Source: Streptomyces sp. NBC_01294 (GTDB lineage Bacteria; Actinomycetota; Actinomycetes; Streptomycetales; Streptomycetaceae). Taken from it: DNA of 64,000 bases. The notes below the pieces were generated by a model that was given only the letters and a program-made list of their open reading frames with translations, did not search any database and was not told where the DNA came from. A program made the translations under genes and the position numbers. The DNA is taken from the NCBI RefSeq assembly GCF_035917235.1, contig NZ_CP108423.1:434001-498000 (forward strand). The letters run 5' to 3'. Position 1 is the first letter of the stretch. Each line of letters begins with the position of its first letter. Positions 1-64,000 of the stretch are shown in pieces.

Positions 1-906
1 CCGCTCCCCCGCCAGGAAGGCGTCGAAGTCGAAGGCGAGCAGGCTGCCCGCGGGGTGGCCGAGCCACGGCGACTTGGTCGTGACGGTGAGCCACCGCCGG
101 TGGACGGAGGCGCCCGCGTCGTCCGGTACGTCGATCTTCAGCGGCGGTTCGGCGGACTCCTCCCGGAGGAGGAACAGCTCCTGGTTCCAGAAGTCGATCT
201 GCCGGTGGACGAAGTCCCGTTCGAAGCCGGGGGTGTCGTCGCGCCATCCGGAGGCCGACAGGTCCGAGGGCCGGCCCTCGTAGACCGGCTCCGCGTCCTC
301 GATCGGGGTGCCGCGCCGCCAGCGGCGCACCTGGAGCGGGTAGCCGGAGGGGGACATCGAGCCGGGGCCGAAGTCCGTACCGATCCAGACCCGGTCCCGG
401 TCGATCCAGCCGATGCGGGTCTTGGCCTCCGCGACCGCGAACCCGTCCGCGACGAACTCCAGGGTCTCCAGGTCGAACTCGCGCACGACGCAGGCGTCCG
501 CGCCGTCCCGCGAGAGCAGGACCAGGGCGTGCCGGTGCTCGGGGGCCAGGACCCGGCTGCCCGCCCAGGCCCACTTCTCGTCCTCGGCCTCGGCCAGTGC
601 GTCGAGGTCCAGGAGCACCTCCCAGGCCGGCCGGTCCGTGCGGTACTCCTCGAGCGTGGTCCGCCGCCACAGGCCGCGCACGTGGTCGGCGTCCTGCCAG
701 AAGTTGTAGAGGTGGGGGCCGCGGCGGACGACGTGGGGGATGCGGCCGTCGTCGTCCAGCACCTCGCGCGTCTCCTGCTCGAGCACCTTGAAGCCGGGGG
801 CACCGGTCAGCGCGTCCACGGTCTCGGCATTGCGCTCCCGGACCCAGGCGAGGGCGCTTTCGCCGGATACGTCTTCCAGCCACAGGTAGGGGTCTTCATC
901 GCTCAT
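1..906 (-). CDS. Prolyl oligopeptidase family serine peptidase, N-terminal part
   Basis: Reading from the ATG at 906 the frame stays open to base 1, giving 302 residues of a longer protein cut by the window edge. The translation (start MSDEDPYLWLEDVSGESAL, later FWQDADHVRGLWRRT and TDFGPGSMSPSGYPLQVRRW) is typical of the beta-propeller half of S9A prolyl oligopeptidases, which cleave short peptides after proline. The catalytic Ser-Asp-His domain would lie beyond base 1 and is not seen. The start overlaps the end of the AI-2E family gene by 11 bases on the same strand, so the two are probably co-transcribed. Family assignment is from sequence pattern only; substrate unknown. Confidence 0.85.
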   Translation of the reverse strand, partial: MSDEDPYLWLEDVSGESALAWVRERNAETVDALTGAPGFKVLEQETREVLDDDGRIPHVVRRGPHLYNFWQDADHVRGLWRRTTLEEYRTDRPAWEVLLDLDALAEAEDEKWAWAGSRVLAPEHRHALVLLSRDGADACVVREFDLETLEFVADGFAVAEAKTRIGWIDRDRVWIGTDFGPGSMSPSGYPLQVRRWRRGTPIEDAEPVYEGRPSDLSASGWRDDTPGFERDFVHRQIDFWNQELFLLREESAEPPLKIDVPDDAGASVHRRWLTVTTKSPWLGHPAGSLLAFDFDAFLAGER

Positions 907-1957
907 CAGGCGATTGTGCAGGAAGACGGGCCCGGCGCAGGGCCGAGTGCACCGACCAGACGACCGAGACCAGCGGGACGGCGACCACCGCGCCGACCAC
1001 TCCGGCGGCGATGGCCCCGGCGACCACCGAGATCGCCACCACCAGCGGGTGCAGCCGGACCGCCCGGCTCATCACGAGCGGATGCAGGACGTGTCCCTCG
1101 ATCTGGCCGATGACCACGATCAGCGCGACCACCAGGGCCGCGACCAGCGGCCCCTTCGCGGCGAGCGCGACCACCGCGGCGATGGCCAGCGCGACCGGTG
1201 ATCCGATGAGGGGGATGAAGGCCGCGAAGAACTCCAGCAGCGCCAGCGGGACGGCCAGCGGAACCCCGAGGAGGTACAGCGCGACGCCGACGAGGACCGC
1301 GTTCGTCGCCGCGACCAGCAGGATCCCGTGGGTGTACCCGGTGAAGGTGCGCCAGGCCGCGCTCCCGGCGATCGCCACCCGCTCGCGGACCGGTCCGGGC
1401 AGCTGCGCGCGGAACCACGTCCACTGCCGGTCGCCGCCGTGCAGGAAGCAGACCGAGCAGAAGACCGCGAGGGCGAGCACCGTCAGCACGTGCACCAGGC
1501 GCCCGGCCCCGCTGACCGCCTGGCTGAGCAGTGTGGAGCGGTGGCTCGACAGGTACTGTCCGGCCCGGGCCTGGATGTCGGAGAGCGCGTGCGGGTTCAG
1601 CCGGAAGGGCGGCCGCTCCAGCCAGTCCTCGATGCTGGCGAGGCCCTGCCGGAACTCGCGGGTCAAGGTGGTGCTCTCCCCCGCCACCGCCTCGCCGACC
1701 AGCGTCAGCACGCCCAGCAGGAGCAGCGCGCTGCCGAAGAGGCACAGGGCGACGGCCGGAGTCCGGGGCATGGCACGCTCCAGGCGCCGGGTGGGAGCCC
1801 ACAGCAGCGCGGCGACGACGAGGCCGAGGAAGACTGCCACGGCGATCTCGTGGAACCGGCCGAGCACGGCGAAGATCGCGTAGACGGCGGCGCCGACGAC
1901 CAGCAGGCGCCAGGCGTACGCCGCGGCCGTACGCAGGAACGGTGACACCGGCGGCAT
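896..1957 (-). CDS. AI-2E family transporter (PerM-like membrane protein)
   Basis: A 353-residue polytopic membrane protein with about eight hydrophobic segments. The C-terminal signatures FIPLIGSPVALAIAAVVALA and GHVLHPLVMSRAVRLHPLVV are characteristic of the AI-2E/PerM family (PF01594). Members include an autoinducer-2 exporter and sodium/proton antiporters, so the name does not fix the substrate. It is upstream of, and overlaps by 11 bases, the prolyl oligopeptidase gene. The ATG at 1957 has only a weak ribosome site, so the start could be slightly different. Confidence 0.85.
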   Translation of the reverse strand: MPPVSPFLRTAAAYAWRLLVVGAAVYAIFAVLGRFHEIAVAVFLGLVVAALLWAPTRRLERAMPRTPAVALCLFGSALLLLGVLTLVGEAVAGESTTLTREFRQGLASIEDWLERPPFRLNPHALSDIQARAGQYLSSHRSTLLSQAVSGAGRLVHVLTVLALAVFCSVCFLHGGDRQWTWFRAQLPGPVRERVAIAGSAAWRTFTGYTHGILLVAATNAVLVGVALYLLGVPLAVPLALLEFFAAFIPLIGSPVALAIAAVVALAAKGPLVAALVVALIVVIGQIEGHVLHPLVMSRAVRLHPLVVAISVVAGAIAAGVVGAVVAVPLVSVVWSVHSALRRARLPAQSPDER

Positions 1958-2115
1958 GACCCATGCGTGCCACCGCGGCCCGCCGATGCCACGCGCCGGG
2001 CCCCTGATTCGCCCGTCCGAGGCGGGTACGGAGGCGTTCGGGCGGACGGGATCCGGCGGCGGTGCCGGAATAATCCGTTGCCGCGGCGGGTGACGCTCGC
2101 CGACGATGGCCTCTC

Positions 2116-3405
2116 GTGAGCACCTCCCGACTGACCGCCGTACTGCCCGACCTCGCCCCGTGGCGGTCGAGCCGCGACTTCCGGCTGCTGTTCTACCAGG
2201 GGACGGTCACGTACTTCGGCTCGTTCATGGCGATGATCGCGCTGCCGCTGCAGATCAAGCACCTGACGGACTCGCCGCTGGCGGTCGGCGCGATGGGCGC
2301 GGTGGAGCTGGTCCCGCTGGTGGTCTTCGGGCTGTACGGGGGCGCCCTCGCCGACGCGGTCGACCGGCGGCGGATGATCCTGCTGACCGAGGCGGGGCTC
2401 GGGGTGCTGGCCCTGGTGCTCCTGGTGAACGCCCTGCTGCCGGATCCGCTGCTGTGGCCGCTGTACGTGGTCGCGGCCGGCGTGTCGGCGCTGGCCGGGC
2501 TCCAGCGGCCGGCCCTGGACTCGCTGATGGCGCGGATCGTGCCGCACGACCAGCTCACCGCCGCCGCCGCGCTCAACGGGCTGCGCTACCAGGCCGGCGC
2601 GATCGCCGGTCCGGCGCTGGCCGGCCTGGTCGTCGCGTACGCCGGTCACGCCTCGGCCTACGGCGTCACGGTCGTGGGCTTCCTCGTCTCCGTGCTCCTG
2701 TGCCTACGGCTCAGCCCGGCTCCGCCCGCGAAGGACGCCGAGCGTCCGTCGCTGCGCGGGATCGCCGAGGGCGCGCGGTACGCGTGGAGCCGGCCCGTGC
2801 TGCTGGGGACGTACGCCGTGGACCTGGCGGCGATGTTCTTCGCCTTCCCGAACACGATCTTCCCCTTCCTCGCGGACGAGCTCGACGCGGTGTGGGCGCT
2901 GGGGCTGATGTACGCGGCGGGTGCGGTGGGCTCCCTGGTACTGGGGATGACCAGCGGCTGGACCTCCCGGGTCCGCCGGCACGGGCTGCTGGTGGTCATC
3001 GGGGCCGCGGTGTGGGGTGTGGCGATCGCGGCGGCCGGCGTGTTGCCCGGCATCTGGCTCGTGCTGCTGTGCCTCGCGGTGGCGGGCGCGGGCGACATGC
3101 TGAGCGGGCTCGGCCGCGCCACGATCTGGAACCAGACGATCCCCGAGGAGCTGCGGGGCCGGCTCGCGGGGATCGAGGTGCTCTCGTACAGCGTCGGCCC
3201 GCAGCTCGGTCAGGTCCGGGCGGGAACCATGGCCGGCTGGACCGGTACCCGTCCGGCCTTCTGGAGCGGCGGTCTGGCCTGTGTGGCATCGGTGGCGGTG
3301 CTGGCCGCGCTGCTGCCGAAGCTGATCTCCTACGACGCGCACACCGACGAGGACGCCCGGCGCCGCCGGGCCGCCCGGGAGGAACCGAGCGGCGCGCCCT
3401 CCTGA
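2116..3405 (+). CDS. MFS transporter, EntS/MFS_3-like
   Basis: A 429-residue major facilitator starting at GTG 2116 and divergent from the AI-2E gene. About twelve hydrophobic segments are present, with the cytoplasmic loop motif GGALADAVDRRRM after TM2 and the conserved LAGLQRPALDSLMARIV region typical of the MFS_3/enterobactin-exporter-like branch. These proteins export small molecules or siderophores by proton antiport. No siderophore genes adjoin it, so the cargo is unknown. The C-terminus ends in a charged tail (DEDARRRRAAREE). Confidence 0.85.
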   Translation: MSTSRLTAVLPDLAPWRSSRDFRLLFYQGTVTYFGSFMAMIALPLQIKHLTDSPLAVGAMGAVELVPLVVFGLYGGALADAVDRRRMILLTEAGLGVLALVLLVNALLPDPLLWPLYVVAAGVSALAGLQRPALDSLMARIVPHDQLTAAAALNGLRYQAGAIAGPALAGLVVAYAGHASAYGVTVVGFLVSVLLCLRLSPAPPAKDAERPSLRGIAEGARYAWSRPVLLGTYAVDLAAMFFAFPNTIFPFLADELDAVWALGLMYAAGAVGSLVLGMTSGWTSRVRRHGLLVVIGAAVWGVAIAAAGVLPGIWLVLLCLAVAGAGDMLSGLGRATIWNQTIPEELRGRLAGIEVLSYSVGPQLGQVRAGTMAGWTGTRPAFWSGGLACVASVAVLAALLPKLISYDAHTDEDARRRRAAREEPSGAPS

Positions 3406-3426
3406 GGCCCCGGCCCGGCTGGTGTC

Positions 3427-3600
3427 TCAGTTCTCGTTCTCGGCGAGGATCCGGTCGGCCGCGTAGTGCGGGCAGTTGAGGGCGTGCCAGGTCACCGACA
3501 GGGAGACCGCTCCGGTCCGCAGGGTCCGCACGACACCGTCGGCGGCCGTGGCCTTGCAGAAGGGACACACAACGGTCTCCGGGCGTAGTAGATCGAACAT
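3427..3600 (-). CDS. Small zinc-finger-like hypothetical protein
   Basis: A 57-residue protein, MFDLLRPETVVCPFC onward. The start at 3600 is chosen because GAAGGA lies six bases upstream of the ATG; an in-frame ATG at 3663 has no ribosome site. The sequence carries CPFC near residue 14 and a second HALNCPH motif near residue 43, a pattern compatible with one zinc knuckle. Function unknown. It is convergent with the MFS gene, with only 21 bases between stop codons. Confidence 0.6.
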   Translation of the reverse strand: MFDLLRPETVVCPFCKATAADGVVRTLRTGAVSLSVTWHALNCPHYAADRILAENEN

Positions 3601-4104
3601 GCCGGGTCCTTCCCGCAGCTTTCTCACACCGGACCAGTCCAGAACTATCAAATCCGGCGCCATTCGGCCGCAGTACCCACAAGTACGGATGGATATGGGA
3701 GGCCGTGGCCGTGCAGGAAGGGCGTCGGCGCGGGATCGGAAGGGGTCCGCGGAGGGCGGCCGCACCGGCGGGGACCCTTGCGGCGGCCCGGAGAGCGGCG
3801 GCGGACCGGGGGTGGCCGGCCGCCTGCGCCGTCAGCCCGGAGAGCGGGGCGACGCCGTTGGGATTGCGCAGGGCCGGCAAACTGACGGCGCCCGCGCGCC
3901 GCGGATGGTGCGGATGGTGCGGGGGTTACTCGCGAGGAAACACCGGCTTGTGCACGTACGAGACACCTCGCAGCACCCTCGGACGCGCGACGCGCGACGT
4001 GCGAGGGGGGACGGAATGACGGATGAACACCAAGCGCGGGCACAGTAACAGATGTTCAGCGGGGTGCAACCGCCCCTACCCCTACGATTCCAAGGCTATT
4101 CAGG
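3601..4104. other. Gene-free stretch
   Basis: About 500 bases without a supportable gene. Open frames exist on both strands but lack third-position GC bias and ribosome sites. The right end (about 4015-4100) is notably richer in A and T than its surroundings. Since the flanking genes both read leftward, this is upstream sequence for the small zinc-finger-like gene and downstream sequence for the MBL-fold gene. No palindrome or hairpin stood out. Confidence 0.4.
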
Positions 4105-4905
4105 TCATCCAGGTTCGAAGCCTGCGAGCATCTGTTCCAGTGCGGCCTGGTCCGGCCCCGTGTACGGATCGATGCCGGGGACCGCGGCGATGGTGTCGAT
4201 GAACTGCGTGGTCAGGCCCACCGCCGGCGGCAGGTGCGTGCACAGGATGGTCTGCGGGTCCATCGACCGCAGCGGGTCCACGGTGGTCAGGAACCTGTCC
4301 GGATCCACCAGTTGCACCCACGGACTGTCCACGCTCGCCCACAGCCGCTGGGCGGCTCTCAGGTCCTCGGCCGGCACCGCCCCGACGTCGGTGCACGTGG
4401 CGGTGTCCGCGCTGGGCATGGGCCCGCCGAAGCAGTCGGAGCTGAAACAGGCCCGCGCATGGTCGTCGTAGAAGCCGACGGTCGCCGGATTGTCGAACAG
4501 CGGCGGCCGGAAGGCGTGCAGCGTACGGTCGCCCACGTCCAGGCTCTGGCCCGGATTGAGGAGGTAGACCCGGTCCATGGGCAGCGGCCGCTCGGTGGAC
4601 ATGATCCCGGCGCCCAGGAACGTGGTGATCAGGCGCGCCTCGGGAGCGGCGTCGAGGAGGGCGAAGAGGCCGCCCGTGTGATCGCGGTCCGGGTGCGTCA
4701 GCCAGATCCACCGCACGTCGGCGGGGTCGACCACCGAACCGAGCGTGTCGAGGAAGTCCCGGTCGGGCAGTCCGAGGCCGGTGTCGACGACCACCGGCTG
4801 CTCGGCGTGCAGCACGAACGCGTTGACCGGGAGGAAGCCGATGCCCGGTACCTCCAGGCAATCCGCGAGGACGGTGATGTCGGGTCCCACCTTGTGCGTG
4901 CTCAT
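4105..4905 (-). CDS. MBL-fold metallo-hydrolase / di-iron-protein-like
   Basis: A 266-residue single-domain protein. VVVDTGLGLPD and LTHPDRDHTGG are the core of the metallo-beta-lactamase fold. The usual HxHxDH is changed to H-x-D-x-D-H, with an acidic residue where the second histidine normally stands; flavodiiron-type oxygen- or NO-handling proteins also have an acidic residue there (HxExDH). SSDCFGGPMP and CTHLPPA provide further candidate ligands. No rubredoxin or flavodoxin domain is fused. The job may be oxygen binding or hydrolysis; I cannot decide. Confidence 0.75.
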   Translation of the reverse strand: MSTHKVGPDITVLADCLEVPGIGFLPVNAFVLHAEQPVVVDTGLGLPDRDFLDTLGSVVDPADVRWIWLTHPDRDHTGGLFALLDAAPEARLITTFLGAGIMSTERPLPMDRVYLLNPGQSLDVGDRTLHAFRPPLFDNPATVGFYDDHARACFSSDCFGGPMPSADTATCTDVGAVPAEDLRAAQRLWASVDSPWVQLVDPDRFLTTVDPLRSMDPQTILCTHLPPAVGLTTQFIDTIAAVPGIDPYTGPDQAALEQMLAGFEPG

Positions 4906-5013
4906 GGCGCCATCTCCCCAGGCCTGCGGGGTACGGGTTCTCCCTCCATCGTGGCGCCGTCGGGTTGCGCACGCGCGCGGGAGGCGGTACCCGCGCGGCT
5001 TCCCCGGCCGCGA

Positions 5014-5952
5014 TCAGGGGAGCGGGACGCCGCGGGCCGTGATCCAGAGCTCGTACCACTCCTCGTGCGTGAGGTCGGGCTCGCGCAGCGCCGCGTCGCG
5101 GCAGGCGCGGATCCGGTCGGGGCGGGCGGTCCCGATGACGGGCGCGATGGCGGCGGGGTGCCGGATCAGCCACCACAGCAGGACCGACTCGGGCGTCGTG
5201 CCCTTGCGCCGGGCCAGCTCGTCCAGCAGCTGCGCGGTGGCCCGTTCGGCCGGTGTCTGCTGGAGGCCGGTGAACCGGCCCTGCGCCAGTGCCCCCCAGG
5301 CCTGGAGGCGGATGCCGTGGTCGCGGCAGTGCTCCAGGGTCCCGAACGGGAACCCGTTGGCCGCGGATCCGGGGGTGTTGAGCACCACCCCGGCCTCGAC
5401 CCAGTCGCGGCTGTGCAGGCTCATCTCCAGCTGGTTCGCCACCAGCGGCACGTCGAGACGGGCCTGGAGGTGGGCGATCTGCGCGGCGCCCATGTTGGAG
5501 ACGCCGAAGCTTCGTACGAGGCCCTGCCGGTGCAGGGAGGTCAGCGCGGCGGCGGTCGCGTCCACGTCCGCCAGCGGATCGGGGCGGTGCAGCAGGAGGA
5601 CGTCGATCACATCGGTCCGCAGCCGGGTCAGGCTCTCCTCCACCCGCCGCGTGATGCTCTCGCCGCGCAGGTCGTAGATCCCCGGGCGGTCCGTGTCGCC
5701 CAGCCGGATCCCGCACTTGGTCTGGAGCGTGATGCGTTCGCGCAGCCCCGGCGTCCGCGCGAGCACCTCGCCGAACACGGCCTCGGCCTTGCCGTGCCGG
5801 TAGATGTCGGCGTGGTCGAAGGTGGTGATCCCGCTGTCGAGGGCGGCATGGACCGCCGCCTCGGCCTCGTCGATGTCGCCGGGCGCGTACGGACCGGGGT
5901 CCCAGCTCCCGCCCAGCCCCATGCACCCGTACAGCACCCGGTCGCCACTCAT
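5014..5952 (-). CDS. Aldo/keto reductase
   Basis: A 312-residue NADPH-dependent oxidoreductase of the AKR superfamily. The start at 5952 is preceded by GGGAG at seven bases; an upstream in-frame GTG at 5976 has none. The expected catalytic tetrad is visible: Asp and Tyr in TFDHADIYRHGKAE, Lys in LQTKCGI, and His in LLLHRPDPLA. The NADP-binding tail IAPVIGTARPDRI is present. The family reduces aldehydes and ketones or the reverse; no neighbour reveals the substrate. Confidence 0.85.
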   Translation of the reverse strand: MSGDRVLYGCMGLGGSWDPGPYAPGDIDEAEAAVHAALDSGITTFDHADIYRHGKAEAVFGEVLARTPGLRERITLQTKCGIRLGDTDRPGIYDLRGESITRRVEESLTRLRTDVIDVLLLHRPDPLADVDATAAALTSLHRQGLVRSFGVSNMGAAQIAHLQARLDVPLVANQLEMSLHSRDWVEAGVVLNTPGSAANGFPFGTLEHCRDHGIRLQAWGALAQGRFTGLQQTPAERATAQLLDELARRKGTTPESVLLWWLIRHPAAIAPVIGTARPDRIRACRDAALREPDLTHEEWYELWITARGVPLP

Positions 5953-6051
5953 GCTCGCACTCCCGTTCGTCACCACGGCCTCACCCTAGGGGGTGCCCCG
6001 ATCGTCTGCGGCCAGGGCTTCGCGTAGGCCGATCGGCCGTACACTCGGGCC

Positions 6052-6189
6052 ATGGGTCATCCGGGTTCCACGAGGCAGTGCCTGCAGCAGGCCGCCTCCG
6101 TCGTGCGCCCGGCCGTCGTCCACCCCGCCCTCGCGGCTGACGTCGAGGCGCCCGAGACCCGCCGCATCGCCCTGCACGGCCACGGCTAG
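6052..6189 (+). pseudogene. Possible alpha/beta-hydrolase 5' remnant
   Basis: A 45-codon frame (MGHPGSTRQCLQQAASVV to TRRIALHGHG, then TAG). The end resembles the amino-terminal strand of actinobacterial alpha/beta hydrolases, where a segment like RRIALHGH precedes the HG oxyanion-hole loop. Nothing of the catalytic core follows before the MurE-like gene. It may be a decayed gene start or a chance frame. No ribosome site was seen. Confidence 0.25.
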
Positions 6190-6392
6190 CGCTTCCCACC
6201 TCCCGGGCGGGCCGCTGCCCCACGCGACCGTCAGGCCTCTCCCGCCGGGCTGATCCGCCTCGTTCCGTTCTCACCGGACGAAGGCCCGCCCCGCCCCGCT
6301 CCACGGCACCACCGCAGCTTCCCGGCATGCCGCCGGCGCTGCCGCCTGGCTACGGCCGCACGCCCGGGCCGAGCCACCTCGAAGGGATCATT

Positions 6393-7910
6393 GTGAAGTT
6401 GAGCGAGTTGCTGGCCGGCCAGGAGCACCACGTACTCCATGGGAACCCGGAGACGACGTCGATCACCGCGGGAACCACGTTCGACGCCGACCGGGTGATG
6501 CCCGGCTCGCTGTTCATCGCCGTACCAGGACACCGGGAGGGGGGACCGGATTCCGTGTCTCCCGCACTCGCGCGCGGAGCGGCCGCGGTGCTCGTCGACG
6601 GCAGCGAACCGGCTCTCCCGGCGTCGGTGTGGCCGCCAGGCGCGTGCGCCGTACGGGTCCCCGACACCCGGACCGCCGCCGCGATCGTGACCTCGCGCTA
6701 TTTCGGCGAGCCCGGGCGGCAGATGGACATGGTGGCGATCACCGGCACCAACGGCAAGACCTCGGTGTCGTACATGGTCGAGTCCGCCCTGCGGATCTCC
6801 GAGGGCGCGAAGGTGGGGGTCATCGGCACCGCCGGCAGCCGGATCGGCGACGAGCAGATCCCGATGCCGCGCTCGGTGCTGACCACGCCGGAGTCGCCGG
6901 ACCTGCAGTACCTGCTGGGGTACATGCGCGACCACGGCGCCGGCAGCGTGGTGCTGGAGGCCACCTCGATGGGCCTGCTGACGCACCGGGTCGACCGTAC
7001 CTTCATCGACGTCGGCGTCTTCACGAACCTGACGCAGGACCACCTGGACGACCACGGCACGATGGCGAACTACCGGGACGCCAAACTCCGGCTGTTCCAG
7101 GGCCTGTGCCGGCACGCGGTGGTCAACGCCGACGACCCCGTGGGCGCCGGCATCCAGGCGATGATGCCCGGGGCGGTGACCACGTACGCACTCGACGCCC
7201 CGGCGGACTACCGGGCCACCGACCTCGCCGTGAGTGCCTCGGGGACACGGTTCACCCTCCATCACGGCGGGCGCACATATCCGGCGTCGATCCCCGTCCC
7301 GGGCAGGTTCTCGGTGGCCAACGCGCTGGCCACCGTCGCGGCCTGTCACGTCCTGGGCCACGACCTGGGCGCCCTGGTCGCCGCGCTCGACCTGATGCCT
7401 CCCGTACCGGGCCGGTTCGAGCGCTTCCGGACCCCGCTCGGCACCTCCGTGATCGTGGACTACGCCCACTCGCCGGATTCCCTGGAGAAGGTCCTGACCA
7501 CCATCCGCGGCTTCGCGCGCGGCCGGGTCGTCACCGTCTTCGGCTGCGGCGGCGACCGCGACACCACCAAGCGGGCCGACATGGGGACGATCGCCGGAAC
7601 CCACTCCGACCTCTGCGTCCTCACGTCGGACAACCCCCGCAACGAGGATCCCGAGGCCATCCTGGACGAGGTCGCCCCCGGCATCGCGAAGACCGGCACC
7701 CCCTTCGAACGGTGCGCCGACCGCCGCCGGGCGATCGAGTTCGCCCTGTCGGCCGCGGGCCCCGAGGACGTCGTCCTGATCGCCGGGAAGGGCAGTGAGC
7801 CCTACCAGATCGTCGGGGAGGAACTGCTCCCCTTCAGCGACATGGCCACGGTGCGCGAGCTCGCCGCGGCCCAGGCCGCCGCGCTGCCCGCGCACGTGAT
7901 CTGTTCGTAG
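6393..7910 (+). CDS. Stand-alone MurE-like Mur ligase
   Basis: A 505-residue protein starting at GTG 6393 with GAAGGGA five bases before it. It has the three-domain Mur ligase plan: N-terminal UDP-substrate domain, central ATP-binding domain with the P-loop ITGTNGKTSVSY (about residue 120), and C-terminal domain with TSDNPRNEDPEAI. DNPR is the signature of MurE enzymes adding diaminopimelate to UDP-MurNAc-L-Ala-D-Glu. VVDYAHSPDSLEKVL and LIAGKGSEPYQ are also standard. It lies outside any division/cell-wall cluster, so it looks like a paralogue of the essential murE. It may serve a specialised peptidoglycan or antibiotic-tolerance role (inference). Confidence 0.85.
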   Translation: MKLSELLAGQEHHVLHGNPETTSITAGTTFDADRVMPGSLFIAVPGHREGGPDSVSPALARGAAAVLVDGSEPALPASVWPPGACAVRVPDTRTAAAIVTSRYFGEPGRQMDMVAITGTNGKTSVSYMVESALRISEGAKVGVIGTAGSRIGDEQIPMPRSVLTTPESPDLQYLLGYMRDHGAGSVVLEATSMGLLTHRVDRTFIDVGVFTNLTQDHLDDHGTMANYRDAKLRLFQGLCRHAVVNADDPVGAGIQAMMPGAVTTYALDAPADYRATDLAVSASGTRFTLHHGGRTYPASIPVPGRFSVANALATVAACHVLGHDLGALVAALDLMPPVPGRFERFRTPLGTSVIVDYAHSPDSLEKVLTTIRGFARGRVVTVFGCGGDRDTTKRADMGTIAGTHSDLCVLTSDNPRNEDPEAILDEVAPGIAKTGTPFERCADRRRAIEFALSAAGPEDVVLIAGKGSEPYQIVGEELLPFSDMATVRELAAAQAAALPAHVICS

Positions 7911-8070
7911 GCCGCCCGTCCGCCGGTGCCGGACCGTCCGGAGGTCGCCGAAGGCCGGCGCGTAGCGTCGCCGTAGGCGCCGGGGCCCTACGGGCACCGC
8001 CGGTGGCTGCGGCCCGCTCGTGGCGGGTCTGCGCCGTTGGCCCGCAACCGGCCGGAGCCGTTGCTCAAGG

Positions 8071-8808
8071 TCAGCGAGGGGTGAGGAGACAGAACTCGTT
8101 GCTCTCCGGGTCGGCCAGAACCGTCCAGGAGATTGCAGACTGGTCAATACCGGGGTCGGTGGCGCCCAGGGCGCGCAGTCGGGCCTCTTCTGCTTCCAGG
8201 TCGTCACCGGGGTAGGGGCAGATGTCGAGGTGGACGCGGTTCCACACGCTCTTGGTGTCGGGGGTGCGGAGGAACTCCAGGTAGGGGCCGACGCCTTTGG
8301 CGGAACGCATGGTCGCGTGGTCGTCGGTGACCTCATGGAGCGTCCAGTCCATCGCCTCGCCCCAGAACCGGGCCATCGCTCGTGGGTCGGCGCAGTCGAC
8401 CACCACCGCGGCGATCGGCCCGGTGTCCTGATGGATCGGACGGGGTTCCAGGACGCAGAACTCGTTGCCCTCCGGATCGGCCATGACCGTCCAGGGGACG
8501 TTGCCCTGACCCACGTCGGCGAGCGTCGCGCCCAGACCCTGCAGGCGCGCGACCAACTCCGCCTGATGGGCGGTCGAGGTGGTGGCCAGATCAAGGTGTA
8601 CCCGGTTCTTCACCGTTTTGGGTTCCGGGCGGGCGATGATGTCGATGCAGACGGCCACGGGGTCGGGGTAGGCGAAGCCCACGGGTTCGAGGTTTGTCAC
8701 GCCGGGTCCCTCGCTGTCGACACCCCACCCGAGTGCCTCCGCCCAGAACCGGCCGAGCGCGGAGTCGTCCTGGGCCTTCATGTTGATCTGTACGAGTCTT
8801 GTTGCCAT
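8071..8808 (-). CDS. Tandem VOC/glyoxalase-like domain protein
   Basis: A 245-residue protein starting at ATG 8808 (AGGATCT upstream) and made of two homologous halves of about 120 residues. Each half has an RFWAEALGW or RFWGEAMDW start, a KNRVHLDL or WNRVHLDI strand and a WTVMADPEGNEFCVL or WTVLADPESNEFCLL end. This is the vicinal oxygen chelate fold of the Glyoxalase_6 type, here fused so that one chain supplies the pseudo-dimer. Such proteins act as resistance or metal-dependent isomerase/dioxygenase-like proteins; the role here is unknown. It is convergent with the MurE-like gene. Confidence 0.8.
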   Translation of the reverse strand: MATRLVQINMKAQDDSALGRFWAEALGWGVDSEGPGVTNLEPVGFAYPDPVAVCIDIIARPEPKTVKNRVHLDLATTSTAHQAELVARLQGLGATLADVGQGNVPWTVMADPEGNEFCVLEPRPIHQDTGPIAAVVVDCADPRAMARFWGEAMDWTLHEVTDDHATMRSAKGVGPYLEFLRTPDTKSVWNRVHLDICPYPGDDLEAEEARLRALGATDPGIDQSAISWTVLADPESNEFCLLTPR

Positions 8809-9044
8809 GCCGGAGATCCTAGAAGCCGCCGTCGGCCCGGGCCACGGTCGGCCTGCTGGAGGGCATGCCATGACGCTGAGGGTCGCGGCTTCTTCACACG
8901 GTGCTTGAGTCGGACTTCCTCTTCCGTAGCAGCTGGACCGTTTCTCAGCCGTCCAATCGACATCGTGCGGCTCGGCGTTCTCAGCGAACGGGGAGAGCAA
9001 CAGCTGCTCAGGCGATCCGCGCTTCGCTCGTCAGCCGGACAGAC

Positions 9045-9713
9045 CTAGGCCCGGGTGCAGACGTGGGTGGTGGTGCTGCCCGAGGCTTCGATGTGGCGGA
9101 CGGTCAGCTTGTTGTCGGCGTAGGTGACCGAGAGGCGCTGGCCGTCGCCCGCGTTCCTGTGGCCCGGCGGCTGCCAGGGGAGCGTGAGTTCGACGCGGTC
9201 GCCCACCGTCAGCGGGACCGCGTGGGCCTGGGTGCCCCGCTCGCGGGTCAGTGCCGCCGGGCCTTCGTGGGCCTCGATCGCCAGGACCCCGCTCCCGTGC
9301 AGCCGGTAGCCGCCCTGCCAGGTGCCCGCCTTGCCGCCCCATTCGATGGTCCAGGAGTGGAGGTCGACCGTGGCCTTGCCCCGGGCCACGTCGCCGCCCG
9401 GCACGGTCGACTCGATGGTCCAGGCGCCCTTGACGAACGCCTCGAAGGAGCGGTCCAGTACGCCCCGCTTGGTGGGGGTGGCCGCGGTGGCGGAGGGCTG
9501 CGCGGGCGCCGCCGAGGTCGGGGAAGCGCCCGAGGTCGGGGAAGCCGAGGCCCCGGAGGGAGCGGGGGCGCCGGAAGTGGCCCCCGTGGCCGCCTGCCGG
9601 TCCTTGCCCGTGCAGGCCGCGAGCAAGGACGCGCCGACGCCGATGGCCAGGTAGCGCAGCGCGTTGCGCCGGCCGATGATGCCCGCCGCGGTGCGGATGT
9701 CACGTACCGTCAT
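9045..9713 (-). CDS. Tat-type lipoprotein, unknown function
   Basis: A 222-residue secreted protein. The N-terminus has a twin arginine (GRRNALRYLAIG) followed by a hydrophobic stretch and the lipobox LLAAC, so export by Tat and lipid anchoring are predicted. Next comes a low-complexity Ala/Ser/Pro/Thr spacer of about 50 residues, then a folded domain rich in Trp and beta-type sequence (WTIESTVPGGDVARGKATV, WTIEWGGKAGTWQGGYRL). I do not recognise the domain. The start at 9713 follows a G-rich GGGAAGA at unusually short distance; a TTG at 9743 is the alternative. Confidence 0.65.
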   Translation of the reverse strand: MTVRDIRTAAGIIGRRNALRYLAIGVGASLLAACTGKDRQAATGATSGAPAPSGASASPTSGASPTSAAPAQPSATAATPTKRGVLDRSFEAFVKGAWTIESTVPGGDVARGKATVDLHSWTIEWGGKAGTWQGGYRLHGSGVLAIEAHEGPAALTRERGTQAHAVPLTVGDRVELTLPWQPPGHRNAGDGQRLSVTYADNKLTVRHIEASGSTTTHVCTRA

Positions 9714-9819
9714 TCTTCCCCCGATGAAGATGAGTTGGATCAAAGAGGCAAGTGTACGAGGGGCCCGTGCAGCCTTTCGGTCTCCCCCGGGCCTTGCGCC
9801 CCGGGCGGCGGCGGTGCCC

Positions 9820-10827
9820 TCACGGGCGGGCGGCGAGGAGGGACTCGGCCACGCCGGTGCGGGCGTAGAGCACGGAGCGGCCGGCCCGGTGGGCGCTGAC
9901 CAGACCCGCGTCGCGCAGTGCGGTGAGGCACTGGGACACCCCGGCGGCCGAGAGCCCCGTACGGCGGGCCAGTTCGGTGGTCGAGGCCGGTGTCTCCAGT
10001 TCGGTCAGCAGCAGGGTCCGGGAGCGGCCGAGTACGGCGGCCAGGGCCTCGGTCCGGGTGACGGGCCGGGGTTCCCGCAGCGAGCCCGTGCCGCGCGCCG
10101 GGTAGGCGAGTTGGGGCGGCTCGGGCGGCGTCACCCGGGTGAACGGGACCGGCCCCGTGAAGGCCGAGGGGATCAGCAGCAGCCCTGCGCCCGCCGTCGT
10201 CCGGGACAGGGGCCGGTGGCGGCGGTCCAGCCGGAGCGCGTTGTCGTCCCGGCTCACCGAGGGGTGCAGAGCGTTGAAGAGACGGCCCGCGCCGTGCTCG
10301 GCGACCCGTCGGGACCGGTGGAAGACGTCGGCTTCGAGTACCGCCCGGATCCGTGCCCAGTAGGGCGCGAGCGCCAGCTCCCAGTAGGTCTCGATCTCTT
10401 CCGTGACCCGGCCCAGGCGGGCCCGCGGTTCGGCGTACAGGGTCCGCGCCCGCGGGCCGAGGCCTCCCTGCTCCTGCCCGAGGCGGTCGAGCTCCCGGCG
10501 TACCCGGTCGGCGGGAGAGGCCCGGATCCCGGCGAGCTCCTCGGCCAGGTCCGGAGCCGGCCCGGTCGGCGCCGGGTTGAGGAAGTCCGGCACGTACCCC
10601 GAGGGCGGGATCAGCTCGGCCAGCCAGCCCCGGTCCAGGCCGGCGGCCGCCAGCCGCGGCCGTACCTGCGCTGCCCAGGGCCGGTGCACGAGGGGTGTGG
10701 ACCCGGAGCGCAGCAGCCGGAAGCTGGGCCCGACCTCCCACATCGGCGACACGGCGAACCGCATCTGCGCCAGATCACTCACCGAGAAGGACAACTCCGC
10801 CAGCACAGCCACCCCGTGGATTCGCAC
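9820..10827 (-). CDS. ArsR-type winged-helix regulator with large N-terminal domain
   Basis: A 335-residue protein. The last 75 residues form an ArsR/SmtB winged helix (ASTTELARRTGLSAAGVSQCLTALRDAGLVSAHRAGRSVLYART). The roughly 240-residue front half (MRFAVSPMWEVGPSFRLLR) matches the uncharacterised domain often found on Streptomyces regulators of this shape. No cysteine metal site is visible in the winged helix. Only 49 bases separate it from the divergent aldo/keto reductase gene, so it probably controls that gene and itself. Confidence 0.75.
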   Translation of the reverse strand: MRIHGVAVLAELSFSVSDLAQMRFAVSPMWEVGPSFRLLRSGSTPLVHRPWAAQVRPRLAAAGLDRGWLAELIPPSGYVPDFLNPAPTGPAPDLAEELAGIRASPADRVRRELDRLGQEQGGLGPRARTLYAEPRARLGRVTEEIETYWELALAPYWARIRAVLEADVFHRSRRVAEHGAGRLFNALHPSVSRDDNALRLDRRHRPLSRTTAGAGLLLIPSAFTGPVPFTRVTPPEPPQLAYPARGTGSLREPRPVTRTEALAAVLGRSRTLLLTELETPASTTELARRTGLSAAGVSQCLTALRDAGLVSAHRAGRSVLYARTGVAESLLAARP

Positions 10828-10876
10828 ATGCCTGAATCAATGGCCTGGCAGCGTACCCGGTGGCGATCATCCGGGC

Positions 10877-11785
10877 ATGACCTCACAGACCATCACCGCT
10901 GCGGCATCCGGCACGTGGACACTCGGCGACGTGGAGATCAACCGCATCGGCTTCGGCGCGATGCGCCTGACGCAGCAGGGCGAGGCCTTCGCGGACGACG
11001 CCGTGGCGAGCGACCGCGGCCGGGCGATCGGCGTGCTGCGCCGCGCGGTCGAGCTGGGCGTGAACCACATCGACACCGCCGCGTTCTACTTCTCGCCGCT
11101 GCGCTCCGCCAACGAGCTGATCAACCGGGCGCTGGCGCCCTATCCGGAGGACCTCGTGATCACCACCAAGGTCGGGCCCGGCCGCGGCCCGTCCGGGACG
11201 TGGCTTCCCCACGCCTCCCCCGGGCAGCTGCGCGCCCAGGTCGAGGAGAACCTGCGCCAGCTCGGCCGTGACCACCTCGACGTGGTGAACCTGCGCGTCG
11301 TCGGAACCGATTCCCTCGCGGAGCGCTTCGGAGAGCTGGCCCGGCTCCGCGATACCGGCCTCATCCGCCACCTGGGGATCTCCAACGTCACCCCCGAGCA
11401 CCTCGCCGAGGCCCGGGCCATCGCGCCGGTGGTCTGCGTGCAGAACATGTACGGGATCGGCGTGCGGCCCGAGCAGGACGCGTTGCTGCACACCTGCGGC
11501 GAGCAGGGGATCGCGTTCGTGCCGTTCTACTCCATCGCCGCCGCCGGAGGGCAGGCGGGCGCGAGCGGCGCCGAGAGCGAGGAGGTGCGTGCCGTCGCGC
11601 GGGCGCACGGGGCGAGCCCGGCGCAGGTACGGCTGGCGTGGACGCTCCACCGGGGGCCGCACGTGCTGGCCATCCCCGGTACCGGCAACCCCGGCCACCT
11701 GGACGCGAACGTGGCCGCCGGAGCGCTGCGCCTCTCCGCGGACGATCTGGCCGTCCTGGAAGCCCTCCACCGGGGCACGGCGTGA
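10877..11785 (+). CDS. Aldo/keto reductase
   Basis: A 302-residue AKR-fold oxidoreductase, start ATG 10877. Recognisable elements are FGAMRLT, HIDTAAFYFSPLRSANEL carrying the catalytic Asp/Tyr, TTKVGPG with the Lys, and IPGTGNPGHLDAN for NADP phosphate. The His position is altered: VVNLRVVG replaces the usual LHRP-type segment, so proton relay may differ. It is divergent from the ArsR-type regulator and probably its target; its own substrate is unknown. Confidence 0.8.
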   Translation: MTSQTITAAASGTWTLGDVEINRIGFGAMRLTQQGEAFADDAVASDRGRAIGVLRRAVELGVNHIDTAAFYFSPLRSANELINRALAPYPEDLVITTKVGPGRGPSGTWLPHASPGQLRAQVEENLRQLGRDHLDVVNLRVVGTDSLAERFGELARLRDTGLIRHLGISNVTPEHLAEARAIAPVVCVQNMYGIGVRPEQDALLHTCGEQGIAFVPFYSIAAAGGQAGASGAESEEVRAVARAHGASPAQVRLAWTLHRGPHVLAIPGTGNPGHLDANVAAGALRLSADDLAVLEALHRGTA

Positions 11786-11890
11786 GCCGAGGGCGGCGTA
11801 AGCAGCGGGCGGCGTAAGCCGAGCGATCGGGCCACCGCCGCCGAGGGTCCGGACGCCGGCCCCGCGGGCGTCGCGCGGGGACGGCGGCCG

Positions 11891-12139
11891 TCAGGGGAGG
11901 TCGTCGGTCGGCGGGTCCGCCTCGTACACGTGGGGGGTGTCCCCTTCCCACTCCACCAGCTCGATGCCGCTGAGGACCACGTCGTCGGGGTCCGGCATGC
12001 CGGCGCGCCGCAGGAACTCGATGACGTCCTCGTCCGAGCGGGCGAGGCCGAGGGACTCTTCTCCGCTCGGGGTCCGCAGGGTCACCTGCCGGCCTCCCGA
12101 CGGGAAGATCCGGTGCACGACGACGGGCGCATGATGCAT
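11891..12139 (-). CDS. Small hypothetical protein
   Basis: An 82-residue acidic protein (MHHAPVVVHRIFPSGGRQV start). The C-terminus is rich in Asp/Glu/Pro (YEADPPTDDLP). The start at 12139 follows a G-rich stretch. A long frame extends much further upstream, but that part is a shadow of the next gene. No domain recognised. Strong third-position GC bias supports coding. Confidence 0.55.
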   Translation of the reverse strand: MHHAPVVVHRIFPSGGRQVTLRTPSGEESLGLARSDEDVIEFLRRAGMPDPDDVVLSGIELVEWEGDTPHVYEADPPTDDLP

Positions 12140-12183
12140 ACCCCCAGCCTCGCTCCGCCGGCCCGGCCCGGCACCCCGGGGGC

Positions 12184-12690
12184 TCAGGGCGTACGGCCGA
12201 CGGTGGCGGCGCCGTCCGACGCGGCCGGGATGCGGAACATCGAGGGGTCCGGGTAGGTCGCCTTCTCGGCCCGCACGACCTCCTCGATCTCCGCCCTGAA
12301 GGCGGGCTCGAAGAAGTCGACGGCCAGCAGGAGCCGCAGTCCCCGCAGGGTCGGGTCGAGCAGCGGGCGGGCCATCCGGGCCCCGCCTCCGGCGAGGCCG
12401 GTGAATCCGGCCCGCGCGGTCGTCGATCTCCCGCTCACGCGGTCCTCGAGTCCGGCGGCCGCGTACCCGGCGATCAGCGCGAGTTCGGTGAGGAACTTCC
12501 GGGTGCCGAGGGCCATCTCCTCGGCACCCTGCAGGGTCTGGACGGAGCCGCCCGCCACCTTGAAGTCGTCGCTGTTGCGCTTGAGGCCGCGCGCCTCGTA
12601 CACGGCGTGCGCCTCCTCGAAGAGCCGCCCCGCCTCGTCGACCGCCTTCATCGCCGTCACCAGCTGGTCGATGTCGATCTCGCGCTTCAC
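12184..12690 (-). CDS. Hypothetical protein
   Basis: A 168-residue protein starting at GTG 12690 with AGGAGG at four bases. It is mostly alpha-helical by composition (KREIDIDQLVTAMKAVDEA, FLTELALIAGYAAAGLEDRV). No membrane segment and no known domain were seen. It reads in the same direction as the 82-residue gene 44 bases downstream and could form an operon with it. Confidence 0.65.
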   Translation of the reverse strand: MKREIDIDQLVTAMKAVDEAGRLFEEAHAVYEARGLKRNSDDFKVAGGSVQTLQGAEEMALGTRKFLTELALIAGYAAAGLEDRVSGRSTTARAGFTGLAGGGARMARPLLDPTLRGLRLLLAVDFFEPAFRAEIEEVVRAEKATYPDPSMFRIPAASDGAATVGRTP

Positions 12691-12968
12691 GCTGCCTCCT
12701 GGTCCGGAACTGTGGTGCACAGACCGTAGGAGGCAAAGCGTCCCCGGCGGAACACCCCTGCGCCGGTCAGATCTCGCGGCCGCCGGCGCCGCCCGGGGGT
12801 CCTTCTCGCGGCCCCGGATCCAACTCGCCCTGCCCTCTTGCGGCTTGGTTCCGGGACGGGCCGAACCGCCCCTGGCCCCCCGTGCCGCCCGAGGCGTACG
12901 TTCCGCGCGGATCCCCACCCGGGGCGAAACGCCCCGCGGCCGGGCCTCGGGCGGGGATACTCGGACGC

Positions 12969-13343
12969 GTGGAACTGCACATCGATCACCGCTGGCTGTT
13001 GGAGCGGCAGGAGGCGCTGTTCAAGGACGTGGAGGTGGCCGACCACTCCGCCCTGGTCGCCGCCGTCGCCCGGCACCGGGTGAACACGCCCAGCCTGGAA
13101 GTGGACGACCCCGACGCCTACTGGCGTGCGGCCGCCCTGCTCGACGCGATCGTCCTGCTGCGGCCGCTCCCCGACTCGAACGAGTACTTCGCCTACGGGG
13201 TGGCCGTCGCGTACATCGAGGCCTCCGGCAAGGCGGTGGAGGCCTCGTACGAGCAGTGGCGCGACCTCATCACCGACATCCGCATGCTGCGCGTGAACGT
13301 CTTCGGCGTGGCCGCCCGGCTCCGCTCCTGGCAACCCGCCTAG
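12969..13343 (+). CDS. Fic/Doc-like protein with degenerate motif
   Basis: A 124-residue protein starting at GTG 12969 and divergent from the preceding gene. It resembles the Streptomyces proteins usually annotated as Fic-family toxin components: an N-terminal helix (HIDHRWLLERQEAL), a helix ending ALLDAIVLLRPLPDSNEYF, and a following helix AYGVAVAYIEASG. In true Fic/Doc enzymes the central loop is HPFx(D/E)GN(G/K)R and binds the nucleotide or phosphate. Here it reads RPLPDSNEY, so the catalytic His is Arg and the glycine is lost. No antitoxin-like partner is next to it. Probably non-catalytic (inference). Confidence 0.55.
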   Translation: MELHIDHRWLLERQEALFKDVEVADHSALVAAVARHRVNTPSLEVDDPDAYWRAAALLDAIVLLRPLPDSNEYFAYGVAVAYIEASGKAVEASYEQWRDLITDIRMLRVNVFGVAARLRSWQPA

Positions 13344-13421
13344 GACCCGACCGAGCCGGACCGGTCCGGGCCCGTCGTACGGGCCGTCGTACGGACCCGC
13401 CGCCCAGGCCCGTCCGCGCCC

Positions 13422-13808
13422 TCAGCGCCGGCGCTGGGCCGGGGTGCCCACGAGGAGCGCGTCGGAGACGAGCCGCGCGCCGCGGGCGAGGCGGCTGAGC
13501 TGCTCCAGCTCCACCGCGTACATCTTGATCGAGTTCTCGATGACCGATTCGGCTATGCCCATCGTCGGCAGTTCCGCGCGGCTGGTCTGCAGGGCCGTCC
13601 GCACGGCGCGCATCTCGTGCTGCAGCTGGAGCTGGACGTGCCGGGCCAGGAGCGCGTGGTGGCGGGTCAGGGTGAGGTAGCCGCCGTAGCGGGCCGGGAG
13701 GAGGTCCCGCAGCCAGCGCGTGGCCGTGCGTTCCCAGTCGTGCGTCCCGGGCGCCTTGACCTGCATGGGCCAGTCCGGGCTGAGCGTAAACGTGGCCGTC
13801 TGGGGCAT
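13422..13808 (-). CDS. Hypothetical protein
   Basis: A 128-residue protein starting at ATG 13808 (GGAAG eight bases upstream). It is basic and probably helical, with HALLARHVQLQLQHEMRAV as a likely long amphipathic helix, and ends in a basic tail (GTPAQRRR). No known domain, signal peptide or membrane segment was seen. The frame stays open further upstream, but the AT-rich promoter-like region there argues against a longer protein. Confidence 0.6.
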   Translation of the reverse strand: MPQTATFTLSPDWPMQVKAPGTHDWERTATRWLRDLLPARYGGYLTLTRHHALLARHVQLQLQHEMRAVRTALQTSRAELPTMGIAESVIENSIKMYAVELEQLSRLARGARLVSDALLVGTPAQRRR

Positions 13809-14120
13809 TCTCGTCACTTCCGAGTGGTGTCGAAGCTCTGATCGAGACGTTCTGGGGGCGGCCTCGGCCCAGGGGTTGACCGAGGCCGCCATGGGCGCTC
13901 TGCAGGATCCGAAAGCCTGGACTCGACACGCGGTCGCGACGTGAGGAGGTTCGTCGTGCCGCGCGTACGTTCGGAAGGACGTGGGGACGTCCTCCTTGGC
14001 ATCTGGTGGATCAGGAGCGCCGTCGTCAGTAAACATATATACCGTCGAGTAAGCAAGAGTATGAAAAATTTCATGCACCTCGACGGCTGAATATCCCCTG
14101 GTGGAGTCGACTGGAATGCC
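13809..14120. promoter_or_regulatory. AT-rich intergenic region
   Basis: A stretch of 312 bases between two leftward genes. The left part is ordinary GC-rich leader. Positions about 14025-14105 are strikingly AT-rich for this genome (AAACATATATACCG, AAAAATTTCATG), which suits a promoter for the gene at 13808. No convincing operator or small gene was seen. Confidence 0.35.
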
Positions 14121-15050
14121 CTAGAGGAAGAAGCCGTGCTGATCGGCCACGTGCTCGTAGTCCTCCAGGCGCGCCTGCGTCCGCTCGGGGTCCGCGTCGG
14201 CCATCGCCTGCAGCAGGGCCGCGGACAGCATCCCGGGCGCCGCGTACGAGTCGAACACCAGGCGGGACCCCGTCCCCGCCGTCAGGGCCACGTCCGCCTC
14301 GTCCACCAGCGGCCCCAGGGTGGTATCCGTGATCAGGACCACACGCAGCCCCGTGCTCCGGGCGGCCCGGATGGCGGCCAGGGTCTCCTTGGCGTGCCGC
14401 GGCATGGCGAAGGCCAGGACCCAGGTGCCGCCGGCCGCCCTGGACTGGAGCAGCGCGTCGAAGGCGACGCTGCCGCCGCGCGTCACCAGCCGAACGTCGG
14501 GGTGGATGCGCCGGGCGGCGTAGGCGAAGTACTCCGCCAGGGAGACCGAGATCCGCAGGCCGAGGATGGTCAGCGGCACCGAGGCGGCCAGTTCGCGGCC
14601 GATGTCCAGCACCTGGTTGGTGTCGGCGAGCAGCCGGCGCACGTTCTCCAGGTTCTCGATCTCCGCGTCGACGGCCGCCTGGAGCTCATTGCGGCGGATC
14701 TGCTCGCGGGTGTCCGTGGCGCCGGCGACCGCGCTCAGCGCGATCGGCTGGAGCACGTCGCGCAGGGCGGGGTAGCCGCTGAATCCGAGGGAGGCGGCGA
14801 ACCGGGTGACGGAGGGCTGGCTCACGCCCACCCGTTCGGCGAGCTCGGTGATCGAGAGGAACGCGGCCTCGGTGAGGTGGTCGATCAGGTACTGGGCGAT
14901 GCGGCGCTGGCCCGGTGACAGGCGGCGGCCGTCGAAGAGCGCGAGGAGCCGGTCGGCCGGAGGGCGGACCTCTTCGGACGACTGACCGCTCGGCTGGCCG
15001 CTCGGCGTGATCGCAGCCGCCTGCGCGCGTGCCCGCTGCCCCGATGACAC
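14121..15050 (-). CDS. MurR/RpiR family transcriptional regulator
   Basis: A 309-residue regulator starting at GTG 15050 with GGAGG seven bases upstream. Residues about 30-105 form the RpiR helix-turn-helix (QRRIAQYLIDHLTEAAFLSI, then GVSQPSVTRFAASLGFSGYP). Residues about 130-270 form a SIS sugar-phosphate-binding domain (LTILGLRISVSLAEYFAYAAR, VVLITDTTLGPLVDEADVAL). Such proteins sense phosphosugars and repress or activate catabolic genes. No sugar genes adjoin it, so the target is not evident. Confidence 0.88.
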   Translation of the reverse strand: MSSGQRARAQAAAITPSGQPSGQSSEEVRPPADRLLALFDGRRLSPGQRRIAQYLIDHLTEAAFLSITELAERVGVSQPSVTRFAASLGFSGYPALRDVLQPIALSAVAGATDTREQIRRNELQAAVDAEIENLENVRRLLADTNQVLDIGRELAASVPLTILGLRISVSLAEYFAYAARRIHPDVRLVTRGGSVAFDALLQSRAAGGTWVLAFAMPRHAKETLAAIRAARSTGLRVVLITDTTLGPLVDEADVALTAGTGSRLVFDSYAAPGMLSAALLQAMADADPERTQARLEDYEHVADQHGFFL

Positions 15051-15114
15051 CGGAGGGCCTCCTTCTCACGTCACTCGCGCTCCAACATAGCTCACGCCCT
15101 GTGGCCGATGATGA

Positions 15115-15822
15115 TCAGTCCTGGGCGCGGGAGGTCACCGGGGCGTCGGTGCGGTCGCCCAGGAACTCGTACCAGCGGCGCTGCAGGCACAGGTAGCGGG
15201 TGTCGGCCTCGACGAGGTCGAGGAAGGAGCCGATCGTCGCGTTGAGCCGTTCGTCGAGTTCCCGGTCGGCGAGTGCGCTCTCCTCGGTGAACGCGTGGTG
15301 GGCGTTGGCGAGGCTGAACATGTCGGGGTAGACGCGGGCGCCGAGGTGTTCCAGCGGTACGCGCAGGGCCCAGAGGCCGCGGTTGCCGCCGACCATCGAG
15401 GGCGAGGCGGACACCAGCAGCGTCTGCTTGTCCTTGAAGGGCTGCGGGCTGTAGCGGGAGACCCAGTCGATGGCGTTCTTCAGCGCGCCCGGGACGGAGG
15501 CGTTGTACTCGGGCGAGGAGATGATCAGCGCCTGCGCGTCCTCGATCCGCCGGCAGAGGTCCAGGGCGGCCTTCGGCAGCCCCTCGTCGGCCTCCGCGTC
15601 CCCGTCGTACGACGACATCGGGAAGTCACCGAGCGTGGCGGCTTCCGCGACGGCGCCGGCCCGGCCCACCTGGGCGGCGACCAGTGCCGCGAGCCGGGCG
15701 TTGACCGAGCCGGTGCGGGAGGAGCCGGACAGGACGAGCACGCGCAGGGAGGTCTGGGCGTGCTCGTCGTCGTGCGGACGGGCCGGATCCGCCGGGAAGC
15801 GGTCGTTGTCTGTCGGGTTCAT
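15115..15822 (-). CDS. NADPH-dependent FMN reductase family protein
   Basis: A 235-residue flavodoxin-fold protein, start ATG 15822 (GGAG upstream). The FMN phosphate loop LVLSGSSRTGSVNARLA and the second flavin loop ISSPEYNASVPGALKNAIDW are clear; SASPSMVGGNRGLWALRVPL completes the fold. A hydrophilic extension of about 25 residues precedes the fold. It lies just beyond the terminator of the whiE operon on the same strand. A role in supplying reduced flavin to the pigment oxygenase is possible but unproven. Confidence 0.85.
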   Translation of the reverse strand: MNPTDNDRFPADPARPHDDEHAQTSLRVLVLSGSSRTGSVNARLAALVAAQVGRAGAVAEAATLGDFPMSSYDGDAEADEGLPKAALDLCRRIEDAQALIISSPEYNASVPGALKNAIDWVSRYSPQPFKDKQTLLVSASPSMVGGNRGLWALRVPLEHLGARVYPDMFSLANAHHAFTEESALADRELDERLNATIGSFLDLVEADTRYLCLQRRWYEFLGDRTDAPVTSRAQD

Positions 15823-15902
15823 GCCGGTCTCCTGCTCTCTGCGCTCTGTTCTCGGTTCTCTGCGCTCTCGGGCACCTGCTGCGGGGTCCTCGGCACGCGC
15901 GG

Positions 15903-15934
15903 CGGGACCCGCACACTCCGGTGTGCGGGTCCCG
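15903..15934 (-). terminator. whiE operon terminator
   Basis: A perfect 14-bp stem (CGGGACCCGCACAC with its complement) around the loop TCCG, 13 bases after the stop of the last pigment gene. No long T-run follows, as is usual in Streptomyces. It separates the whiE operon from the FMN reductase gene. Confidence 0.8.
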
Positions 15935-15947
15935 TCCGGGCCGCGGG

Positions 15948-16289
15948 TCACTTCGCGCCGGGGTTCTCCCAGCGGTAGAACTCGTGGGCCATGGCGTCCT
16001 TCGGGCTGCGCCAGGTCTCCGGGTTGTGCGGGCTGACGTAGGCGGTGAGCCGGTCGCTGAGGTCCCGGAACTCCGGGTGGCCGGTGACCTTCGCGATGGC
16101 CGGGCCGGGCGGCCGGTCCGCCTCGATCAGGTGCATGTAGACGTCGCCGAACTGGAACAGGCTGCGGCGCGAGACCCCTACCAGGTGCGGCAGTTCGCCC
16201 GCGTCCGAGCTCGCGAAGAGCTCGGCGATGTCGGGCGCCGATCCCGGCGCCATGCGGGCGACGATGAGGGCGCGGTGCATCTGGTTCAT
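15948..16289 (-). CDS. whiE-ORFVII: TcmI-type polyketide cyclase (whiE ORFVII)
   Basis: A 113-residue small cyclase (MNQMHRALIVARM, LVGVSRRSLFQFGDVYMHLI, HPEFRDLSDRLTAYVSPH). It belongs to the ferredoxin-like-fold cyclases represented by TcmI, which close later rings of an aromatic polyketide. It is the last gene of the leftward pigment operon, 20 bases after the aromatase gene. Position and sequence match whiE ORFVII of S. coelicolor. The ribosome site is weak; AAGG lies 11 bases upstream of the ATG at 16289. Confidence 0.9.
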   Translation of the reverse strand: MNQMHRALIVARMAPGSAPDIAELFASSDAGELPHLVGVSRRSLFQFGDVYMHLIEADRPPGPAIAKVTGHPEFRDLSDRLTAYVSPHNPETWRSPKDAMAHEFYRWENPGAK

Positions 16290-16309
16290 CCGGGTGGTTG
16301 CCTTTCGCT

Positions 16310-17045
<736 letters not shown>

Positions 17046-17099
17046 GCGGGGTCTCTCTTCCTGTGAGGGGACTGCACGGGTCCCGCCGGACCACTCCGA

Positions 17100-18338
17100 C
17101 TACGTGGTCGCCGGGGAGCCTTTGCGGAGGACGAGCGCGGAGTTCGATCCCATCCGGCCGCGGCTGAGGACGAGCGCGGTGCGCAGCTCCGCGGGGCGGG
17201 CGCTGCCGGTCACCACGTCGAGGTCGTGGCACACGTCGTAGACGTTCGGGGTCGGCGGGATAACGCCGTGCTCCAGGGCCAGGACCGCGGCCGCCGTGTC
17301 GAGGGCGGGCGCCGCGCAGTAGGCCCTGCCGGTACCGGACTTGGGCGCCGTGACCGGTACCTTCCGTCCGTGTCCGCCAAGGGCGTCGGCGATGGCGGCC
17401 GCCTCCGCCGCGTCGGCCTCCGGGGTCCCGAGGGCGTCGGCGAAGACCACGTCGACCTCCTCGGGGGCGCATCCGGCTTCCCGGAGGGCGCCGCGGATGG
17501 CGTGGGCCAGCCCCTCGCCGGACTCCTCCCGTCGCCGGGTGCCGGTGAAGGTCGCGGCGTGGCCGGCCAGGACCGCGCGGACGGTGGCCCCGCGGCGGCG
17601 GACCTCCTCCTCGTCCTCGACGACGAACATCGCGCCGCCCTCGGCGGGGACGAACCCGCAGGCCTTCGCGGTGAACGGCCGGTAGGCGCGCTCCGGGTCG
17701 TCCAGGGTGCTCAGTCCCTCGTACTCCAGCTGGCAGACGATGGAGTACGGCGCGAGGGGTGCCTCCGTGGCCCCGACCAGCATGGCCCGGCTGCCCTGGC
17801 GGATCGCCCGGGCGGCGTGCGCGAAGGCGTCCAGTCCGCCCGCCTCGTCGCTGCACACGACACCGCAGGGGCCCTTGAGCCCGCGCCGGATGGAGATCTG
17901 GCCGGTGCTCGCCGCGTAGAACCAGGCGATCGACTGGTACGGGCCCACGAACCGCGGTCCCTGCTCCCAGAGGTGCTGCAGTTCGCGCTGGCCGAACTCG
18001 CCGCCGCCGGAGCCGGCGGCGGTGACGACGCCCACGGAGAAGGGATCGCCCTCGTAGTCGGCCCGGCCGAGCCGGGCGTCCACCAGGGCCAGGTCGGCCG
18101 CGGCCAGGGCGTGGTGGGTGAAGCGGTCGGTCTGGACGAGGAAGCGGTCCTCGACCATGGCGGCCGGATCGAAGCCCCGGACCTCGCCCGCGACGCGCAG
18201 CGGCAGGTGCTCGCACCCGGCCCTGGTGACGCGGTCCAGCACGCTGGCGCCGGACTGGGTCGCCTTCCAGAAGGCGTCGGCGCCCACGCCGTTGGGCGCG
18301 ATGACCCCGATGCCCGTGATGACCGTACGGCTGGTCAC
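17100..18338 (-). CDS. whiE-ORFIV: Ketosynthase beta / chain length factor (whiE ORFIV)
   Basis: A 412-residue ketosynthase-fold protein starting at GTG 18338 and overlapping the KS-alpha stop by four bases (GTGA). It partners KS-alpha and sets chain length. The active-site Cys of ketosynthases is missing as expected: aligning [13 protein letters not shown] with [10 protein letters not shown] places Glu165 at that position, where most chain length factors have Gln. A cysteine (Cys162) lies three residues earlier. The rest of the fold ([42 protein letters not shown]) is conserved. Confidence 0.93.
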
Positions 18339-19606
18339 GAGACCTCCTCCTTCGGCCGGGTCATGACGACGGCGGACTGGAAGCCGCCGAAGCCGCTGCC
18401 CACGGAGAGCACGCTGCGCAGTTTCCGGCCTCGGGCGACGCGGGGCACGTAGTCCAGGTCGCACTCGGGGTCGGGCGTCTCGTAGTTCGCGGTCGGCGGT
18501 ACCACCTGGTGGGTCATGGCGAGTACGCAGGCCGCGAGTTCGATCGCTCCGATGGCGCCGAGGGAGTGACCCACCATGGATTTGATGGAGGTCATCGGCG
18601 TCTTGTACGCGTGGTCGCCCAGGACCCGCTTGACCGCCGCCGTCTCGTGGCGGTCGTTCTGCTTGGTACCGGAACCGTGCGCGTTGACGTAGTCGATCTC
18701 GTCGGCGCGGATCCCGGCCTGGGCGAGGGCGGTTTCGATGGCCCGGGCCATCTCCAGGCCCTCGGCGGTCAGCCCGGTCATGTGGTGGGCGTTGCCGAAG
18801 GTGGCGTAGCCGCCGATCTCGCAGTAGACGGTCGCACCGCGGGCGCGGGCGTGTTCCAGCTCTTCGAGAACGAGGACGGCGCCGCCTTCGCCGAGGACGA
18901 ACCCGTCCCGGTCGGCGTCGAACGGCCGGGAGGCGTGGGCCGGGTCGTCGTTGTTCGGCGAGGTGGCCTTGATGGCGTCGAAGCAGGCCACGGTGATCGG
19001 CGATATGGGTGAGTCGGACGCGCCCGCGATGCACACGTCCATCCGGCCCTCCGCGATGGAGTGGACGGCGTACCCGATGGCGTCGAGTCCGGAGGTGCAG
19101 CCGGTGGAGACCGTCTGGACCGGGCCGCGTGCACCCGTCTCCTCCGCGACGGCGGAGGCGAGGGTGGCGGGCGTGAACGCCCGGTGCAGGTGGGGCCCGG
19201 CGCGCTTCTCGTCCACGTCCCACCAGGCGCCGGACTGGCTCACGGCGACGTAGTCGTGCTCCAGCCGGGTGGTTCCGCCGACGGCCGTGCCGAGGGACAC
19301 GCCGGTCCGCCAGGCCTCGTCCGTGGTGAGGTCGAGGCCCGCGTCGCGGATGGCCTCACGGGCGGCGACCAGGGCGAACTGGATGTACCGGTCCGCCCGG
19401 GCCGCTTCGCCCTCGCCGAGGCCGTGCGCGGCGGGGTCGAAGTCGACCTCCGCGGCTATCCGGGAGCGGAATCCCGTCGGGTCGAAAAGGCTGATGGCCC
19501 GTGTCGCCGTCCGGCCGTTGGACAGCAGGTCCCAGAAGTCGCGGACGCCGATACCGCCGGGTGCGACGACTCCGACTCCGGTGACGGCCACCCGCCGGCG
19601 GTTCAC
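18335..19606 (-). CDS. whiE-ORFIII: Ketosynthase alpha (whiE ORFIII)
   Basis: A 423-residue type II PKS condensing enzyme starting at GTG 19606, overlapping the cupin stop by four bases. Catalytic residues are Cys170 in STGCTSGLD, His310 in VNAHGSGT, and Lys342/His347 in [12 protein letters not shown]. It decarboxylates malonyl-ACP and extends the poly-beta-keto chain in a heterodimer with the next gene product. The sequence is complete, with no sign of decay, so the pigment pathway should be functional. Confidence 0.95.
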
Positions 19607-20046
19607 GAGCCCACCCCCGTACGGTCCGGCGGCTGCTCCCAGGCGGTGCCCTCCGGGTGCGGGGCCTGCTCGGTGTCGACGTGCCCGAGTTCGGGGCGCG
19701 GGGCGAGCGGGCCGAGGTGGAAGACCATGCGGGCCTCGGTGTCCCCGACGTTGCGGAACCGGTGGCGCACGTTGAGGGGGACCAACAGCCCCTGGTCGGT
19801 GCGCAGCGGGTGGGTCTCGCCGTCGAGGTCGACCTCCAGCCGGCCGCTGACCACGTACACGAACTCCTCGGAGTACGGGTGGTAGTGCTCGGCGATCGAC
19901 TCCCCGGGGGCCATGAGAGCCAGGCCCATGAAGCCGCTGGTGGAACCCACGGAGGTCGGGGTGAGCACCGCCCTCAGGTCACCGCCGCGCCGGCGGTTCG
20001 GCGGCGTCTCGCTGAGGTCCACGATGCGTGGGCGCTGTCTGGTCAT
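19603..20046 (-). CDS. whiE-ORFII: Cupin-domain protein (whiE ORFII)
   Basis: A 147-residue single cupin. The first metal-binding motif is [16 protein letters not shown], giving two His and a Glu; the second is [13 protein letters not shown] with a His. It matches whiE ORFII, a conserved pigment-cluster member of unsettled role, possibly a cyclase or oxygenase helper. The downstream end is coupled to KS-alpha by a GTGA overlap; upstream lies a 130-base spacer with a 19-bp tandem repeat. Confidence 0.9.
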
Positions 20047-20131
20047 GGCGGGTTCCTCCTGGCGTGTGGGCAGAGCCTGGACGCGGATGCGGGGATGGGA
20101 CGGGGGGTGGAACGGGGAGGGGACGGGGATG

Positions 20132-20169
20132 GGTCCGGACGGGTGGACCGGGTCCGGACGGGTGGACCG
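20132..20169. repeat. 19-bp tandem direct repeat inside the whiE operon
   Basis: Two perfect head-to-tail copies of GGTCCGGACGGGTGGACCG at 20132-20150 and 20151-20169, in the spacer between ORFI and ORFII. Each copy contains GGTCC...GGACC and can fold as a small hairpin. The repeats end seven bases before the ORFI stop codon complement at 20176, and could affect readthrough or RNA stability between the two genes. Confidence 0.85.
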
Positions 20170-20175
20170 GGAGGA

Positions 20176-21273
20176 TCAGGACTGCGCGGGGGCCCGGCGG
20201 TCGGTGATCAGGTTCATGGTGTGGTGCGGGGCGCGGACCCGCCCGTCGGCCGGGACCGTCAGCCGGTCGAGCACCGCCGCCTTGCGCGGCCCGAAGACGC
20301 CGAAGGTGGTCTCGGGCTCGGCGTCGAGCGGGCCGCGCACGTCGATGAGGCGGACGACGATGTCGTCGCGCTGGAAGATGCTGCTGCTCCGAACGGGGCT
20401 CGCCGGGCGGTGTGCGGCCGCCTCGTCCTGCCGGGCGAGGAACTTGGCGAGGGCCGTCCCCAGGCCGGGCTTGGCCTGGTAGAAGAGCGCGTGCCGCTGC
20501 ACGTCGGCGGATTCGGGCTCCGGTGCGGTGATGTGGTGGACCGCCGGGAGCGCGGCGCGCATGAAGAACATCCGGGCGGACTCGGGGTCGTTCAGGTTCC
20601 GGTCCTGTTCGAGGTAGGGGTTGATGGCCTCCTCGACCGCGCGTACCTCGGGCTGCTCGGAGACGTGCCGCAGGGCCGTGACCAGGTCGCCCTGGACCTC
20701 GACCGTCCGTACGACCCGGTTGCCGTGCATGAAGAGCGACGTGCGGCACAGGCGGGTGTGGTCGTCGACACGGGCCGCCGGGGAGGCGTAGCTGGAGAGG
20801 ATGCCCGCCACCTGCTTCTCGCTGCCCGGCTTGACCGTGAAGGTGAGGGCGTGGCGCACGATGCCGGCGCCCAGGCGCGGGTTGGACTGGAGGCGCGCCG
20901 TGACGGGGCGGGCCGCCTGGTCGTAGCCCCGGCCGGTCTCGCGCAGGACGGTGAACTTGAGCGGGCGCATGGTGCGGGCGCACGCGCCCAGCGGCTTCAC
21001 CTGTTCGGCGTGGTGCTCGCTGTTGACCCACGCGAGGTATTGCGGGGCGCTTTCCCACTCACTGGTGATGAGCCACTGCGAAGGGTCCTCGAAGGACTGG
21101 CACAGCTGATCGCTGATGTGGCCCGGGACCGACGCGATGTCGTGGCGGAGCTGCTCGTACGCCTCGAAGAACCTCTGCTGGGTCCCCTCGTGGAGATCCA
21201 TCAGCAGGACGACCCGGAGCATGGAGCCGTCGAAGGCTGACTGCGACACCCGTTCGGACAGGGTGGTTGTCAT
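20176..21273 (-). CDS. whiE-ORFI: SchA/CurD-like protein (whiE ORFI)
   Basis: A 365-residue protein with an ideal ribosome site (AAGGAG, seven bases) at ATG 21273. The first 100 residues look like an antibiotic-biosynthesis monooxygenase-type ferredoxin fold (MLRVVLLMDLHEGTQQRFFE, WLITSEWESAPQYLAWVN). The remainder has duplicated strands typical of the SchA/CurD family found at the head of spore-pigment operons (HALTFTVKPGSEKQVAGIL; HALFYQAKPGLGTALAKFL). Its biochemical role in the pathway is not established. First gene of the leftward operon, facing ORFVIII across 275 bases. Confidence 0.9.
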   Translation of the reverse strand: MTTTLSERVSQSAFDGSMLRVVLLMDLHEGTQQRFFEAYEQLRHDIASVPGHISDQLCQSFEDPSQWLITSEWESAPQYLAWVNSEHHAEQVKPLGACARTMRPLKFTVLRETGRGYDQAARPVTARLQSNPRLGAGIVRHALTFTVKPGSEKQVAGILSSYASPAARVDDHTRLCRTSLFMHGNRVVRTVEVQGDLVTALRHVSEQPEVRAVEEAINPYLEQDRNLNDPESARMFFMRAALPAVHHITAPEPESADVQRHALFYQAKPGLGTALAKFLARQDEAAAHRPASPVRSSSIFQRDDIVVRLIDVRGPLDAEPETTFGVFGPRKAAVLDRLTVPADGRVRAPHHTMNLITDRRAPAQS

Positions 21274-21548
21274 CTACTCACTCCTTCATGAGGGGGTGGA
21301 GATCCATCGCGTACGGACCCCTCGTCCGTCACCGGTGGCGACCACCCGGGGCCGGCGGCCGCCTCCGGAGGGGACGGCAGGCCGGCGCGTCTCAGGGGAG
21401 CCGCTGTCGCTCATCGTCATCCGGGTGGCGACGTACCGCTACATGTCCGGATCAAGCGGGTGACAACCGGCGAATCAACCGGGCCTTATCTCGGATCGGG
21501 GGCATAAAGAGTTCACTCCCCCACACAGAAAACAGGAGCCCGCAGCTG
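21274..21548. promoter_or_regulatory. Divergent whiE promoter region
   Basis: A 275-base region between ORFI (leftward) and ORFVIII (rightward). The half nearest ORFVIII (about 21460-21545) is richer in A and T. In S. coelicolor the two whiE promoters are developmental and the ORFVIII one depends on sporulation sigma F; by homology the same is expected here. I could not assign -35/-10 boxes with confidence. Confidence 0.5.
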
Positions 21549-23183
21549 ATGGAAGACAACGCCGATGTTCGCGTACCGGTTCTCGTCGTGGGCGGCTCCC
21601 TCGTGGGCCTGTCCACCTCGCTTTTCCTGAGCCGCCACGGAGTGAGGCACCTGCTGGTCGAGAAGCACTCCGGTACCTCCCCGCACCCGCGGGGCCGCGG
21701 CATCAACGCCCGGACCATGGAGCTCTTCCGCACGGCGGGGGCGGAGCGCGCGATCCGCCAGGCGGCGTCCGTACTGGAGGGCATTGAGGGCATTCTGCAA
21801 GCCCGTTCACTGACCGACAGGAGCGACCACAACTGGCTGATCAAGTCGATCGATCCGTCCGGGGCGCTGGCCCGCTTCAGCCCGACCGGCTGGTGCCTGT
21901 GCAGCCAGAACAACATCGAGCCGGTGCTGGCGGCGCAGAGCCGCGCACAGGGCGCCGAGATCCGGTTCTCCACCGAACTGATGAGCTTCGACCAGGACGC
22001 CACGGGAGTGAACGCCGTGGTGAAGGACCGCAAGACGGGCGAGCACGTCACGGTGCGCTCCGACTTCCTGATCGCGGCGGACGGCCCGCGCAGTCCCGTC
22101 AGGGAAGCCCTCCGGATCCCCCAGACGGGTAACGGCGAGCTGTTCCACAACGTCAGCGTCACCTTCCGCTCGGAGCGGCTCGTCGAGGTGCTGGACGACC
22201 TGCGCTTCATCGTCTGCTACCTGATGCGGCCGGGAGCGGACGGGGCGCTGCTGCCGGTGGACAACCAGACCCAGTGGGTCTTCCACGCCCCGTGGCACCC
22301 GGACCAGGGCGAGACCCTGGAGGACTTCACCGACGAGCGGTGCGTGAAGCAGATCCGCGAGGCGATCGGCGTACCCGACCTGGACGTGCAGATCGGCGGC
22401 AAGGCGCCGTGGCATGCCGCCGAACGGGTGGCCGAACGGTACTCGGCCGGCCGGGTGTTCCTGGCCGGTGACGCGGCCCACGAGATGTGCCCCACCGGCG
22501 CCTTCGGCTCCAACACGGGCATCCAGGACGCGCACAACCTGGCGTGGAAGATCGCCGCGGTGCTGGAGGGGTCGGCCGGCATGGAGCTGCTCGACACCTA
22601 CGAGGCCGAGCGGCTGCCGGTCGCCCGGGCCACCAGCGAGCGGGCGTCGGCCCGTTCGGCGGAACACAGCCACCCCGGGTACGCGCCGCCGCCCACCATG
22701 GGCGGCGGGCCGGGCAGCGGTGTCCTCACCACGGCGATGGGCTACTGCTACCCGCAGGGCGCGCTCGTGGGCGCCGAGCCCGGGCGGCCCGTCATCCCGG
22801 AGACGCTGAAGATGACCGGCGCCACCGGGACCCGGGCCCCGCACATGTGGCTGACCAGGGCCGGTGAGCGGGTCTCCACCCTGGACCTGTACGAATGCTC
22901 GTTCGTGCTGCTCAGCGGCGCGGGAACGCCGTGGCAGGAGGCCGCGGAGCAGGTGGCCGAGGAACTGCCGGCGCGGCTGGACGCCTACACCATCGGCTCC
23001 GGTCCGGACGCGGACCTGGTCCAGGAGGGCGACGCCGACTGGACCGAGGTCCACCGGATGAACGCCGAGGGCGCCGTGCTCGTACGGCCGGACGGGTTCG
23101 TCGCGTGGCGCTCCGAGGGCGCCGTGGCCGATCCCCGCGCGACCCTGTACGAGGTCCTCTCGACGGTGCTGCGCCGGGCGTGA
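21549..23183 (+). CDS. whiE-ORFVIII: FAD-dependent aromatic hydroxylase (whiE ORFVIII)
   Basis: A 544-residue flavoprotein monooxygenase starting at ATG 21549 (GGAG upstream). The Rossmann FAD loop is VLVVGGSLVGLSTSLFLSRHG, the DG motif is IAADGPRSPVRE, and the ribityl-binding GD motif is VFLAGDAAHEMCPTGAFG. It hydroxylates the aromatic polyketide late in spore-pigment synthesis using NAD(P)H and O2. It is divergent from the other seven genes, exactly as in the classical whiE layout. Confidence 0.93.
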   Translation: MEDNADVRVPVLVVGGSLVGLSTSLFLSRHGVRHLLVEKHSGTSPHPRGRGINARTMELFRTAGAERAIRQAASVLEGIEGILQARSLTDRSDHNWLIKSIDPSGALARFSPTGWCLCSQNNIEPVLAAQSRAQGAEIRFSTELMSFDQDATGVNAVVKDRKTGEHVTVRSDFLIAADGPRSPVREALRIPQTGNGELFHNVSVTFRSERLVEVLDDLRFIVCYLMRPGADGALLPVDNQTQWVFHAPWHPDQGETLEDFTDERCVKQIREAIGVPDLDVQIGGKAPWHAAERVAERYSAGRVFLAGDAAHEMCPTGAFGSNTGIQDAHNLAWKIAAVLEGSAGMELLDTYEAERLPVARATSERASARSAEHSHPGYAPPPTMGGGPGSGVLTTAMGYCYPQGALVGAEPGRPVIPETLKMTGATGTRAPHMWLTRAGERVSTLDLYECSFVLLSGAGTPWQEAAEQVAEELPARLDAYTIGSGPDADLVQEGDADWTEVHRMNAEGAVLVRPDGFVAWRSEGAVADPRATLYEVLSTVLRRA

Positions 23184-23194
23184 CCACCTCGTCC

Positions 23195-23232
23195 CCCCTT
23201 CCGCCGGCCGTGCGTGCGGCCGGCGGAAGGGG
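23195..23232. terminator. Bidirectional hairpin terminator
   Basis: A perfect 16-bp stem (CCCCTTCCGCCGGCCG with its complement) and a 6-base loop, lying between the stops of whiE ORFVIII (rightward) and the accE-like gene (leftward). It fits between the two genes and can serve both. Confidence 0.85.
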
Positions 23233-23233
23233 T

Positions 23234-23461
23234 TCAGCGGCAGGCCCAGCAGCCTGCCCAGCAGCCGGCGTCCGACCGGACGGTGCGGCGGCGGCCGGAC
23301 CCGGAGCCGGCGCCGCTCGTGGCGTCGTGCTCACGGTCACGGTCGCGGGAGGTCCGATGGGCGTAACACGCGATGATGACTGCGATCGCGGCCAGTTCCT
23401 CAGGGGCGGCCATGCCCCTCTCCACACGCAGCAGGCTCGCTATCGGGACATCGTTCGACAT
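23234..23461 (-). CDS. accE: Acyl-CoA carboxylase epsilon-like small subunit
   Basis: A 75-residue protein, ATG 23461 with a GAGAGG-like site. LLRVERGMAAPEELAAIAVIIAC matches the short conserved core of actinobacterial acyl-CoA carboxylase epsilon subunits, which bind the carboxyltransferase beta subunit and stimulate malonyl- or methylmalonyl-CoA formation. The C-terminus is unusual: a Gly/Ser/Arg stretch then GCWAGCWACR with three cysteines. No alpha or beta subunit gene is nearby, but the pigment PKS that uses malonyl-CoA is adjacent, in tail-to-tail orientation. Confidence 0.7.
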   Translation of the reverse strand: MSNDVPIASLLRVERGMAAPEELAAIAVIIACYAHRTSRDRDREHDATSGAGSGSGRRRTVRSDAGCWAGCWACR

Positions 23462-23550
23462 CGGCACGGCCTCTCTCACGGGGGCTGCGCGTGCGCCCAG
23501 TCGCGTCGAGAGGGGCGGACCGGTTCGGCGCCAACGCGGGCGGCACACGG

Positions 23551-24021
23551 ATGGCACGGCGCGCTGACGGGACGTGTTCCGCATGCGCGAACCGGCCGGG
23601 GGACTCCTGTCGGATCACCAGGACTCCTGTCGCGACCGACGCTACAAGCGCGCGGCGGACCCGGCACGCCGGCGAAGAACGCGGTCCGCTCCTCCGCGCC
23701 GTGCTCCGGGCGGAGTTCGGGCCGCGGTTCGGGCCGCAGTTCGGTCCGCAGTTCGGTCCGCGCCGTTCCCGCGGCCCCGGCGCTCCCGCCGGACCGGCCG
23801 TGACCGGCCACCGGTCCCTGCTCTGCCGGGGCTGCTCCGGCCACCTGTACGCCGTCTGCACCGTGGACCACGCGGGCGGGAACGTGGTCGGCCAGTGGGA
23901 GGTCGACCACGAGACGACGCCCGTGCCGTGCCCGCTGGCCGGGCTGCTGCCGCTGACCGGGACGGCGGCGTCCGTCCACGACCTCCCCGGTGCCGAGGAG
24001 GTGCTCGGCCCGCAGCGTTGA
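23551..24021 (+). CDS. Cysteine-containing hypothetical protein
   Basis: An open frame of 156 codons. The last 74 codons (VTGHRSLLCRGCSGHLYAV onward) use G or C at nearly every third position, a strong coding sign, and contain a CRGC pair and further cysteines that might hold zinc. The front part is less clear: it has CSACANRPGDSC and a short repeat FGPRFGPQFGPQFGPR from four 12-base units. The start is uncertain; GTG 23701 or GTG 23800 are alternatives. It is head-to-head with the accE-like gene. Confidence 0.4.
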   Translation: MARRADGTCSACANRPGDSCRITRTPVATDATSARRTRHAGEERGPLLRAVLRAEFGPRFGPQFGPQFGPRRSRGPGAPAGPAVTGHRSLLCRGCSGHLYAVCTVDHAGGNVVGQWEVDHETTPVPCPLAGLLPLTGTAASVHDLPGAEEVLGPQR

Positions 24022-24200
24022 GGCGCGGCGGATTGGGCCGCACGGGTGAAACCGCCGTCCACCGCCGCCGGGTTCCCGGCGGCGGGATCGCGGCGGCGGG
24101 ATCGCGGCGGCGGGATCGCGGCGGCGCTCGGCGATTCTCGGCGACCCGCGTTCACTGGTTGAACTCCCTCTCGCCACAAGCCCTTTCCCGGTTCCATCTC

Positions 24201-24229
24201 TTGACGCCCGCGAGGGCGCGGAGCACAGT
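24201..24229 (+). promoter_or_regulatory. Promoter of the GH16 gene
   Basis: TTGACG at 24201-24206 and CACAGT at 24224-24229 with a 17-base spacer resemble a vegetative Streptomyces promoter. The palindromic operator begins 12 bases further on, where a bound repressor would block initiation. Confidence 0.5.
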
Positions 24230-24241
24230 GTCCAGCGGCCG

Positions 24242-24267
24242 CCGTCTTGAGAGCGCTCTCAAGACGG
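24242..24267. promoter_or_regulatory. 26-bp palindromic operator upstream of GH16 gene
   Basis: A perfect 26-bp palindrome: half-site CCGTCTTGAGAGC followed at once by its complement, centred on GC. The core GAGAGCGCTCTC resembles LacI-family operators that control Streptomyces glycan-utilisation genes (for example the cellobiose repressor site GGGAGCGCTCCC). It lies just downstream of a promoter-like sequence and about 70 bases before the start of the glucanase. Confidence 0.7.
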
Positions 24268-24338
24268 TGGCTCTCGGAACGACGACCCTTGGCTCCTCCC
24301 CCGCACCGCGCTCCATCCGCGCTTCAGAGAGGGCATCC

Positions 24339-25784
24339 ATGCGTGAGATATCCGGCAGTAGGCGACCCACGGTCCGGCGGGCCGTCCTGGCCGCGCTGAG
24401 CACGATCGCCGTGGTCGCGGCGGCCGCCGCCGGCGTCACCCTGCCCGCGAACGCCGCGGCTCCCCCCGCACCGGCCGGCTGGTCCCGGGTGTTCCTGGAC
24501 GACTTCGACGGACCCGCCGGATCCGGGGTGAACACCGCCGACTGGCAGTACACCACCGGCACCAGCTACCCGGGCGGACCCGCCAACTTCGGTACCGGCG
24601 AGATCGAGACGATGACCGCCGACCCGTCCAACGTCTCCCTCGACGGCGCGGGCAACCTGCGCATCACGCCGCGGCGGGACGCCGCCGGCAACTGGACGTC
24701 CGGCCGCATCGAGACCCGGCGGGACGACTTCCAGCCCCCGGCGGGCGGCACGCTCCGCACCGAGGCGCGCATCCAGATGCCGAACGTGACCGGCCCGGCG
24801 GCCAAGGGCTACTGGCCGGCGTTCTGGATGCTCGGCACCCCCTACCGGGGCAACTGGTGGAACTGGCCCGGCATCGGTGAGATCGACATCCTGGAGAACG
24901 TCCAGGGCATCAACACCGTCTGGGCCACCCTGCACTGCGGCACGAGCCCCGGCGGCCCCTGCAACGAGACGTCCGGCATCGGCGGACAGCAGGTGTGCCC
25001 GGGCACGAGCTGCCAGGCCGGCTTCCACACCTACGCCGTGGAGTGGGACCGCTCGACCGCGGTCGAGGAGATGCGCTTCTCCGTCGACGGCATCACCTTC
25101 CACACCGTGCGGGCGAACCAGGTGGACGCGGCCACCTGGACCAACGCCACGAACCACGGCTACTTCATCATCCTCAACGTGGCCATGGGCGGTGGCTTCC
25201 CCGACGCCTTCGGCGGCGGTCCCGACGCGGGCACCGAGCCCGGCCATCCCATGGTCGTCGACTACGTGTCCGTCCTCCGGTCGACCGGAGGCACGACCCC
25301 GCCCACCACACCGCCCACCACACCGCCGACGACGCCTCCCACGACGCCCCCGACCACCCCGCCGCCCGGCAACCGCGACGCGTACACCGCGATCCAGGCC
25401 GAGTCGTACGACGGCCAGGCGGGCGTGGTCAAGGAGACCACCGCGGACACCGGCGGCGGCCAGGACATCACGACGATCGGCAACGGCGACTGGGCGCTGT
25501 TCAGGGGCGTCGACTTCGGTTCCACACCGGCGAGGCAGTTCTACGGGCGGGTGGCGAGCGGCGCGGCCGGCGGGGTCAGCGGGCTCGTCGAGGTACGGCT
25601 CGGCAGCCGGACCTCGGCGCCGGTCGGGAGCTTCTCGATCGCGGGCACCGGCGGGTGGCAGAGCTGGCGCACCGTCCCCGCGAACCTCACCGCGGTCACG
25701 GGCACGCACGACGTCTACCTGACCTTCACCAGCGGCCGGCCCGCCGACTTCGTGAATGTCAACTGGTTCGGCTTCGGGCACTGA
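24339..25784 (+). CDS. Secreted GH16 beta-glucanase with C-terminal CBM6-like domain
   Basis: A 481-residue secreted enzyme, ATG 24339 with GAGAGGG upstream. A signal peptide (SRRPTVRRAVLAALSTIAVV to ANAA, about residue 40) leads into a GH16 catalytic domain of about 250 residues; GEIDILENVQ carries the nucleophile Glu181 and acid/base Glu186 in the typical ExDxxE motif. A threonine-proline linker (about residues 296-325) joins a family 6-like carbohydrate-binding module (AIQAESYDGQAGVVKETTAD, IGNGDWALFRGVDF). Likely hydrolyses fungal or plant beta-1,3-glucan outside the cell. Expression probably depends on the palindromic operator upstream. Confidence 0.9.
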   Translation: MREISGSRRPTVRRAVLAALSTIAVVAAAAAGVTLPANAAAPPAPAGWSRVFLDDFDGPAGSGVNTADWQYTTGTSYPGGPANFGTGEIETMTADPSNVSLDGAGNLRITPRRDAAGNWTSGRIETRRDDFQPPAGGTLRTEARIQMPNVTGPAAKGYWPAFWMLGTPYRGNWWNWPGIGEIDILENVQGINTVWATLHCGTSPGGPCNETSGIGGQQVCPGTSCQAGFHTYAVEWDRSTAVEEMRFSVDGITFHTVRANQVDAATWTNATNHGYFIILNVAMGGGFPDAFGGGPDAGTEPGHPMVVDYVSVLRSTGGTTPPTTPPTTPPTTPPTTPPTTPPPGNRDAYTAIQAESYDGQAGVVKETTADTGGGQDITTIGNGDWALFRGVDFGSTPARQFYGRVASGAAGGVSGLVEVRLGSRTSAPVGSFSIAGTGGWQSWRTVPANLTAVTGTHDVYLTFTSGRPADFVNVNWFGFGH

Positions 25785-25950
25785 GCGGATCGCGGCCCGC
25801 CGGGTCCCTGTCCTCGGACGGGAGGGACGGGACACGGCACGGGGCGCGGGGCACGGGTGCGGCGCGGATGTGGCGACACCACTCGCCCCACCCGCGCCGC
25901 TTTCCCGCGTCTCCGGCGCACCCTCTGCCCTGGAGACCTGCCGGGGCCCC

Positions 25951-26838
25951 TCAGCCCCGGCCGTACGTGTGGAACCCGCGGCCGCTCTTGCGGCCGAGCA
26001 GACCCGCCTGCACCATCCGCCGGAGCAGCGGGGGCGGCGCGTACAGGGGTTCCTTGAACTCCTGGTACAGCGACTCGGCGATCGCCTCGACCGTGTCCAG
26101 GCCGATCAGGTCGGCGAGCTTGAGCGGTCCCATCGGGTGGGCGCAGCCCAGTTCCATTCCGGCGTCCACGTCCTCGGCACTGGCGAACCCGGACTCGGCC
26201 ATCCGGATGGCGGCGAGGAGGTAGGGGACCAGCAGGGCGTTGACGACGAAACCGGCCCGGTCCTGGGAGCGGACGGTCGTCTTGCCCAGGGTGTCGCGGG
26301 CGAAGGCCTCGACGACGGCGAGGGTGTCCTGCGAGGTGTGGAGGGAGGACACGACCTCCACGAGGGGCAGGACGGGGACCGGGTTGAAGAAGTGCAGGCC
26401 CACCACCCGGTCCGCCCGGCCGGTGGCCATGCCGAGCCGCATGACCGGGATCGCGGAGGTGTTCGTGGCGAGGATCGCCTCCGGATCCTCCACGATCTTG
26501 TCGAGGCGGGTGAAGACGTCCACCTTGGCCTCGGGGTTCTCCGTGACGGCCTCGATGACGAGCCGGCGGTCGGCGAGGTCCTCCAGGTCGCCGGTGAAGA
26601 CGAGCCGGGCGAGGGCGTCCTCGGCGGAGATCCGGTCCAGTTTGCCCCGCTGGACGGCGCGTTCCAGGGAGACGGCGACACGCTCCCGGGCGGCCCGGGC
26701 GGCGGCGGCGTCCGACTCGGCGACTACGGTGTCGAGCCCGGCGCGGGCGCACACCTCGGCGATGCCCGCGCCCATCTGGCCGCCGCCGACGACCCCGACG
26801 CGCTGGATGCGTGCCGCCGGCCGCACGGGGGCGCTCAC
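25951..26838 (-). CDS. 3-hydroxybutyryl-CoA dehydrogenase family protein
   Basis: A 295-residue NAD(P)-dependent enzyme starting at GTG 26838, overlapping the malate synthase stop by four bases. The dinucleotide fold is VGVVGGGQMGAGIAEVCARAG; the catalytic region includes GLHFFNPVPVLPLVEVV (His/Glu) and the substrate-side Asn in AGFVVNALLVPYL. Oxidises 3-hydroxyacyl-CoA to 3-ketoacyl-CoA, or the reverse. Translational coupling to aceB links it to acetyl-CoA use; the same order occurs beside isocitrate lyase in S. coelicolor. Confidence 0.92.
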   Translation of the reverse strand: MSAPVRPAARIQRVGVVGGGQMGAGIAEVCARAGLDTVVAESDAAAARAARERVAVSLERAVQRGKLDRISAEDALARLVFTGDLEDLADRRLVIEAVTENPEAKVDVFTRLDKIVEDPEAILATNTSAIPVMRLGMATGRADRVVGLHFFNPVPVLPLVEVVSSLHTSQDTLAVVEAFARDTLGKTTVRSQDRAGFVVNALLVPYLLAAIRMAESGFASAEDVDAGMELGCAHPMGPLKLADLIGLDTVEAIAESLYQEFKEPLYAPPPLLRRMVQAGLLGRKSGRGFHTYGRG

Positions 26839-28433
26839 GCGTTCACCCGCGCGTCGGCGCGGCGGACGAGGTGGCGGGTGTAGGCCTCGGGGGTGAAGAA
26901 GGCCGGGAGCCGGACCGACAGGGCGGTGTCCACGAAGACCTCCCGGGCTTCGGCCGCGAGCGCCTGCGGGTCCTCGTCCTGCAGCGCCGTGCATTCGGCG
27001 TCCAGGAGGTCGGTCACGGTCCCCCGGTCGACCCGGTCGTGGCGCAGCCACTGCCAGATCTGGACGCGGGCGATCTCCGCGGTCGCGGCGTCCTCCATCA
27101 GGCCGTACAGGGCGACGGCGCCGCTGCCGCGCAGCCAGGCGTCGAAGTAGCGCAGGGCCACGGCGACGTTCGAGCGGACGCCCTCCCGGGTCGGGGGCAT
27201 GCCGATCCGGCGTACGGACAGCAGGTCGGCGGCCGTGACCTCGACGTCCTCGCGCATCCGGTCGGTCTGGTGCGGCCGGTCGCCCAGGACTCCGTCGAAG
27301 ACCTCGCGGCAGACGGGCACCAGCCCGGGGTGGGCGACCCAGGAGCCGTCGAAGCCGTCCTCGGCCTCCCGCTCCTTGTCGAGGCGGACCTTCGCGAGGG
27401 CGGCGGCGTTGGCCCCCGCGTCGCGGCTGGGGACGTGGGCGGCCATGCCGCCGATCGCGTGGGCGCCGCGCCGGTGACAGGTGCGGACGAGCAGTTCGGT
27501 GTAGGCGCGCATGAAGGGGGCCGTCATGGTGACCTTGGCCCGGTCGGGCAGCTGGAAGTCGGTGCGGTGGCCGAAGGTCTTGATCAGGCTGAAGAGGTAG
27601 TCCCAGCGGCCCGCGTTCAGTCCCGCGCTGTGTTCGCGCAGCTCGTAGAGGATCTCCTCCATCTCGAAGGCGGCGGTGATCGTCTCGATGAGGACGGTGG
27701 CGCGGACCGTGCCGCGGGGGATGCCGAGGAGTTCCTGCGCGTGGAGGAAGACGTCGTTCCACAGGCGGGCCTCGTACCGGTTCTCCAGCTTGGGGAGGTA
27801 GAAGTACGGGCCGTACCCGGCGTCGATCTGGCGCCGCGCGCAGTGGAAGAAGTACAGGCCGAAGTCGACGAGCGAGGCGGACACGGGCCGGCCGTCGATC
27901 TCCAGGTGCTCCTCGGTCAGGTGCCAGCCGCGCGGGCGCACCATGACGGTCGCGAGGTCGGTCCCGAGGCGGTACTCCTTGCCCTCGGGGGTGGTGAAGT
28001 CGATGCGCCGTTCGACGGCGTCGAGCAGGGTGAGCTGGCCGCCGACGATGTTGGTCCAGGTGGGGGCGGTGGCGTCCTCGAAGTCGGCCATCCAGACCTT
28101 GGCGCCGGAGTTGAGGGCGTTGACGGCCATCCGGCGCTCCGGCGGGCCGGTGATCTCGACCCTGCGGTCGGTGAGGCCGGGTGCGGGCGGCGCGACCCGC
28201 CAGTGGGGGTCCTCGCGCAGCGCGCGGGTGGCAAGCGGGAAGTCGAGCGGGGTGCCGCCGGCCAGGTGGCCCGAGCGGCGGCGGCGCTCCTTGAGGATCT
28301 CCAGGCGGCGGTCGGCGAACGCGGCGTCGAGCCGGCCGATGAACTCCAGGGCCTCGGGTGTCAGGATCTCCTCGTGGCGCTCACCCGGTGCGCCGAGAAC
28401 CCGGACACTGCTGGTCAGAGGCGAGAGGGACAT
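26835..28433 (-). CDS. aceB: Malate synthase A
   Basis: A 532-residue glyoxylate-cycle enzyme condensing glyoxylate and acetyl-CoA to malate. Signatures: MADFEDATAPTWTN, MVRPRGWH, ATVLIETITAAFEMEEILYEL and GRWDYLFSLIKTF (conserved Arg, Glu, Asp around the active site), and the A-isoform region GGMAAHVPSRD. Start ATG 28433 has GAGGAG six bases before. It is about 90 bases downstream of aceA, with a hairpin between them, and is followed by the coupled dehydrogenase. Confidence 0.95.
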   Translation of the reverse strand: MSLSPLTSSVRVLGAPGERHEEILTPEALEFIGRLDAAFADRRLEILKERRRRSGHLAGGTPLDFPLATRALREDPHWRVAPPAPGLTDRRVEITGPPERRMAVNALNSGAKVWMADFEDATAPTWTNIVGGQLTLLDAVERRIDFTTPEGKEYRLGTDLATVMVRPRGWHLTEEHLEIDGRPVSASLVDFGLYFFHCARRQIDAGYGPYFYLPKLENRYEARLWNDVFLHAQELLGIPRGTVRATVLIETITAAFEMEEILYELREHSAGLNAGRWDYLFSLIKTFGHRTDFQLPDRAKVTMTAPFMRAYTELLVRTCHRRGAHAIGGMAAHVPSRDAGANAAALAKVRLDKEREAEDGFDGSWVAHPGLVPVCREVFDGVLGDRPHQTDRMREDVEVTAADLLSVRRIGMPPTREGVRSNVAVALRYFDAWLRGSGAVALYGLMEDAATAEIARVQIWQWLRHDRVDRGTVTDLLDAECTALQDEDPQALAAEAREVFVDTALSVRLPAFFTPEAYTRHLVRRADARVNA

Positions 28434-28457
28434 GCGGTTCTCCTCAGCGGGGGCGGT

Positions 28458-28488
28458 GGGTGCCCGAGGGGAAGTCCCTCGGGCACCC
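28458..28488 (-). terminator. Hairpin between aceA and aceB
   Basis: A perfect 13-bp stem (GGGTGCCCGAGGG and complement) with a 5-base loop, starting 34 bases after the aceA stop. It may end the aceA transcript or trim readthrough so that aceA is made in excess over aceB. Confidence 0.75.
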
Positions 28489-28522
28489 GGCGGGCCATGG
28501 CCGGCAGGACTGACGGCGCGGA

Positions 28523-29824
<1,302 letters not shown>

Positions 29825-29855
29825 GACCGTCACCGTTTCCATCCGTCGCTTGTCT

Positions 29856-29892
29856 TGCCAATGAGCGGGGCATTGACTGCTGCGCATTGGCA
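29856..29892. promoter_or_regulatory. Inverted repeat upstream of aceA
   Basis: TGCCAATG at 29856-29863 and its exact complement CATTGGCA at 29885-29892, 21 bases apart, about 30 bases from the aceA start. The right half overlaps a longer motif TTGGCACTCTGTGCC (29887-29901) that recurs on the opposite strand near the regulator gene. Confidence 0.5.
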
Positions 29893-30059
29893 CTCTGTGC
29901 CTGTTCGGGAGATGCGGCCGCCGAACCCGGCTGCAGGCCGAAGCTGAGCAATGCTGCCGAGCCGCCGGGCGGAACGGCCGGGGACACCGAAATCAGGGCG
30001 TGAATCGGGCCTGGAAGTCCACCTCGGCTGCCGGGTCCGGCTGACCGCAGGACCGACTC

Positions 30060-30080
30060 TGGCACTGACACCGAGTGCCA
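30060..30080. promoter_or_regulatory. Palindrome TGGCACT-N7-AGTGCCA
   Basis: Perfect 7-bp inverted repeat with a 7-base gap. Read on the minus strand, 30067-30081 gives TTGGCACTCGGTGTC, differing at three positions from TTGGCACTCTGTGCC next to aceA. The spacing is not that of the CIRCE heat-shock element. Confidence 0.5.
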
Positions 30081-30099
30081 ACAAGGAAGTACATCTGCC

Positions 30100-30145
30100 A
30101 AGCTTTGCGAATCTTCGGAGCCGAAATTGCCAAGGTTGCGAAGCT
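30100..30145. promoter_or_regulatory. Pair of RamB-like boxes
   Basis: AAGCTTTGCGAA at 30100-30111 and, inverted, AGCTTCGCAACC (complement of 30134-30145). The first is close to the Corynebacterium RamB consensus, roughly AAACTTTGCAAA. A small palindrome TTCGGAGCCGAA (30114-30125) sits between them. The pair lies 66-111 bases upstream of the regulator gene. Confidence 0.45.
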
Positions 30146-30210
30146 CCTCGGCGGCGAAGGTCCACGTACCCTGACGACGCATTGACGCATGCCAACGGTG
30201 GAGGAGTGCG

Positions 30211-31626
30211 GTGAGCAAGACGTACGCGGGAGCGCGGCTGCGGCGGCTCCGCGAGGAGCGGCGGATGACCCAGGCCGACCTGGCACGGGTGCTGGCCATC
30301 TCCCCCAGCTACCTCAACCAGATGGAGCACGACTCCCGGCCGCTGACCGTCCCCGTGCTGCTGCGCCTCACCGAGGCGTTCGGGGTCGATCCGGGGTTCT
30401 TCTCGGAGCGCGACACCAGCCGCCTGGTCGCGGACCTGCGCGAGGCGCTCGCCAAGGAGGTCGCCGAGGCCCGCGTCTCCCCCTCCGACCTGGCCGAACT
30501 GGCCACCCGGATGCCTGCCGTCGCCTCGGTCCTGCTGGACCTGGGCCGGCGCGGCCAGCTCCTGGCCGAGCGCCTCGCCGACGCCGCCGACGGCCGGGAC
30601 GCGGTGACGGACGCACCCCGCTCGCCCCACGAGGAGATCCGCGAGTTCTTCTACCGGCGGCAGAACTACCTGCACGAGACCGATCTGGCGGCCGAAGCCC
30701 TCGCCCGCGAGATCGGCATCCGCCCCGGTGACGTCATCCGCGCCCTGACCCGCCGGCTGTCCGATCGGCACGGCGTCAGGACCGCCCCGGATTCCGACCG
30801 GCTGCACCACTACGACGCGACCGCCCGGGTCCTGCACCTGTCGAACCGGCTGCGGCCGGGCCAGCAGGCGTTCCGGATGGCCACGCAGCTGGCGCTGATC
30901 GAGTACGGGGCCGAACTGGACCGGCTGGCCACCGAGGACTTCCCGCCCGGCTCCCCCGTGCACGCCCTCGCGCGGATCGGCATCGCCAACTACTTCGCGG
31001 CCGCGCTCATCCTCCCGTACACGGCCTTCCACACCGCCGCGGAGGAGTTCCGCTACGACATCGAGCGGCTCACCGACCACTTCGGGATCGGCTACGAGAC
31101 GGTCTGCCACCGCCTCAGCACCCTGCAACGGCCCAGGCTGCGCGGGGTTCCCTTCTCCTTCGTCCGGGTGGACCGGGCCGGGAACATGTCCAAGCGGCAG
31201 TCCGCCACCGGATTCCACTTCTCCCGCGCGGGCGGCACCTGCCCGCTGTGGAACGTGTACGAGGCCTTCGCCGCGCCCGGTCGCATCCACGTCCAGGTCG
31301 CCGCCATGCCCGACGGGCAGCGGTTCCTGTGGACCGCCCGCGCCGTCACCCGCCACCGCGGCGGCTGGGGCGAGCCCGGCAAGACCTTCGCGATCGGGCT
31401 CGGATGCGAGATCCGGCACGCCTCCCGGCTCGTGTACGCCGACGGGCTCGACCTCGACAACACGGCGGCGGCCACGCCCATCGGCATGGGCTGCAGGCTC
31501 TGCGAACGCCTCGACTGCCCGCAGCGGGCCGTCCCGCCGCTCGGCCGGGTCCTGGCCGTCGACGAGAACAGCAGCACTTTCATCCCGTACCCGGTGACCA
31601 GGAACTCCGCCCCGGCCCACGGCTGA
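30211..31626 (+). CDS. ramB: RamB/ScfR-family short-chain acyl regulator
   Basis: A 471-residue regulator starting at GTG 30211 with GGAGGAG. Residues 1-65 are an XRE helix-turn-helix (RLRRLREERRMTQADLARVL, SPSYLNQMEHDSRPLTV). The middle is an IrrE/M78-like domain without a recognisable HExxH, so it is probably not proteolytic. The C-terminal DUF2083-type domain includes the conserved CHRLSTLQRPRLRGVPFSF and a cysteine cluster GCRLCERLDCPQRA. Family members sense acyl-CoA status and control isocitrate lyase, malate synthase and propionate genes. Divergence from aceA supports that role. Confidence 0.88.
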   Translation: MSKTYAGARLRRLREERRMTQADLARVLAISPSYLNQMEHDSRPLTVPVLLRLTEAFGVDPGFFSERDTSRLVADLREALAKEVAEARVSPSDLAELATRMPAVASVLLDLGRRGQLLAERLADAADGRDAVTDAPRSPHEEIREFFYRRQNYLHETDLAAEALAREIGIRPGDVIRALTRRLSDRHGVRTAPDSDRLHHYDATARVLHLSNRLRPGQQAFRMATQLALIEYGAELDRLATEDFPPGSPVHALARIGIANYFAAALILPYTAFHTAAEEFRYDIERLTDHFGIGYETVCHRLSTLQRPRLRGVPFSFVRVDRAGNMSKRQSATGFHFSRAGGTCPLWNVYEAFAAPGRIHVQVAAMPDGQRFLWTARAVTRHRGGWGEPGKTFAIGLGCEIRHASRLVYADGLDLDNTAAATPIGMGCRLCERLDCPQRAVPPLGRVLAVDENSSTFIPYPVTRNSAPAHG

Positions 31627-31689
31627 CGGACGCCGGCGCGCGGCAGGGGGGTCTGGACTTACTAGGACGTCCAACTATATGTTCGCCGC

Positions 31690-31842
31690 ACAAGGTCCGC
31701 GGTGCAGGGAAGCCGGTGAGAAACCGGCACGGTCCCGCCACTGTGACCGGGGAGTGTGCTGCCATCCACACGCCACTGACGAGGTCTGTCGGGAAGGCGG
31801 GCGGCACGCGGTGATCCGGGAGTCAGGATACCGGCCGCGGAA
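31690..31842 (+). ncRNA. Cobalamin riboswitch
   Basis: The aptamer is recognised from AGCCGGTGAGAAACCGGCAC, the B12 box GCCACTGTGACC (31737 on) and the typical actinobacterial end GGGAGTCAGGATACCGGCC (31828-31836 for its core). It binds adenosyl- or methylcobalamin and usually shuts off the downstream gene. Here it stands about 200 bases ahead of mmsA on the same strand, with only a tiny reading frame between. Confidence 0.92.
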
Positions 31843-31878
31843 CGTTCCGTGTTGTCCACGAGGATGGAGCAGACACGC

Positions 31879-31947
31879 ATGGCACCGGTTTGTACCCAGG
31901 ACCCTGGTGATCCGGCGGAGCGCGCGCACACCTGCGCACGCTCGTAG
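31879..31947 (+). CDS. Possible 22-residue leader ORF after the riboswitch
   Basis: ATG 31879 with GGAG upstream opens a 22-codon frame (MAPVCTQDPGDPAERAHTC, then ARS and TAG). Codon use is poor, so this may be a leader peptide, the stump of a lost B12-controlled gene, or chance. It lies in the spot where a riboswitch-controlled gene normally starts. Confidence 0.3.
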   Translation: MAPVCTQDPGDPAERAHTCARS

Positions 31948-32040
31948 TTCTCACGGCCTTCCCCAGCGGCGCACCCCACCGGGCGCGTTCGCCGGTCCGC
32001 CGTGCCATCCCCGGATCCAACCTGACGAGAGCAGGCACCC

Positions 32041-33540
32041 ATGGTCCGTGAACTCACCCATTTCATCGGCGGCAAGCACACCACCGGAACATCCGGACTC
32101 TTCGCCGACGTGTACGACCCCAACACCGGCACCGTCCAGGCCCGCGTCCCGCTCGCCGGGCGCGCCGACACCGAGGCGGCCATCGCGAACGCCGAGGAGG
32201 CGCAGGCGGATTGGGGCCAGTGGAACCCGCAGCGCCGCTCGCGCGTGCTGCTGCGCTTCCTCCAACTGGTCGAGGGCGAGCGGGACTCCCTCGCCCGCAT
32301 GCTGTCGGCCGAGCACGGCAAGACCGTCGCCGACGCGCACGGTGACCTGCAACGCGGCCTGGAGGTGGTCGAGTTCGCCGCCGGCGTCCCGCACCTGCTG
32401 AAGGGGGAGTTCACCGACAACGCGGGCACGGGCATCGACGTGCACTCCCTGCGCGCGCCGCTCGGCGTGGTCGCCGGGATCACCCCCTTCAACTTCCCGG
32501 CGATGATCCCGCTGTGGCAGGCCGCACCGGCTCTGGCCTGCGGCAACTCCTTCATCCTGAAGCCCTCGGAACGGGACCCGTCCGTACCGCTGCGGCTCGC
32601 CGAGCTCTTCCTGGAAGCCGGCCTGCCGCCCGGCGTGCTCAACGTGGTCAACGGCGGCAAGGAGGCCGTCGACACCCTCCTCGAAGACCCCCGCGTGCAG
32701 GCCCTCGGCTTCGTCGGCTCCACCCCGATCGCCGCGCACATCTACGCCACCGCCGCCGCCCACGGCAAGCGCGCCCAGTGCTTCGGCGGCGCCAAGAACC
32801 ACATGATCGTGATGCCGGACGCCGATCTCGACCAGGCCGTGGAGGCGCTCATCGGCGCCGGATACGGGTCGGCCGGCGAGCGCTGCATGGCCATCGCCGT
32901 GGCCGTCCCCGTCGGCGAGGAGACCGCGGACGCGCTGGTGGCCAAGCTGAAGGAGCGCATCGCCACCCTGCGCGTCGGCCGCTCCGACGACCCCGAGGCA
33001 GACTTCGGGCCGCTGGTGAGCCGTGACGCGCTCGACCGGGTCAACCGCTACGTGGGCATCGGCGCCACCGAGGGAGCCGAACTCGTCGTCGACGGACGCG
33101 GGTTCACCCTGGCCGGGCACGAGAACGGCTACTTCGCCGGCGCCACCCTCTTCGACCGGGTCACCCCCTCGATGCGGATCTACCGGGAGGAGATCTTCGG
33201 GCCGGTGCTGTCCGTCGTACGGGCCGCCGACTACGAGGAGGCACTGCGCCTGCCCACCGAGCACCCGTACGGCAACGGCGTCGCGATCTTCACCCGCGAC
33301 GGCGACACCGCCCGCGACTTCACCCGCCGGGTGGGCGCCGGCATGGTCGGCGTCAACGTGCCGATCCCCGTCCCGGTGGCGTACCACACCTTCGGCGGCT
33401 GGAAGCGGTCCGGTTTCGGGGATCTGAACCAGCACGGACCGGACTCCATCCGCTTCTACACCCGGACCAAGACCGTCACCTCGCGCTGGCCCTCCGGGGC
33501 CAAGGAGGGCGCGAGCTTCACGATCCCGACGATGGGATGA
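32041..33540 (+). CDS. mmsA: Methylmalonate-semialdehyde dehydrogenase (CoA-acylating)
   Basis: A 499-residue aldehyde dehydrogenase fold. Catalytic Cys282 is in GYGSAGERCMAIAV, and the family-specific AKNHMIVMPDADLDQ follows the NAD-binding VGSTPIAAHIY. It converts methylmalonate or malonate semialdehyde to propionyl- or acetyl-CoA with release of CO2, the final step of valine degradation. First gene of a five-gene operon; its stop overlaps the next start (ATGA). The B12 riboswitch upstream suggests a cofactor link because propionyl-CoA leads to the B12-dependent mutase. Confidence 0.95.
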   Translation: MVRELTHFIGGKHTTGTSGLFADVYDPNTGTVQARVPLAGRADTEAAIANAEEAQADWGQWNPQRRSRVLLRFLQLVEGERDSLARMLSAEHGKTVADAHGDLQRGLEVVEFAAGVPHLLKGEFTDNAGTGIDVHSLRAPLGVVAGITPFNFPAMIPLWQAAPALACGNSFILKPSERDPSVPLRLAELFLEAGLPPGVLNVVNGGKEAVDTLLEDPRVQALGFVGSTPIAAHIYATAAAHGKRAQCFGGAKNHMIVMPDADLDQAVEALIGAGYGSAGERCMAIAVAVPVGEETADALVAKLKERIATLRVGRSDDPEADFGPLVSRDALDRVNRYVGIGATEGAELVVDGRGFTLAGHENGYFAGATLFDRVTPSMRIYREEIFGPVLSVVRAADYEEALRLPTEHPYGNGVAIFTRDGDTARDFTRRVGAGMVGVNVPIPVPVAYHTFGGWKRSGFGDLNQHGPDSIRFYTRTKTVTSRWPSGAKEGASFTIPTMG

Positions 33541-34688
33541 GCGCCGTGACCACCCTCACCGAGGACCAGCTCGCCCTCGCCGAGGTCACCCTCGACTTCG
33601 CCCAGGAGCACCTGGCCCCGTACGCCGTCGCCTGGGACCGGGACAAGCACTTCCCCGTCGAGGTCATCCGCCGGGCCGCGGTCCTCGGTCTCGGCGGCGT
33701 CTACGTGCGGGAGGAGCACGGCGGTTCGGGGCTCGGCCGCGCCGACGGCGTCCTCGTCTTCGAGACCTTGGCCACCGGCTGCCCGTCCATCGCCGGCTAC
33801 CTCTCCATCCACAACATGGTCGCCTGGATGATCGACCGCTACGGGGACGCCGCGCAGCGCCGCCGCTGGCTGCCGGGCCTGTGCTCGGCCGACTCCCTGG
33901 GCAGCTACTGCCTCACCGAACCCGGGGCCGGCTCCGACGCGGGAGCCTTGCGCACCCGCGCCGAGCGGAACGGCGACCACTACGTGCTGACCGGCGTCAA
34001 GCAGTTCATCTCCGGCGCCGGGGCCGCCGGGGTCTACATCGTCATGGCCCGCACCGGCGAGAGCGGGCCCGGCGGGATCTCGGCGTTCGTCGTCGCACGC
34101 GAGGACCCCGGGGTCTCCTTCGGCCCCAACGAGCACAAGATGGGCTGGAACGCGCAGCCCACCCGCCAGGTCGTCCTCGACGGCGTGCGCATCCCCGCCG
34201 ACCGCCGGCTCGGCGCCGAGGGCGACGGCTTCCGCATCGCCATGAACGGCCTCAACGGCGGCCGGCTCGGCATCGCCGCCTGCTCGCTCGGCGGCGCCCA
34301 GAGCGCCCTGGACCGCAGCCTGGTCCACCTCGCCGACCGCGAGGCCTTCGGAGGGCGGCTCCTGGACGCCCAGGCGCTGCAGTTCAGGCTCGCGGACATG
34401 GCCACCGAACTGGCCGCCGCCCGCGCGCTGGTCCGGCAGGCCGCCGAGGCCCTCGACTCGGACGATCCGCTGGCCCCCCGGCTGTGCGCGATGGCCAAGC
34501 GTTTCGCCACCGACACCGGCTACACCGTCGCCGACCGGGCTCTGCAGCTCCACGGCGGATACGGCTACCTCGGCGAATACGGCATCGAGAAGATCGTCCG
34601 CGACCTGCGCGTCCATCAGATCCTGGAAGGCACCAACGAGATCATGCGGGTCATCGTCGCCCGCGGACTCACGGAGACCCTGCGATGA
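33537..34688 (+). CDS. Acyl-CoA dehydrogenase (isobutyryl-CoA type by context)
   Basis: A 383-residue flavoenzyme with typical motifs: YCLTEPGAGSDAGALRTRAE near the FAD, and the C-terminal GGYGYLGEYGIEKIVRDLRV with catalytic Glu in QILEGTNEIM. In a valine operon between MMSDH and hydroxyisobutyryl-CoA hydrolase it most likely oxidises isobutyryl-CoA to methacrylyl-CoA. Coupled to both neighbours by ATGA overlaps. Confidence 0.92.
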   Translation: MSAVTTLTEDQLALAEVTLDFAQEHLAPYAVAWDRDKHFPVEVIRRAAVLGLGGVYVREEHGGSGLGRADGVLVFETLATGCPSIAGYLSIHNMVAWMIDRYGDAAQRRRWLPGLCSADSLGSYCLTEPGAGSDAGALRTRAERNGDHYVLTGVKQFISGAGAAGVYIVMARTGESGPGGISAFVVAREDPGVSFGPNEHKMGWNAQPTRQVVLDGVRIPADRRLGAEGDGFRIAMNGLNGGRLGIAACSLGGAQSALDRSLVHLADREAFGGRLLDAQALQFRLADMATELAAARALVRQAAEALDSDDPLAPRLCAMAKRFATDTGYTVADRALQLHGGYGYLGEYGIEKIVRDLRVHQILEGTNEIMRVIVARGLTETLR

Positions 34689-35779
34689 CCCACGCACCCC
34701 ACGCACCCCACGAAGACCGCGACCACGTCCTGCTGCGCACCGAGGGCCACGCCGCGTACCTCACCCTCAACCGCCCCAAGGCGCTCAACGCCCTCAGCCA
34801 CGCCATGGTGCTCCGCATCGACGAGGCGCTCACCGCCTGGCAGCACGACCCGGCCGTCGAGACCGTCGTCATCGAGGGCGCCGGTGAACGCGGCCTGTGC
34901 GCCGGGGGCGACATCCGCTCGATCCACGAGGATGCCCGCACGGGCGGCAGCGCCTCCGCGGACTTCTGGCGCGACGAGTACCGGCTCAACGCCCGCATCG
35001 CCCGCTACCCCAAGCCGTACGTGGCCCTGATGGACGGCATCGTCATGGGCGGCGGCGTCGGGGTCTCGGCCCACGGCAGCGTCCGGATCGTCACCGAACG
35101 CTCCCGCGTCGCCATGCCCGAGACGGGCATCGGCTTCGTCCCCGACGTCGGCGGAACCTACCTGCTCGGGCTGGCCCCGGGCGAACTGGGCACCCACCTG
35201 GCCCTGACCGGTACGCCGGTCGGGGCGGCCGACGCCCTGCTGTGCGGGCTCGCGGACCACTTCGTCCCCGCGGCGGAGCTCCCCGCACTGGCCGCCGACC
35301 TCGCGCGGACCTCCGTACACGAGGGCCTCGGCGCGCGGGTGCAAACGCCGCCGCCCGGTGACCTCGCCGCCGCCCGCGCGTGGATCGACGCGTGCTACGC
35401 GGCGGACACGGTCGAGGAGATCGTCCGGCGGCTGCTCGCCACCGGCGTCCCCGGCGCAAAGGAGGCCGCGGCCGCCCTGGCGGCGAAATCGCCCACGGCA
35501 CTGAAGGTCACCCTGGCCGCGCTGCGCCGGGCACGCGATCTGGGCCCGCTGGAAAGGGTCCTGGAGCAGGAGTACCGGGTCTCCTGCGCGGCTCTGGCCT
35601 CCCCCGACCTGGTGGAGGGCATCCGCGCCCAGGTGATCGACAAGGACCGCACCCCGCACTGGACCCCGCCCACCCTCGCCGAGGTCGGCACGGCGGACGT
35701 GGAACGGTTCTTCGCCCCGCTCGGCGCGCGCGAACTGCGCCTCGCCGCCACCGATTCGACTCAGGAGGTGCCCTGGTGA
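34685..35779 (+). CDS. 3-hydroxyisobutyryl-CoA hydrolase
   Basis: A 364-residue crotonase-superfamily protein, longer than enoyl-CoA hydratases and with hydrolase features: [17 protein letters not shown] (oxyanion Gly), [16 protein letters not shown], and [18 protein letters not shown] (catalytic Glu and Asp of HIBCH). It releases 3-hydroxyisobutyrate from its CoA ester in valine breakdown. Start ATG 34685 overlaps the dehydrogenase stop; its stop overlaps the mmsB GTG. Confidence 0.9.
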
Positions 35780-36678
35780 GCAGTACCGTGGCGTTCGTCG
35801 GACTGGGCCACATGGGTGGCCCGATGGCGGCCAACCTGGTGAAGGCCGGCTACCGCGTCCTCGGCTTCGACCTGGTGCCGGAGCTCCTGGGCGCCGCCGC
35901 GGCGACGGGGGTGGAGCCGGCCGGGTCGGCCGCGTCGGCGGCCGCCGACGCCGATGTGGTGATCACCATGCTCCCGGCGGGCAGGCACGTCCTCGCCCTG
36001 TACCGGGAGGACGGGCTGCTGGCGGCAGCGCGGCCCGGAACCCTGTTCGTCGACTGCTCCACCATCGACGTGGCCGACGCGCGCGCGGCGCACGAGGCCG
36101 CCGTGGCGGCCGGCCACCGGTCCCTCGACGCGCCCGTCTCGGGCGGGGTGGTGGGCGCACAGGCCGCGAGCCTCACCTTCATGGCGGGCGGCGGCGCCGC
36201 CGAGTTCGCGGCGGCGCAGCCCCTGCTCTCCGCCATGGGCAAGAAGGCCGTGCACTGCGGCGCGGCGGGCGCCGGGCAGGCCGCGAAGATCTGCAACAAC
36301 ATGATCCTCGCCGTCTCGATGATCGGGGTCAGCGAGGCCTTCGTCCTAGCCGAGAGCCTCGGCCTGGACCACCAGGCCCTCTACGACGTGGCCTCCACCG
36401 CCTCCGGCCAGTGCTGGGCGCTCACCGTCAACTGCCCCGTGCCCGGACCCGTTCCGGCCAGCCCCGCCAACCGCGAGTACCGGCCCGGCTTCGCCGCGCC
36501 CCTGATGGCCAAGGACCTCACCCTGGCAGCGAACGCCCTGCGGGCCGGCGGCGTGGACGCCCCCCTGGGCCTCAAGGCAGCCGCCATGTACGCCGCATTC
36601 GCCGAGGGGGAGGGCGCCGGCCTGGACTTCTCGGCCATCGTCCGCACCCTCCGACCGCAGAACGGAACACCCGCATGA
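35776..36678 (+). CDS. mmsB: 3-hydroxyisobutyrate dehydrogenase
   Basis: A 300-residue beta-hydroxyacid dehydrogenase. [21 protein letters not shown] is the NAD-binding start, [22 protein letters not shown] the substrate-binding segment, and the catalytic Lys lies in [14 protein letters not shown]. Oxidises 3-hydroxyisobutyrate to methylmalonate semialdehyde, which mmsA consumes. Start GTG 35776 overlaps the preceding stop by four bases; AGGAGG lies six bases upstream. Confidence 0.94.
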
Positions 36679-37460
36679 GCGCCCCCACGGCCTACGAGAC
36701 CATCCTGCTGGAACGCAAGGGGCGGGTGGCCGTGCTCACCCTCAACCGGCCGGAGGCCCTCAACGCCCTCAACCTGCAGGTCATGACCGAGGTGGTGGCC
36801 GCCGCGGAGCAACTGGACCGGGACCCGGAGGTCGGCTGCATCGTCCTGACGGGCTCCGCGAAGGCCTTCGCCGCGGGCGCCGACATCAAGGAGATACGGC
36901 CGCAGGGCTACATGGACATGTACCTCAGCGACTGGTTCACCGCCTGGGACCGGCTCGGCCAGGTACGGACGCCCACGGTCGCGGCGGTCTCCGGCTACGC
37001 CCTGGGCGGCGGCTGCGAGCTCGCGATGCTCTGCGACATCCTGCTCGCCGCCGACACCGCGAAGTTCGGGCAGCCCGAGATCCGGCTCGGCGTGATCCCC
37101 GGGATCGGCGGATCGCAGCGCCTCACCCGGGCCGTGGGCAAGGCCAAGGCGATGGAACTCTGTCTGACGGGCCGCACCATGGGCGCCGAGGAGGCCGAAC
37201 GTGCCGGGCTCGTCTCCCGGATCGTCCCCGCCGGGGAGCTGCTCGCCGAGGCCCTCTCCGTGGCCGAGACCGTCGCCGGGATGTCGAAGCCGGTCGCGAT
37301 GATGGCCAAGGAGGCCGTGAACCGGGCCTTCGAGACCACCCTCGCGGAAGGCGTCCGCTTCGAACGCCGCCTCTTCCACGCGGTGTTCGCCACGGCCGAC
37401 CAGAAGGAGGGCATGTCCGCGTTCGTGGACAAGCGCCCGCCGCACTTCGTCCACGGCTGA
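36675..37460 (+). CDS. Enoyl-CoA hydratase
   Basis: A 261-residue crotonase with [12 protein letters not shown] (oxyanion hole), [16 protein letters not shown] (first catalytic Glu in GGGCELA) and [20 protein letters not shown] (second Glu). In this operon it would hydrate methacrylyl-CoA to 3-hydroxyisobutyryl-CoA. Last gene of the valine operon; convergent with the decayed RamB-like gene 66 bases away. Confidence 0.93.
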
Positions 37461-37526
37461 GCCTTCGGGGGCGACGGGGCCAGGGGCCGGAGGCCTGCCG
37501 CCGGGCGCCGGCCGCCGGGCGCCGGC

Positions 37527-38745
37527 TCAGGCGTCCCCGAAGACCGGGTACGGCACGTAGGTGCGCCGGTCGGGGTCCACCGCCAGGCGGCCCCCGGCCG
37601 GCGGCCGCGCCCGCTGGGCGCAGTCGCGGCGCTCGCAGATCCGGCAGCCCAGACCGATCGGGGTGGCCGCCCGCGGGTCGGCGACGGCGACGCCCTCGGC
37701 GTAGACGAGACGGCCGGCGTGCCGGAGTTCGCAGCCGAGCGCCACGGCGAACTCGGCCCGGCGGGCTCGGTGTCCGTGGCCGCGGTGGCCGCCCCGGGTG
37801 ACGATCCGGGCGATCCAGAAGTACTTCTTCCCGTCGGGCATCTCGGCGACCTGCGTGAGGATCCGGCCGGGGGCCGAGAAGGCCTCGTAGACGGTCCACA
37901 GGGGACAGGTGCCGCCGAGGCGCGAGAAGTGGAAGTCGGTCGCGGACTGGCGTTTGGAGATGTTCCCCGCCCGGTCGGCGCGCAGGAACGAGAAGGGCAC
38001 CCCGCGCTGTCCGGTGCGCTGCAGGGTGCTGAGCCGGTGGCAGACGGTCTCGAAGCCGACGCCGAAGCGGGCCTGGAGCAGCTCGATGTCGTAGCGCAGG
38101 TCCTCGGCCGCCGCCAGGAAGGCGCCGTAGGGCATGAGGACGGCGCCGGCGAAGTAGTCGGCCAGCCCGATCCTCGCCAGGCCCCCGGACTCGGCGGAGT
38201 CGAAATCGGCCCGGTCACGAGGGAGTCGATCAGGGGCCGGTGCCCGAGCAGCGCCAGCTGCGTCGCGAGCTGGAAGGCGCGCTGCGCGTCGGTGAGCCAC
38301 GGGGACAGGAAGAGCAGGCCGCGCTCGGCGTCGAACCGCCGGGCGTCCGGCGCCTGCTCGGGGGCCGCCTCCAGCACCGTCACGCCGTGGCGGGCCGAGA
38401 GCGCGTGTGCGAGGTGCCCGGCGGTACGGGAGACCGATCCGGCGCCCAGGTCCCGGGCGGTGGACTCCGCCTCGGTGTGTCGAGCGCGTCGAAGTGGTTG
38501 TGGTGCGCGTAGAAGAAGTCCCGTACCTCGTCGTGCGGTTCGGTGCGGACCAGGGCCGCCGAGTCGCCGGGCGGTGCGAGGGCCGCGGCCTGCTCGGCCG
38601 CGTCGCGGTAGCGGTGGTGGAGGGCGACGAGGGCCTTCGCGATGTCCGGATGGTCGCGGGCCATGTCCGTGATCTCGTCGGCCGCCACCGAGATCCCGCC
38701 GGCCTCGTCCGCCAGCTCGGTGCGTACTCCGGCTCGCCGCAGCGG
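37527..38745 (-). pseudogene. Decayed RamB/ScfR-like regulator lacking its DNA-binding domain
   Basis: Homology to the intact regulator at 30211-31626 runs through three reading frames. ELADEAGGISVAADEITDMA to FFYAHHNHFDALD is in one frame (to about 38480); HTEAESTARDLGA to ATQLALLGHRPLIDSLV is in a second (to about 38213); GLARIGLADYFAGAVLMPYG to the C-terminus GCRICERRDC and VFGDA is in the third. The XRE helix-turn-helix region is missing altogether; its place is taken by the LacI gene's upstream region. Two shifts plus loss of the domain argue for real decay rather than one sequencing error. It probably once regulated the adjacent valine operon. Confidence 0.85.
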
Positions 38746-38787
38746 CCGCTGCCCCGGGCCGTCTGAGGGGCAGGGTGTGAAGCGGGC

Positions 38788-38798
38788 GTAACGGTTAC
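38788..38798. promoter_or_regulatory. Small palindrome before the LacI-type gene
   Basis: GTAACGGTTAC, a 5-bp inverted repeat around one central base (LacI-family operators usually have an even, CG-centred palindrome), 52 bases before the start of the regulator. It could be an autoregulatory operator. Confidence 0.3.
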
Positions 38799-38849
38799 CC
38801 TGCTGTCCGGCGATGCCGCCCCGTCCCTGGACACCCTGGAGGAACACCC

Positions 38850-39893
38850 GTGCCCGAACCCCGCCCCGGCAACCGTCCCACCCTGGAGGCCGTCGCAGCA
38901 CACGCCGGGGTCTCCCGGGCCACCGCCTCCCGAGTGGTCAACGGCGGCGACGGTGTGCGGGCGCACCTGGCGGAACGGGTGCGCGAGGCGATCCGGGACC
39001 TGGGGTACGTCCCCAACCCCGCGGCCCGCACCCTGGTGACCCGGCGCACCGGGGCCGTCGCGGTGATCATCGCCGAGCCCGAGGTCCGGATCTTCTCGGA
39101 TCCCTTCTTCTCCCGTCAGGTCCGGGGCATCAGCAAGGAGTTGACCGCCCACGACACCCAACTGGTCCTGCTGCTGGTGGAGGACCGGGGCGACTACGAC
39201 CGGATCGAGCGCTACCTGGCCGGCGGCCACGTCGACGGGGCGCTCGCCTTCTCCCTGCACACCGACGATCCGCTGCCCGCCATCACCCGCCGCATCGGCA
39301 TGCCCACGGTCTACGGCGGCCGCCCCGACTGGACCGCCGGCCCCGGCGAGAAGGGCGGCGTGACCTATGTCGACGCGGACAACCGCGGGGGCGCGCGGGA
39401 GGCCGTACGGTACCTGCTCGCCCAGGGCCGGCGGCGGATCGCGCACATCTCCGGCCCGCTCGACCAGACCTCGGCGCTCGACCGGCTGAGCGGCTACCGG
39501 GACGTGCTCCCGGACACCGTTCCCGAGCTGTTCGCCGAAGGGGACTTCACGGCGGCGGGCGGGGCCCGCGCGATGGCCGAACTGCTGGCCCTCGACGCCG
39601 GGATAGACGCCGTCTTCGCCGGGAACGACCTGATGGCGACCGGCGCGCTGCGGGTGCTGCAGGAGCACGGCCGGACGGTACCCGGGGACGTGGCGCTGGT
39701 GGGCTTCGACGACGCGGAGCCGGTGGCGGAGAGCGCCGAGCCGCCGCTGACGACGGTGCGTCAGGACATCGAGGGGATGGGGCGCCTGATGGCGCGGCTG
39801 CTGATGCGCACCCTGAACGACGGTCCGGACGGGGGCTTCGTTCCTGGTCCTGTGATCACCGAGACGGCGCTGGTCCGGCGCGCGTCGGCCTGA
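38850..39893 (+). CDS. LacI family transcriptional regulator
   Basis: A 347-residue regulator starting at GTG 38850 with GGAGG. The N-terminal helix-turn-helix TLEAVAAHAGVSRATASRVV and the hinge LGYVPNPAARTL are typical. The periplasmic-binding-protein-like sensor follows (VAVIIAEPEVRIFSDPFFSR, DAVFAGNDLMATGALRVL, VALVGFDDAEPVAESAEPPL). It should bind a sugar and control catabolic genes, but none adjoins; the target is elsewhere. Confidence 0.9.
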   Translation: MPEPRPGNRPTLEAVAAHAGVSRATASRVVNGGDGVRAHLAERVREAIRDLGYVPNPAARTLVTRRTGAVAVIIAEPEVRIFSDPFFSRQVRGISKELTAHDTQLVLLLVEDRGDYDRIERYLAGGHVDGALAFSLHTDDPLPAITRRIGMPTVYGGRPDWTAGPGEKGGVTYVDADNRGGAREAVRYLLAQGRRRIAHISGPLDQTSALDRLSGYRDVLPDTVPELFAEGDFTAAGGARAMAELLALDAGIDAVFAGNDLMATGALRVLQEHGRTVPGDVALVGFDDAEPVAESAEPPLTTVRQDIEGMGRLMARLLMRTLNDGPDGGFVPGPVITETALVRRASA

Positions 39894-39913
39894 CGCGGCC
39901 TGCGGACGCGGCA

Positions 39914-39943
39914 GCCGGGGCCCGCGCGACGGCGGGCCCCGGC
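39914..39943. terminator. Hairpin terminator after the LacI-type gene
   Basis: Perfect 12-bp stem (GCCGGGGCCCGC and complement), 6-base loop, between convergent genes, so it can serve both the LacI-type regulator and the DUF4360 gene. Confidence 0.75.
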
Positions 39944-39966
39944 GTAGGGGGAAGAGCCTTCCCGGG

Positions 39967-40617
39967 TCAGCGCGCGGGGCACTTCTTCCAGGAGAAGTGG
40001 TAGACGCTGTTGATGCTGCCGTCCGTCGAGTCGAGGGCCATGAAGCTGGTCTGCGACGGGTCGGAGGTGCCCACTTCCGCGCGCAGCTCGGTGTTGATGT
40101 TGAAGTTGCGCTGTTCGCCGCAGGGTGCGAACACCAGGGCCTCGATGCCCGTGGTGTCGGTCGCCTGCCAGTTGTCGTCGAGGTGGCCGTTGAACCGGTG
40201 CGTGCGCTGGGCGGTCTGGCTCATGCCCTGGAAGTAGTAGCTGGCCTTCTGCGTGCCGATCGCGCCCTCCTGCAGGCTGCCGAAGCCCCGGTAGTCGACC
40301 TGGGCCACGGCGTAGGTGTAGCCCTGGGGGACGTGCACTTGGAGGGAGAGGAGACAGTTCTTGCGGCCCTCGACGGCGGGGGCGCCGCCGCCGGCCTGGG
40401 CCAGGTACTCGCTGTAGGTGACGGTGAAGGCCGAGTTGTCCGGCGCCACGGCGACGGTGGCGCTGCCTGGGCGGCAGCCCGATCCGTTCACGGTGGCGAC
40501 GTCCACGGTCACTTCGTCGAGGGGGGCCGAGGCGCTGGCCCCGGCCGTGGGGGTGAGCGTGACGAGCGTTGCGGTCACGGCGGCTGCGGTGAATCCGGTA
40601 CGGAGCGACTTGATCAC
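39967..40617 (-). CDS. Secreted DUF4360-type protein
   Basis: A 216-residue protein with a signal peptide (KSLRTGFTAAAVTATLVTL, cleavage near GASASA). The mature part has conserved cysteines in SGCRPG, RKNCLLSLQV, FAPCGEQR and KKCPAR, and YRGFGSLQEGAIGTQKASYYF, as in the DUF4360 family of secreted actinobacterial and fungal proteins. Function unknown. Start GTG 40617 has no clear ribosome site. Confidence 0.75.
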   Translation of the reverse strand: MIKSLRTGFTAAAVTATLVTLTPTAGASASAPLDEVTVDVATVNGSGCRPGSATVAVAPDNSAFTVTYSEYLAQAGGGAPAVEGRKNCLLSLQVHVPQGYTYAVAQVDYRGFGSLQEGAIGTQKASYYFQGMSQTAQRTHRFNGHLDDNWQATDTTGIEALVFAPCGEQRNFNINTELRAEVGTSDPSQTSFMALDSTDGSINSVYHFSWKKCPAR

Positions 40618-40872
40618 ATCGACATGAATAGCCGTCCGCGGGTGCCTCGGACGGCCGACGGGTGCGCGGTCTCACCTCGTTGGCCGAAACGATTCACCGC
40701 AGAAACGATCAACCGGCCCCCACCGCTCCGCCGATCGGCCGCAGGAGGCGCGGTGCACCGAGTCGCGCCGGACGAATGTCCTGGTTCGTCCCTACCATCG
40801 GCGGGATCCTTCAGGCAATCAGCGGGTTCGGGAGCCGGCCGGGGCGCCGGGCCCCCTGCGGTGAGGAGTCCC

Positions 40873-42681
40873 ATGTCCCGCGCACCACGGTCCGCCGTCC
40901 TGTCGGCGCTGGCGCTCGCCACGGCCCTGGCCGTCACGGTGGCCGGGCCCGCGCCGGCCTTCGCCGCGGCCCACCACACCGGCGACGAGGCCGCCGCGCT
41001 CGGCGAGGACCACGCCCGCACGCACGCCAAGCTGCGCCGGGCGGCCGAGGGCACCCAGGGGTACCCGCAGACGAAGCGCACGGCGAGCCTCTCCTCCCTG
41101 CAGGAGTCCCAGCGCAAGGTCAACGCGGGGTTCGACGCGGCGCGCTCCGGCCGGTTCGCGGAGTTCTTCCCGTCGCCCGACTTCGGCGTCCACGTGGCCC
41201 AGCTGCCGACGGGCAAGGTGTTGCTCTTCTCCTTCGAACGCGTGGAGGCCGATCCCACGAAGGAGACCGGGCCCACGAACACGATCGGCCGCACGAACGC
41301 GGGCCGCGCCTACCTCTGGGACCCGGCCAAGGGCACCGGGGCCCGCGCCTTCAAGAACGTGGAGCCGCCCGCGGTGCTGATGCCCGACGGCACCTACGCC
41401 CCGCGCCCGGCCCCCTTCTTCTGCGCCGGGCACTCCTACCTGCCCAACGGGATGGTCGGGGTCTTCGGCGGCAACGTCGGCGGAAAGGGCGGCAGCGGCG
41501 CCAAGCTGTCCTTCGTGTTCGACCCGTGGACGGAGAAGTGGTTCCGCAACCGCGACATGGCCGTGGGCCGCTGGTACCCCTCGGTCGTGACCGGGGCGGA
41601 CGGCCGGCAGATCATCATGTCCGGCCAGTCCGAGCGCGGTACGGGCACGCCCACTCCGGTGGTGGAGCGCTTCCCCGCGCTCGGGCGTCCCGTGCCCTGG
41701 CGGCCGTTCGACATCCCGGTGAGCGTCGCCTCGGAGCGGCTCCGGTCGGACGCCCCGTTCCGCAACGACTATCCGCACCTCTTCTCGCTGCGGGACGGAA
41801 TGATCTACGGGCTCGGCCGCGACGCCGATCAGCAGTGGCTGTTCGACCCGGTCAAGGACCTGCGCACCGACCTGCCGCGGCGGCCCGCCGACTTCCGGGG
41901 CTACGGTTCGGCCGTGCCGCTGCCGGCCGGCTTCCGGGGCCCGGACTCCGTGCTGGTGCTCGGCGGAGACCCGCGCGACCCGCACACGTACCGGCTGTCC
42001 GGCGGCCGCTGGAGCATCGAGGAGCCGAGGGCCTTCGGCCGCACCCAGGACGGGACGCTGATCCTGCCGGACGGCACGCTGATCACCGTGAACGGCGCCC
42101 TGGACACCCGGGACTACGGCAACGGGCCGTTCAATCCCGAGGCGGACCTGAAGTACCGGCAGATCGAGCTGCGCGACGCGCGCGGCCGCTGGACGCTCGG
42201 GCCGGCCCAGCGGCTGCCCCGCGGCTACCACTCCAACGCCCTGATCCTGCCGGACGGCCGGATGATGGTCACCGGCGACGAGCTGCAGCAGATCGCCAAC
42301 GACCCCGACATCAGGGACGGGATGGACGGCAGCATCGAGCTGTACGAGCCCGCCTACCTGAACCGGGGCCCCCGGCCGGCGCTCAACCGGGTTCCGGCGG
42401 GCGACCTCGGCTACGACACGGCCTTCCAGGTCACCAGCTCGACCCCGAGGGACGTCGCGCGCGCCGTGCTGCTGGCGCCGACGACCGTCACCCACTCGGT
42501 GAACACCAGCCAGCGCCACCTGGACCTCCGGCTCACCGGCGCCCGCGGCTCCGCGATCGGGCTGCGGACCCCGCCGAGCGCGGCCGACGCCCCGCCCGGG
42601 TACTACATGCTCTTCCTGCTCGACGCGAAGGGCGTGCCCAGCACGGCGAAGTGGGTGAAGCTGGGCACCCGCCCGCGCTAG
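40873..42681 (+). CDS. Secreted copper-radical oxidase, galactose-oxidase/GlxA-like
   Basis: A 602-residue exported protein (signal peptide to about residue 32) with a kelch beta-propeller and a C-terminal DUF1929-type domain. All ligands of galactose-oxidase-type enzymes are visible: Cys184 (FFCAGHSY) and Tyr235 (GRWYPSV) for the Tyr-Cys crosslink, Tyr452/His453 (RGYHSN) and His541 (VTHSVNTSQRH) for copper. It should oxidise an alcohol or glycan to an aldehyde with H2O2 release. Streptomyces GlxA acts in hyphal-tip glycan deposition beside cslA; no cslA is here, so this is a paralogue. GAGGAG precedes ATG 40873. Confidence 0.88.
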   Translation: MSRAPRSAVLSALALATALAVTVAGPAPAFAAAHHTGDEAAALGEDHARTHAKLRRAAEGTQGYPQTKRTASLSSLQESQRKVNAGFDAARSGRFAEFFPSPDFGVHVAQLPTGKVLLFSFERVEADPTKETGPTNTIGRTNAGRAYLWDPAKGTGARAFKNVEPPAVLMPDGTYAPRPAPFFCAGHSYLPNGMVGVFGGNVGGKGGSGAKLSFVFDPWTEKWFRNRDMAVGRWYPSVVTGADGRQIIMSGQSERGTGTPTPVVERFPALGRPVPWRPFDIPVSVASERLRSDAPFRNDYPHLFSLRDGMIYGLGRDADQQWLFDPVKDLRTDLPRRPADFRGYGSAVPLPAGFRGPDSVLVLGGDPRDPHTYRLSGGRWSIEEPRAFGRTQDGTLILPDGTLITVNGALDTRDYGNGPFNPEADLKYRQIELRDARGRWTLGPAQRLPRGYHSNALILPDGRMMVTGDELQQIANDPDIRDGMDGSIELYEPAYLNRGPRPALNRVPAGDLGYDTAFQVTSSTPRDVARAVLLAPTTVTHSVNTSQRHLDLRLTGARGSAIGLRTPPSAADAPPGYYMLFLLDAKGVPSTAKWVKLGTRPR

Positions 42682-42715
42682 GAACCCGCGCCGGGCAAAA
42701 TCCGAAAGACACGCC

Positions 42716-43318
42716 CTAGGAAGGGGTCGGCGCGAACCGTACGACCGCCGCGCGTCCGGTCGTGCGTACGAGGCAGTCGAGCGGTCCCGTCACCAGGGCC
42801 GCGTCGTACGGGGCCAGGTCCTGCGGGGAGCCGGCGCCGCCGGGCCGTTCGAGGACCGCCGGTCCCTCCAAGGCGACCACCAGCAGGGTCTCGCCCGGAA
42901 GGACCGCGAGGGCCGGCCGGCCCCGTACGACAGCGGTCCGCGCCTGCACGGCGCCCCTGCGGTACATCACGTTGAAGTTCACGACGGGACCGGCAAGGAG
43001 CCGGCAGTCGGTGGGCTCGTCCCCGGGGAAGTCCTGCGGCGCGAACCGCTCGTCCACGAGACGGCGTACGCCCCCCACCGTGAGGTCCATGCCCGCGCCC
43101 TCGGCCAGGGTCAGGGTGCGTCCGATCCCGGGGAAGGCCGAGAAGGGCCCGTCCGCCGCGACCTCGGCCAGGCTCACCCGCCAGCCGAAGTCGTCCATGC
43201 CGGCGCCCTCGGGCCAGGCCGCGATCTCGCGAGTGACTCCCCCGCCGTTCTTCCAGACGGCGGCGGTACGGTCGGCTGCCCGCAGGATCCGGACCCCGCT
43301 TCCGCTCGGCGTGCCCAC
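42716..43318 (-). CDS. HutD/Ves family cupin-like protein
   Basis: A 200-residue protein starting at GTG 43318, five bases after the MarR gene's stop. WKNGGGVTREIAAWPEGAGMDDFGWR and VSLAEVAADGPFSAFPGIGRTL are diagnostic of HutD/Ves, a bicupin family linked to histidine use and cold response. NFNVMYRRGAV is also conserved. Here it sits in an apparent operon with a MarR regulator rather than with hut genes. Confidence 0.88.
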   Translation of the reverse strand: MGTPSGSGVRILRAADRTAAVWKNGGGVTREIAAWPEGAGMDDFGWRVSLAEVAADGPFSAFPGIGRTLTLAEGAGMDLTVGGVRRLVDERFAPQDFPGDEPTDCRLLAGPVVNFNVMYRRGAVQARTAVVRGRPALAVLPGETLLVVALEGPAVLERPGGAGSPQDLAPYDAALVTGPLDCLVRTTGRAAVVRFAPTPS

Positions 43319-43323
43319 CGCTC

Positions 43324-43764
43324 TCAGGCGCCCTTCTCCATCGAGGGGCGCAGGCGGCCCAGCAGTGCGTAGAGCGTCGCGCTCTCGGCCTCGTCGAGGG
43401 TGTCCAGCGCGCCGTGCATCGCCTGCATCTCCTCCCGCACCCGGCGGATGACCTCGCGGCCCGCGTCCGTGGCCACGACGTTCTTGACGCGGCGGTCGGC
43501 GGGGGCCGGTTCCCGGCGCACCAGGTCGCGGGCCTCCAGGCGGTCGACGATGCCGGTCACGTTCGAGGCGTCGCACACCAGCAGGGCGGCGAGGGCGCGC
43601 ATGGGAACGGGGCCGTCGAGCTGGGCGAGGACGCGGGCCTGGGTGGAGGTCAGACCGTGCTGCGCGGCGGCGGCCGCGAACTCGCGCCATTGGGCGGTGC
43701 CGATGGCGGCGAGCAGCTCCAGCAGCTGGAGCTTGGTGGGAGTGTGCGTGGCGGTGTCGTGCAT
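43324..43764 (-). CDS. MarR family transcriptional regulator
   Basis: A 146-residue winged-helix protein (AAAQHGLTSTQARVLAQLD, MRALAALLVCDASNVTGIVD, then RLEARDLVRREPAPADRRVK). The DxRxxx wing and dimer helices are intact. It is divergent from an MFS drug transporter across 153 bases that contain three N5-spaced palindromes, so it very probably represses that transporter and itself. Confidence 0.9.
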   Translation of the reverse strand: MHDTATHTPTKLQLLELLAAIGTAQWREFAAAAAQHGLTSTQARVLAQLDGPVPMRALAALLVCDASNVTGIVDRLEARDLVRREPAPADRRVKNVVATDAGREVIRRVREEMQAMHGALDTLDEAESATLYALLGRLRPSMEKGA

Positions 43765-43786
43765 ACCTGGAGGGTACTCAGGATGT

Positions 43787-43862
43787 TTGACATTATCAAT
43801 TATTTACTTGACCACCTTAACTATCGACGTCTACCGTCGATCGAGTTACTTGATGACGTCAA
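43787..43862. promoter_or_regulatory. Triple palindromic MarR operator region
   Basis: Three inverted repeats with 5-base gaps: TTGACATTATCAA (43787-43799), ATCGACG-N5-CGTCGAT (43823-43841) and TTGATGACGTCAA (43850-43862). In addition GATGTTTGAC (43782-43791) is the exact complement of GTCAAACATC (43858-43867). The AT-rich stretch between supplies the divergent promoters. Confidence 0.65.
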
Positions 43863-43917
43863 ACATCTGCGTTCCGAAGCTCTTCAGCTCCGAAACACGA
43901 AGAAGGTCCCCCCAGCC

Positions 43918-45480
43918 ATGAGCTCCCCCTCCCCCGCCGCCCCGGCCTCCGGGCACCGGAACGAGACGGTCGTCGTCTTCGCCCTGAGCCTCGCCGCCAT
44001 GGTCGTGTCGATGATGCAGACCCTGCCGGTCCCGATCCTCGGCCTGATCCGCGACGACCTCGGCACCTCGACCGCGAACGTGAGCTGGGTGACCACCGCG
44101 ACCCTGCTGTCGGCGGCCGTCTTCACCCCGCTCCTGGGACGCTTCGGCGACCAGCACGGCAAGAAGCCGACCCTGGTGGCCGTGCTCGGCGTCATGGTGG
44201 CCGGCTCCGTCATCACCGCGCTGGCCTCCTCGCTGCCGGTGCTGATCCTGGGCCGTGTCCTTCAGGGAGCCGCCACCGCGATCTTCCCGCTGGCCCTCTC
44301 GGTCCTGCGCGAGGAGGTCCGGCCGCAGAAGCTGCCGGGCGCCATGGCGCTGGTCAGCGGCACGCTCGCGTTCGGCAGCGGCCTCGCGCTCGTCGCGACC
44401 GGACTGCTCACCTCCGGGCCGGACGCGGACTACCGCAACGCCTTCTGGATGGCGACCGGCTTCGCGGCCCTCGCCCTGCTCGCGGTCGTCGTCCTGGTCC
44501 CCGCGACCCGGCACAAGACGGGCGGGCGCACCGACTTCCTGGGCGCGCTGACCCTCGGCATCGCGCTGCTGCTGCTCCTGCTGCCGATCTCCCAGGGCCA
44601 CGAGTGGGGCTGGGCCTCCGCCCGTACGCTGGGCTCCTTCGCCGGCGCGGCCGTCATGGCCGCCGTCTGGGTGCTCGTCGAGCGCAAGGTCCGCGAGCCG
44701 CTGGTCGACATGCGGATGTTCGTCCACCGCCCGGTGCTCATGGCCAACCTGGCCGGCATCCTCGTCGGCTTCGGCATGTTCGCGAACTTCCTGGGCGTCT
44801 CGTACCTCGTCCAGATGCCCCGGGAACTCACCGGCTTCGGCTTCGACGCGTCGATCCTGCGCGCCTCCGTGCAGTTCCTGCTGCCCGGCGCCATCGTCTC
44901 ACTGCTCGCCTCCCCGGTGGGCGGGCAGATCGTGCGCCACCGCGGTCCCCGCGTCGCCCTGGGCCTGGCCGCCGCGCTCGGCGCGGCCGGCTTCGCCTGG
45001 CTCGCACTGGACCACCAGCACAGCCTCTCGGTGATCGGCGCCGGCCTGGTCGTCGGCGCGGCGGTCAGTTTCGGCTACGCCGCCATGCCCGCCGTGATCA
45101 TGTCCAGCGTCCCGCACCACCAGAGCGGCATCGCCAACGGCATCAACTCGATCTCCCGCTCCACCGGCAGTGCGATCGGCAGCGCCGTCGTCACCACGAT
45201 CCTCGCCTCCCGCACCATCGAGCACCTGCCGGCCGGGGTCCCGCCGCTGCCCGCCGAGTCCGGGTTCACCCTCACCTTCGGGATCGGGGCCGTGGCCTTC
45301 GCGCTGGTCGCGGTGATCAGCCGGCTCGGCCTGCGGGGCGGGCACGGCACCGTGGCGTCGGCTTCCGGACGGCCCGCGGCGGACGAGCCGGCCTCCGGGG
45401 CGACGGCGGGGCGGCCCGCAGCCGCGCCCGCGGCCGCGGAACAGGGCGCGGTCGGCGCGCCGGCCGCGGCCACCGGCTGA
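43918..45480 (+). CDS. MFS drug exporter, DHA2/EmrB-QacA type
   Basis: A 520-residue transporter with about fourteen hydrophobic segments. LLGRFGDQHGKKPTLVAVLG after TM2 and ILGRVLQGAATAIFPLALSVL are the family motifs. It expels hydrophobic compounds using protons. The C-terminus ends in an Ala/Gly/Pro-rich tail. Divergent MarR gene and operator palindromes indicate drug-inducible control; the ligand is unknown. Confidence 0.88.
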   Translation: MSSPSPAAPASGHRNETVVVFALSLAAMVVSMMQTLPVPILGLIRDDLGTSTANVSWVTTATLLSAAVFTPLLGRFGDQHGKKPTLVAVLGVMVAGSVITALASSLPVLILGRVLQGAATAIFPLALSVLREEVRPQKLPGAMALVSGTLAFGSGLALVATGLLTSGPDADYRNAFWMATGFAALALLAVVVLVPATRHKTGGRTDFLGALTLGIALLLLLLPISQGHEWGWASARTLGSFAGAAVMAAVWVLVERKVREPLVDMRMFVHRPVLMANLAGILVGFGMFANFLGVSYLVQMPRELTGFGFDASILRASVQFLLPGAIVSLLASPVGGQIVRHRGPRVALGLAAALGAAGFAWLALDHQHSLSVIGAGLVVGAAVSFGYAAMPAVIMSSVPHHQSGIANGINSISRSTGSAIGSAVVTTILASRTIEHLPAGVPPLPAESGFTLTFGIGAVAFALVAVISRLGLRGGHGTVASASGRPAADEPASGATAGRPAAAPAAAEQGAVGAPAAATG

Positions 45481-45602
45481 CCACCCGACCGATCCACCAC
45501 CCGCCACCCACCACCCGCCATCGCCCCGACCCACCGCCCGGCGGCCGGCCCACCGCGTGTCGCTCGCGGCGGGCGGGCCGCCGGGCCTTGCATGGTGGGT
45601 GC

Positions 45603-46121
45603 ATGAAGGCTACGGACGTCATCACCGACGGGTTCGGACGCATCCGGGAGATCGTGCACGAGGTCGTGGACGGGGTCCCTGCGGAGCGGCTCAACGCGCG
45701 CGTCGACCCGGGGGCGAACTCGATCACCTGGCTGGTCTGGCACCTGACCCGGATCCAGGACGACCACATCGCGGACGCGGCCGACCTGGAGCAGGTGTGG
45801 CGGGCCGGGGGCTGGGCGCACCGGTTCGCCCTGCCGCTGCCCGCCGGGTCGACCGGGTACGGCCACTCGGCGCGACAGGCCGGCACCGTCCGGGTCGAAT
45901 CGGGCGAGCAGCTCCTCGGGTACTACGACGCGGTGCACGAGCAGACCGTGCGCTTCGTCCGGGGCCTCGCCGCCGGCGACCTGGAGCGGGTGGTCGACGA
46001 ACGCTGGGATCCGCCGGTCACCCTCGGGGTGCGCCTGGTCAGCGTGCTGGCCGACGACCTGCAGCACGCCGGTCAGGCGGCCTTCGTACGGGGCGCGCTG
46101 GAGCGGGGCCCGGACTCCTGA
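45603..46121 (+). CDS. DinB family protein (DUF664)
   Basis: A 172-residue four-helix protein: FGRIREIVHEVVDGVPAERL, TWLVWHLTRIQDDHIADAAD and VLADDLQHAGQAAFVRGAL. These match the DinB/YfiT-like metal-binding fold (His in HLTRIQDDHI and in DLQHAGQ). Some members are thiol-dependent transferases using mycothiol. Start ATG 45603; no neighbour indicates the substrate. Confidence 0.8.
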   Translation: MKATDVITDGFGRIREIVHEVVDGVPAERLNARVDPGANSITWLVWHLTRIQDDHIADAADLEQVWRAGGWAHRFALPLPAGSTGYGHSARQAGTVRVESGEQLLGYYDAVHEQTVRFVRGLAAGDLERVVDERWDPPVTLGVRLVSVLADDLQHAGQAAFVRGALERGPDS

Positions 46122-46142
46122 GGGACCGCCCGGCGCGGCCGG

Positions 46143-46805
46143 TCAGCCCCGGAAGGCCTCCTTGCGGACCGGGGAGGCTTCGGCGAGGGCCTTGGTGACT
46201 GCGTCGACGCCTTCCCGGAGGCCGTAGACGGGGGTGTCGGGCTGCTGGCGCCAGGAGTCGTCGAGGCCGCCGGCGTCGACGGTGTCGAAGCCGAGTTCCT
46301 CGATGAGGGCGCGGACGGCCTTCTTGCCCGCCGCGTCGTCGCCCGCGACCGGCAGTGCGATCCGGTCCGGCGCGCCCGCCGGGCGGTGCCGGTCGAGGAT
46401 GTCCTGGGCGTAGGTGCCGTTGAAGGCCTTGATCACGGGGTGTCCGAGCTGCCGCTCGGTCCAGCGGCTCTCGGTCAGGCCCTCGTCCTCGACCCCCGCG
46501 ATCCGGCCGTCGCGCACTTGCGGGTAGTAGTTGCCGGTGTCGATGACCGTGAAGTCCTCGGCGGCCTCGTCGAAGAGGCCGGCGGGCAGGTCCGGCACGT
46601 TCTTGAAGGGGATGGTGACCACGACGATCTCGGCACCGCGCGCCGCTTCGGGCACGGTGACGGGAGTGGCGCCGGTCTCCTCGGCGAGGGCGGTCAGGGT
46701 CTCGGGGCCGCGCGAATTCGCCACGGAGACGTCGTGCCCGAGGGCCGTGAGCCGGCGGGTGAGGTTGCCGCCGATGTTGCCCGCGCCGATGATGCCGATC
46801 TTCAT
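46143..46805 (-). CDS. NADPH-dependent F420 reductase-like protein
   Basis: A 220-residue Rossmann protein, start ATG 46805. IGIIGAGNIGGNLTRRLTALG is the NADP site, followed by VANSRGPETL (phosphate contacts) and KAFNGTYAQDIL. It belongs to the NADP oxidoreductase coenzyme F420-dependent group but may act on another cofactor. The DinB-like gene ends 22 bases away on the other strand. Confidence 0.82.
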   Translation of the reverse strand: MKIGIIGAGNIGGNLTRRLTALGHDVSVANSRGPETLTALAEETGATPVTVPEAARGAEIVVVTIPFKNVPDLPAGLFDEAAEDFTVIDTGNYYPQVRDGRIAGVEDEGLTESRWTERQLGHPVIKAFNGTYAQDILDRHRPAGAPDRIALPVAGDDAAGKKAVRALIEELGFDTVDAGGLDDSWRQQPDTPVYGLREGVDAVTKALAEASPVRKEAFRG

Positions 46806-46929
46806 GAGCTTCTCCAGTGCATCCGGGATCAGGTCTCGCGCTGGTACCAACTCCCGTCGGCCGCACCGCATTCCGCCCCGGGGCGCCCATCACCCGTACG
46901 CGGGACCCGGGCGGTGCCCGGTGCACGCG

Positions 46930-46964
46930 GAGGGGCCGGGACCCCGTCCGGGTCCCGGCCCCTC
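46930..46964 (-). terminator. Terminator of the ferredoxin reductase gene
   Basis: Perfect 15-bp stem (GAGGGGCCGGGACCC and complement) and 5-base loop, nine bases beyond the stop codon. Confidence 0.8.
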
Positions 46965-46972
46965 ACCTCTCG

Positions 46973-48334
46973 CTACGCTCCGCTCGCGTCGAGCATGTCC
47001 TCGCGCTCGACGATCTTCACGCGCTCGCGGCCCTGGGGCTCACCGAGGGCCTTCTCGGCCGCGTCGAGGCGGTGCCAGCCCTCCCACGTCGTGTAGCGCA
47101 CGCTGCGCTCGGCGAGGAAGGCCTCGACGGCCTCGGGCGCCGGCGTGGCCGGCGCGCTCAGGCGGCCCTCCGCGTGGTCGGCGAGCAGGTTCGCGACCGT
47201 CTCGTTCGCGTCGCCCTTGGTGTGGCCGATCAGGCCGACCGGACCGCGCCGGATCCAGCCGGTGACGTACGTCGACTGCAGGTGGCTGCCGGCCTCGATC
47301 ACGCGGCCGCCCTCGTCCGGGACCGTGCCGGATTCGACGTCCCAGGGAAGCTTGGGCAGCTCGTCGGAGAGGTAGCCCACGGCCCGGTAGACGGACTGGA
47401 CGTCCCAGTCGGTGAAGTTTCCGGTGCCCTTGACGTTGCCGGTGCCGTCGAGCTCGGTGCGCTCGGTCCGCAGCCCGACGACCTTGCCGTCCTCGCCGAG
47501 GATCTCCGTGGGCGACTCGAAGAAGTGCAGGAACAGCTTGTGCGGCCGCTCACCGATGTCCCGGATCGCCCAGTTCTCCAGGGTTTTGGCGACCATGTCG
47601 GCCTGCTTGTTGGCACGGCGGGTGGCTATGGAGCCCTCGTCGTAGTCGATGTCCTCGGGGTTGACGATGACCTCGATGGTGGGCGAGTGGTCCAGCTCAC
47701 GGAGCTCCATGGGGCTGAACTTCGCCTGGGCCGGACCGCGACGGCCGAAGACGTGCACCTCGAGCGCCTTGTTCGCCTTGAGGCCGTCGTAGACGTTCGC
47801 CGGGATCTCGGTCGGCAGCAGCTCGTCGGCCGTCTTCGCCAGGATGCGCGCGACGTCGAGGGCGACGTTGCCGACGCCGAGCACGGCGACCTTCTCGGCC
47901 TCCAGCGGCCAGGTGCGCGGAACGTCCGGGTGGCCGTCGTACCAGGACACGAAGTCGGCGGCGCCGTGGGAACCGTCGAGCTCGACGCCCGGAATGGTCA
48001 GCGCGCGGTCGGCCGTGGCGCCGGTGGAGAAGATCACGGCGTCGTAGAAGGACTGCAGCTCGTCGAGGCTGATGTCGTTCGGGTAGTCGACGTTGCCGAA
48101 GAGGCGGACCTGCGGCTTGTCGAGCACCTGGTGCAGGGCCGTGATGATGCCCTTGATCCGCGGGTGGTCGGGAGCGACGCCGTAACGGATCAGGCCGAAG
48201 GGCGCCGGCATCCGCTCGAAGAGGTCGATCGACACTCCGGGCTCGACGGCGGCCTCGGACTTCAGCAGCGCGTCGGCGGCGTAGATGCCGGCGGGGCCGG
48301 CTCCGACGATTGCTACCCGCAGAGGGCGAGGCAT
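46973..48334 (-). CDS. fprA: Ferredoxin-NADP reductase, FprA-like
   Basis: A 453-residue FAD/NADP enzyme of the adrenodoxin-reductase type. VAIVGAGPAGIYAADALLK binds FAD, LFERMPAPFGLIRYGVAPDH is the signature stretch, VLGVGNVALDVARILAK binds NADP, and VTGWIRRGPVGLIGHTKGDA is conserved near the C-terminus. It passes electrons from NADPH to ferredoxin for P450s and other oxidases. Start ATG 48334. An iron-box-like sequence lies about 55 bases upstream. Confidence 0.92.
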   Translation of the reverse strand: MPRPLRVAIVGAGPAGIYAADALLKSEAAVEPGVSIDLFERMPAPFGLIRYGVAPDHPRIKGIITALHQVLDKPQVRLFGNVDYPNDISLDELQSFYDAVIFSTGATADRALTIPGVELDGSHGAADFVSWYDGHPDVPRTWPLEAEKVAVLGVGNVALDVARILAKTADELLPTEIPANVYDGLKANKALEVHVFGRRGPAQAKFSPMELRELDHSPTIEVIVNPEDIDYDEGSIATRRANKQADMVAKTLENWAIRDIGERPHKLFLHFFESPTEILGEDGKVVGLRTERTELDGTGNVKGTGNFTDWDVQSVYRAVGYLSDELPKLPWDVESGTVPDEGGRVIEAGSHLQSTYVTGWIRRGPVGLIGHTKGDANETVANLLADHAEGRLSAPATPAPEAVEAFLAERSVRYTTWEGWHRLDAAEKALGEPQGRERVKIVEREDMLDASGA

Positions 48335-48386
48335 GGCAGGTGTTCCCTTCGAGCGACGGCAAGGTGGATCAATGGGAACCCTAAAC

Positions 48387-48405
48387 GAAGGCAAGCCTAA
48401 CCCAG
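48387..48405. promoter_or_regulatory. Possible iron box upstream of fprA
   Basis: GAAGGCAAGCCTAACCCAG agrees at 13 of 19 positions with the actinobacterial DmdR/IdeR consensus as I recall it. It stands between the fprA start and an AT-rich promoter region (about 48410-48460). The match is moderate. Confidence 0.3.
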
Positions 48406-48541
48406 CACCCGGTCTCACTTTATGACCCCATAAACAAAACTTATGACCTCTCCAAGCCACCCTTGGAGTATGAGGGAACTCGCTGGTCAGCACGCACGCC
48501 ACCTGACAGACTGAAACGGCTTGATCACCCCAGGAGGACAA

Positions 48542-48733
48542 ATGGCTGACGAAACAGACACCCCGCAGGACGAATCTCCGGCCGATGCGGCCAAGCGCAA
48601 GTTCCGGGAGGCCCTGGAGCGCAACGCCGCGAACGCCCAGTCCCAGCAGGCTCACCAGAGCCGGGCGAAGGTCCAGGGTTCCAGCAGCGGCCCCGGCGGC
48701 AAGAACAAGAAGGTCCGCCGCAAGACCGGCTGA
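48542..48733 (+). CDS. DUF5302 family small basic protein
   Basis: A 63-residue protein with AGGAGG before ATG 48542. The acidic start (MADETDTPQDESPADAA), then KRKFREALERNAANAQ and the basic tail GGKNKKVRRKTG, match the DUF5302 family common in Streptomyces. Probably disordered and nucleic-acid binding by charge; function unknown. Divergent from fprA. Confidence 0.8.
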   Translation: MADETDTPQDESPADAAKRKFREALERNAANAQSQQAHQSRAKVQGSSSGPGGKNKKVRRKTG

Positions 48734-48915
48734 CCCTCGGGCACGAGGAGCTCAGTCTCGCCGTCGCGGCGGCGGGACCGGGCGGCTCCGCCCCGAGGCC
48801 GCCGTTGCGCCACCCGGGTGAGTGGGGATAACCCCTGGGCGCCGCCGACAGTTGATCAGCGCATCCCGCCGAGGGCCGCAATCTCCTGCGACAGCGCGAC
48901 AGAAGGATCCCCCAC

Positions 48916-49326
48916 ATGTTGAAGAAGTTCATGGCCACCGCCGCCGCCACCGCCTCTGTGCTCGGCGCGGGCGCAGCGATCGCCTCCCCGGCGATGGCCA
49001 TCGGCAACGACAACGGCGTCAGCACGGTGAACGGCAACCACGCCGCGCAGATCTACGGCAACCAGGAGACCCACGGCAAGATGAGCCCGCAGCTCAGCGC
49101 CGTCCAGGGCTCCCTGAACAAGCTCTGCATCGGCCTGCCGGCCAAGGTCAACGCCCAGGGGATCCTCCACGCGCTCAAGCTCGGCATCCAGGACGTCAAC
49201 GTCCTGTCCAGCCCGCAGAACCAGCAGTGCACCGAGAACTCCACCCAGGCCAAGGGTGACGAGCCGCTCTCGCACATCCTCAGCAACATCCCGGTCCTCT
49301 CCGGCAACCTCTCCGCCGGCAGCTGA
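48916..49326 (+). CDS. rdlA: Rodlin, spore-surface fibre protein
   Basis: A 136-residue secreted protein with an Ala-rich signal peptide (FMATAAATASVLGAGAAIAS). The mature part has IGNDNGVSTVNGN, KMSPQLSAVQGSLNKLC, IQDVNVLSS and QQCTENSTQAKGD, the hallmarks of rodlins. Rodlins assemble with chaplins into the rodlet layer on aerial hyphae and spores. Only one rodlin gene is here, whereas S. coelicolor has a divergent pair. Two cysteines are conserved. A strong terminator follows, as for a highly expressed gene. Confidence 0.92.
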   Translation: MLKKFMATAAATASVLGAGAAIASPAMAIGNDNGVSTVNGNHAAQIYGNQETHGKMSPQLSAVQGSLNKLCIGLPAKVNAQGILHALKLGIQDVNVLSSPQNQQCTENSTQAKGDEPLSHILSNIPVLSGNLSAGS

Positions 49327-49339
49327 TCGACCGAATCAC

Positions 49340-49378
49340 GCGCCGGTGTCACGCGTCACGCGTGGCACCGGCGCTTTT
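49340..49378 (+). terminator. Rodlin gene terminator
   Basis: A long hairpin (GCGCCGGTG ... CACCGGCGC, with inner ACGCG/CGCGT pairing) followed by TTTT, the most classical intrinsic terminator in the window. Confidence 0.88.
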
Positions 49379-49383
49379 CATTT

Positions 49384-49409
49384 GGTCTAGACCTTGACAG
49401 GTTCAGACC
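49384..49409 (+). promoter_or_regulatory. Chitinase promoter direct repeat / DasR-like site
   Basis: GGTCTAGACC (49384-49393) and the related GGTTCAGACC (49400-49409) form the direct-repeat arrangement known from Streptomyces chitinase promoters; the first is also the core of a DasR operator. TTGACA (49394-49399) lies between them as a -35 box. Confidence 0.65.
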
Positions 49410-49474
49410 ATTTCGCTTCAGTGGGCGCAGTTGCCTCCCCCCACGGCAATTCCCCCCACTGAAGGAGTAGTTAC

Positions 49475-50389
49475 GTGAAACGTGCGCTTCGTCGCCGCGC
49501 CCTCTCGCTGGTCGCCGCCGCGGCCGCCACCCTCGGCCTCGTCATGGCCCTCCCCTCCTCCCCCGCCTCCGCCGCGGCCCCCTGCGCCGGCGCCTGGGCC
49601 TCCTCCGCCGTCTACACGAACGGGATGAGCGCCTCGTACGGCGGACGCAACTGGCAGGCGAAATGGTGGACCCAGGGCGAGACGCCCGGCACCACCGGTC
49701 AGTGGGGCGTCTGGTCGGACCAGGGCGCCTGCGGCGGCGGGGGCCAGGACCCGGATCCGGGCAACCCGTCCGGATTCGTGGTCTCCGAGGCCCAGTTCCA
49801 GCAGATGTTCCCGAACCGGAACCCCTTCTACACCTACAACGGCCTGGTCGCGGCGCTGTCCGCGTACCCCGGTTTCGCCAAGACCGGCGACGACACCACG
49901 AAGCGCCGGGAGGCCGCGGCCTTCCTCGCGAACGTCTCGCACGAGACGGGCGGGCTCGTGCACATCGTGGAGCAGAACACCGCCAACTACCCCCACTACT
50001 GCGACGCGAGCCAGCCGTACGGCTGTCCGGCGGGCCAGGCCGCGTACTACGGCCGCGGGCCCATCCAGCTCAGCTGGAACTTCAACTACAAGGCGGCCGG
50101 TGACGCGCTGGGCATCAACCTCCTGGGCAACCCGTACCTCGTGGAGCAGGATCCGGCCGTCGCCATGAAGACGGCGCTCTGGTACTGGAACACGCAGAAC
50201 GGCCCGGGCACGATGACCGCCCACGCCGCCATGGTCAACGGCGCGGGCTTCGGCGAGACCATCCGCTCCATCAACGGCTCCCTGGAGTGCAACGGCGGAA
50301 ACCCCGCCCAGGTCCAGAGCCGGATCTCGAAGTACCAGAGCTTCACACAGCTGCTGGGGGTGACCCCCGGGAACAACCTCGGCTGCTGA
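49475..50389 (+). CDS. Secreted GH19 chitinase with N-terminal chitin-binding module
   Basis: A 304-residue enzyme starting at GTG 49475 with GAAGGAG. Signal peptide to about residue 35, then a CBM5/12-type module (AWASSAVYTNGMSASYGGRN, WQAKWWTQGETPG), a Gly/Pro linker and a GH19 domain. Catalytic Glu157 is in VSHETGG and Glu166 in HIVEQN, nine apart as in other bacterial GH19 enzymes. It hydrolyses chitin with inversion and often has antifungal activity. Confidence 0.92.
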   Translation: MKRALRRRALSLVAAAAATLGLVMALPSSPASAAAPCAGAWASSAVYTNGMSASYGGRNWQAKWWTQGETPGTTGQWGVWSDQGACGGGGQDPDPGNPSGFVVSEAQFQQMFPNRNPFYTYNGLVAALSAYPGFAKTGDDTTKRREAAAFLANVSHETGGLVHIVEQNTANYPHYCDASQPYGCPAGQAAYYGRGPIQLSWNFNYKAAGDALGINLLGNPYLVEQDPAVAMKTALWYWNTQNGPGTMTAHAAMVNGAGFGETIRSINGSLECNGGNPAQVQSRISKYQSFTQLLGVTPGNNLGC

Positions 50390-50400
50390 GCGCCGGGCGG

Positions 50401-53169
50401 TCAGCCGGTGCGCAGGGCGGTGGCCAGCTGGGCCCGTGAGCGGACGTCGAGCTTCTGGTAGATGCGGGTCAGCCGCGCCTCCACCGTCTTGACGCTGAGG
50501 AACAGCTTCGCGGCGGCCTCCTGGTTGCTGGCACCCTGGCTGACCAGCAGCGCGAGACGGGTCTCGGCCTCGGTCAGGGCCGCGGCCGCCGACACCTGCA
50601 CACCGCCCGCCTCACCGGGAGCCGGTTCCCTGGCGAGTTCCGTCCAGGGGACGGCCCCGGCCCGTTCGAACACCTCCGCCGCGGCCCCGAGCGCCGCCCG
50701 GGCCGGCGCGCGCCGGCGCCGGCGGCGCTCCACCCGGGCGAGGGCGAGCAGCGTACGGCCGCGCTCCAGCGGCAGCAGCAGGTCGTCGAAGCGCTGCGCC
50801 GTGGCCTCCAGCAGCCGGACGGCCTGGTCGGCCTCGCCCTGTGCGGACAGGCACAGGCCCCAGGCCCGGTCGAGGGCGGCGACGACGCCGGTGCGGCCGA
50901 GCCCGAGGGCGACCGTACGGACGGAGGCGAGCAGCTCGGCGGCCTCGCCGGGCGCGTCCGCGGCGATCAGGGCCTCGGCGAGCTCCCCGTGCCAGCGCAG
51001 GATCGAGGGGTCCACCACCTGCTGCGCGGCCTCCAGTTCGGCGACGCGGCGCAGCGTGGCGACCGCTTTCGCCGCCTCTCCCGTGGCCAGTTCGACCAGG
51101 CCGAGCGCGTGCAGGCTGCGGGAGAGGAAGACCTGGTCGTGCTCCTCCTGCGAGGCCTGGATGCCTCGCCGGGCGTAGCCGGCGGCGCGCGCGAAGCTGC
51201 CGCCCATGGCCTCGGCCATCGCGGCGACGTACCAGGCGGGGCCGGGCGACAGGCCTGCCCCGATCGTCAGCTCCAGGGCCCTGCGGGCGTGGGCGGAGGC
51301 GGCCTCGCACCGGCCGCTGCGCAGTTCCACCTCAGTGAGGCTGCGCAGCACCTCGAAGACGTCCTCGGCGGAACCGGTGCGCTGCACGGCCGGCAGCAGC
51401 ACCATCAGCTGTCCGCGGGCGTCGGCGAGGCGGTCGTCGAAGAGTGCGTGCCGGACGGCGAGGTACTGCGGTGCGTTGCGCATGCCGAGCGGAACCTCGG
51501 GGGCGGGCAGGGCCAGTGCCTCGGCCAGGATCTCCTCGGCGCCGGCGTCGCCGAGGATGCGGCCCATGCGGGCCCGTACGGTCAGGGCCATGGCCTCGGC
51601 CGTCTGGTCGCCGCCGAGGGCCGCGAGGGCTCCGGCCGCGGCGGCGGCGTCGCGGGAGCGGACGGGGTCGCCGTCGCTGAGGTTGTGCTTCGTGGCGATC
51701 CGCAGCTGGACGGCGGCCTGGAGCGCGGGGTCCCCGGCGGCGTCGTCCATGGCGTAGGCGAAGGTCTCGTCGAGGGCGCCGAGGGCCTGCCCGGCGGCGT
51801 CGATCACGGCGAGCCGGGCCCGTACCCGGTCGGCGGGCGAGGCGTCGCGGGCCAGGACGGCCCGGGTGGCGCGCCGCGCGAGGTCGGCGCGGCCGGCCCA
51901 GCCGGCGTCCTCGGCGGCCGTGACGAGACGGGCCAGTTCCTCGCCGGCCAGCCAGGACGGCGTGCGTTCGGCGGCGAGCAGGCCCAGTTCGGCGGCGAGC
52001 GCGCGCTGGCCCCGGCGGCGGCAGACCGCGGCGGCCTCGGTGATCTCCGCCGCGAGCCACTGGTCGGGGGTGTCCACGGCCAGCGCCCGGTGGCGTACGG
52101 CCTGCACGGGGTCGTCGACGGCGTCGGCCAACGCCGCGTGTCCGGCGGCGCGTTCGGGCCAGCCCGCGTCGGCCGCGAGCGCGGTGGGCAGGGCGCCGGC
52201 GGTGAACTCCACGCCGCCGTCCTCCCCCACCCTGACCAGCCCGGCCCGTTCCGCCTCGGCCAGCTCGGCCTCGGCGTCGGGGCGCCCGGCCCGGCGCAGG
52301 ACGGAGGTGGTGGGGCGGGCGGCCAGGGCCGCGAGCAGCAGCGTGCGGCGGGCCTGCGCGGGGACCCCGGCGAGGAGCCTGCGGGCCACCTCGCGGGCCT
52401 GCCCGGAGACGGGCAGGGGGTCGGCGTGATGGGCGCTGCAGTCGCGGGCCTCGGCGGCCTCGGCGAGGGAGTGGCCGAGGGCCAGGGCGAGGCGCGGGTT
52501 GCCCCCGCTGGCCTGGTGGATGCGGCCGGCGAGGCGGGCCGGGAGGCCGTGGCACACGAGGAGTTCGGCGACTTCGTCGGCGCCGAGCGGGGGCACGCGT
52601 ATCGCGGGGACATCGGGACCGCACAGGAGGTCGCCCACGGGGGCTCCGCCCTGGACGCATTCGGCGACGAGCACCCGGACGCCGGGCGGGGTGAGGCGCA
52701 GCGCGAAGCGGAGCAGGTCGGTGCTCTCGGCGTCGAGCCACTGGGCGTTGTCGAGGACGAGCAGGACGGGGTGGCCGGCGGCGAGCGTACGGAGCACTTC
52801 GACGACGGCGAGGCGCAGCGCGACGTGGTCGCGGCCGGCGCGGGGGGCGTCGGTCTCGCGGCGCAGGAGGGCGATGGCGGTGCGCTGGGGGCCGGAGAGC
52901 TGTTCCAGTCCGGCGCGGGGGACGGAGGCGAGCAGGGCGGCGGCCGAGGCCTCGGGTATCCACTGGTCGGCGGCCTCGGGGGCGAGGCGCAGCACGGTCT
53001 CGCGGCGCGCTTCGGCCGCCGCCGCGACGGCGCGGACGACCTCGGTCTTGCCCGCGCCGGCGGGTCCGGTCAACAGCGCCCGGCCGTGCGTGGTCAGCGC
53101 GCGGTCGACCGCCTTGATCAGTTCATCGTGTCCGACGCTTGTGTCAGCGTGCCCCGTCGCCGCCACCAC
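50401..53169 (-). CDS. Large LuxR-family ATP-binding regulator (LAL)
   Basis: A 922-residue protein. Walker A is GPAGAGKT (residues 35-42) and Walker B is VLLVLDNAQWLD. A long alpha-helical TPR-like middle follows, and the last 65 residues are a LuxR helix-turn-helix (LTEAETRLALLVSQGASNQE, AAKLFLSVKTVEARLTRIYQ). Such regulators activate sugar-use or antibiotic genes after ligand-driven ATP-dependent assembly. Start GTG 53169 lacks a good ribosome site; a later start is possible. It is 11 bases from the chitinase stop, convergent, but no regulatory link follows from that. Confidence 0.9.
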   Translation of the reverse strand: MVAATGHADTSVGHDELIKAVDRALTTHGRALLTGPAGAGKTEVVRAVAAAAEARRETVLRLAPEAADQWIPEASAAALLASVPRAGLEQLSGPQRTAIALLRRETDAPRAGRDHVALRLAVVEVLRTLAAGHPVLLVLDNAQWLDAESTDLLRFALRLTPPGVRVLVAECVQGGAPVGDLLCGPDVPAIRVPPLGADEVAELLVCHGLPARLAGRIHQASGGNPRLALALGHSLAEAAEARDCSAHHADPLPVSGQAREVARRLLAGVPAQARRTLLLAALAARPTTSVLRRAGRPDAEAELAEAERAGLVRVGEDGGVEFTAGALPTALAADAGWPERAAGHAALADAVDDPVQAVRHRALAVDTPDQWLAAEITEAAAVCRRRGQRALAAELGLLAAERTPSWLAGEELARLVTAAEDAGWAGRADLARRATRAVLARDASPADRVRARLAVIDAAGQALGALDETFAYAMDDAAGDPALQAAVQLRIATKHNLSDGDPVRSRDAAAAAGALAALGGDQTAEAMALTVRARMGRILGDAGAEEILAEALALPAPEVPLGMRNAPQYLAVRHALFDDRLADARGQLMVLLPAVQRTGSAEDVFEVLRSLTEVELRSGRCEAASAHARRALELTIGAGLSPGPAWYVAAMAEAMGGSFARAAGYARRGIQASQEEHDQVFLSRSLHALGLVELATGEAAKAVATLRRVAELEAAQQVVDPSILRWHGELAEALIAADAPGEAAELLASVRTVALGLGRTGVVAALDRAWGLCLSAQGEADQAVRLLEATAQRFDDLLLPLERGRTLLALARVERRRRRRAPARAALGAAAEVFERAGAVPWTELAREPAPGEAGGVQVSAAAALTEAETRLALLVSQGASNQEAAAKLFLSVKTVEARLTRIYQKLDVRSRAQLATALRTG

Positions 53170-53405
53170 GCACAGCCACCAGCCTCTCGGTCCCCAGCTC
53201 CTGTGCCCTTCCTGTGAGAGGCGACAATACGAGGTCGGATGGCGGGCGGGCCCCGATTGTGACGCAGAAATCAGTCCGGTTCCGGGAAAACCCTTCGGAC
53301 CTGCCGGTACGAGGTGTACCAGCAGGTCCGAGGGCTCATTTGGTCCGTACTATCGATCCGTCACGCCGCGTCGGCGGGTGGGATCGCAGGCCGGGCGGAT
53401 TCGGC

Positions 53406-55208
53406 TCAGAAGCCGAGGTTCCAGGAGTCGATCTTGCCGGTGTCGCCGCCGGCGTTGTCGTTGACCCGCAGCTTCCAGGTGCCGTTGGCGACCTCGGAGG
53501 AGGCGTTCACGGTGAAGACCTGGTTGATGTTGTCCGTGCTGCCGCCGGCCCGGTTGTGCACCGTGTAGACGGTGCCGTCGGGGGCGATCAGGTCGACCTT
53601 CAGGTCACCGATGTAGGTGTGCACGATGTTCACACCCACCTTGAGGGCGGCCGGCGCGTTGCCGGTGACGCCGGTGACGGTGATCGGGCTCTCCACGGTG
53701 GTGTTGTCACCGATGGCGACGTCCGCGGTGTTCTCGAACCCCGGGGTGGGCGGGGTCGAGGTGACGGCGGCCACGGTGGCGGCGGCGTCGGCCAGACCGG
53801 TGCCGCAGCCGCCGGTGCAGGTGCCGGCCAGCGGGCGGGCGTTCGTCTTGATCGCCGACTCGATCTGCGCCGGGGTCAGCGCGGAGTTCGCCGACTTCAG
53901 CAGCGCGGCGAGACCCGCGACGTGCGGGGCGGCCATGCTGGTGCCCTGGTAGGGCTTGTAGTTCTCGGCGCCGGGCGTCGTGGTGCCCGCGTTCAGGGTG
54001 GAGAGGATCGCGTTCTCGGGGGTGGTGACGGTGCCGGGCGTGTCCGTGGCGCGGCGGGTCTCACCGCCCGGGGCGGCGACGTCGATGACCGTGCCGTAGT
54101 TGGAGTAGTACGAGCGGTCGCCCGCACGGTTGCTCGCGGCGACGTTGATCACGTTGTTGCAGCTGGCGGGCGAGAAGCTCGCCGCGTTCGCGTTGCTGTT
54201 GCCGGCGGCGACGACGACGGTCGTACCGCGGGCGACGGCGGCGTTGATGGCGTTCTGGTAGCTGGTGCCGCAGGCGCCCGAGCCGCCGAGGCTCATGTTG
54301 ATGACCTTGGCCGGGGTGGCGTTGGCCGGGACACCGGCCACGGAGCCGCCGGAGGCCCAGGTGATGGCGTCGACGATGTCCGAGGTGGCGCCGCCGCACT
54401 TGCCGAGCACGCGGACGGGCTGGACCTTCGCACCGTAGGCGATGCCGGCGATGCCCTTGGAGTTGCTCGTGGCCGCGGCGATGGTGCCCGCCACGTGGGT
54501 GCCGTGCCAGGAGGAGGTGCTCGCCTTGGAGCCGAGGCCGCACTCGCCGTCGGTGGCGTTCCAGTCACCCTGGTCCGCGGGGTTGTTGTCGCGCCCGTTG
54601 CCGTCGCGGGCGTCGGCGGAGCTGGAGATGAAGTCGTAGCCCGCGACGATGTTCGCGGCGAGGTCCGAGTGCGCGACGTAGCCGGTGTCGATCACGGCGA
54701 CGGTGACGCCGGAGCCGGTGGTCTTGTCCCAGGCGGCGGGGACGTTCATGCCGGCGGTGGGCTCGAAGAGGTCCCACTGCTTGGCGTACTCGGTGTCGTT
54801 CGGGGTGACGGCCTGGGCGTAGGCGCGGGTGTCCGGCTCGACGTAGGCGACGTCCGGGTCGGCGCGGAACTGGGCCATCACGTCGGCCGCGTCGGCCGGG
54901 GCCACGGTCCCGCCGAGGTTGACCAGGGCCGCTCCGGTGCCGAGGCGGCGGTCGAACTTCGCCTTCTTGCCGGCCTTCTTGCCCTTGGCGGTGGCGTCGT
55001 CGGCGGCTGCCGTGTTCGAGCTGGCCTCGGTCGCCGAGGACTTGTACCCGACGATGAGGTTCTCGACCGGCGCGGTGGCGGCGATCGTGGCGGCGGGGGC
55101 CGCGCCGGGGGTCTCTACGGCCACGGCCACGGAGGCGGTGGCGGATCCGGCGAGCAGGGTGACGGACATGGCCACCACGGATATGAGCCGACGTCTGGAA
55201 GCGTGCAC
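53406..55208 (-). CDS. Secreted S8 subtilisin-like protease with P domain
   Basis: A 600-residue exported protease starting at GTG 55208 (GAAGGGG five bases upstream). Signal peptide about residues 1-33, an inhibitor I9-type propeptide to about 130 (ENLIVGYKSSAT, ADPDVAYVEPDTRAYAQ), then the catalytic domain with Asp174 (AVIDTGYVAHSDL), His235 (WHGTHVAGTIA) and Ser424 (GTSMAAPHVAG). A C-terminal proprotein-convertase P domain (about 490-600) ends GKIDSWNLGF. Proteases of this type work in mycelial turnover and in processing extracellular proteins. Confidence 0.93.
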   Translation of the reverse strand: MHASRRRLISVVAMSVTLLAGSATASVAVAVETPGAAPAATIAATAPVENLIVGYKSSATEASSNTAAADDATAKGKKAGKKAKFDRRLGTGAALVNLGGTVAPADAADVMAQFRADPDVAYVEPDTRAYAQAVTPNDTEYAKQWDLFEPTAGMNVPAAWDKTTGSGVTVAVIDTGYVAHSDLAANIVAGYDFISSSADARDGNGRDNNPADQGDWNATDGECGLGSKASTSSWHGTHVAGTIAAATSNSKGIAGIAYGAKVQPVRVLGKCGGATSDIVDAITWASGGSVAGVPANATPAKVINMSLGGSGACGTSYQNAINAAVARGTTVVVAAGNSNANAASFSPASCNNVINVAASNRAGDRSYYSNYGTVIDVAAPGGETRRATDTPGTVTTPENAILSTLNAGTTTPGAENYKPYQGTSMAAPHVAGLAALLKSANSALTPAQIESAIKTNARPLAGTCTGGCGTGLADAAATVAAVTSTPPTPGFENTADVAIGDNTTVESPITVTGVTGNAPAALKVGVNIVHTYIGDLKVDLIAPDGTVYTVHNRAGGSTDNINQVFTVNASSEVANGTWKLRVNDNAGGDTGKIDSWNLGF

Positions 55209-55604
55209 GTGTTCCCCTTCGAGGGCCGTTTCCGGGCAGGCCGGAGCGGCCGGTCGGTGCAGTGTGGGAGGTTCCGGCGGCCACGGGGCCGGGAGCGAGG
55301 TGGTCGAACTCGCCCCGGCCGCCGCCGCGCGCCACGTTGACCCGGCCTCGACGGTGGGGCAGGGCAACGGCGGTCCCGGCTCTTCCCCGGGCGGTGGCGG
55401 CCTCACGCCATGTGGGGTTGGCGTGTGTGCCGTTCGGCCTGGGGAAGATCGCCGGTGGGCAGACAGTAGGCAACACGGGGATGAACTCGATACGGGGAAA
55501 ACCCTTGTCCGCCCCCGCCGCTCCCCCGGGGGGTCCCTCGGCGGGGCTGTGACCAGGCGGTTCCGCTTCCGCGCGGCGCCGCGTCCGTCACCGCCGGGCG
55601 CCCT
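55209..55604. other. Gene-free stretch upstream of the S8 protease
   Basis: About 400 GC-rich bases. Frames open on both strands lack family resemblance and ribosome sites. The part nearest 55209 holds the protease leader; I saw no clear promoter boxes, palindrome or RNA fold. Confidence 0.4.
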
Positions 55605-56366
55605 TCAGCGCGGCGGGAAGAGCTTGCGGAAGTACGTCCAGCTGGTCTCGTTCGGCTCGCTCCACTTCTCCGGGGCGTGGGCGAATTCGGGGTGGCGGTC
55701 GGCGATGTACGCGCGGGTGCGCTCGGGGACCTGCGCGTAGGTGTCGAGCTTGCGGCCGCGGCAGTGGAAGGTGAGGCCGCCGGGGCGCGAGCCCTGTTCC
55801 ATCCAGGGCAGCCACGGGGACATCCGGGTCCAGGACATCGTCGAGGGCACGCTCACCGCGTCGGTGGTCAGCGCGGTCGCGGGTGCGAAGAACTGGAAGA
55901 GTTCCAGCGCGCGGTAGGTGTCGTCGGCCGAGTGGGCCGGGTACTCCGCGACCGGCAGGGGCGAGGGGTAGGCCAGCGGGATCTCCAGGCTGAAACAGAT
56001 CTGGTCGCCCAGATCCGTCACGGGGATCGGGAAGGGCCGCAGTTTCTGGTTGGCCGGGTCGTTCCAGACGTGGATCACCGGCTTGTCCTGCCAGGTCTCC
56101 ATGATGTCCCGGGTCCGGGGGTCCAGGTAGAACGCGGCTTCCCTGGAGAGGAGCTGGTAGCCGCCGGTCTCCTCGTCCGCCACGAGGCGGGCGACGTTGA
56201 GCCCTTCGAAGCCGAAGAGGCGCTGGTAGGGCTCGCCCGGGGCCCAGGAGTGGACGTCGCCGGTCCACCAGAAGGTGACCTCGCCGCCGTCGAGCGAGGC
56301 GCGGGTGCGGGCGAATGCGTGCAGGAGCTCGGCAGGTGTCACGGCGGGTGTCACGGGTGATGTCAT
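55605..56366 (-). CDS. DUF1838 family protein
   Basis: A 253-residue protein, ATG 56366. Conserved parts include GEVTFWWTGDVHSWAPGEP, YLDPRTRDIMETWQDKPVIH, and MSWTRMSPWLPWMEQG, as in DUF1838 proteins (often Tat-exported in other phyla, though no signal peptide is seen here). Trp-rich and probably beta-sandwich. Function unknown. Confidence 0.8.
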   Translation of the reverse strand: MTSPVTPAVTPAELLHAFARTRASLDGGEVTFWWTGDVHSWAPGEPYQRLFGFEGLNVARLVADEETGGYQLLSREAAFYLDPRTRDIMETWQDKPVIHVWNDPANQKLRPFPIPVTDLGDQICFSLEIPLAYPSPLPVAEYPAHSADDTYRALELFQFFAPATALTTDAVSVPSTMSWTRMSPWLPWMEQGSRPGGLTFHCRGRKLDTYAQVPERTRAYIADRHPEFAHAPEKWSEPNETSWTYFRKLFPPR

Positions 56367-56514
56367 ACGGCCCACTCTGCGCGGTCGTCACACGGGCGGA
56401 CAAGCACCCGCACGGACAACCCGGGCCCCTTCCGCGGCAGGTGGGCGGCGGGGCGGCGCCCGCCATGCGGATGCCAGGTTGACGACGGCGTCGCCACCGG
56501 CAACCGTGACCGCC

Positions 56515-57519
56515 ATGGGTAAAGAACGCCGCCTGCTCACTCTTGTCATCTGCCTGGTCCTGGGGGCCGGGCTGGCCGCCGCCGTGCTGGGGGCTTCGCG
56601 GGCAACCGCTCCTCACACGGGGTCGGCGGCCGGCGGTCCGGCGCCGTCCGACTACGTGGACATACGTGACGTTCCGCGCGTCCCGGCTCCCGCCCGCGCG
56701 CCCGCCGCGCGGGCCGACTCCTCGCCCGGCTCGATGGTGGTCGAGTGCGGCCGCAACGAGCAGGGCCACTACAACGAGGACAATCTGGTGGTCTCGCCCG
56801 GCCTGCGCTCCGGCGCCCACCACACGCACGCGTACGTGGGCAACCTCTCCACGGACGCGATGTCGACCGACGCCTCCCTGGACGCGGCCGCCACGAGCTG
56901 TGCGGGCGGCGACCGGTCGACGTACTACTGGCCCGTCCTGCGGCGCCTGGACCGGCCGGGCACGCGCCCGCACGAGCGCGCGGCGGGGCATGGGAACGCG
57001 GGCGCGATCCTGCCCGAGGCCTCGGTCCTGGTGGAGTTCCGCGGCAGTCCGGTGAGCAAGGTGGTGGCGATGCCCCGCTTCCTGCGCGGGATGACGGGCG
57101 ACGCCGTCGCCCACACCGCGGACAGCGACGCCGACGTCCGCGCCCGCTGGGGATGTTCCAGCTTCCCCGACCGGTCCACCACCCGCTATCCGCGCTGCCC
57201 CGAGGGCGACCGCGTGACCCGCACCCTGATCTTTCCCAGCTGCTGGAACGGCCTCGACACCGCCGGCGCCGGGCACCGCTCGCACCTGCGCTTCCCCGCC
57301 GCGAACGGCGTCTGCCCCGCCAACACCTTCCCGGTGCCCGAACTGCGGGTCTCCCTCGCCTACGAGGTCCCCGCGGGCGTGCCCGTGGCGATCGACTCCT
57401 TCCCCGAGCAGCGGCACAGCCCCAAGACGGACCACGCGATGTTCGTGAACGCGATGACCGAGCGCCGGATGGCCGCGGTGGTCGGCTGCCTCAACGAGGG
57501 CCGCGCCTGCCGGAACTGA
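56515..57519 (+). CDS. Secreted or membrane-anchored DUF1996 protein
   Basis: A 334-residue protein with an N-terminal hydrophobic segment (LLTLVICLVLGAGLAAAVLG), a Pro/Ala spacer, then a DUF1996 domain: RSGAHHTHAYVGNLSTDAMS, CWNGLDTAG, HLRFPAANGVCPANTFPVPE, and SPKTDHAMFVNAMTERRM. The His/Asp pattern suggests a polysaccharide- or metal-binding extracellular domain; activity unknown. It directly precedes the ECF sigma gene and may be under its control. Confidence 0.85.
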   Translation: MGKERRLLTLVICLVLGAGLAAAVLGASRATAPHTGSAAGGPAPSDYVDIRDVPRVPAPARAPAARADSSPGSMVVECGRNEQGHYNEDNLVVSPGLRSGAHHTHAYVGNLSTDAMSTDASLDAAATSCAGGDRSTYYWPVLRRLDRPGTRPHERAAGHGNAGAILPEASVLVEFRGSPVSKVVAMPRFLRGMTGDAVAHTADSDADVRARWGCSSFPDRSTTRYPRCPEGDRVTRTLIFPSCWNGLDTAGAGHRSHLRFPAANGVCPANTFPVPELRVSLAYEVPAGVPVAIDSFPEQRHSPKTDHAMFVNAMTERRMAAVVGCLNEGRACRN

Positions 57520-57530
57520 GTGACACAGGT

Positions 57531-57561
57531 CACGTGAACCGGAAGCACCCCTGTTCACGTG
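57531..57561. promoter_or_regulatory. Inverted repeat before the ECF sigma gene
   Basis: CACGTGAAC (57531-57539) and its exact complement GTTCACGTG (57553-57561) with a 13-base gap, between the DUF1996 stop and the sigma gene. Possible operator, or part of the sigma factor's own promoter. Confidence 0.45.
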
Positions 57562-57603
57562 TTCCGACCGCACCACGCAAGCGAGGAAGACGGAGAGGGT
57601 GAG

Positions 57604-58215
57604 ATGGCCGGACCACTGTGGCCCCGCGCTCGGCGGGGCTCGACCGACGAGGCACTGATCAAATCGGTGTACGAGGAGCACGGCCACGCCCTGCTCGCGT
57701 ACGCCACCCGGCTGACCGGGGACCGGGCCGCCGCCGAGGACGTCGTCCAGGAGACGCTCATCCGGGCCTGGCGGCATTCCGAAGTCCTGGTCAACGGGAA
57801 GGGTTCGGTGCGCGGCTGGCTGCTCACCGTGGCCCGCAACATCATCACCGACCGCTACCGGGCCAAGGCCGCCCGGCCGCCGGAGGTCTCCGGGTCCGCC
57901 GCCGCTCCCCCGGTGGAGGCGGACCACGCCGACTCCGTGGTGGACAGCATGACGGTCCTGGGCGCCCTCGACCAGCTGTCGCCGGAGCACCGGGACGTCC
58001 TCAAGGAGTTGTACTACCGGCAGCTCAGCGTCGCGGAGGCCGCCGACAGCCTCGGCATTCCGGCAGGGACGGTCAAATCGCGCTCGCACTACGCGCTCAA
58101 GGCGCTGCGCGACGTTTTCAAGAGCGACGGCTTCAAGGACAGCAGCTTCAGAGAAGACAAACGATCGGGCAGGCCGCCCCAGCAGCCCGCCGGACTGCGT
58201 GAGGTGGTGGCATGA
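57604..58215 (+). CDS. ECF (sigma-70 family) RNA polymerase sigma factor
   Basis: A 203-residue sigma factor; ATG 57604 with GAGGGTG is preferred over GTG 57559. Region 2 is YEEHGHALLAYATRLTGDRA followed by DVVQETLIRAWRH and WLLTVARNIITDRYRAKAAR. Region 4 is LSPEHRDVLKELYYRQLSVA with the helix-turn-helix ADSLGIPAGTVKSRSHYALK. Its stop overlaps the anti-sigma start (ATGA), so the two are made in step. Stimulus unknown, probably at the cell envelope. Confidence 0.93.
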   Translation: MAGPLWPRARRGSTDEALIKSVYEEHGHALLAYATRLTGDRAAAEDVVQETLIRAWRHSEVLVNGKGSVRGWLLTVARNIITDRYRAKAARPPEVSGSAAAPPVEADHADSVVDSMTVLGALDQLSPEHRDVLKELYYRQLSVAEAADSLGIPAGTVKSRSHYALKALRDVFKSDGFKDSSFREDKRSGRPPQQPAGLREVVA

Positions 58216-58934
58216 ACCGGCAGCGGCACGAGGAGCAACTGCTCGGCCCGTACGTGCTCGGCGTCCTGGACGCCGAGGAGGTCCGCCGGATCGAGGAACA
58301 CGTGAGCGGGTGCGTGCAGTGCCGGGAGGAGGTGGCCGCGTTGCGCGAGATGGAAGCGGCACTGGGCGAGGTTCCCGAGGAGGCGTTCCTCGACGGCCCG
58401 CCGCAGGGAGGTGACCTGCTGCTCCAGCGCACCCTGCGGCAGATGCGCGGTGAGCGGGCCGGTGAACAGCGTCGGCGCGCCGGGCTCGCGGGACTGGCCG
58501 TGGCTGCCTCGCTGGCGGCCGTGTTCTTCGCCGGTACGCAGCTGGGCACCGCCGATTCGGGGCCCGTCGCGCTGCCCCCGCCACCGTCCCCGACGGCTAC
58601 GGCGGACCCCTCGCTGCCGCCCAAGAACAGCAAGGTGGCCTCGGCGACGGATCCGGGCACGGGCGCGCGGATGACCGTGCGGATGACGCCGGCCGCGAAG
58701 TGGGTGCGGGTCAACGCGGCGGTCACGGGAGTGCCGCCGGGCGAGCGGTGCCGGCTGGTCGTGGTCTCCAAGGACGGCACGCGCACCACCGCCGGCGGCT
58801 GGGTCACGGGCAACCAGACCGGTGAGTCCAAGGGGGCGTCGCTGGACGGTTCGGCGGCCGTGGACCAGGCGGACGTGAAGGCGATCCTGGTCGAGAACGA
58901 GGCGGGCAGGACGTTCGTGTCCGTACCGGTCTGA
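58212..58934 (+). CDS. Zinc-binding membrane anti-sigma factor
   Basis: A 240-residue protein. The N-terminal cytoplasmic domain has the ZAS signature H-x3-C-x2-C in EEHVSGCVQCREE, which grips the sigma factor. A single membrane span follows (AGLAGLAVAASLAAVFFAGT) and then an extracytoplasmic domain (MTVRMTPAAKWVRVNAAVTG) that should sense envelope state. Overlaps the sigma gene by four bases. Confidence 0.92.
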   Translation: MNRQRHEEQLLGPYVLGVLDAEEVRRIEEHVSGCVQCREEVAALREMEAALGEVPEEAFLDGPPQGGDLLLQRTLRQMRGERAGEQRRRAGLAGLAVAASLAAVFFAGTQLGTADSGPVALPPPPSPTATADPSLPPKNSKVASATDPGTGARMTVRMTPAAKWVRVNAAVTGVPPGERCRLVVVSKDGTRTTAGGWVTGNQTGESKGASLDGSAAVDQADVKAILVENEAGRTFVSVPV

Positions 58935-58960
58935 CCTCCGAGCCCGAGCCGGAACGTGAC

Positions 58961-58993
58961 GGAGCCCGGGAGCATATCCAGCTCCCGGGCTCC
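58961..58993. terminator. Bidirectional terminator
   Basis: Perfect 13-bp stem (GGAGCCCGGGAGC and complement) with the loop ATATCCA. It ends the sigma/anti-sigma operon from the left and the RNA-bearing operon from the right. Just before it on the minus strand a second hairpin GTGTGC...GCACAC (59017-58995) occurs. Confidence 0.85.
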
Positions 58994-59035
58994 TGTGTGC
59001 CACCCAATTGCGCACACCGGCACGTTTAAGAGTCG

Positions 59036-59148
59036 CGGATCATTCTGAGATCGACGTGTTCTACCTTTGAACTACCGCGCCACGAGAAGAGGCACAGAGG
59101 GGACTTGAACCCCCATCCATCGATGATCGTCCACGCTCGGTCGATCCG
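59036..59148 (-). ncRNA. Permuted tRNA-like RNA module 2 (YrlA/Y-RNA-like)
   Basis: Read on the minus strand: outer stem CGGATC (59148-59143) pairs with GATCCG (59041-59036). Inner stem ATCGATG (59124-59118) pairs with CGTCGAT (59056-59050). T-arm is GGGGG-TTCAAGT-CCCCT (59114-59098). Acceptor 3' strand CTGTGCC (59097-59091) pairs with 5' strand GGCGCGG (59081-59075) through two G-U pairs, joined by the 9-base loop TCTTCTCGT. Bases TA follow, then D-arm GTTC-AAAGGTA-GAAC (59072-59058) with the usual GG. The halves are in the reverse order of a normal tRNA and no anticodon loop is formed. No CCA is encoded. This matches the tRNA-mimic plan of bacterial YrlA Y RNAs. Confidence 0.75.
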
Positions 59149-59176
59149 GTGTTCGGCGGCGAATACTGAGACTGGA

Positions 59177-59309
59177 GCGAGAATCTGAGATTTACGGGGC
59201 CGCCTCTACCAGCTTGGGCCACCCCGGCACGCAATGCCGGGGGAGGGATTCGAACCCCCAACTGACACCCCAGTTCAGCTTCAACATCAGTTTCAGCTTG
59301 CGCTCTCGC
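59177..59309 (-). ncRNA. Permuted tRNA-like RNA module 1 (YrlA/Y-RNA-like)
   Basis: Read on the minus strand: GCGA (59309-59306) pairs with TCGC (59180-59177). A side hairpin AGC-GCAA-GCT (59304-59295) has a GNRA loop. GAAACTGA (59294-59287) pairs with TCAGATTC (59188-59181) with one A-A mismatch. GGGGT (59271-59267) pairs with GCCCC (59200-59196) where an anticodon stem would be. Variable GTCAGTT is followed by T-arm GGGGG-TTCGAAT-CCCTC (59259-59243). Acceptor 3' strand CCCCGGC (59242-59236) pairs perfectly with 5' strand GCCGGGG (59228-59222) through the 7-base cap ATTGCGT. Bases TG follow, then D-arm with CTGGTAG in its loop (59219-59202). Permuted order, no anticodon, no CCA. Confidence 0.78.
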
Positions 59310-59312
59310 GCA

Positions 59313-59334
59313 CCCCCTGCAGACATACAGAGGG
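59313..59334 (-). other. Hairpin between the protein gene and the RNA modules
   Basis: CCCTCTG (59334-59328) can pair with CAGGGGG (59319-59313, one G-U) over an 8-base loop, 11 bases after the stop codon of the upstream gene. It may mark the mRNA end or a processing point that separates mRNA from the RNA modules. Confidence 0.45.
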
Positions 59335-59345
59335 AGATTTCGGGG

Positions 59346-60077
59346 CTACCTGAACAGGTAGCCGAACACCGCGTCGCCGACCCGCTGGTCGGTGACCTCG
59401 GCGCTGTTGGCCTCCTCGCGGGCGAACTTGACGGCCTGCTGGAGCTTCTCCACGCGGTCGAGCAGCTCGTTCACCCTGCGGGCCGGCAGCGCACCGGAGA
59501 ACTTCACGGTCGTCCAGTACCCGACCGGGACGTCCTCGTAGTAGACCTCGACCTGCGCCGGGTGCTTCTCGGTGGCCTCGGCCTTGACGTGGTTGCGCGG
59601 GACCTTCTTGGTGCGGATCGTGCGCACGGGGTCCGTCTTCCAGGAGTCCGTGGACGGGTCCAGGTTCCAGGACTCGGAGGCGTCCAGCACCGGCAGCTTC
59701 CGCACGAAGGTGTTCATGTCGGTGAGCTGCTTCTCGAGGAAGAGCAGGTAGGGCACGGGCACCTGCGCCAGCAGGACCGTCCCGTCCACGACGACGTCGG
59801 CGGCCGCACTGCGGTTCGCCCAGTCCTTGGTCGCCGTCACGTCGAACAGCCGCGTCAGGGTCCCCGCCGTCGCCCGCAGCACGTCCTCGGCCTTGACCTG
59901 CACCCGGGTGGACTCGGGCGGCAACTGCTCGCCCTCCTCGTCCTTGGGCTGGTAGGTCCGGGAGATGCCGGCCAGCAGGGCGGGCTTCTGGACGTCGTGG
60001 TGAGCCTGCGTGAGCTCCTGGAGGGACTTGGACTTGACGCCCTTTTCCACTGCGATGATCTGATTCAGCTTCGGCAC
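59346..60077 (-). CDS. Conserved actinobacterial protein of unknown function next to tRNA-like RNAs
   Basis: A 243-residue protein starting at GTG 60077, nine bases after the stop of the helical-repeat gene and about 36 bases before the first tRNA-like module. Sequence: PKLNQIIAVEKGVKSKSLQEL, KPALLAGISRTYQPKDEEGE, AEDVLRATAGTLTRLFDVTA, PYLLFLEKQLTDMNTFVRKL, RTIRTKKVPRNHVKAEAT, and an Asn/Glu/Arg-rich helical end. There is no signal peptide or membrane span. The Lys/Arg-rich TIRTKKVPRNHVK stretch could touch RNA. I believe it is catalogued as DUF7873 but cannot verify this. Position suggests it is the protein partner or processing factor of the RNAs (inference). Confidence 0.75.
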   Translation of the reverse strand: MPKLNQIIAVEKGVKSKSLQELTQAHHDVQKPALLAGISRTYQPKDEEGEQLPPESTRVQVKAEDVLRATAGTLTRLFDVTATKDWANRSAAADVVVDGTVLLAQVPVPYLLFLEKQLTDMNTFVRKLPVLDASESWNLDPSTDSWKTDPVRTIRTKKVPRNHVKAEATEKHPAQVEVYYEDVPVGYWTTVKFSGALPARRVNELLDRVEKLQQAVKFAREEANSAEVTDQRVGDAVFGYLFR

Positions 60078-60086
60078 GTGATCAAC

Positions 60087-61508
60087 CTAGCAGTCGATTG
60101 TCCGATCATTCACCGGGATTTCCGGCACCCCGGCGCGGTCGAGCAGGCGGCGCATGTCCCCGGCGGGAAGCGCCGGGTTGGCCGCTGCGGCCGCCGCCGC
60201 GTCCCGGTCGGGATCGGCGAGCAGTGCGCGGATCCGGGCCACGGGGAGCCGCGGGTCCCGGCCGGCGTCCGCGCGCGTCTCCGGGTCCCGGCTGAGCCGG
60301 TCCAGGAGCTCCGGCTCCAGACCGGGGTCGCGCAGGGCCAGGCGCCGGCCCCTCGGGTCCGGGGAGTCGCCGAGGCGCGCGGCGAGCCCGGCGGCGGGGA
60401 AGCCCGGCCGGGTGACCAGCATGCCCACGGCGCGGTGGGTGCCGTTCAGGTAGAGGTCGAGGAGCAGCTCGGGCGGCGGTTCCGGGTGGAACTCGGCGAG
60501 CAGCAGCCGTACGGCGAAGTCCTCGTCCCGCGCGAGCAGTTCGACGGCGTCGGCCGGCAGGCCGGGGCAGACCGCGGCGCTGCGCCGCAGCCAGGTGTGC
60601 GCGGACTGGGCGCACCGCCGCAGGAACGCGGCGTCCTCGCGGCGCTCCCACACCCAGTCGAGGGTGGACAGCCGGTCCTCGGCACCGACCGTGTAGTCGA
60701 TGGCGGCGCGCTGGGACTCGCTCAGTTCGGGGCGGGCGGAGACCTGGAGCCGGACCCGCGGGTCGGGGTCGACGGCCAGCCGCGCCACCAGGTCGGACGG
60801 GAGCGAGGGGTTGCCGGCGATCGCCGCGAGCCGTTCGCCCTCCGCGACCACGCGTTCGGCGAGTTCCCGGGTGAGCCGGCCCCTCGCCAGAACCTCGGAC
60901 ACCCCCGGCCATCCGTCCCCCAGTCGACCGGCCAGCCAGGTGGTCCGCTCCTCGTCCTCATGGCAGACCTGCAGGGCGGCGGCCTGCCGGACGTCCGGGT
61001 CCTCGTCGTGGAGGAGCCGCTCACGTGCCTCGTCCGCGAGCCGGTCCCAGACCCGGCAGGCCGCACTGCGGAACGCCGGGTGCCCGTGGTGCGCGAGACC
61101 CGCCAGGATGTGGGCGGGTGGAGCGCCCCACACGACCAGTTCGTGGCCCACCAGGCCGCGGGGGTGCGCCAGCAGCCGCTCGTACGCCCGGTCGGGCAGC
61201 GGGGCCACCCGCCGCCGGTAGGCCAGGGGGCCGTGCGCGAGGGTGAGGTGGACCGACGGGGCCGGGTCGTCGACCAGCCGGGCGCGCTGGCCGGGGTCGA
61301 CGCTGCCGTTCTCGGCGAGGGCCATCCGGACGTGGCGGTCCGGGTGGACCAGAACGGCCTCGATCACCTCTTGCGGCAGAACCGCGCGCTTCGCAACCGC
61401 TCGCCGCAGCCACTCGTCTTCGTGGCCGAGCAGCCGCAGCAGCACGTCCGCCGGTGCGGCCTCGTTCGATGCCAGCCCGTGCAGCAGCCCCGTCCACTGA
61501 TCGCCCAT
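60087..61508 (-). CDS. Leucine-rich-repeat-variant / HEAT-like helical repeat protein
   Basis: A 473-residue protein, ATG 61508 with GGAGGG upstream. It is a solenoid of roughly 20-25-residue helical repeats; recurring elements include VAKRAVLPQEVIEAVLVHPD, HVRMALAENGSVDP, AIAGNPSLPSDLVARLAVDP and DPRVRLQVSARPELS. No catalytic motif, signal peptide or TROVE/vWA domain is seen. Such solenoids bind proteins or RNA. It is the first gene of the operon that ends in the two tRNA-like modules. Confidence 0.75.
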   Translation of the reverse strand: MGDQWTGLLHGLASNEAAPADVLLRLLGHEDEWLRRAVAKRAVLPQEVIEAVLVHPDRHVRMALAENGSVDPGQRARLVDDPAPSVHLTLAHGPLAYRRRVAPLPDRAYERLLAHPRGLVGHELVVWGAPPAHILAGLAHHGHPAFRSAACRVWDRLADEARERLLHDEDPDVRQAAALQVCHEDEERTTWLAGRLGDGWPGVSEVLARGRLTRELAERVVAEGERLAAIAGNPSLPSDLVARLAVDPDPRVRLQVSARPELSESQRAAIDYTVGAEDRLSTLDWVWERREDAAFLRRCAQSAHTWLRRSAAVCPGLPADAVELLARDEDFAVRLLLAEFHPEPPPELLLDLYLNGTHRAVGMLVTRPGFPAAGLAARLGDSPDPRGRRLALRDPGLEPELLDRLSRDPETRADAGRDPRLPVARIRALLADPDRDAAAAAAANPALPAGDMRRLLDRAGVPEIPVNDRTIDC

Positions 61509-61599
61509 GCCCCGATCCCTCCCCCGAAGATCCAAAGCGGGCAGCGTAACAAGGAAGCCCACAGCCGGACCGATCATCACATTGCGGTCCATGACATCC

Positions 61600-61611
61600 T
61601 GTGACGTCACA
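61600..61611. promoter_or_regulatory. 12-bp palindrome in a divergent promoter region
   Basis: TGTGACGTCACA is a perfect palindrome centred between the divergent helical-repeat gene (start 61508) and ATP-grasp gene (start 61660). It could be an operator for either operon. Confidence 0.4.
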
Positions 61612-61659
61612 ACTCGCCGGACGGAATCGGCGGACGTCCGGGGAATTTGGGGAAGGTCG

Positions 61660-62565
61660 ATGAGGCTCTGCTTCCTGGTGGAGGAGCACTACCGCCACGA
61701 CGGCATGCCGAACGAGGTGATCGGGCAGCTGACCGCGTGGGGGCACCGGGTGGACGTGGTGCGGCCGGGCGGCTCGCTGCTGCGCATGACCGAGGCCGTG
61801 GACGCGGGTGCGCACGACGCCTGGGTGCTCAAAACGGTCTCCGGCGGCCCGGGGCTGACGCTCCTCGAAGCCGCCGCGGCGGCCGGGATGACCACGGTCA
61901 ACGACGCCCGGTCGATCCGGGGCGTACGGGACAAGGCACTGGCCGCCGCCATCGGGCGCGGCCGGGGACTGCCGCTGCCGCCCACGTACGCGGTGGCCTG
62001 CCCCGAACTGCTCCGGGAGATACCGGCGGCGGAGTACCCGCTCGTCGTCAAGCCCGCCGACGGCAGTTCCGGCCGGGCCGTGCACCTGGTGTCCTCGCCG
62101 GAGCGGCTGGAGTCGATGCTCCCCGAGCTCGCGGGCGAGGGCATGCTCATCGCCCAGCCGTACGTGCCCAACTCGGGCACGGACATCAAGGTGTACGGGG
62201 TCGGCGGCGAGCTCTTCGCGACCGAGCGCTGCTCCCCGCTGCACCCGGACCCCTCGGTGCGGGAGCGGCGCGTGCCGCTGTCGTCCGAGGTGGCGGCGAT
62301 CGCCGCCCAGGTGGGGGCCGTGTACGGGCTGGACCTGTACGGGGTGGACGTGCTGCTGGGCCCGGACGGTCCCGTCGTGGTCGACGTGAACGACTTCCCG
62401 AGCTTCCGTCAGGTGCCGGACGCGGCGGGGCGGGTGGCCCGCGCGGTCCTGGACCTGGCGCGGGCGGGCGGCTCGGCGCCGCCGCCGGTGATCGCGCCGC
62501 GGCCGTACGCGCTGCCGCTGTCGATTCCGGCGCAGGTTCCGGCCGCAGCGGGTGAAGCGGTATGA
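61660..62565 (+). CDS. RimK-like ATP-grasp ligase 1
   Basis: A 301-residue ATP-grasp protein, ATG 61660 with GGAAGG. The fold is visible as an N-terminal pre-grasp domain (RLCFLVEEHYRHDGMPNEVI), then LVVKPADGSSGRAVHLVSS (ATP lysine and glycine-rich loop), IAQPYVPNSGTDIKVYGVGG, and the metal-binding GVDVLLGPDGPVVVDVNDFP. Such enzymes join a carboxylate to an amine using ATP. The closest groups are RimK and inositol-phosphate-kinase-like ligases. Overlaps the next ATP-grasp gene by four bases; the two enzymes may act as a pair. Confidence 0.85.
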   Translation: MRLCFLVEEHYRHDGMPNEVIGQLTAWGHRVDVVRPGGSLLRMTEAVDAGAHDAWVLKTVSGGPGLTLLEAAAAAGMTTVNDARSIRGVRDKALAAAIGRGRGLPLPPTYAVACPELLREIPAAEYPLVVKPADGSSGRAVHLVSSPERLESMLPELAGEGMLIAQPYVPNSGTDIKVYGVGGELFATERCSPLHPDPSVRERRVPLSSEVAAIAAQVGAVYGLDLYGVDVLLGPDGPVVVDVNDFPSFRQVPDAAGRVARAVLDLARAGGSAPPPVIAPRPYALPLSIPAQVPAAAGEAV

Positions 62566-63359
62566 GGGTCGGACTGATCACCCCGGAACCCGGGCATCCG
62601 CTGCTCGCGGCCGCCACCGCGCTGCTGGCTCCGGAGCACACCGTCGAGGCGCTCGATCCGCGCACGCCCGGGGACACCACCCTGCCCCCGGCCGATGTGT
62701 ACCTGCTGAAGTCGCGGACGCCACACGCCCTGGAGCTCGCACGGTCGCTGGAAGGGCGGGGCGCGGCCGTGCTGAACTCCGCGGCGGCCACCGCGCTGTG
62801 CCAGGACCGGACGGAGATGGCGGAGCTCGCCCTGCGGGCCGGGCTGCCATTCGCGGCCACCCGCATGGTCGGCTCCCTCGCGGCGTGGGCGTCCGGGACG
62901 CGGCTGCGCGCCCCCGTGGTGGTCAAGAGCCTGCGCAGCCGCCGGGGCGATCTTGTCGCGCGCGCCGACGACGACGCCGGGCTGCGGGAGTTGGCGCGGG
63001 CCTGGCCGCGCGAGCCGGTCGTGGTGCAGGAGTACGCGGCCAACAACGGCTGGGACCACAAACTGTGGGCCGTCGGGGATCAGATCTTCGCGGCCCGGCG
63101 CCGCTCCGAACTCTCGCCCGGAGGGCGTGGCCCCGACCTGCCGCTGTCCCTGGACGAACTGCCCGCCGGATGGGCCGGCCTGGTGCACGAGGTGGGCGCG
63201 GTGTTCGCGCTGGACGTGTACGGCGTGGACATCATCGACACCGGCGGCGGGACTCCGCTGATCGTGGACGTCAATGCCTTCCCCGGCATCCGCGGCCAGT
63301 CCGGCGCCCCTGAGGCCCTCGCGGCACTGACCCTGCGCCGGGCCGCCGAGCGGGCCTGA
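62562..63359 (+). CDS. RimK-like ATP-grasp ligase 2
   Basis: A 265-residue ATP-grasp protein coupled to the previous gene (ATGA). It has VYLLKSRTPHALELARSLEG in the pre-grasp domain, APVVVKSLRSRRGDLVARAD at the ATP lysine, VVVQEYAANNGWDHKLWAVG, and the metal-binding DVYGVDIIDTGGGTPLIVDVNAFP end. It is shorter than its partner and only distantly similar, so not a recent duplication. No precursor peptide was found nearby. Confidence 0.84.
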   Translation: MRVGLITPEPGHPLLAAATALLAPEHTVEALDPRTPGDTTLPPADVYLLKSRTPHALELARSLEGRGAAVLNSAAATALCQDRTEMAELALRAGLPFAATRMVGSLAAWASGTRLRAPVVVKSLRSRRGDLVARADDDAGLRELARAWPREPVVVQEYAANNGWDHKLWAVGDQIFAARRRSELSPGGRGPDLPLSLDELPAGWAGLVHEVGAVFALDVYGVDIIDTGGGTPLIVDVNAFPGIRGQSGAPEALAALTLRRAAERA

Positions 63360-63502
63360 CCACCGTCCGGCAGGTACCGACGGGCGGACGGCCGCTCCGG
63401 ACAAGGCGAACAGCAGGTCCGGACGGGCGAATGCACCGGGCGCGACGCCCGCGGCCCGGTTTCGTGGCGCGGACGGGCGGCGGGCGCGGTGAGGATCGGG
63501 GC

Positions 63503-64000
63503 ATGGGCGTCGTCCTGCCGGTCCTCTTCGCGCTGTTCGCGGCGCTCAGCAACGCGCTCGCCACCGTGCTCCAGCGGCGGGCCGCGCTCACCGTCCCGCA
63601 GAGCGACGGCTTCCGCTTCGGTCTGGTCCTCGACCTGCTGCGGCGGCCGGTGTGGATCGGCGGGATCCTGGCCGTGATCGCCGCCGGCGTCGGACAGGCC
63701 GCGGCGCTGGCCACGGGCGCGCTGGCCCTCGTACAGCCGCTGTTCGTGCTGGAGCTGCCGCTCGCGCTGCTGATCGCCTCGCTGGTGGCGCGGCAGCGGC
63801 TGCCGGGGGCGTTGTGGCTGGCCGTGGCGGGGGTGGTGGCGGGACTCGGGGTCGCGCTGGTGGCCGCCTCGCCCGCGGGCAACCGTACGGACGTGCCGCC
63901 CGAGCGGTGGGTGGTGGCCCTGGCGGCGTGCGCCGTCGTCGTCGCCGTCCTGGCCGTGGCCGGACTGCGCCGCCCGCCCGGCCGTGCGCGGGCCGGCTGC
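63503..64000 (+). CDS. DMT superfamily / NIPA-like membrane protein, partial
   Basis: The frame from ATG 63503 stays open to the window end (166 codons). Start VVLPVLFALFAALSNALATV then LQRRAALTVPQ, and helices GGILAVIAAGVGQAAALATG, ALVQPLFVLELPLALLIASL and ALWLAVAGVVAGLGVALVAA, are typical of EamA/NIPA-like transporters, which have about nine or ten spans. The remaining spans lie beyond base 64000. Substrate unknown. Confidence 0.8.
   Translation, partial: MGVVLPVLFALFAALSNALATVLQRRAALTVPQSDGFRFGLVLDLLRRPVWIGGILAVIAAGVGQAAALATGALALVQPLFVLELPLALLIASLVARQRLPGALWLAVAGVVAGLGVALVAASPAGNRTDVPPERWVVALAACAVVVAVLAVAGLRRPPGRARAGC

What the first reader, a model, noticed from the sequence alone, without database searches (positions are those of the whole stretch)
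59036..59309. Two circularly permuted tRNA-like RNA modules in one intergenic stretch
Seen: on the minus strand, two units each show a T-arm (TTCGAAT and TTCAAGT loops on GGGGG stems), then the 3' acceptor strand, a 7- or 9-base cap, the 5' acceptor strand, then a D-arm. All seven acceptor pairs form in both units even though the sequences differ (GCCGGGG/CCCCGGC and GGCGCGG/CTGTGCC). Where an anticodon loop should be, long stems join the RNA ends. Known: bacterial YrlA Y RNAs carry a tRNA-mimicking module with this topology and bind the Ro60 orthologue Rsr. Inferred: these are Y-RNA-like non-coding RNAs, possibly of a new subtype, because no Rsr gene is adjacent.
Basis: partly seen in the sequence, partly recalled or inferred. 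Interest (0 to 1): 0.92.

Follow-up and report, generated by a model that had tools for sequence, protein, structure and literature searches.

The report
Paired tRNA-mimic RNAs beside DUF7873
Two small RNAs that fold like rearranged transfer RNAs without an anticodon sit directly after a gene of unknown function, and the same gene-plus-RNA unit recurs in many Streptomyces and in phages of quite different bacteria, which suggests an undescribed RNA-protein partnership.

Summary
Minus strand 59259-59058 carries two circularly permuted tRNA modules; both acceptor stems pair 7/7. They are the window's only descriptor hits, against 0 in 1.28 Mb of shuffled sequence. Acceptor, T and D stems covary between phages and Streptomyces.

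In 121 Streptomyces genomes all 60 DUF7873 genes have the second RNA within 1 kb; no match of 54.9 bits or more lies elsewhere. A module follows DUF7873 in 80 of 80 best genome loci and 76 of 80 best viral loci. TROVE/Rsr presence is independent of DUF7873 (p 0.20) and not found in 9 of 10 phage records.

The RNAs resemble YrlA but score far below Rfam's cut-off and carry their own motifs. In paired phage loci the first RNA's D-arm is leucine-tRNA-like (43 of 46); 54 of 110 viral caps begin N-CCA.

Reading: an Rsr-independent tRNA-mimic RNP with DUF7873 as protein, probably a decoy or tether. Expression, binding and function are untested.

The parts
59346..60077 (-). DUF7873 (PF25283) protein gene, 243 aa; the conserved partner of the RNAs
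   Evidence: Pfam 404 bits, E 2.7e-121; present with the RNA in 60 of 60 gene copies in 121 Streptomyces genomes
59160..59310 (-). RNA 1 (approximate span): first permuted tRNA module with basal stem; ends inferred from structure only
59243..59259 (-). RNA 1 T-arm
   Evidence: covaries in A4
59222..59242 (-). RNA 1 acceptor stem closed by a 7-nt cap (3' strand 59242-59236, cap 59235-59229, 5' strand 59228-59222)
   Evidence: 7 of 7 pairs show double changes in A4
59202..59219 (-). RNA 1 D-arm with 3-bp stem; nearest own-genome tRNA D-arm is Leu(caa)
59166..59296 (-). RNA 1 basal stem: CTGAAACTG 59296-59288 with CAGTCTCAG 59174-59166, GAAGCTGA 59282-59275 with TCAGATTC 59188-59181, GGGG 59271-59268 with CCCC 59199-59196
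   Evidence: RNAalifold consensus of 52 unit-1 sequences; motif enrichment
58999..59160 (-). RNA 2 (approximate span): second permuted tRNA module with long basal stem; ends inferred from structure only
   Evidence: covariance model R1 matches 59147-59019 at 129.4 bits (the window is one of the 15 sequences that made R1)
59098..59114 (-). RNA 2 T-arm
   Evidence: covaries in A5
59075..59097 (-). RNA 2 acceptor stem closed by a 9-nt cap (3' strand 59097-59091, cap 59090-59082, 5' strand 59081-59075)
   Evidence: 7 of 7 pairs show double changes in A5
59058..59072 (-). RNA 2 D-arm; nearest own-genome tRNA D-arms are Gly; base after the acceptor is U
59138..59145 (-). RNA 2 conserved 5' basal motif AUCGACCG
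59023..59030 (-). RNA 2 conserved 3' basal motif CUUAAACG
   Evidence: 41 of 80 genome loci against 1 of 1997 background pieces; 28 of 95 viral loci against 4 of 1873
59030..59138 (-). RNA 2 nine-pair stem between the motif and the module (59138-59130 with 59039-59030)
   Evidence: 7 of 9 pairs with double changes
58961..58993 (-). 13-bp G+C-rich hairpin after RNA 2, possible terminator without a U run
   Evidence: read from sequence; the terminator scan with a T run found none

Best explanation
The locus is a two-part cassette: a DUF7873 protein and, just downstream on the same strand, one or two non-coding RNAs whose core is a circularly permuted tRNA (T-arm, 3' acceptor, cap, 5' acceptor, D-arm) with a basal stem in place of the anticodon arm. 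Shown: the structure, its covariation, and the near-obligate linkage to DUF7873 across Streptomyces, plasmids and phages, without Rsr. Inferred: the basal stems with their conserved motifs are the DUF7873 binding sites, so protein and RNA form an RNP that works like Ro60/Rsr with Y RNA but with another protein. Most likely job: the exposed tRNA elbow and acceptor of the RNP engages a tRNA-binding enzyme or a tRNA-attacking nuclease, as a decoy that cannot be cut in an anticodon loop it lacks, or as a tether, so protecting the tRNA pool of the phage or cell. The leucine-like RNA 1 and the U73-type RNA 2 would make the mimicry selective.
For: Structure beyond chance. Covariation: unit 1, 12 of 15 pairs changed on both sides, 75 such cells against 15.1 shuffled; unit 2, 15 of 16 pairs, 112 against 23.6; 0 of 500 shuffles reach either. 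Stem in the anticodon position: own pairing beats mean foreign pairing in 79 of 86 (unit 1) and 91 of 103 (unit 2); divergent loci alone p 7e-5 (n 18) and 0.0019 (n 23). Linkage: 60 of 60 DUF7873 genes, 80 of 80 best genome loci against 10 of 2884 background windows, 76 of 80 best viral loci against 20 of 1145. Other window neighbours are not kept (best 14 of 80), so the cassette travels as a unit. Rsr not needed. RNA-specific motifs differing from those of Rsr-linked Y RNAs. tRNA likeness: Leu D-arm in 43 of 46 paired phage unit 1, control 5.5 of 283 non-Leu tRNAs. In the fetched phages the cassette often lies inside tRNA arrays. The decoy idea was voiced for Salmonella YrlA in PMC7790460 (passages seen).
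Against: No transcript, binding or phenotype data. DUF7873 has no recognisable RNA-binding fold: 0 Foldseek hits at E 1e-3 or better in PDB or BFVD, so its role rests on linkage alone. Eight of 80 viral loci lack a descriptor module and four of these also lack an R1 match. The alignments hold only units that passed the descriptor, so percent paired is partly by construction. Leu likeness is weaker in Streptomyces (24.6 of 68), and the window's own unit 1 has no encoded CCA. The linkage would also fit RNAs that only regulate the DUF7873 mRNA.
Confidence: 0.6

Rival explanations
1. They are ordinary Rsr-dependent YrlA Y RNAs whose Rsr gene simply lies elsewhere in the genome; DUF7873 is an accessory to the Rsr system.
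For: Same topology as YrlA; this genome has two TROVE genes; Deinobacterium chartae has both TROVE and DUF7873; 3 of 18 IMG/VR records and 1 of 10 phage records with DUF7873 also carry TROVE.
Against: 22 of 59 Streptomyces genomes with the cassette have no TROVE match and the association is not significant; 9 of 10 phage records have none; Rsr-linked Y RNAs in the same genus have different basal sequences, and one viral record holds both kinds side by side.
Confidence: 0.12
2. The RNAs are a structured 3' untranslated region that controls the stability or translation of the DUF7873 mRNA, for example by feedback when DUF7873 binds its own message.
For: Same strand, close after the stop codon; no sigma-70-like promoter match at 58900-59400.
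Against: Two separate complete tRNA-like modules with specific tRNA features are more than a feedback hairpin needs; distance from the stop codon to the first viral module varies from 49 to 318 nt; the promoter scan covers only one promoter type.
Confidence: 0.15
3. An RNA-protein toxin-antitoxin or anti-phage module: one partner blocks translation or attacks tRNA and the other neutralises it.
For: Compact, mobile, obligate RNA-protein pair in chromosomes, plasmids and phages.
Against: No PADLOC match, and no PHROG or NCBIfam match; DUF7873 is not recognisably a nuclease; position of RNA after the gene and tRNA-like RNA differ from type III systems as I recall them.
Confidence: 0.08
4. Degenerate or permuted tRNA genes that are meant to yield working tRNAs.
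For: tRNA-like D-arm, T-arm, acceptor and often an encoded N-CCA at the cap start.
Against: No anticodon loop: the flanks pair as stems; the structure is maintained by covariation, so not decay; no ARAGORN call in the window.
Confidence: 0.03

Closest known systems
YrlA, bacterial Y RNA-like RNAs (Rfam RF02553)
   Same: Permuted tRNA module with T-arm, capped acceptor and D-arm on a basal stem; Rfam model aligns end to end to both units.
   Different: 27.9-30.5 bits against a gathering score of 69; partner gene DUF7873 instead of TROVE; tandem pair of two types; own basal motifs AUCGACCG/CUUAAACG and CUGAAACUG/UCAGAUU.
Rsr-linked Y RNAs in Streptomyces (L008, L069, L071, L072) and viral contigs (L075, L076)
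   Same: Same core topology and close to their protein gene.
   Different: Their 5' flank looks like a tRNA 3' half with anticodon-loop-like sequence and their basal strands differ; R1 matches most of them as modules only, at 22-40 bits, although L072 and one L076 match span the full model at 40.3 and 29.2 bits, against 129 bits for the window RNA that helped build R1.
Circularly permuted tRNA genes of algae and archaea (recalled, not fetched)
   Same: 3' half precedes 5' half, joined through a cap between acceptor strands.
   Different: No anticodon arm here, so no tRNA can result.

Membership tests
YrlA (RF02553) | Rfam gathering score (69 bits) | tested here: not met
   30.5 and 27.9 bits
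YrlA (RF02553) | Permuted tRNA module: T-arm, 3' acceptor, cap, 5' acceptor, D-arm | tested here: met
YrlA (RF02553) | Adjacent Rsr (TROVE) gene, usual in described cases (recalled) | tested here: not met
   TROVE genes at C1:1507875 and C1:2307450, window at C1:434001-498000
YrlA (RF02553) | Binding to Rsr | not testable with these tools
   No binding data; basal sequences differ from Rsr-linked RNAs of the genus
Functional (permuted) tRNA | Anticodon stem-loop | tested here: not met
   Flanks pair as stems; no ARAGORN gene in the window
DUF7873 (PF25283) protein family | Pfam gathering score (27 bits) | tested here: met
   404.3 bits
Known RNA-binding protein folds for DUF7873 | Structural match to a solved RNA-binding domain | tested here: inconclusive

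The most novel reading that the evidence does not exclude
DUF7873 defines a new RNP class. It carries two isotype-specific tRNA mimics, a leucine-type RNA 1 and a U73-type RNA 2. The cap between the acceptor strands is cut out by tRNA-processing enzymes (an encoded N-CCA at the cap start and U before the 5' acceptor strand fit this), leaving a nicked tRNA mimic with a free CCA end that may be charged or bound by tRNA-handling enzymes; phages and Streptomyces use it to protect or redirect the tRNA pool.
Probability: 0.2. Interest if true: 0.93.

Novelty: new variant of a known kind. Interest (0 to 1): 0.8.

Why it matters
DUF7873 is a large family without a described function: one search scored 7471 relatives among a capped 7999 candidates, and no held paper names it. 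Linking it to tRNA-mimic RNAs gives it a testable role and extends the Y-RNA idea beyond Ro60. Phages with hosts in Actinomycetota, Proteobacteria and cyanobacteria carry the cassette, often inside tRNA arrays, which makes phage control of host tRNA pools directly testable with phages already in collections.

Tried and rejected
Rfam YrlA alone is a poor guide: its 40.6-bit hit in this genome at C1:5598160 is two ordinary tandem tRNA-Asn genes. The neighbouring HEAT-repeat protein 60087-61610 as a disguised Ro60: rejected as part of the system, it is kept in only 4 of 80 loci. Promoter and T-run terminator scans of 58900-59400: none found. Solved-structure search: 0 at E 1 for the protein and four weak hits (E 0.029 to 0.28) for the alignment. 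The first alignments A2 and A3 had wrongly placed window rows and were replaced by A4 and A5. A single isotype for RNA 2 in phages: not found. VIA-align gave no convincing fold. An rRNA-style reading of motif similarity between AUCGACCG/CUUAAACG and the Ro60 site was considered from memory and left open.

Literature: listings for YrlA (26 papers, 20 listed), DUF7873 (none), Y RNA/Rsr/phage (31, 25 listed), RNA repair (19, 10 listed), permuted tRNA/tRNA mimic/phage (10, 9 listed). Passages seen: PMC7824862, PMC7790460, PMC11208441, PMC12282133. PMC4201824, PMC10870794 and 10.1093/nar/gkw722 are not held, so whether the main Y-RNA papers mention Rsr-free cases could not be checked.

Full report
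OBSERVATION. A descriptor scan (5-bp T-stem, TTCRANN loop, 7 of 7 acceptor pairs, D-arm with GG loop) gives just these two in the window and none in ten first-order shuffles, 1.28 Mb with both strands. Rfam's YrlA model aligns end to end to both, below its gathering score. ARAGORN calls no tRNA in the window.

PARTNER GENE. The RNAs follow, on the same strand, a gene whose whole length matches Pfam DUF7873 (404 bits). The locus has a second, inverted copy at the other end of the chromosome. In a draw of 121 Streptomyces genomes 59 have DUF7873. A covariance model of RNA 2 (R1, 15 sequences taken beside DUF7873, window included) was run on the same 121 genomes: all 60 DUF7873 genes (two in this genome) have a match within 1 kb, 59 of them at 54.9 bits or more and one at 41.6; no match of 54.9 bits or more lies elsewhere. 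Of the 75 best matches that I took over into, 15 lie away from DUF7873 at 42.5-50.4 bits; comparing positions, 14 of the 15 lie within about 1.5 kb of a TROVE gene, one (G065) does not. In all, 110 of 121 genomes have some match at E 0.01, most of them weak module matches (37-50 bits; list cut off); the one in this genome outside DUF7873 and TROVE loci is a tandem tRNA-Asn pair. R1 was trained on such loci, so the linkage in close Streptomyces relatives is partly expected; the absence of strong hits elsewhere is not.

WIDER LINKAGE. A scan of viral contigs with the family alignment found 429 relatives and kept the best 80: 72 of 80 have a module within 600 nt, against 20 of 1145 background windows; R1 adds four of the eight misses (L175, L183, L209, L230), leaving L190, L191, L229 and L234. 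At least 12 of these 80 are the same contigs as in the first scan of 18, in which, with a slightly looser threshold and 700 nt, all 18 had a module. tblastn finds DUF7873 in 73 phage records (Vibrio, Gordonia, Rhizobium, Klebsiella, Serratia, Arthrobacter, Pseudanabaena, Rhodococcus, Microcoleus) and 4 plasmid-collection records. I fetched 10 of the 73 and 1 of the 4: all 11 have a descriptor hit at that looser threshold, but the one in Microcoleus (64-nt cap) is doubtful, and R1 recognises the Vibrio one only at E 0.14. In several of these phages the cassette lies inside a tRNA array. Other genes near the window's DUF7873 are not kept in the 80 genome loci (at most 14 of 80; HEAT protein 4 of 80).

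NOT TIED TO RSR. Of 121 Streptomyces genomes, 37 have both TROVE and DUF7873, 22 only DUF7873, 31 only TROVE, 31 neither (Fisher p 0.20). TROVE is not found in 9 of 10 phage records (one of the nine is a partial genome) and is found in Rhizobium phage RHph_TM2_3B; it is found in 3 of 18 IMG/VR records, which may be fragments. Rsr-linked Y RNAs of the genus have other basal strands.

COVARIATION. A4 holds the window and 34 of 45 dereplicated unit-1 sequences, A5 the window and 34 of 43 unit-2 sequences, caps of 12 nt or less. Unit 1: 99.8% of cells paired, 12 of 15 pairs changed on both sides, 75 such cells against 15.1 shuffled, score 0.484 against 0.128. Unit 2: 98.0%, 15 of 16 pairs, 112 against 23.6, 0.682 against 0.201. 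No shuffle of 500 reaches these values, and slid pairings fall to 41-61% paired. The units were picked by a descriptor that demands most of these pairs, so percent paired is partly by construction; the variety of pair types is not. Stems in the anticodon position: own flanks pair better than foreign ones in 79 of 86 and 91 of 103 units; divergent loci alone p 7e-5 and 0.0019. In A6 (15 rows chosen to hold TCGAC and TTAAACG) the 9-pair stem beside the RNA 2 motif has double changes at 7 of 9 pairs.

MOTIFS. RNA 2 carries CUUAAACG in its 3' strand (41 of 80 genome loci, 28 of 95 viral loci; background 1 of 1997 and 4 of 1873) and AUCGACC in its 5' strand (68 of 80; 23 of 95; background expectation 5.3 and 5.7). 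RNA 1 shares UCAGA[UC]U (80 of 80; 36 of 95; background expectation 0.7 and 5.1). Signals in viral loci are therefore real but far from universal.

tRNA LIKENESS. In viral loci with two units, the D-arm of unit 1 is nearest to tRNA-Leu of the same loci in 43.0 of 46 (ties shared); only 5.5 of 283 non-Leu tRNAs do so, and 39.5 of 43 Leu tRNAs. The base after the acceptor of unit 1 is A in 28 of 46; of unit 2 U in 36 of 46, with no single nearest isotype. In the 68 two-unit Streptomyces loci compared with this genome's tRNAs, unit 1 is nearest Leu in 24.6 and unit 2 nearest Gly in 41.8. An encoded N-CCA opens the cap in 54 of 110 viral modules, 14 of 41 in the first set (about 1 expected) and 38 of 148 in Streptomycetaceae (3.7 expected), against 49 of 326 ordinary tRNAs of the same phage loci. 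The last cap base is U in 77 of 110 and 70 of 148. The window's own caps are AUUGCGU and UCUUCUCGU, without CCA.

MECHANISM. Shown: structure, covariation, linkage, independence of Rsr. Inferred: RNP formation, and a decoy or tether role on tRNA-handling enzymes. PMC7790460 (passages) suggests the same competitive role for Salmonella YrlA. PMC12282133 (passages) proposes Rsr and Y RNAs in a Listeria phage, and PMC7824862 (passages) notes TROVE proteins in some jumbo phages; in the passages I saw neither names DUF7873, and the search for that name found no paper.

NOVELTY. The core topology is known from YrlA; the protein partner, the pairing of two RNA types, and the phage distribution without Rsr are, as far as the held papers show, not described. 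The key Y-RNA papers were not held, so an earlier mention cannot be excluded. I rate it a new variant of a known kind.

Noticed in passing
L008 5223-5320, L072, L075, L076: Rsr-linked Y RNAs in Streptomyces and viral contigs carry, 5' of the T-arm, sequence like a tRNA 3' half including an anticodon-loop-like stretch (ctcataatcgg, ctgttaat), i.e. a fuller permuted tRNA.
   Followed up: partly
L058/L076 (IMGVR_UViG_3300026078_000021): One viral record holds both a DUF7873 cassette and a TROVE gene with three further permuted modules about 1.1-1.6 kb downstream.
   Followed up: partly
L296 (own genome C1:322600-322900) and mirror at C1:7903852: A tRNA-Ser-like element with matching acceptor strands but no clear anticodon arm, 119 nt, 31.2 bits to Rfam tRNA, not called by ARAGORN.
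   Followed up: partly
own genome C1:493179-494074 and C1:7732596-7733491: Mirror-image copies of this locus and of two tRNA-like loci suggest terminal inverted repeats of almost 0.5 Mb or more.
   Followed up: no
61507-63359: Two tandem ATP-grasp (RimK-like) genes on the plus strand next to the HEAT protein gene, possibly peptide-modifying.
   Followed up: no
L009 5156-5310: Tandem tRNA-Asn genes give a 40.6-bit YrlA hit: a source of false YrlA calls.
   Followed up: yes
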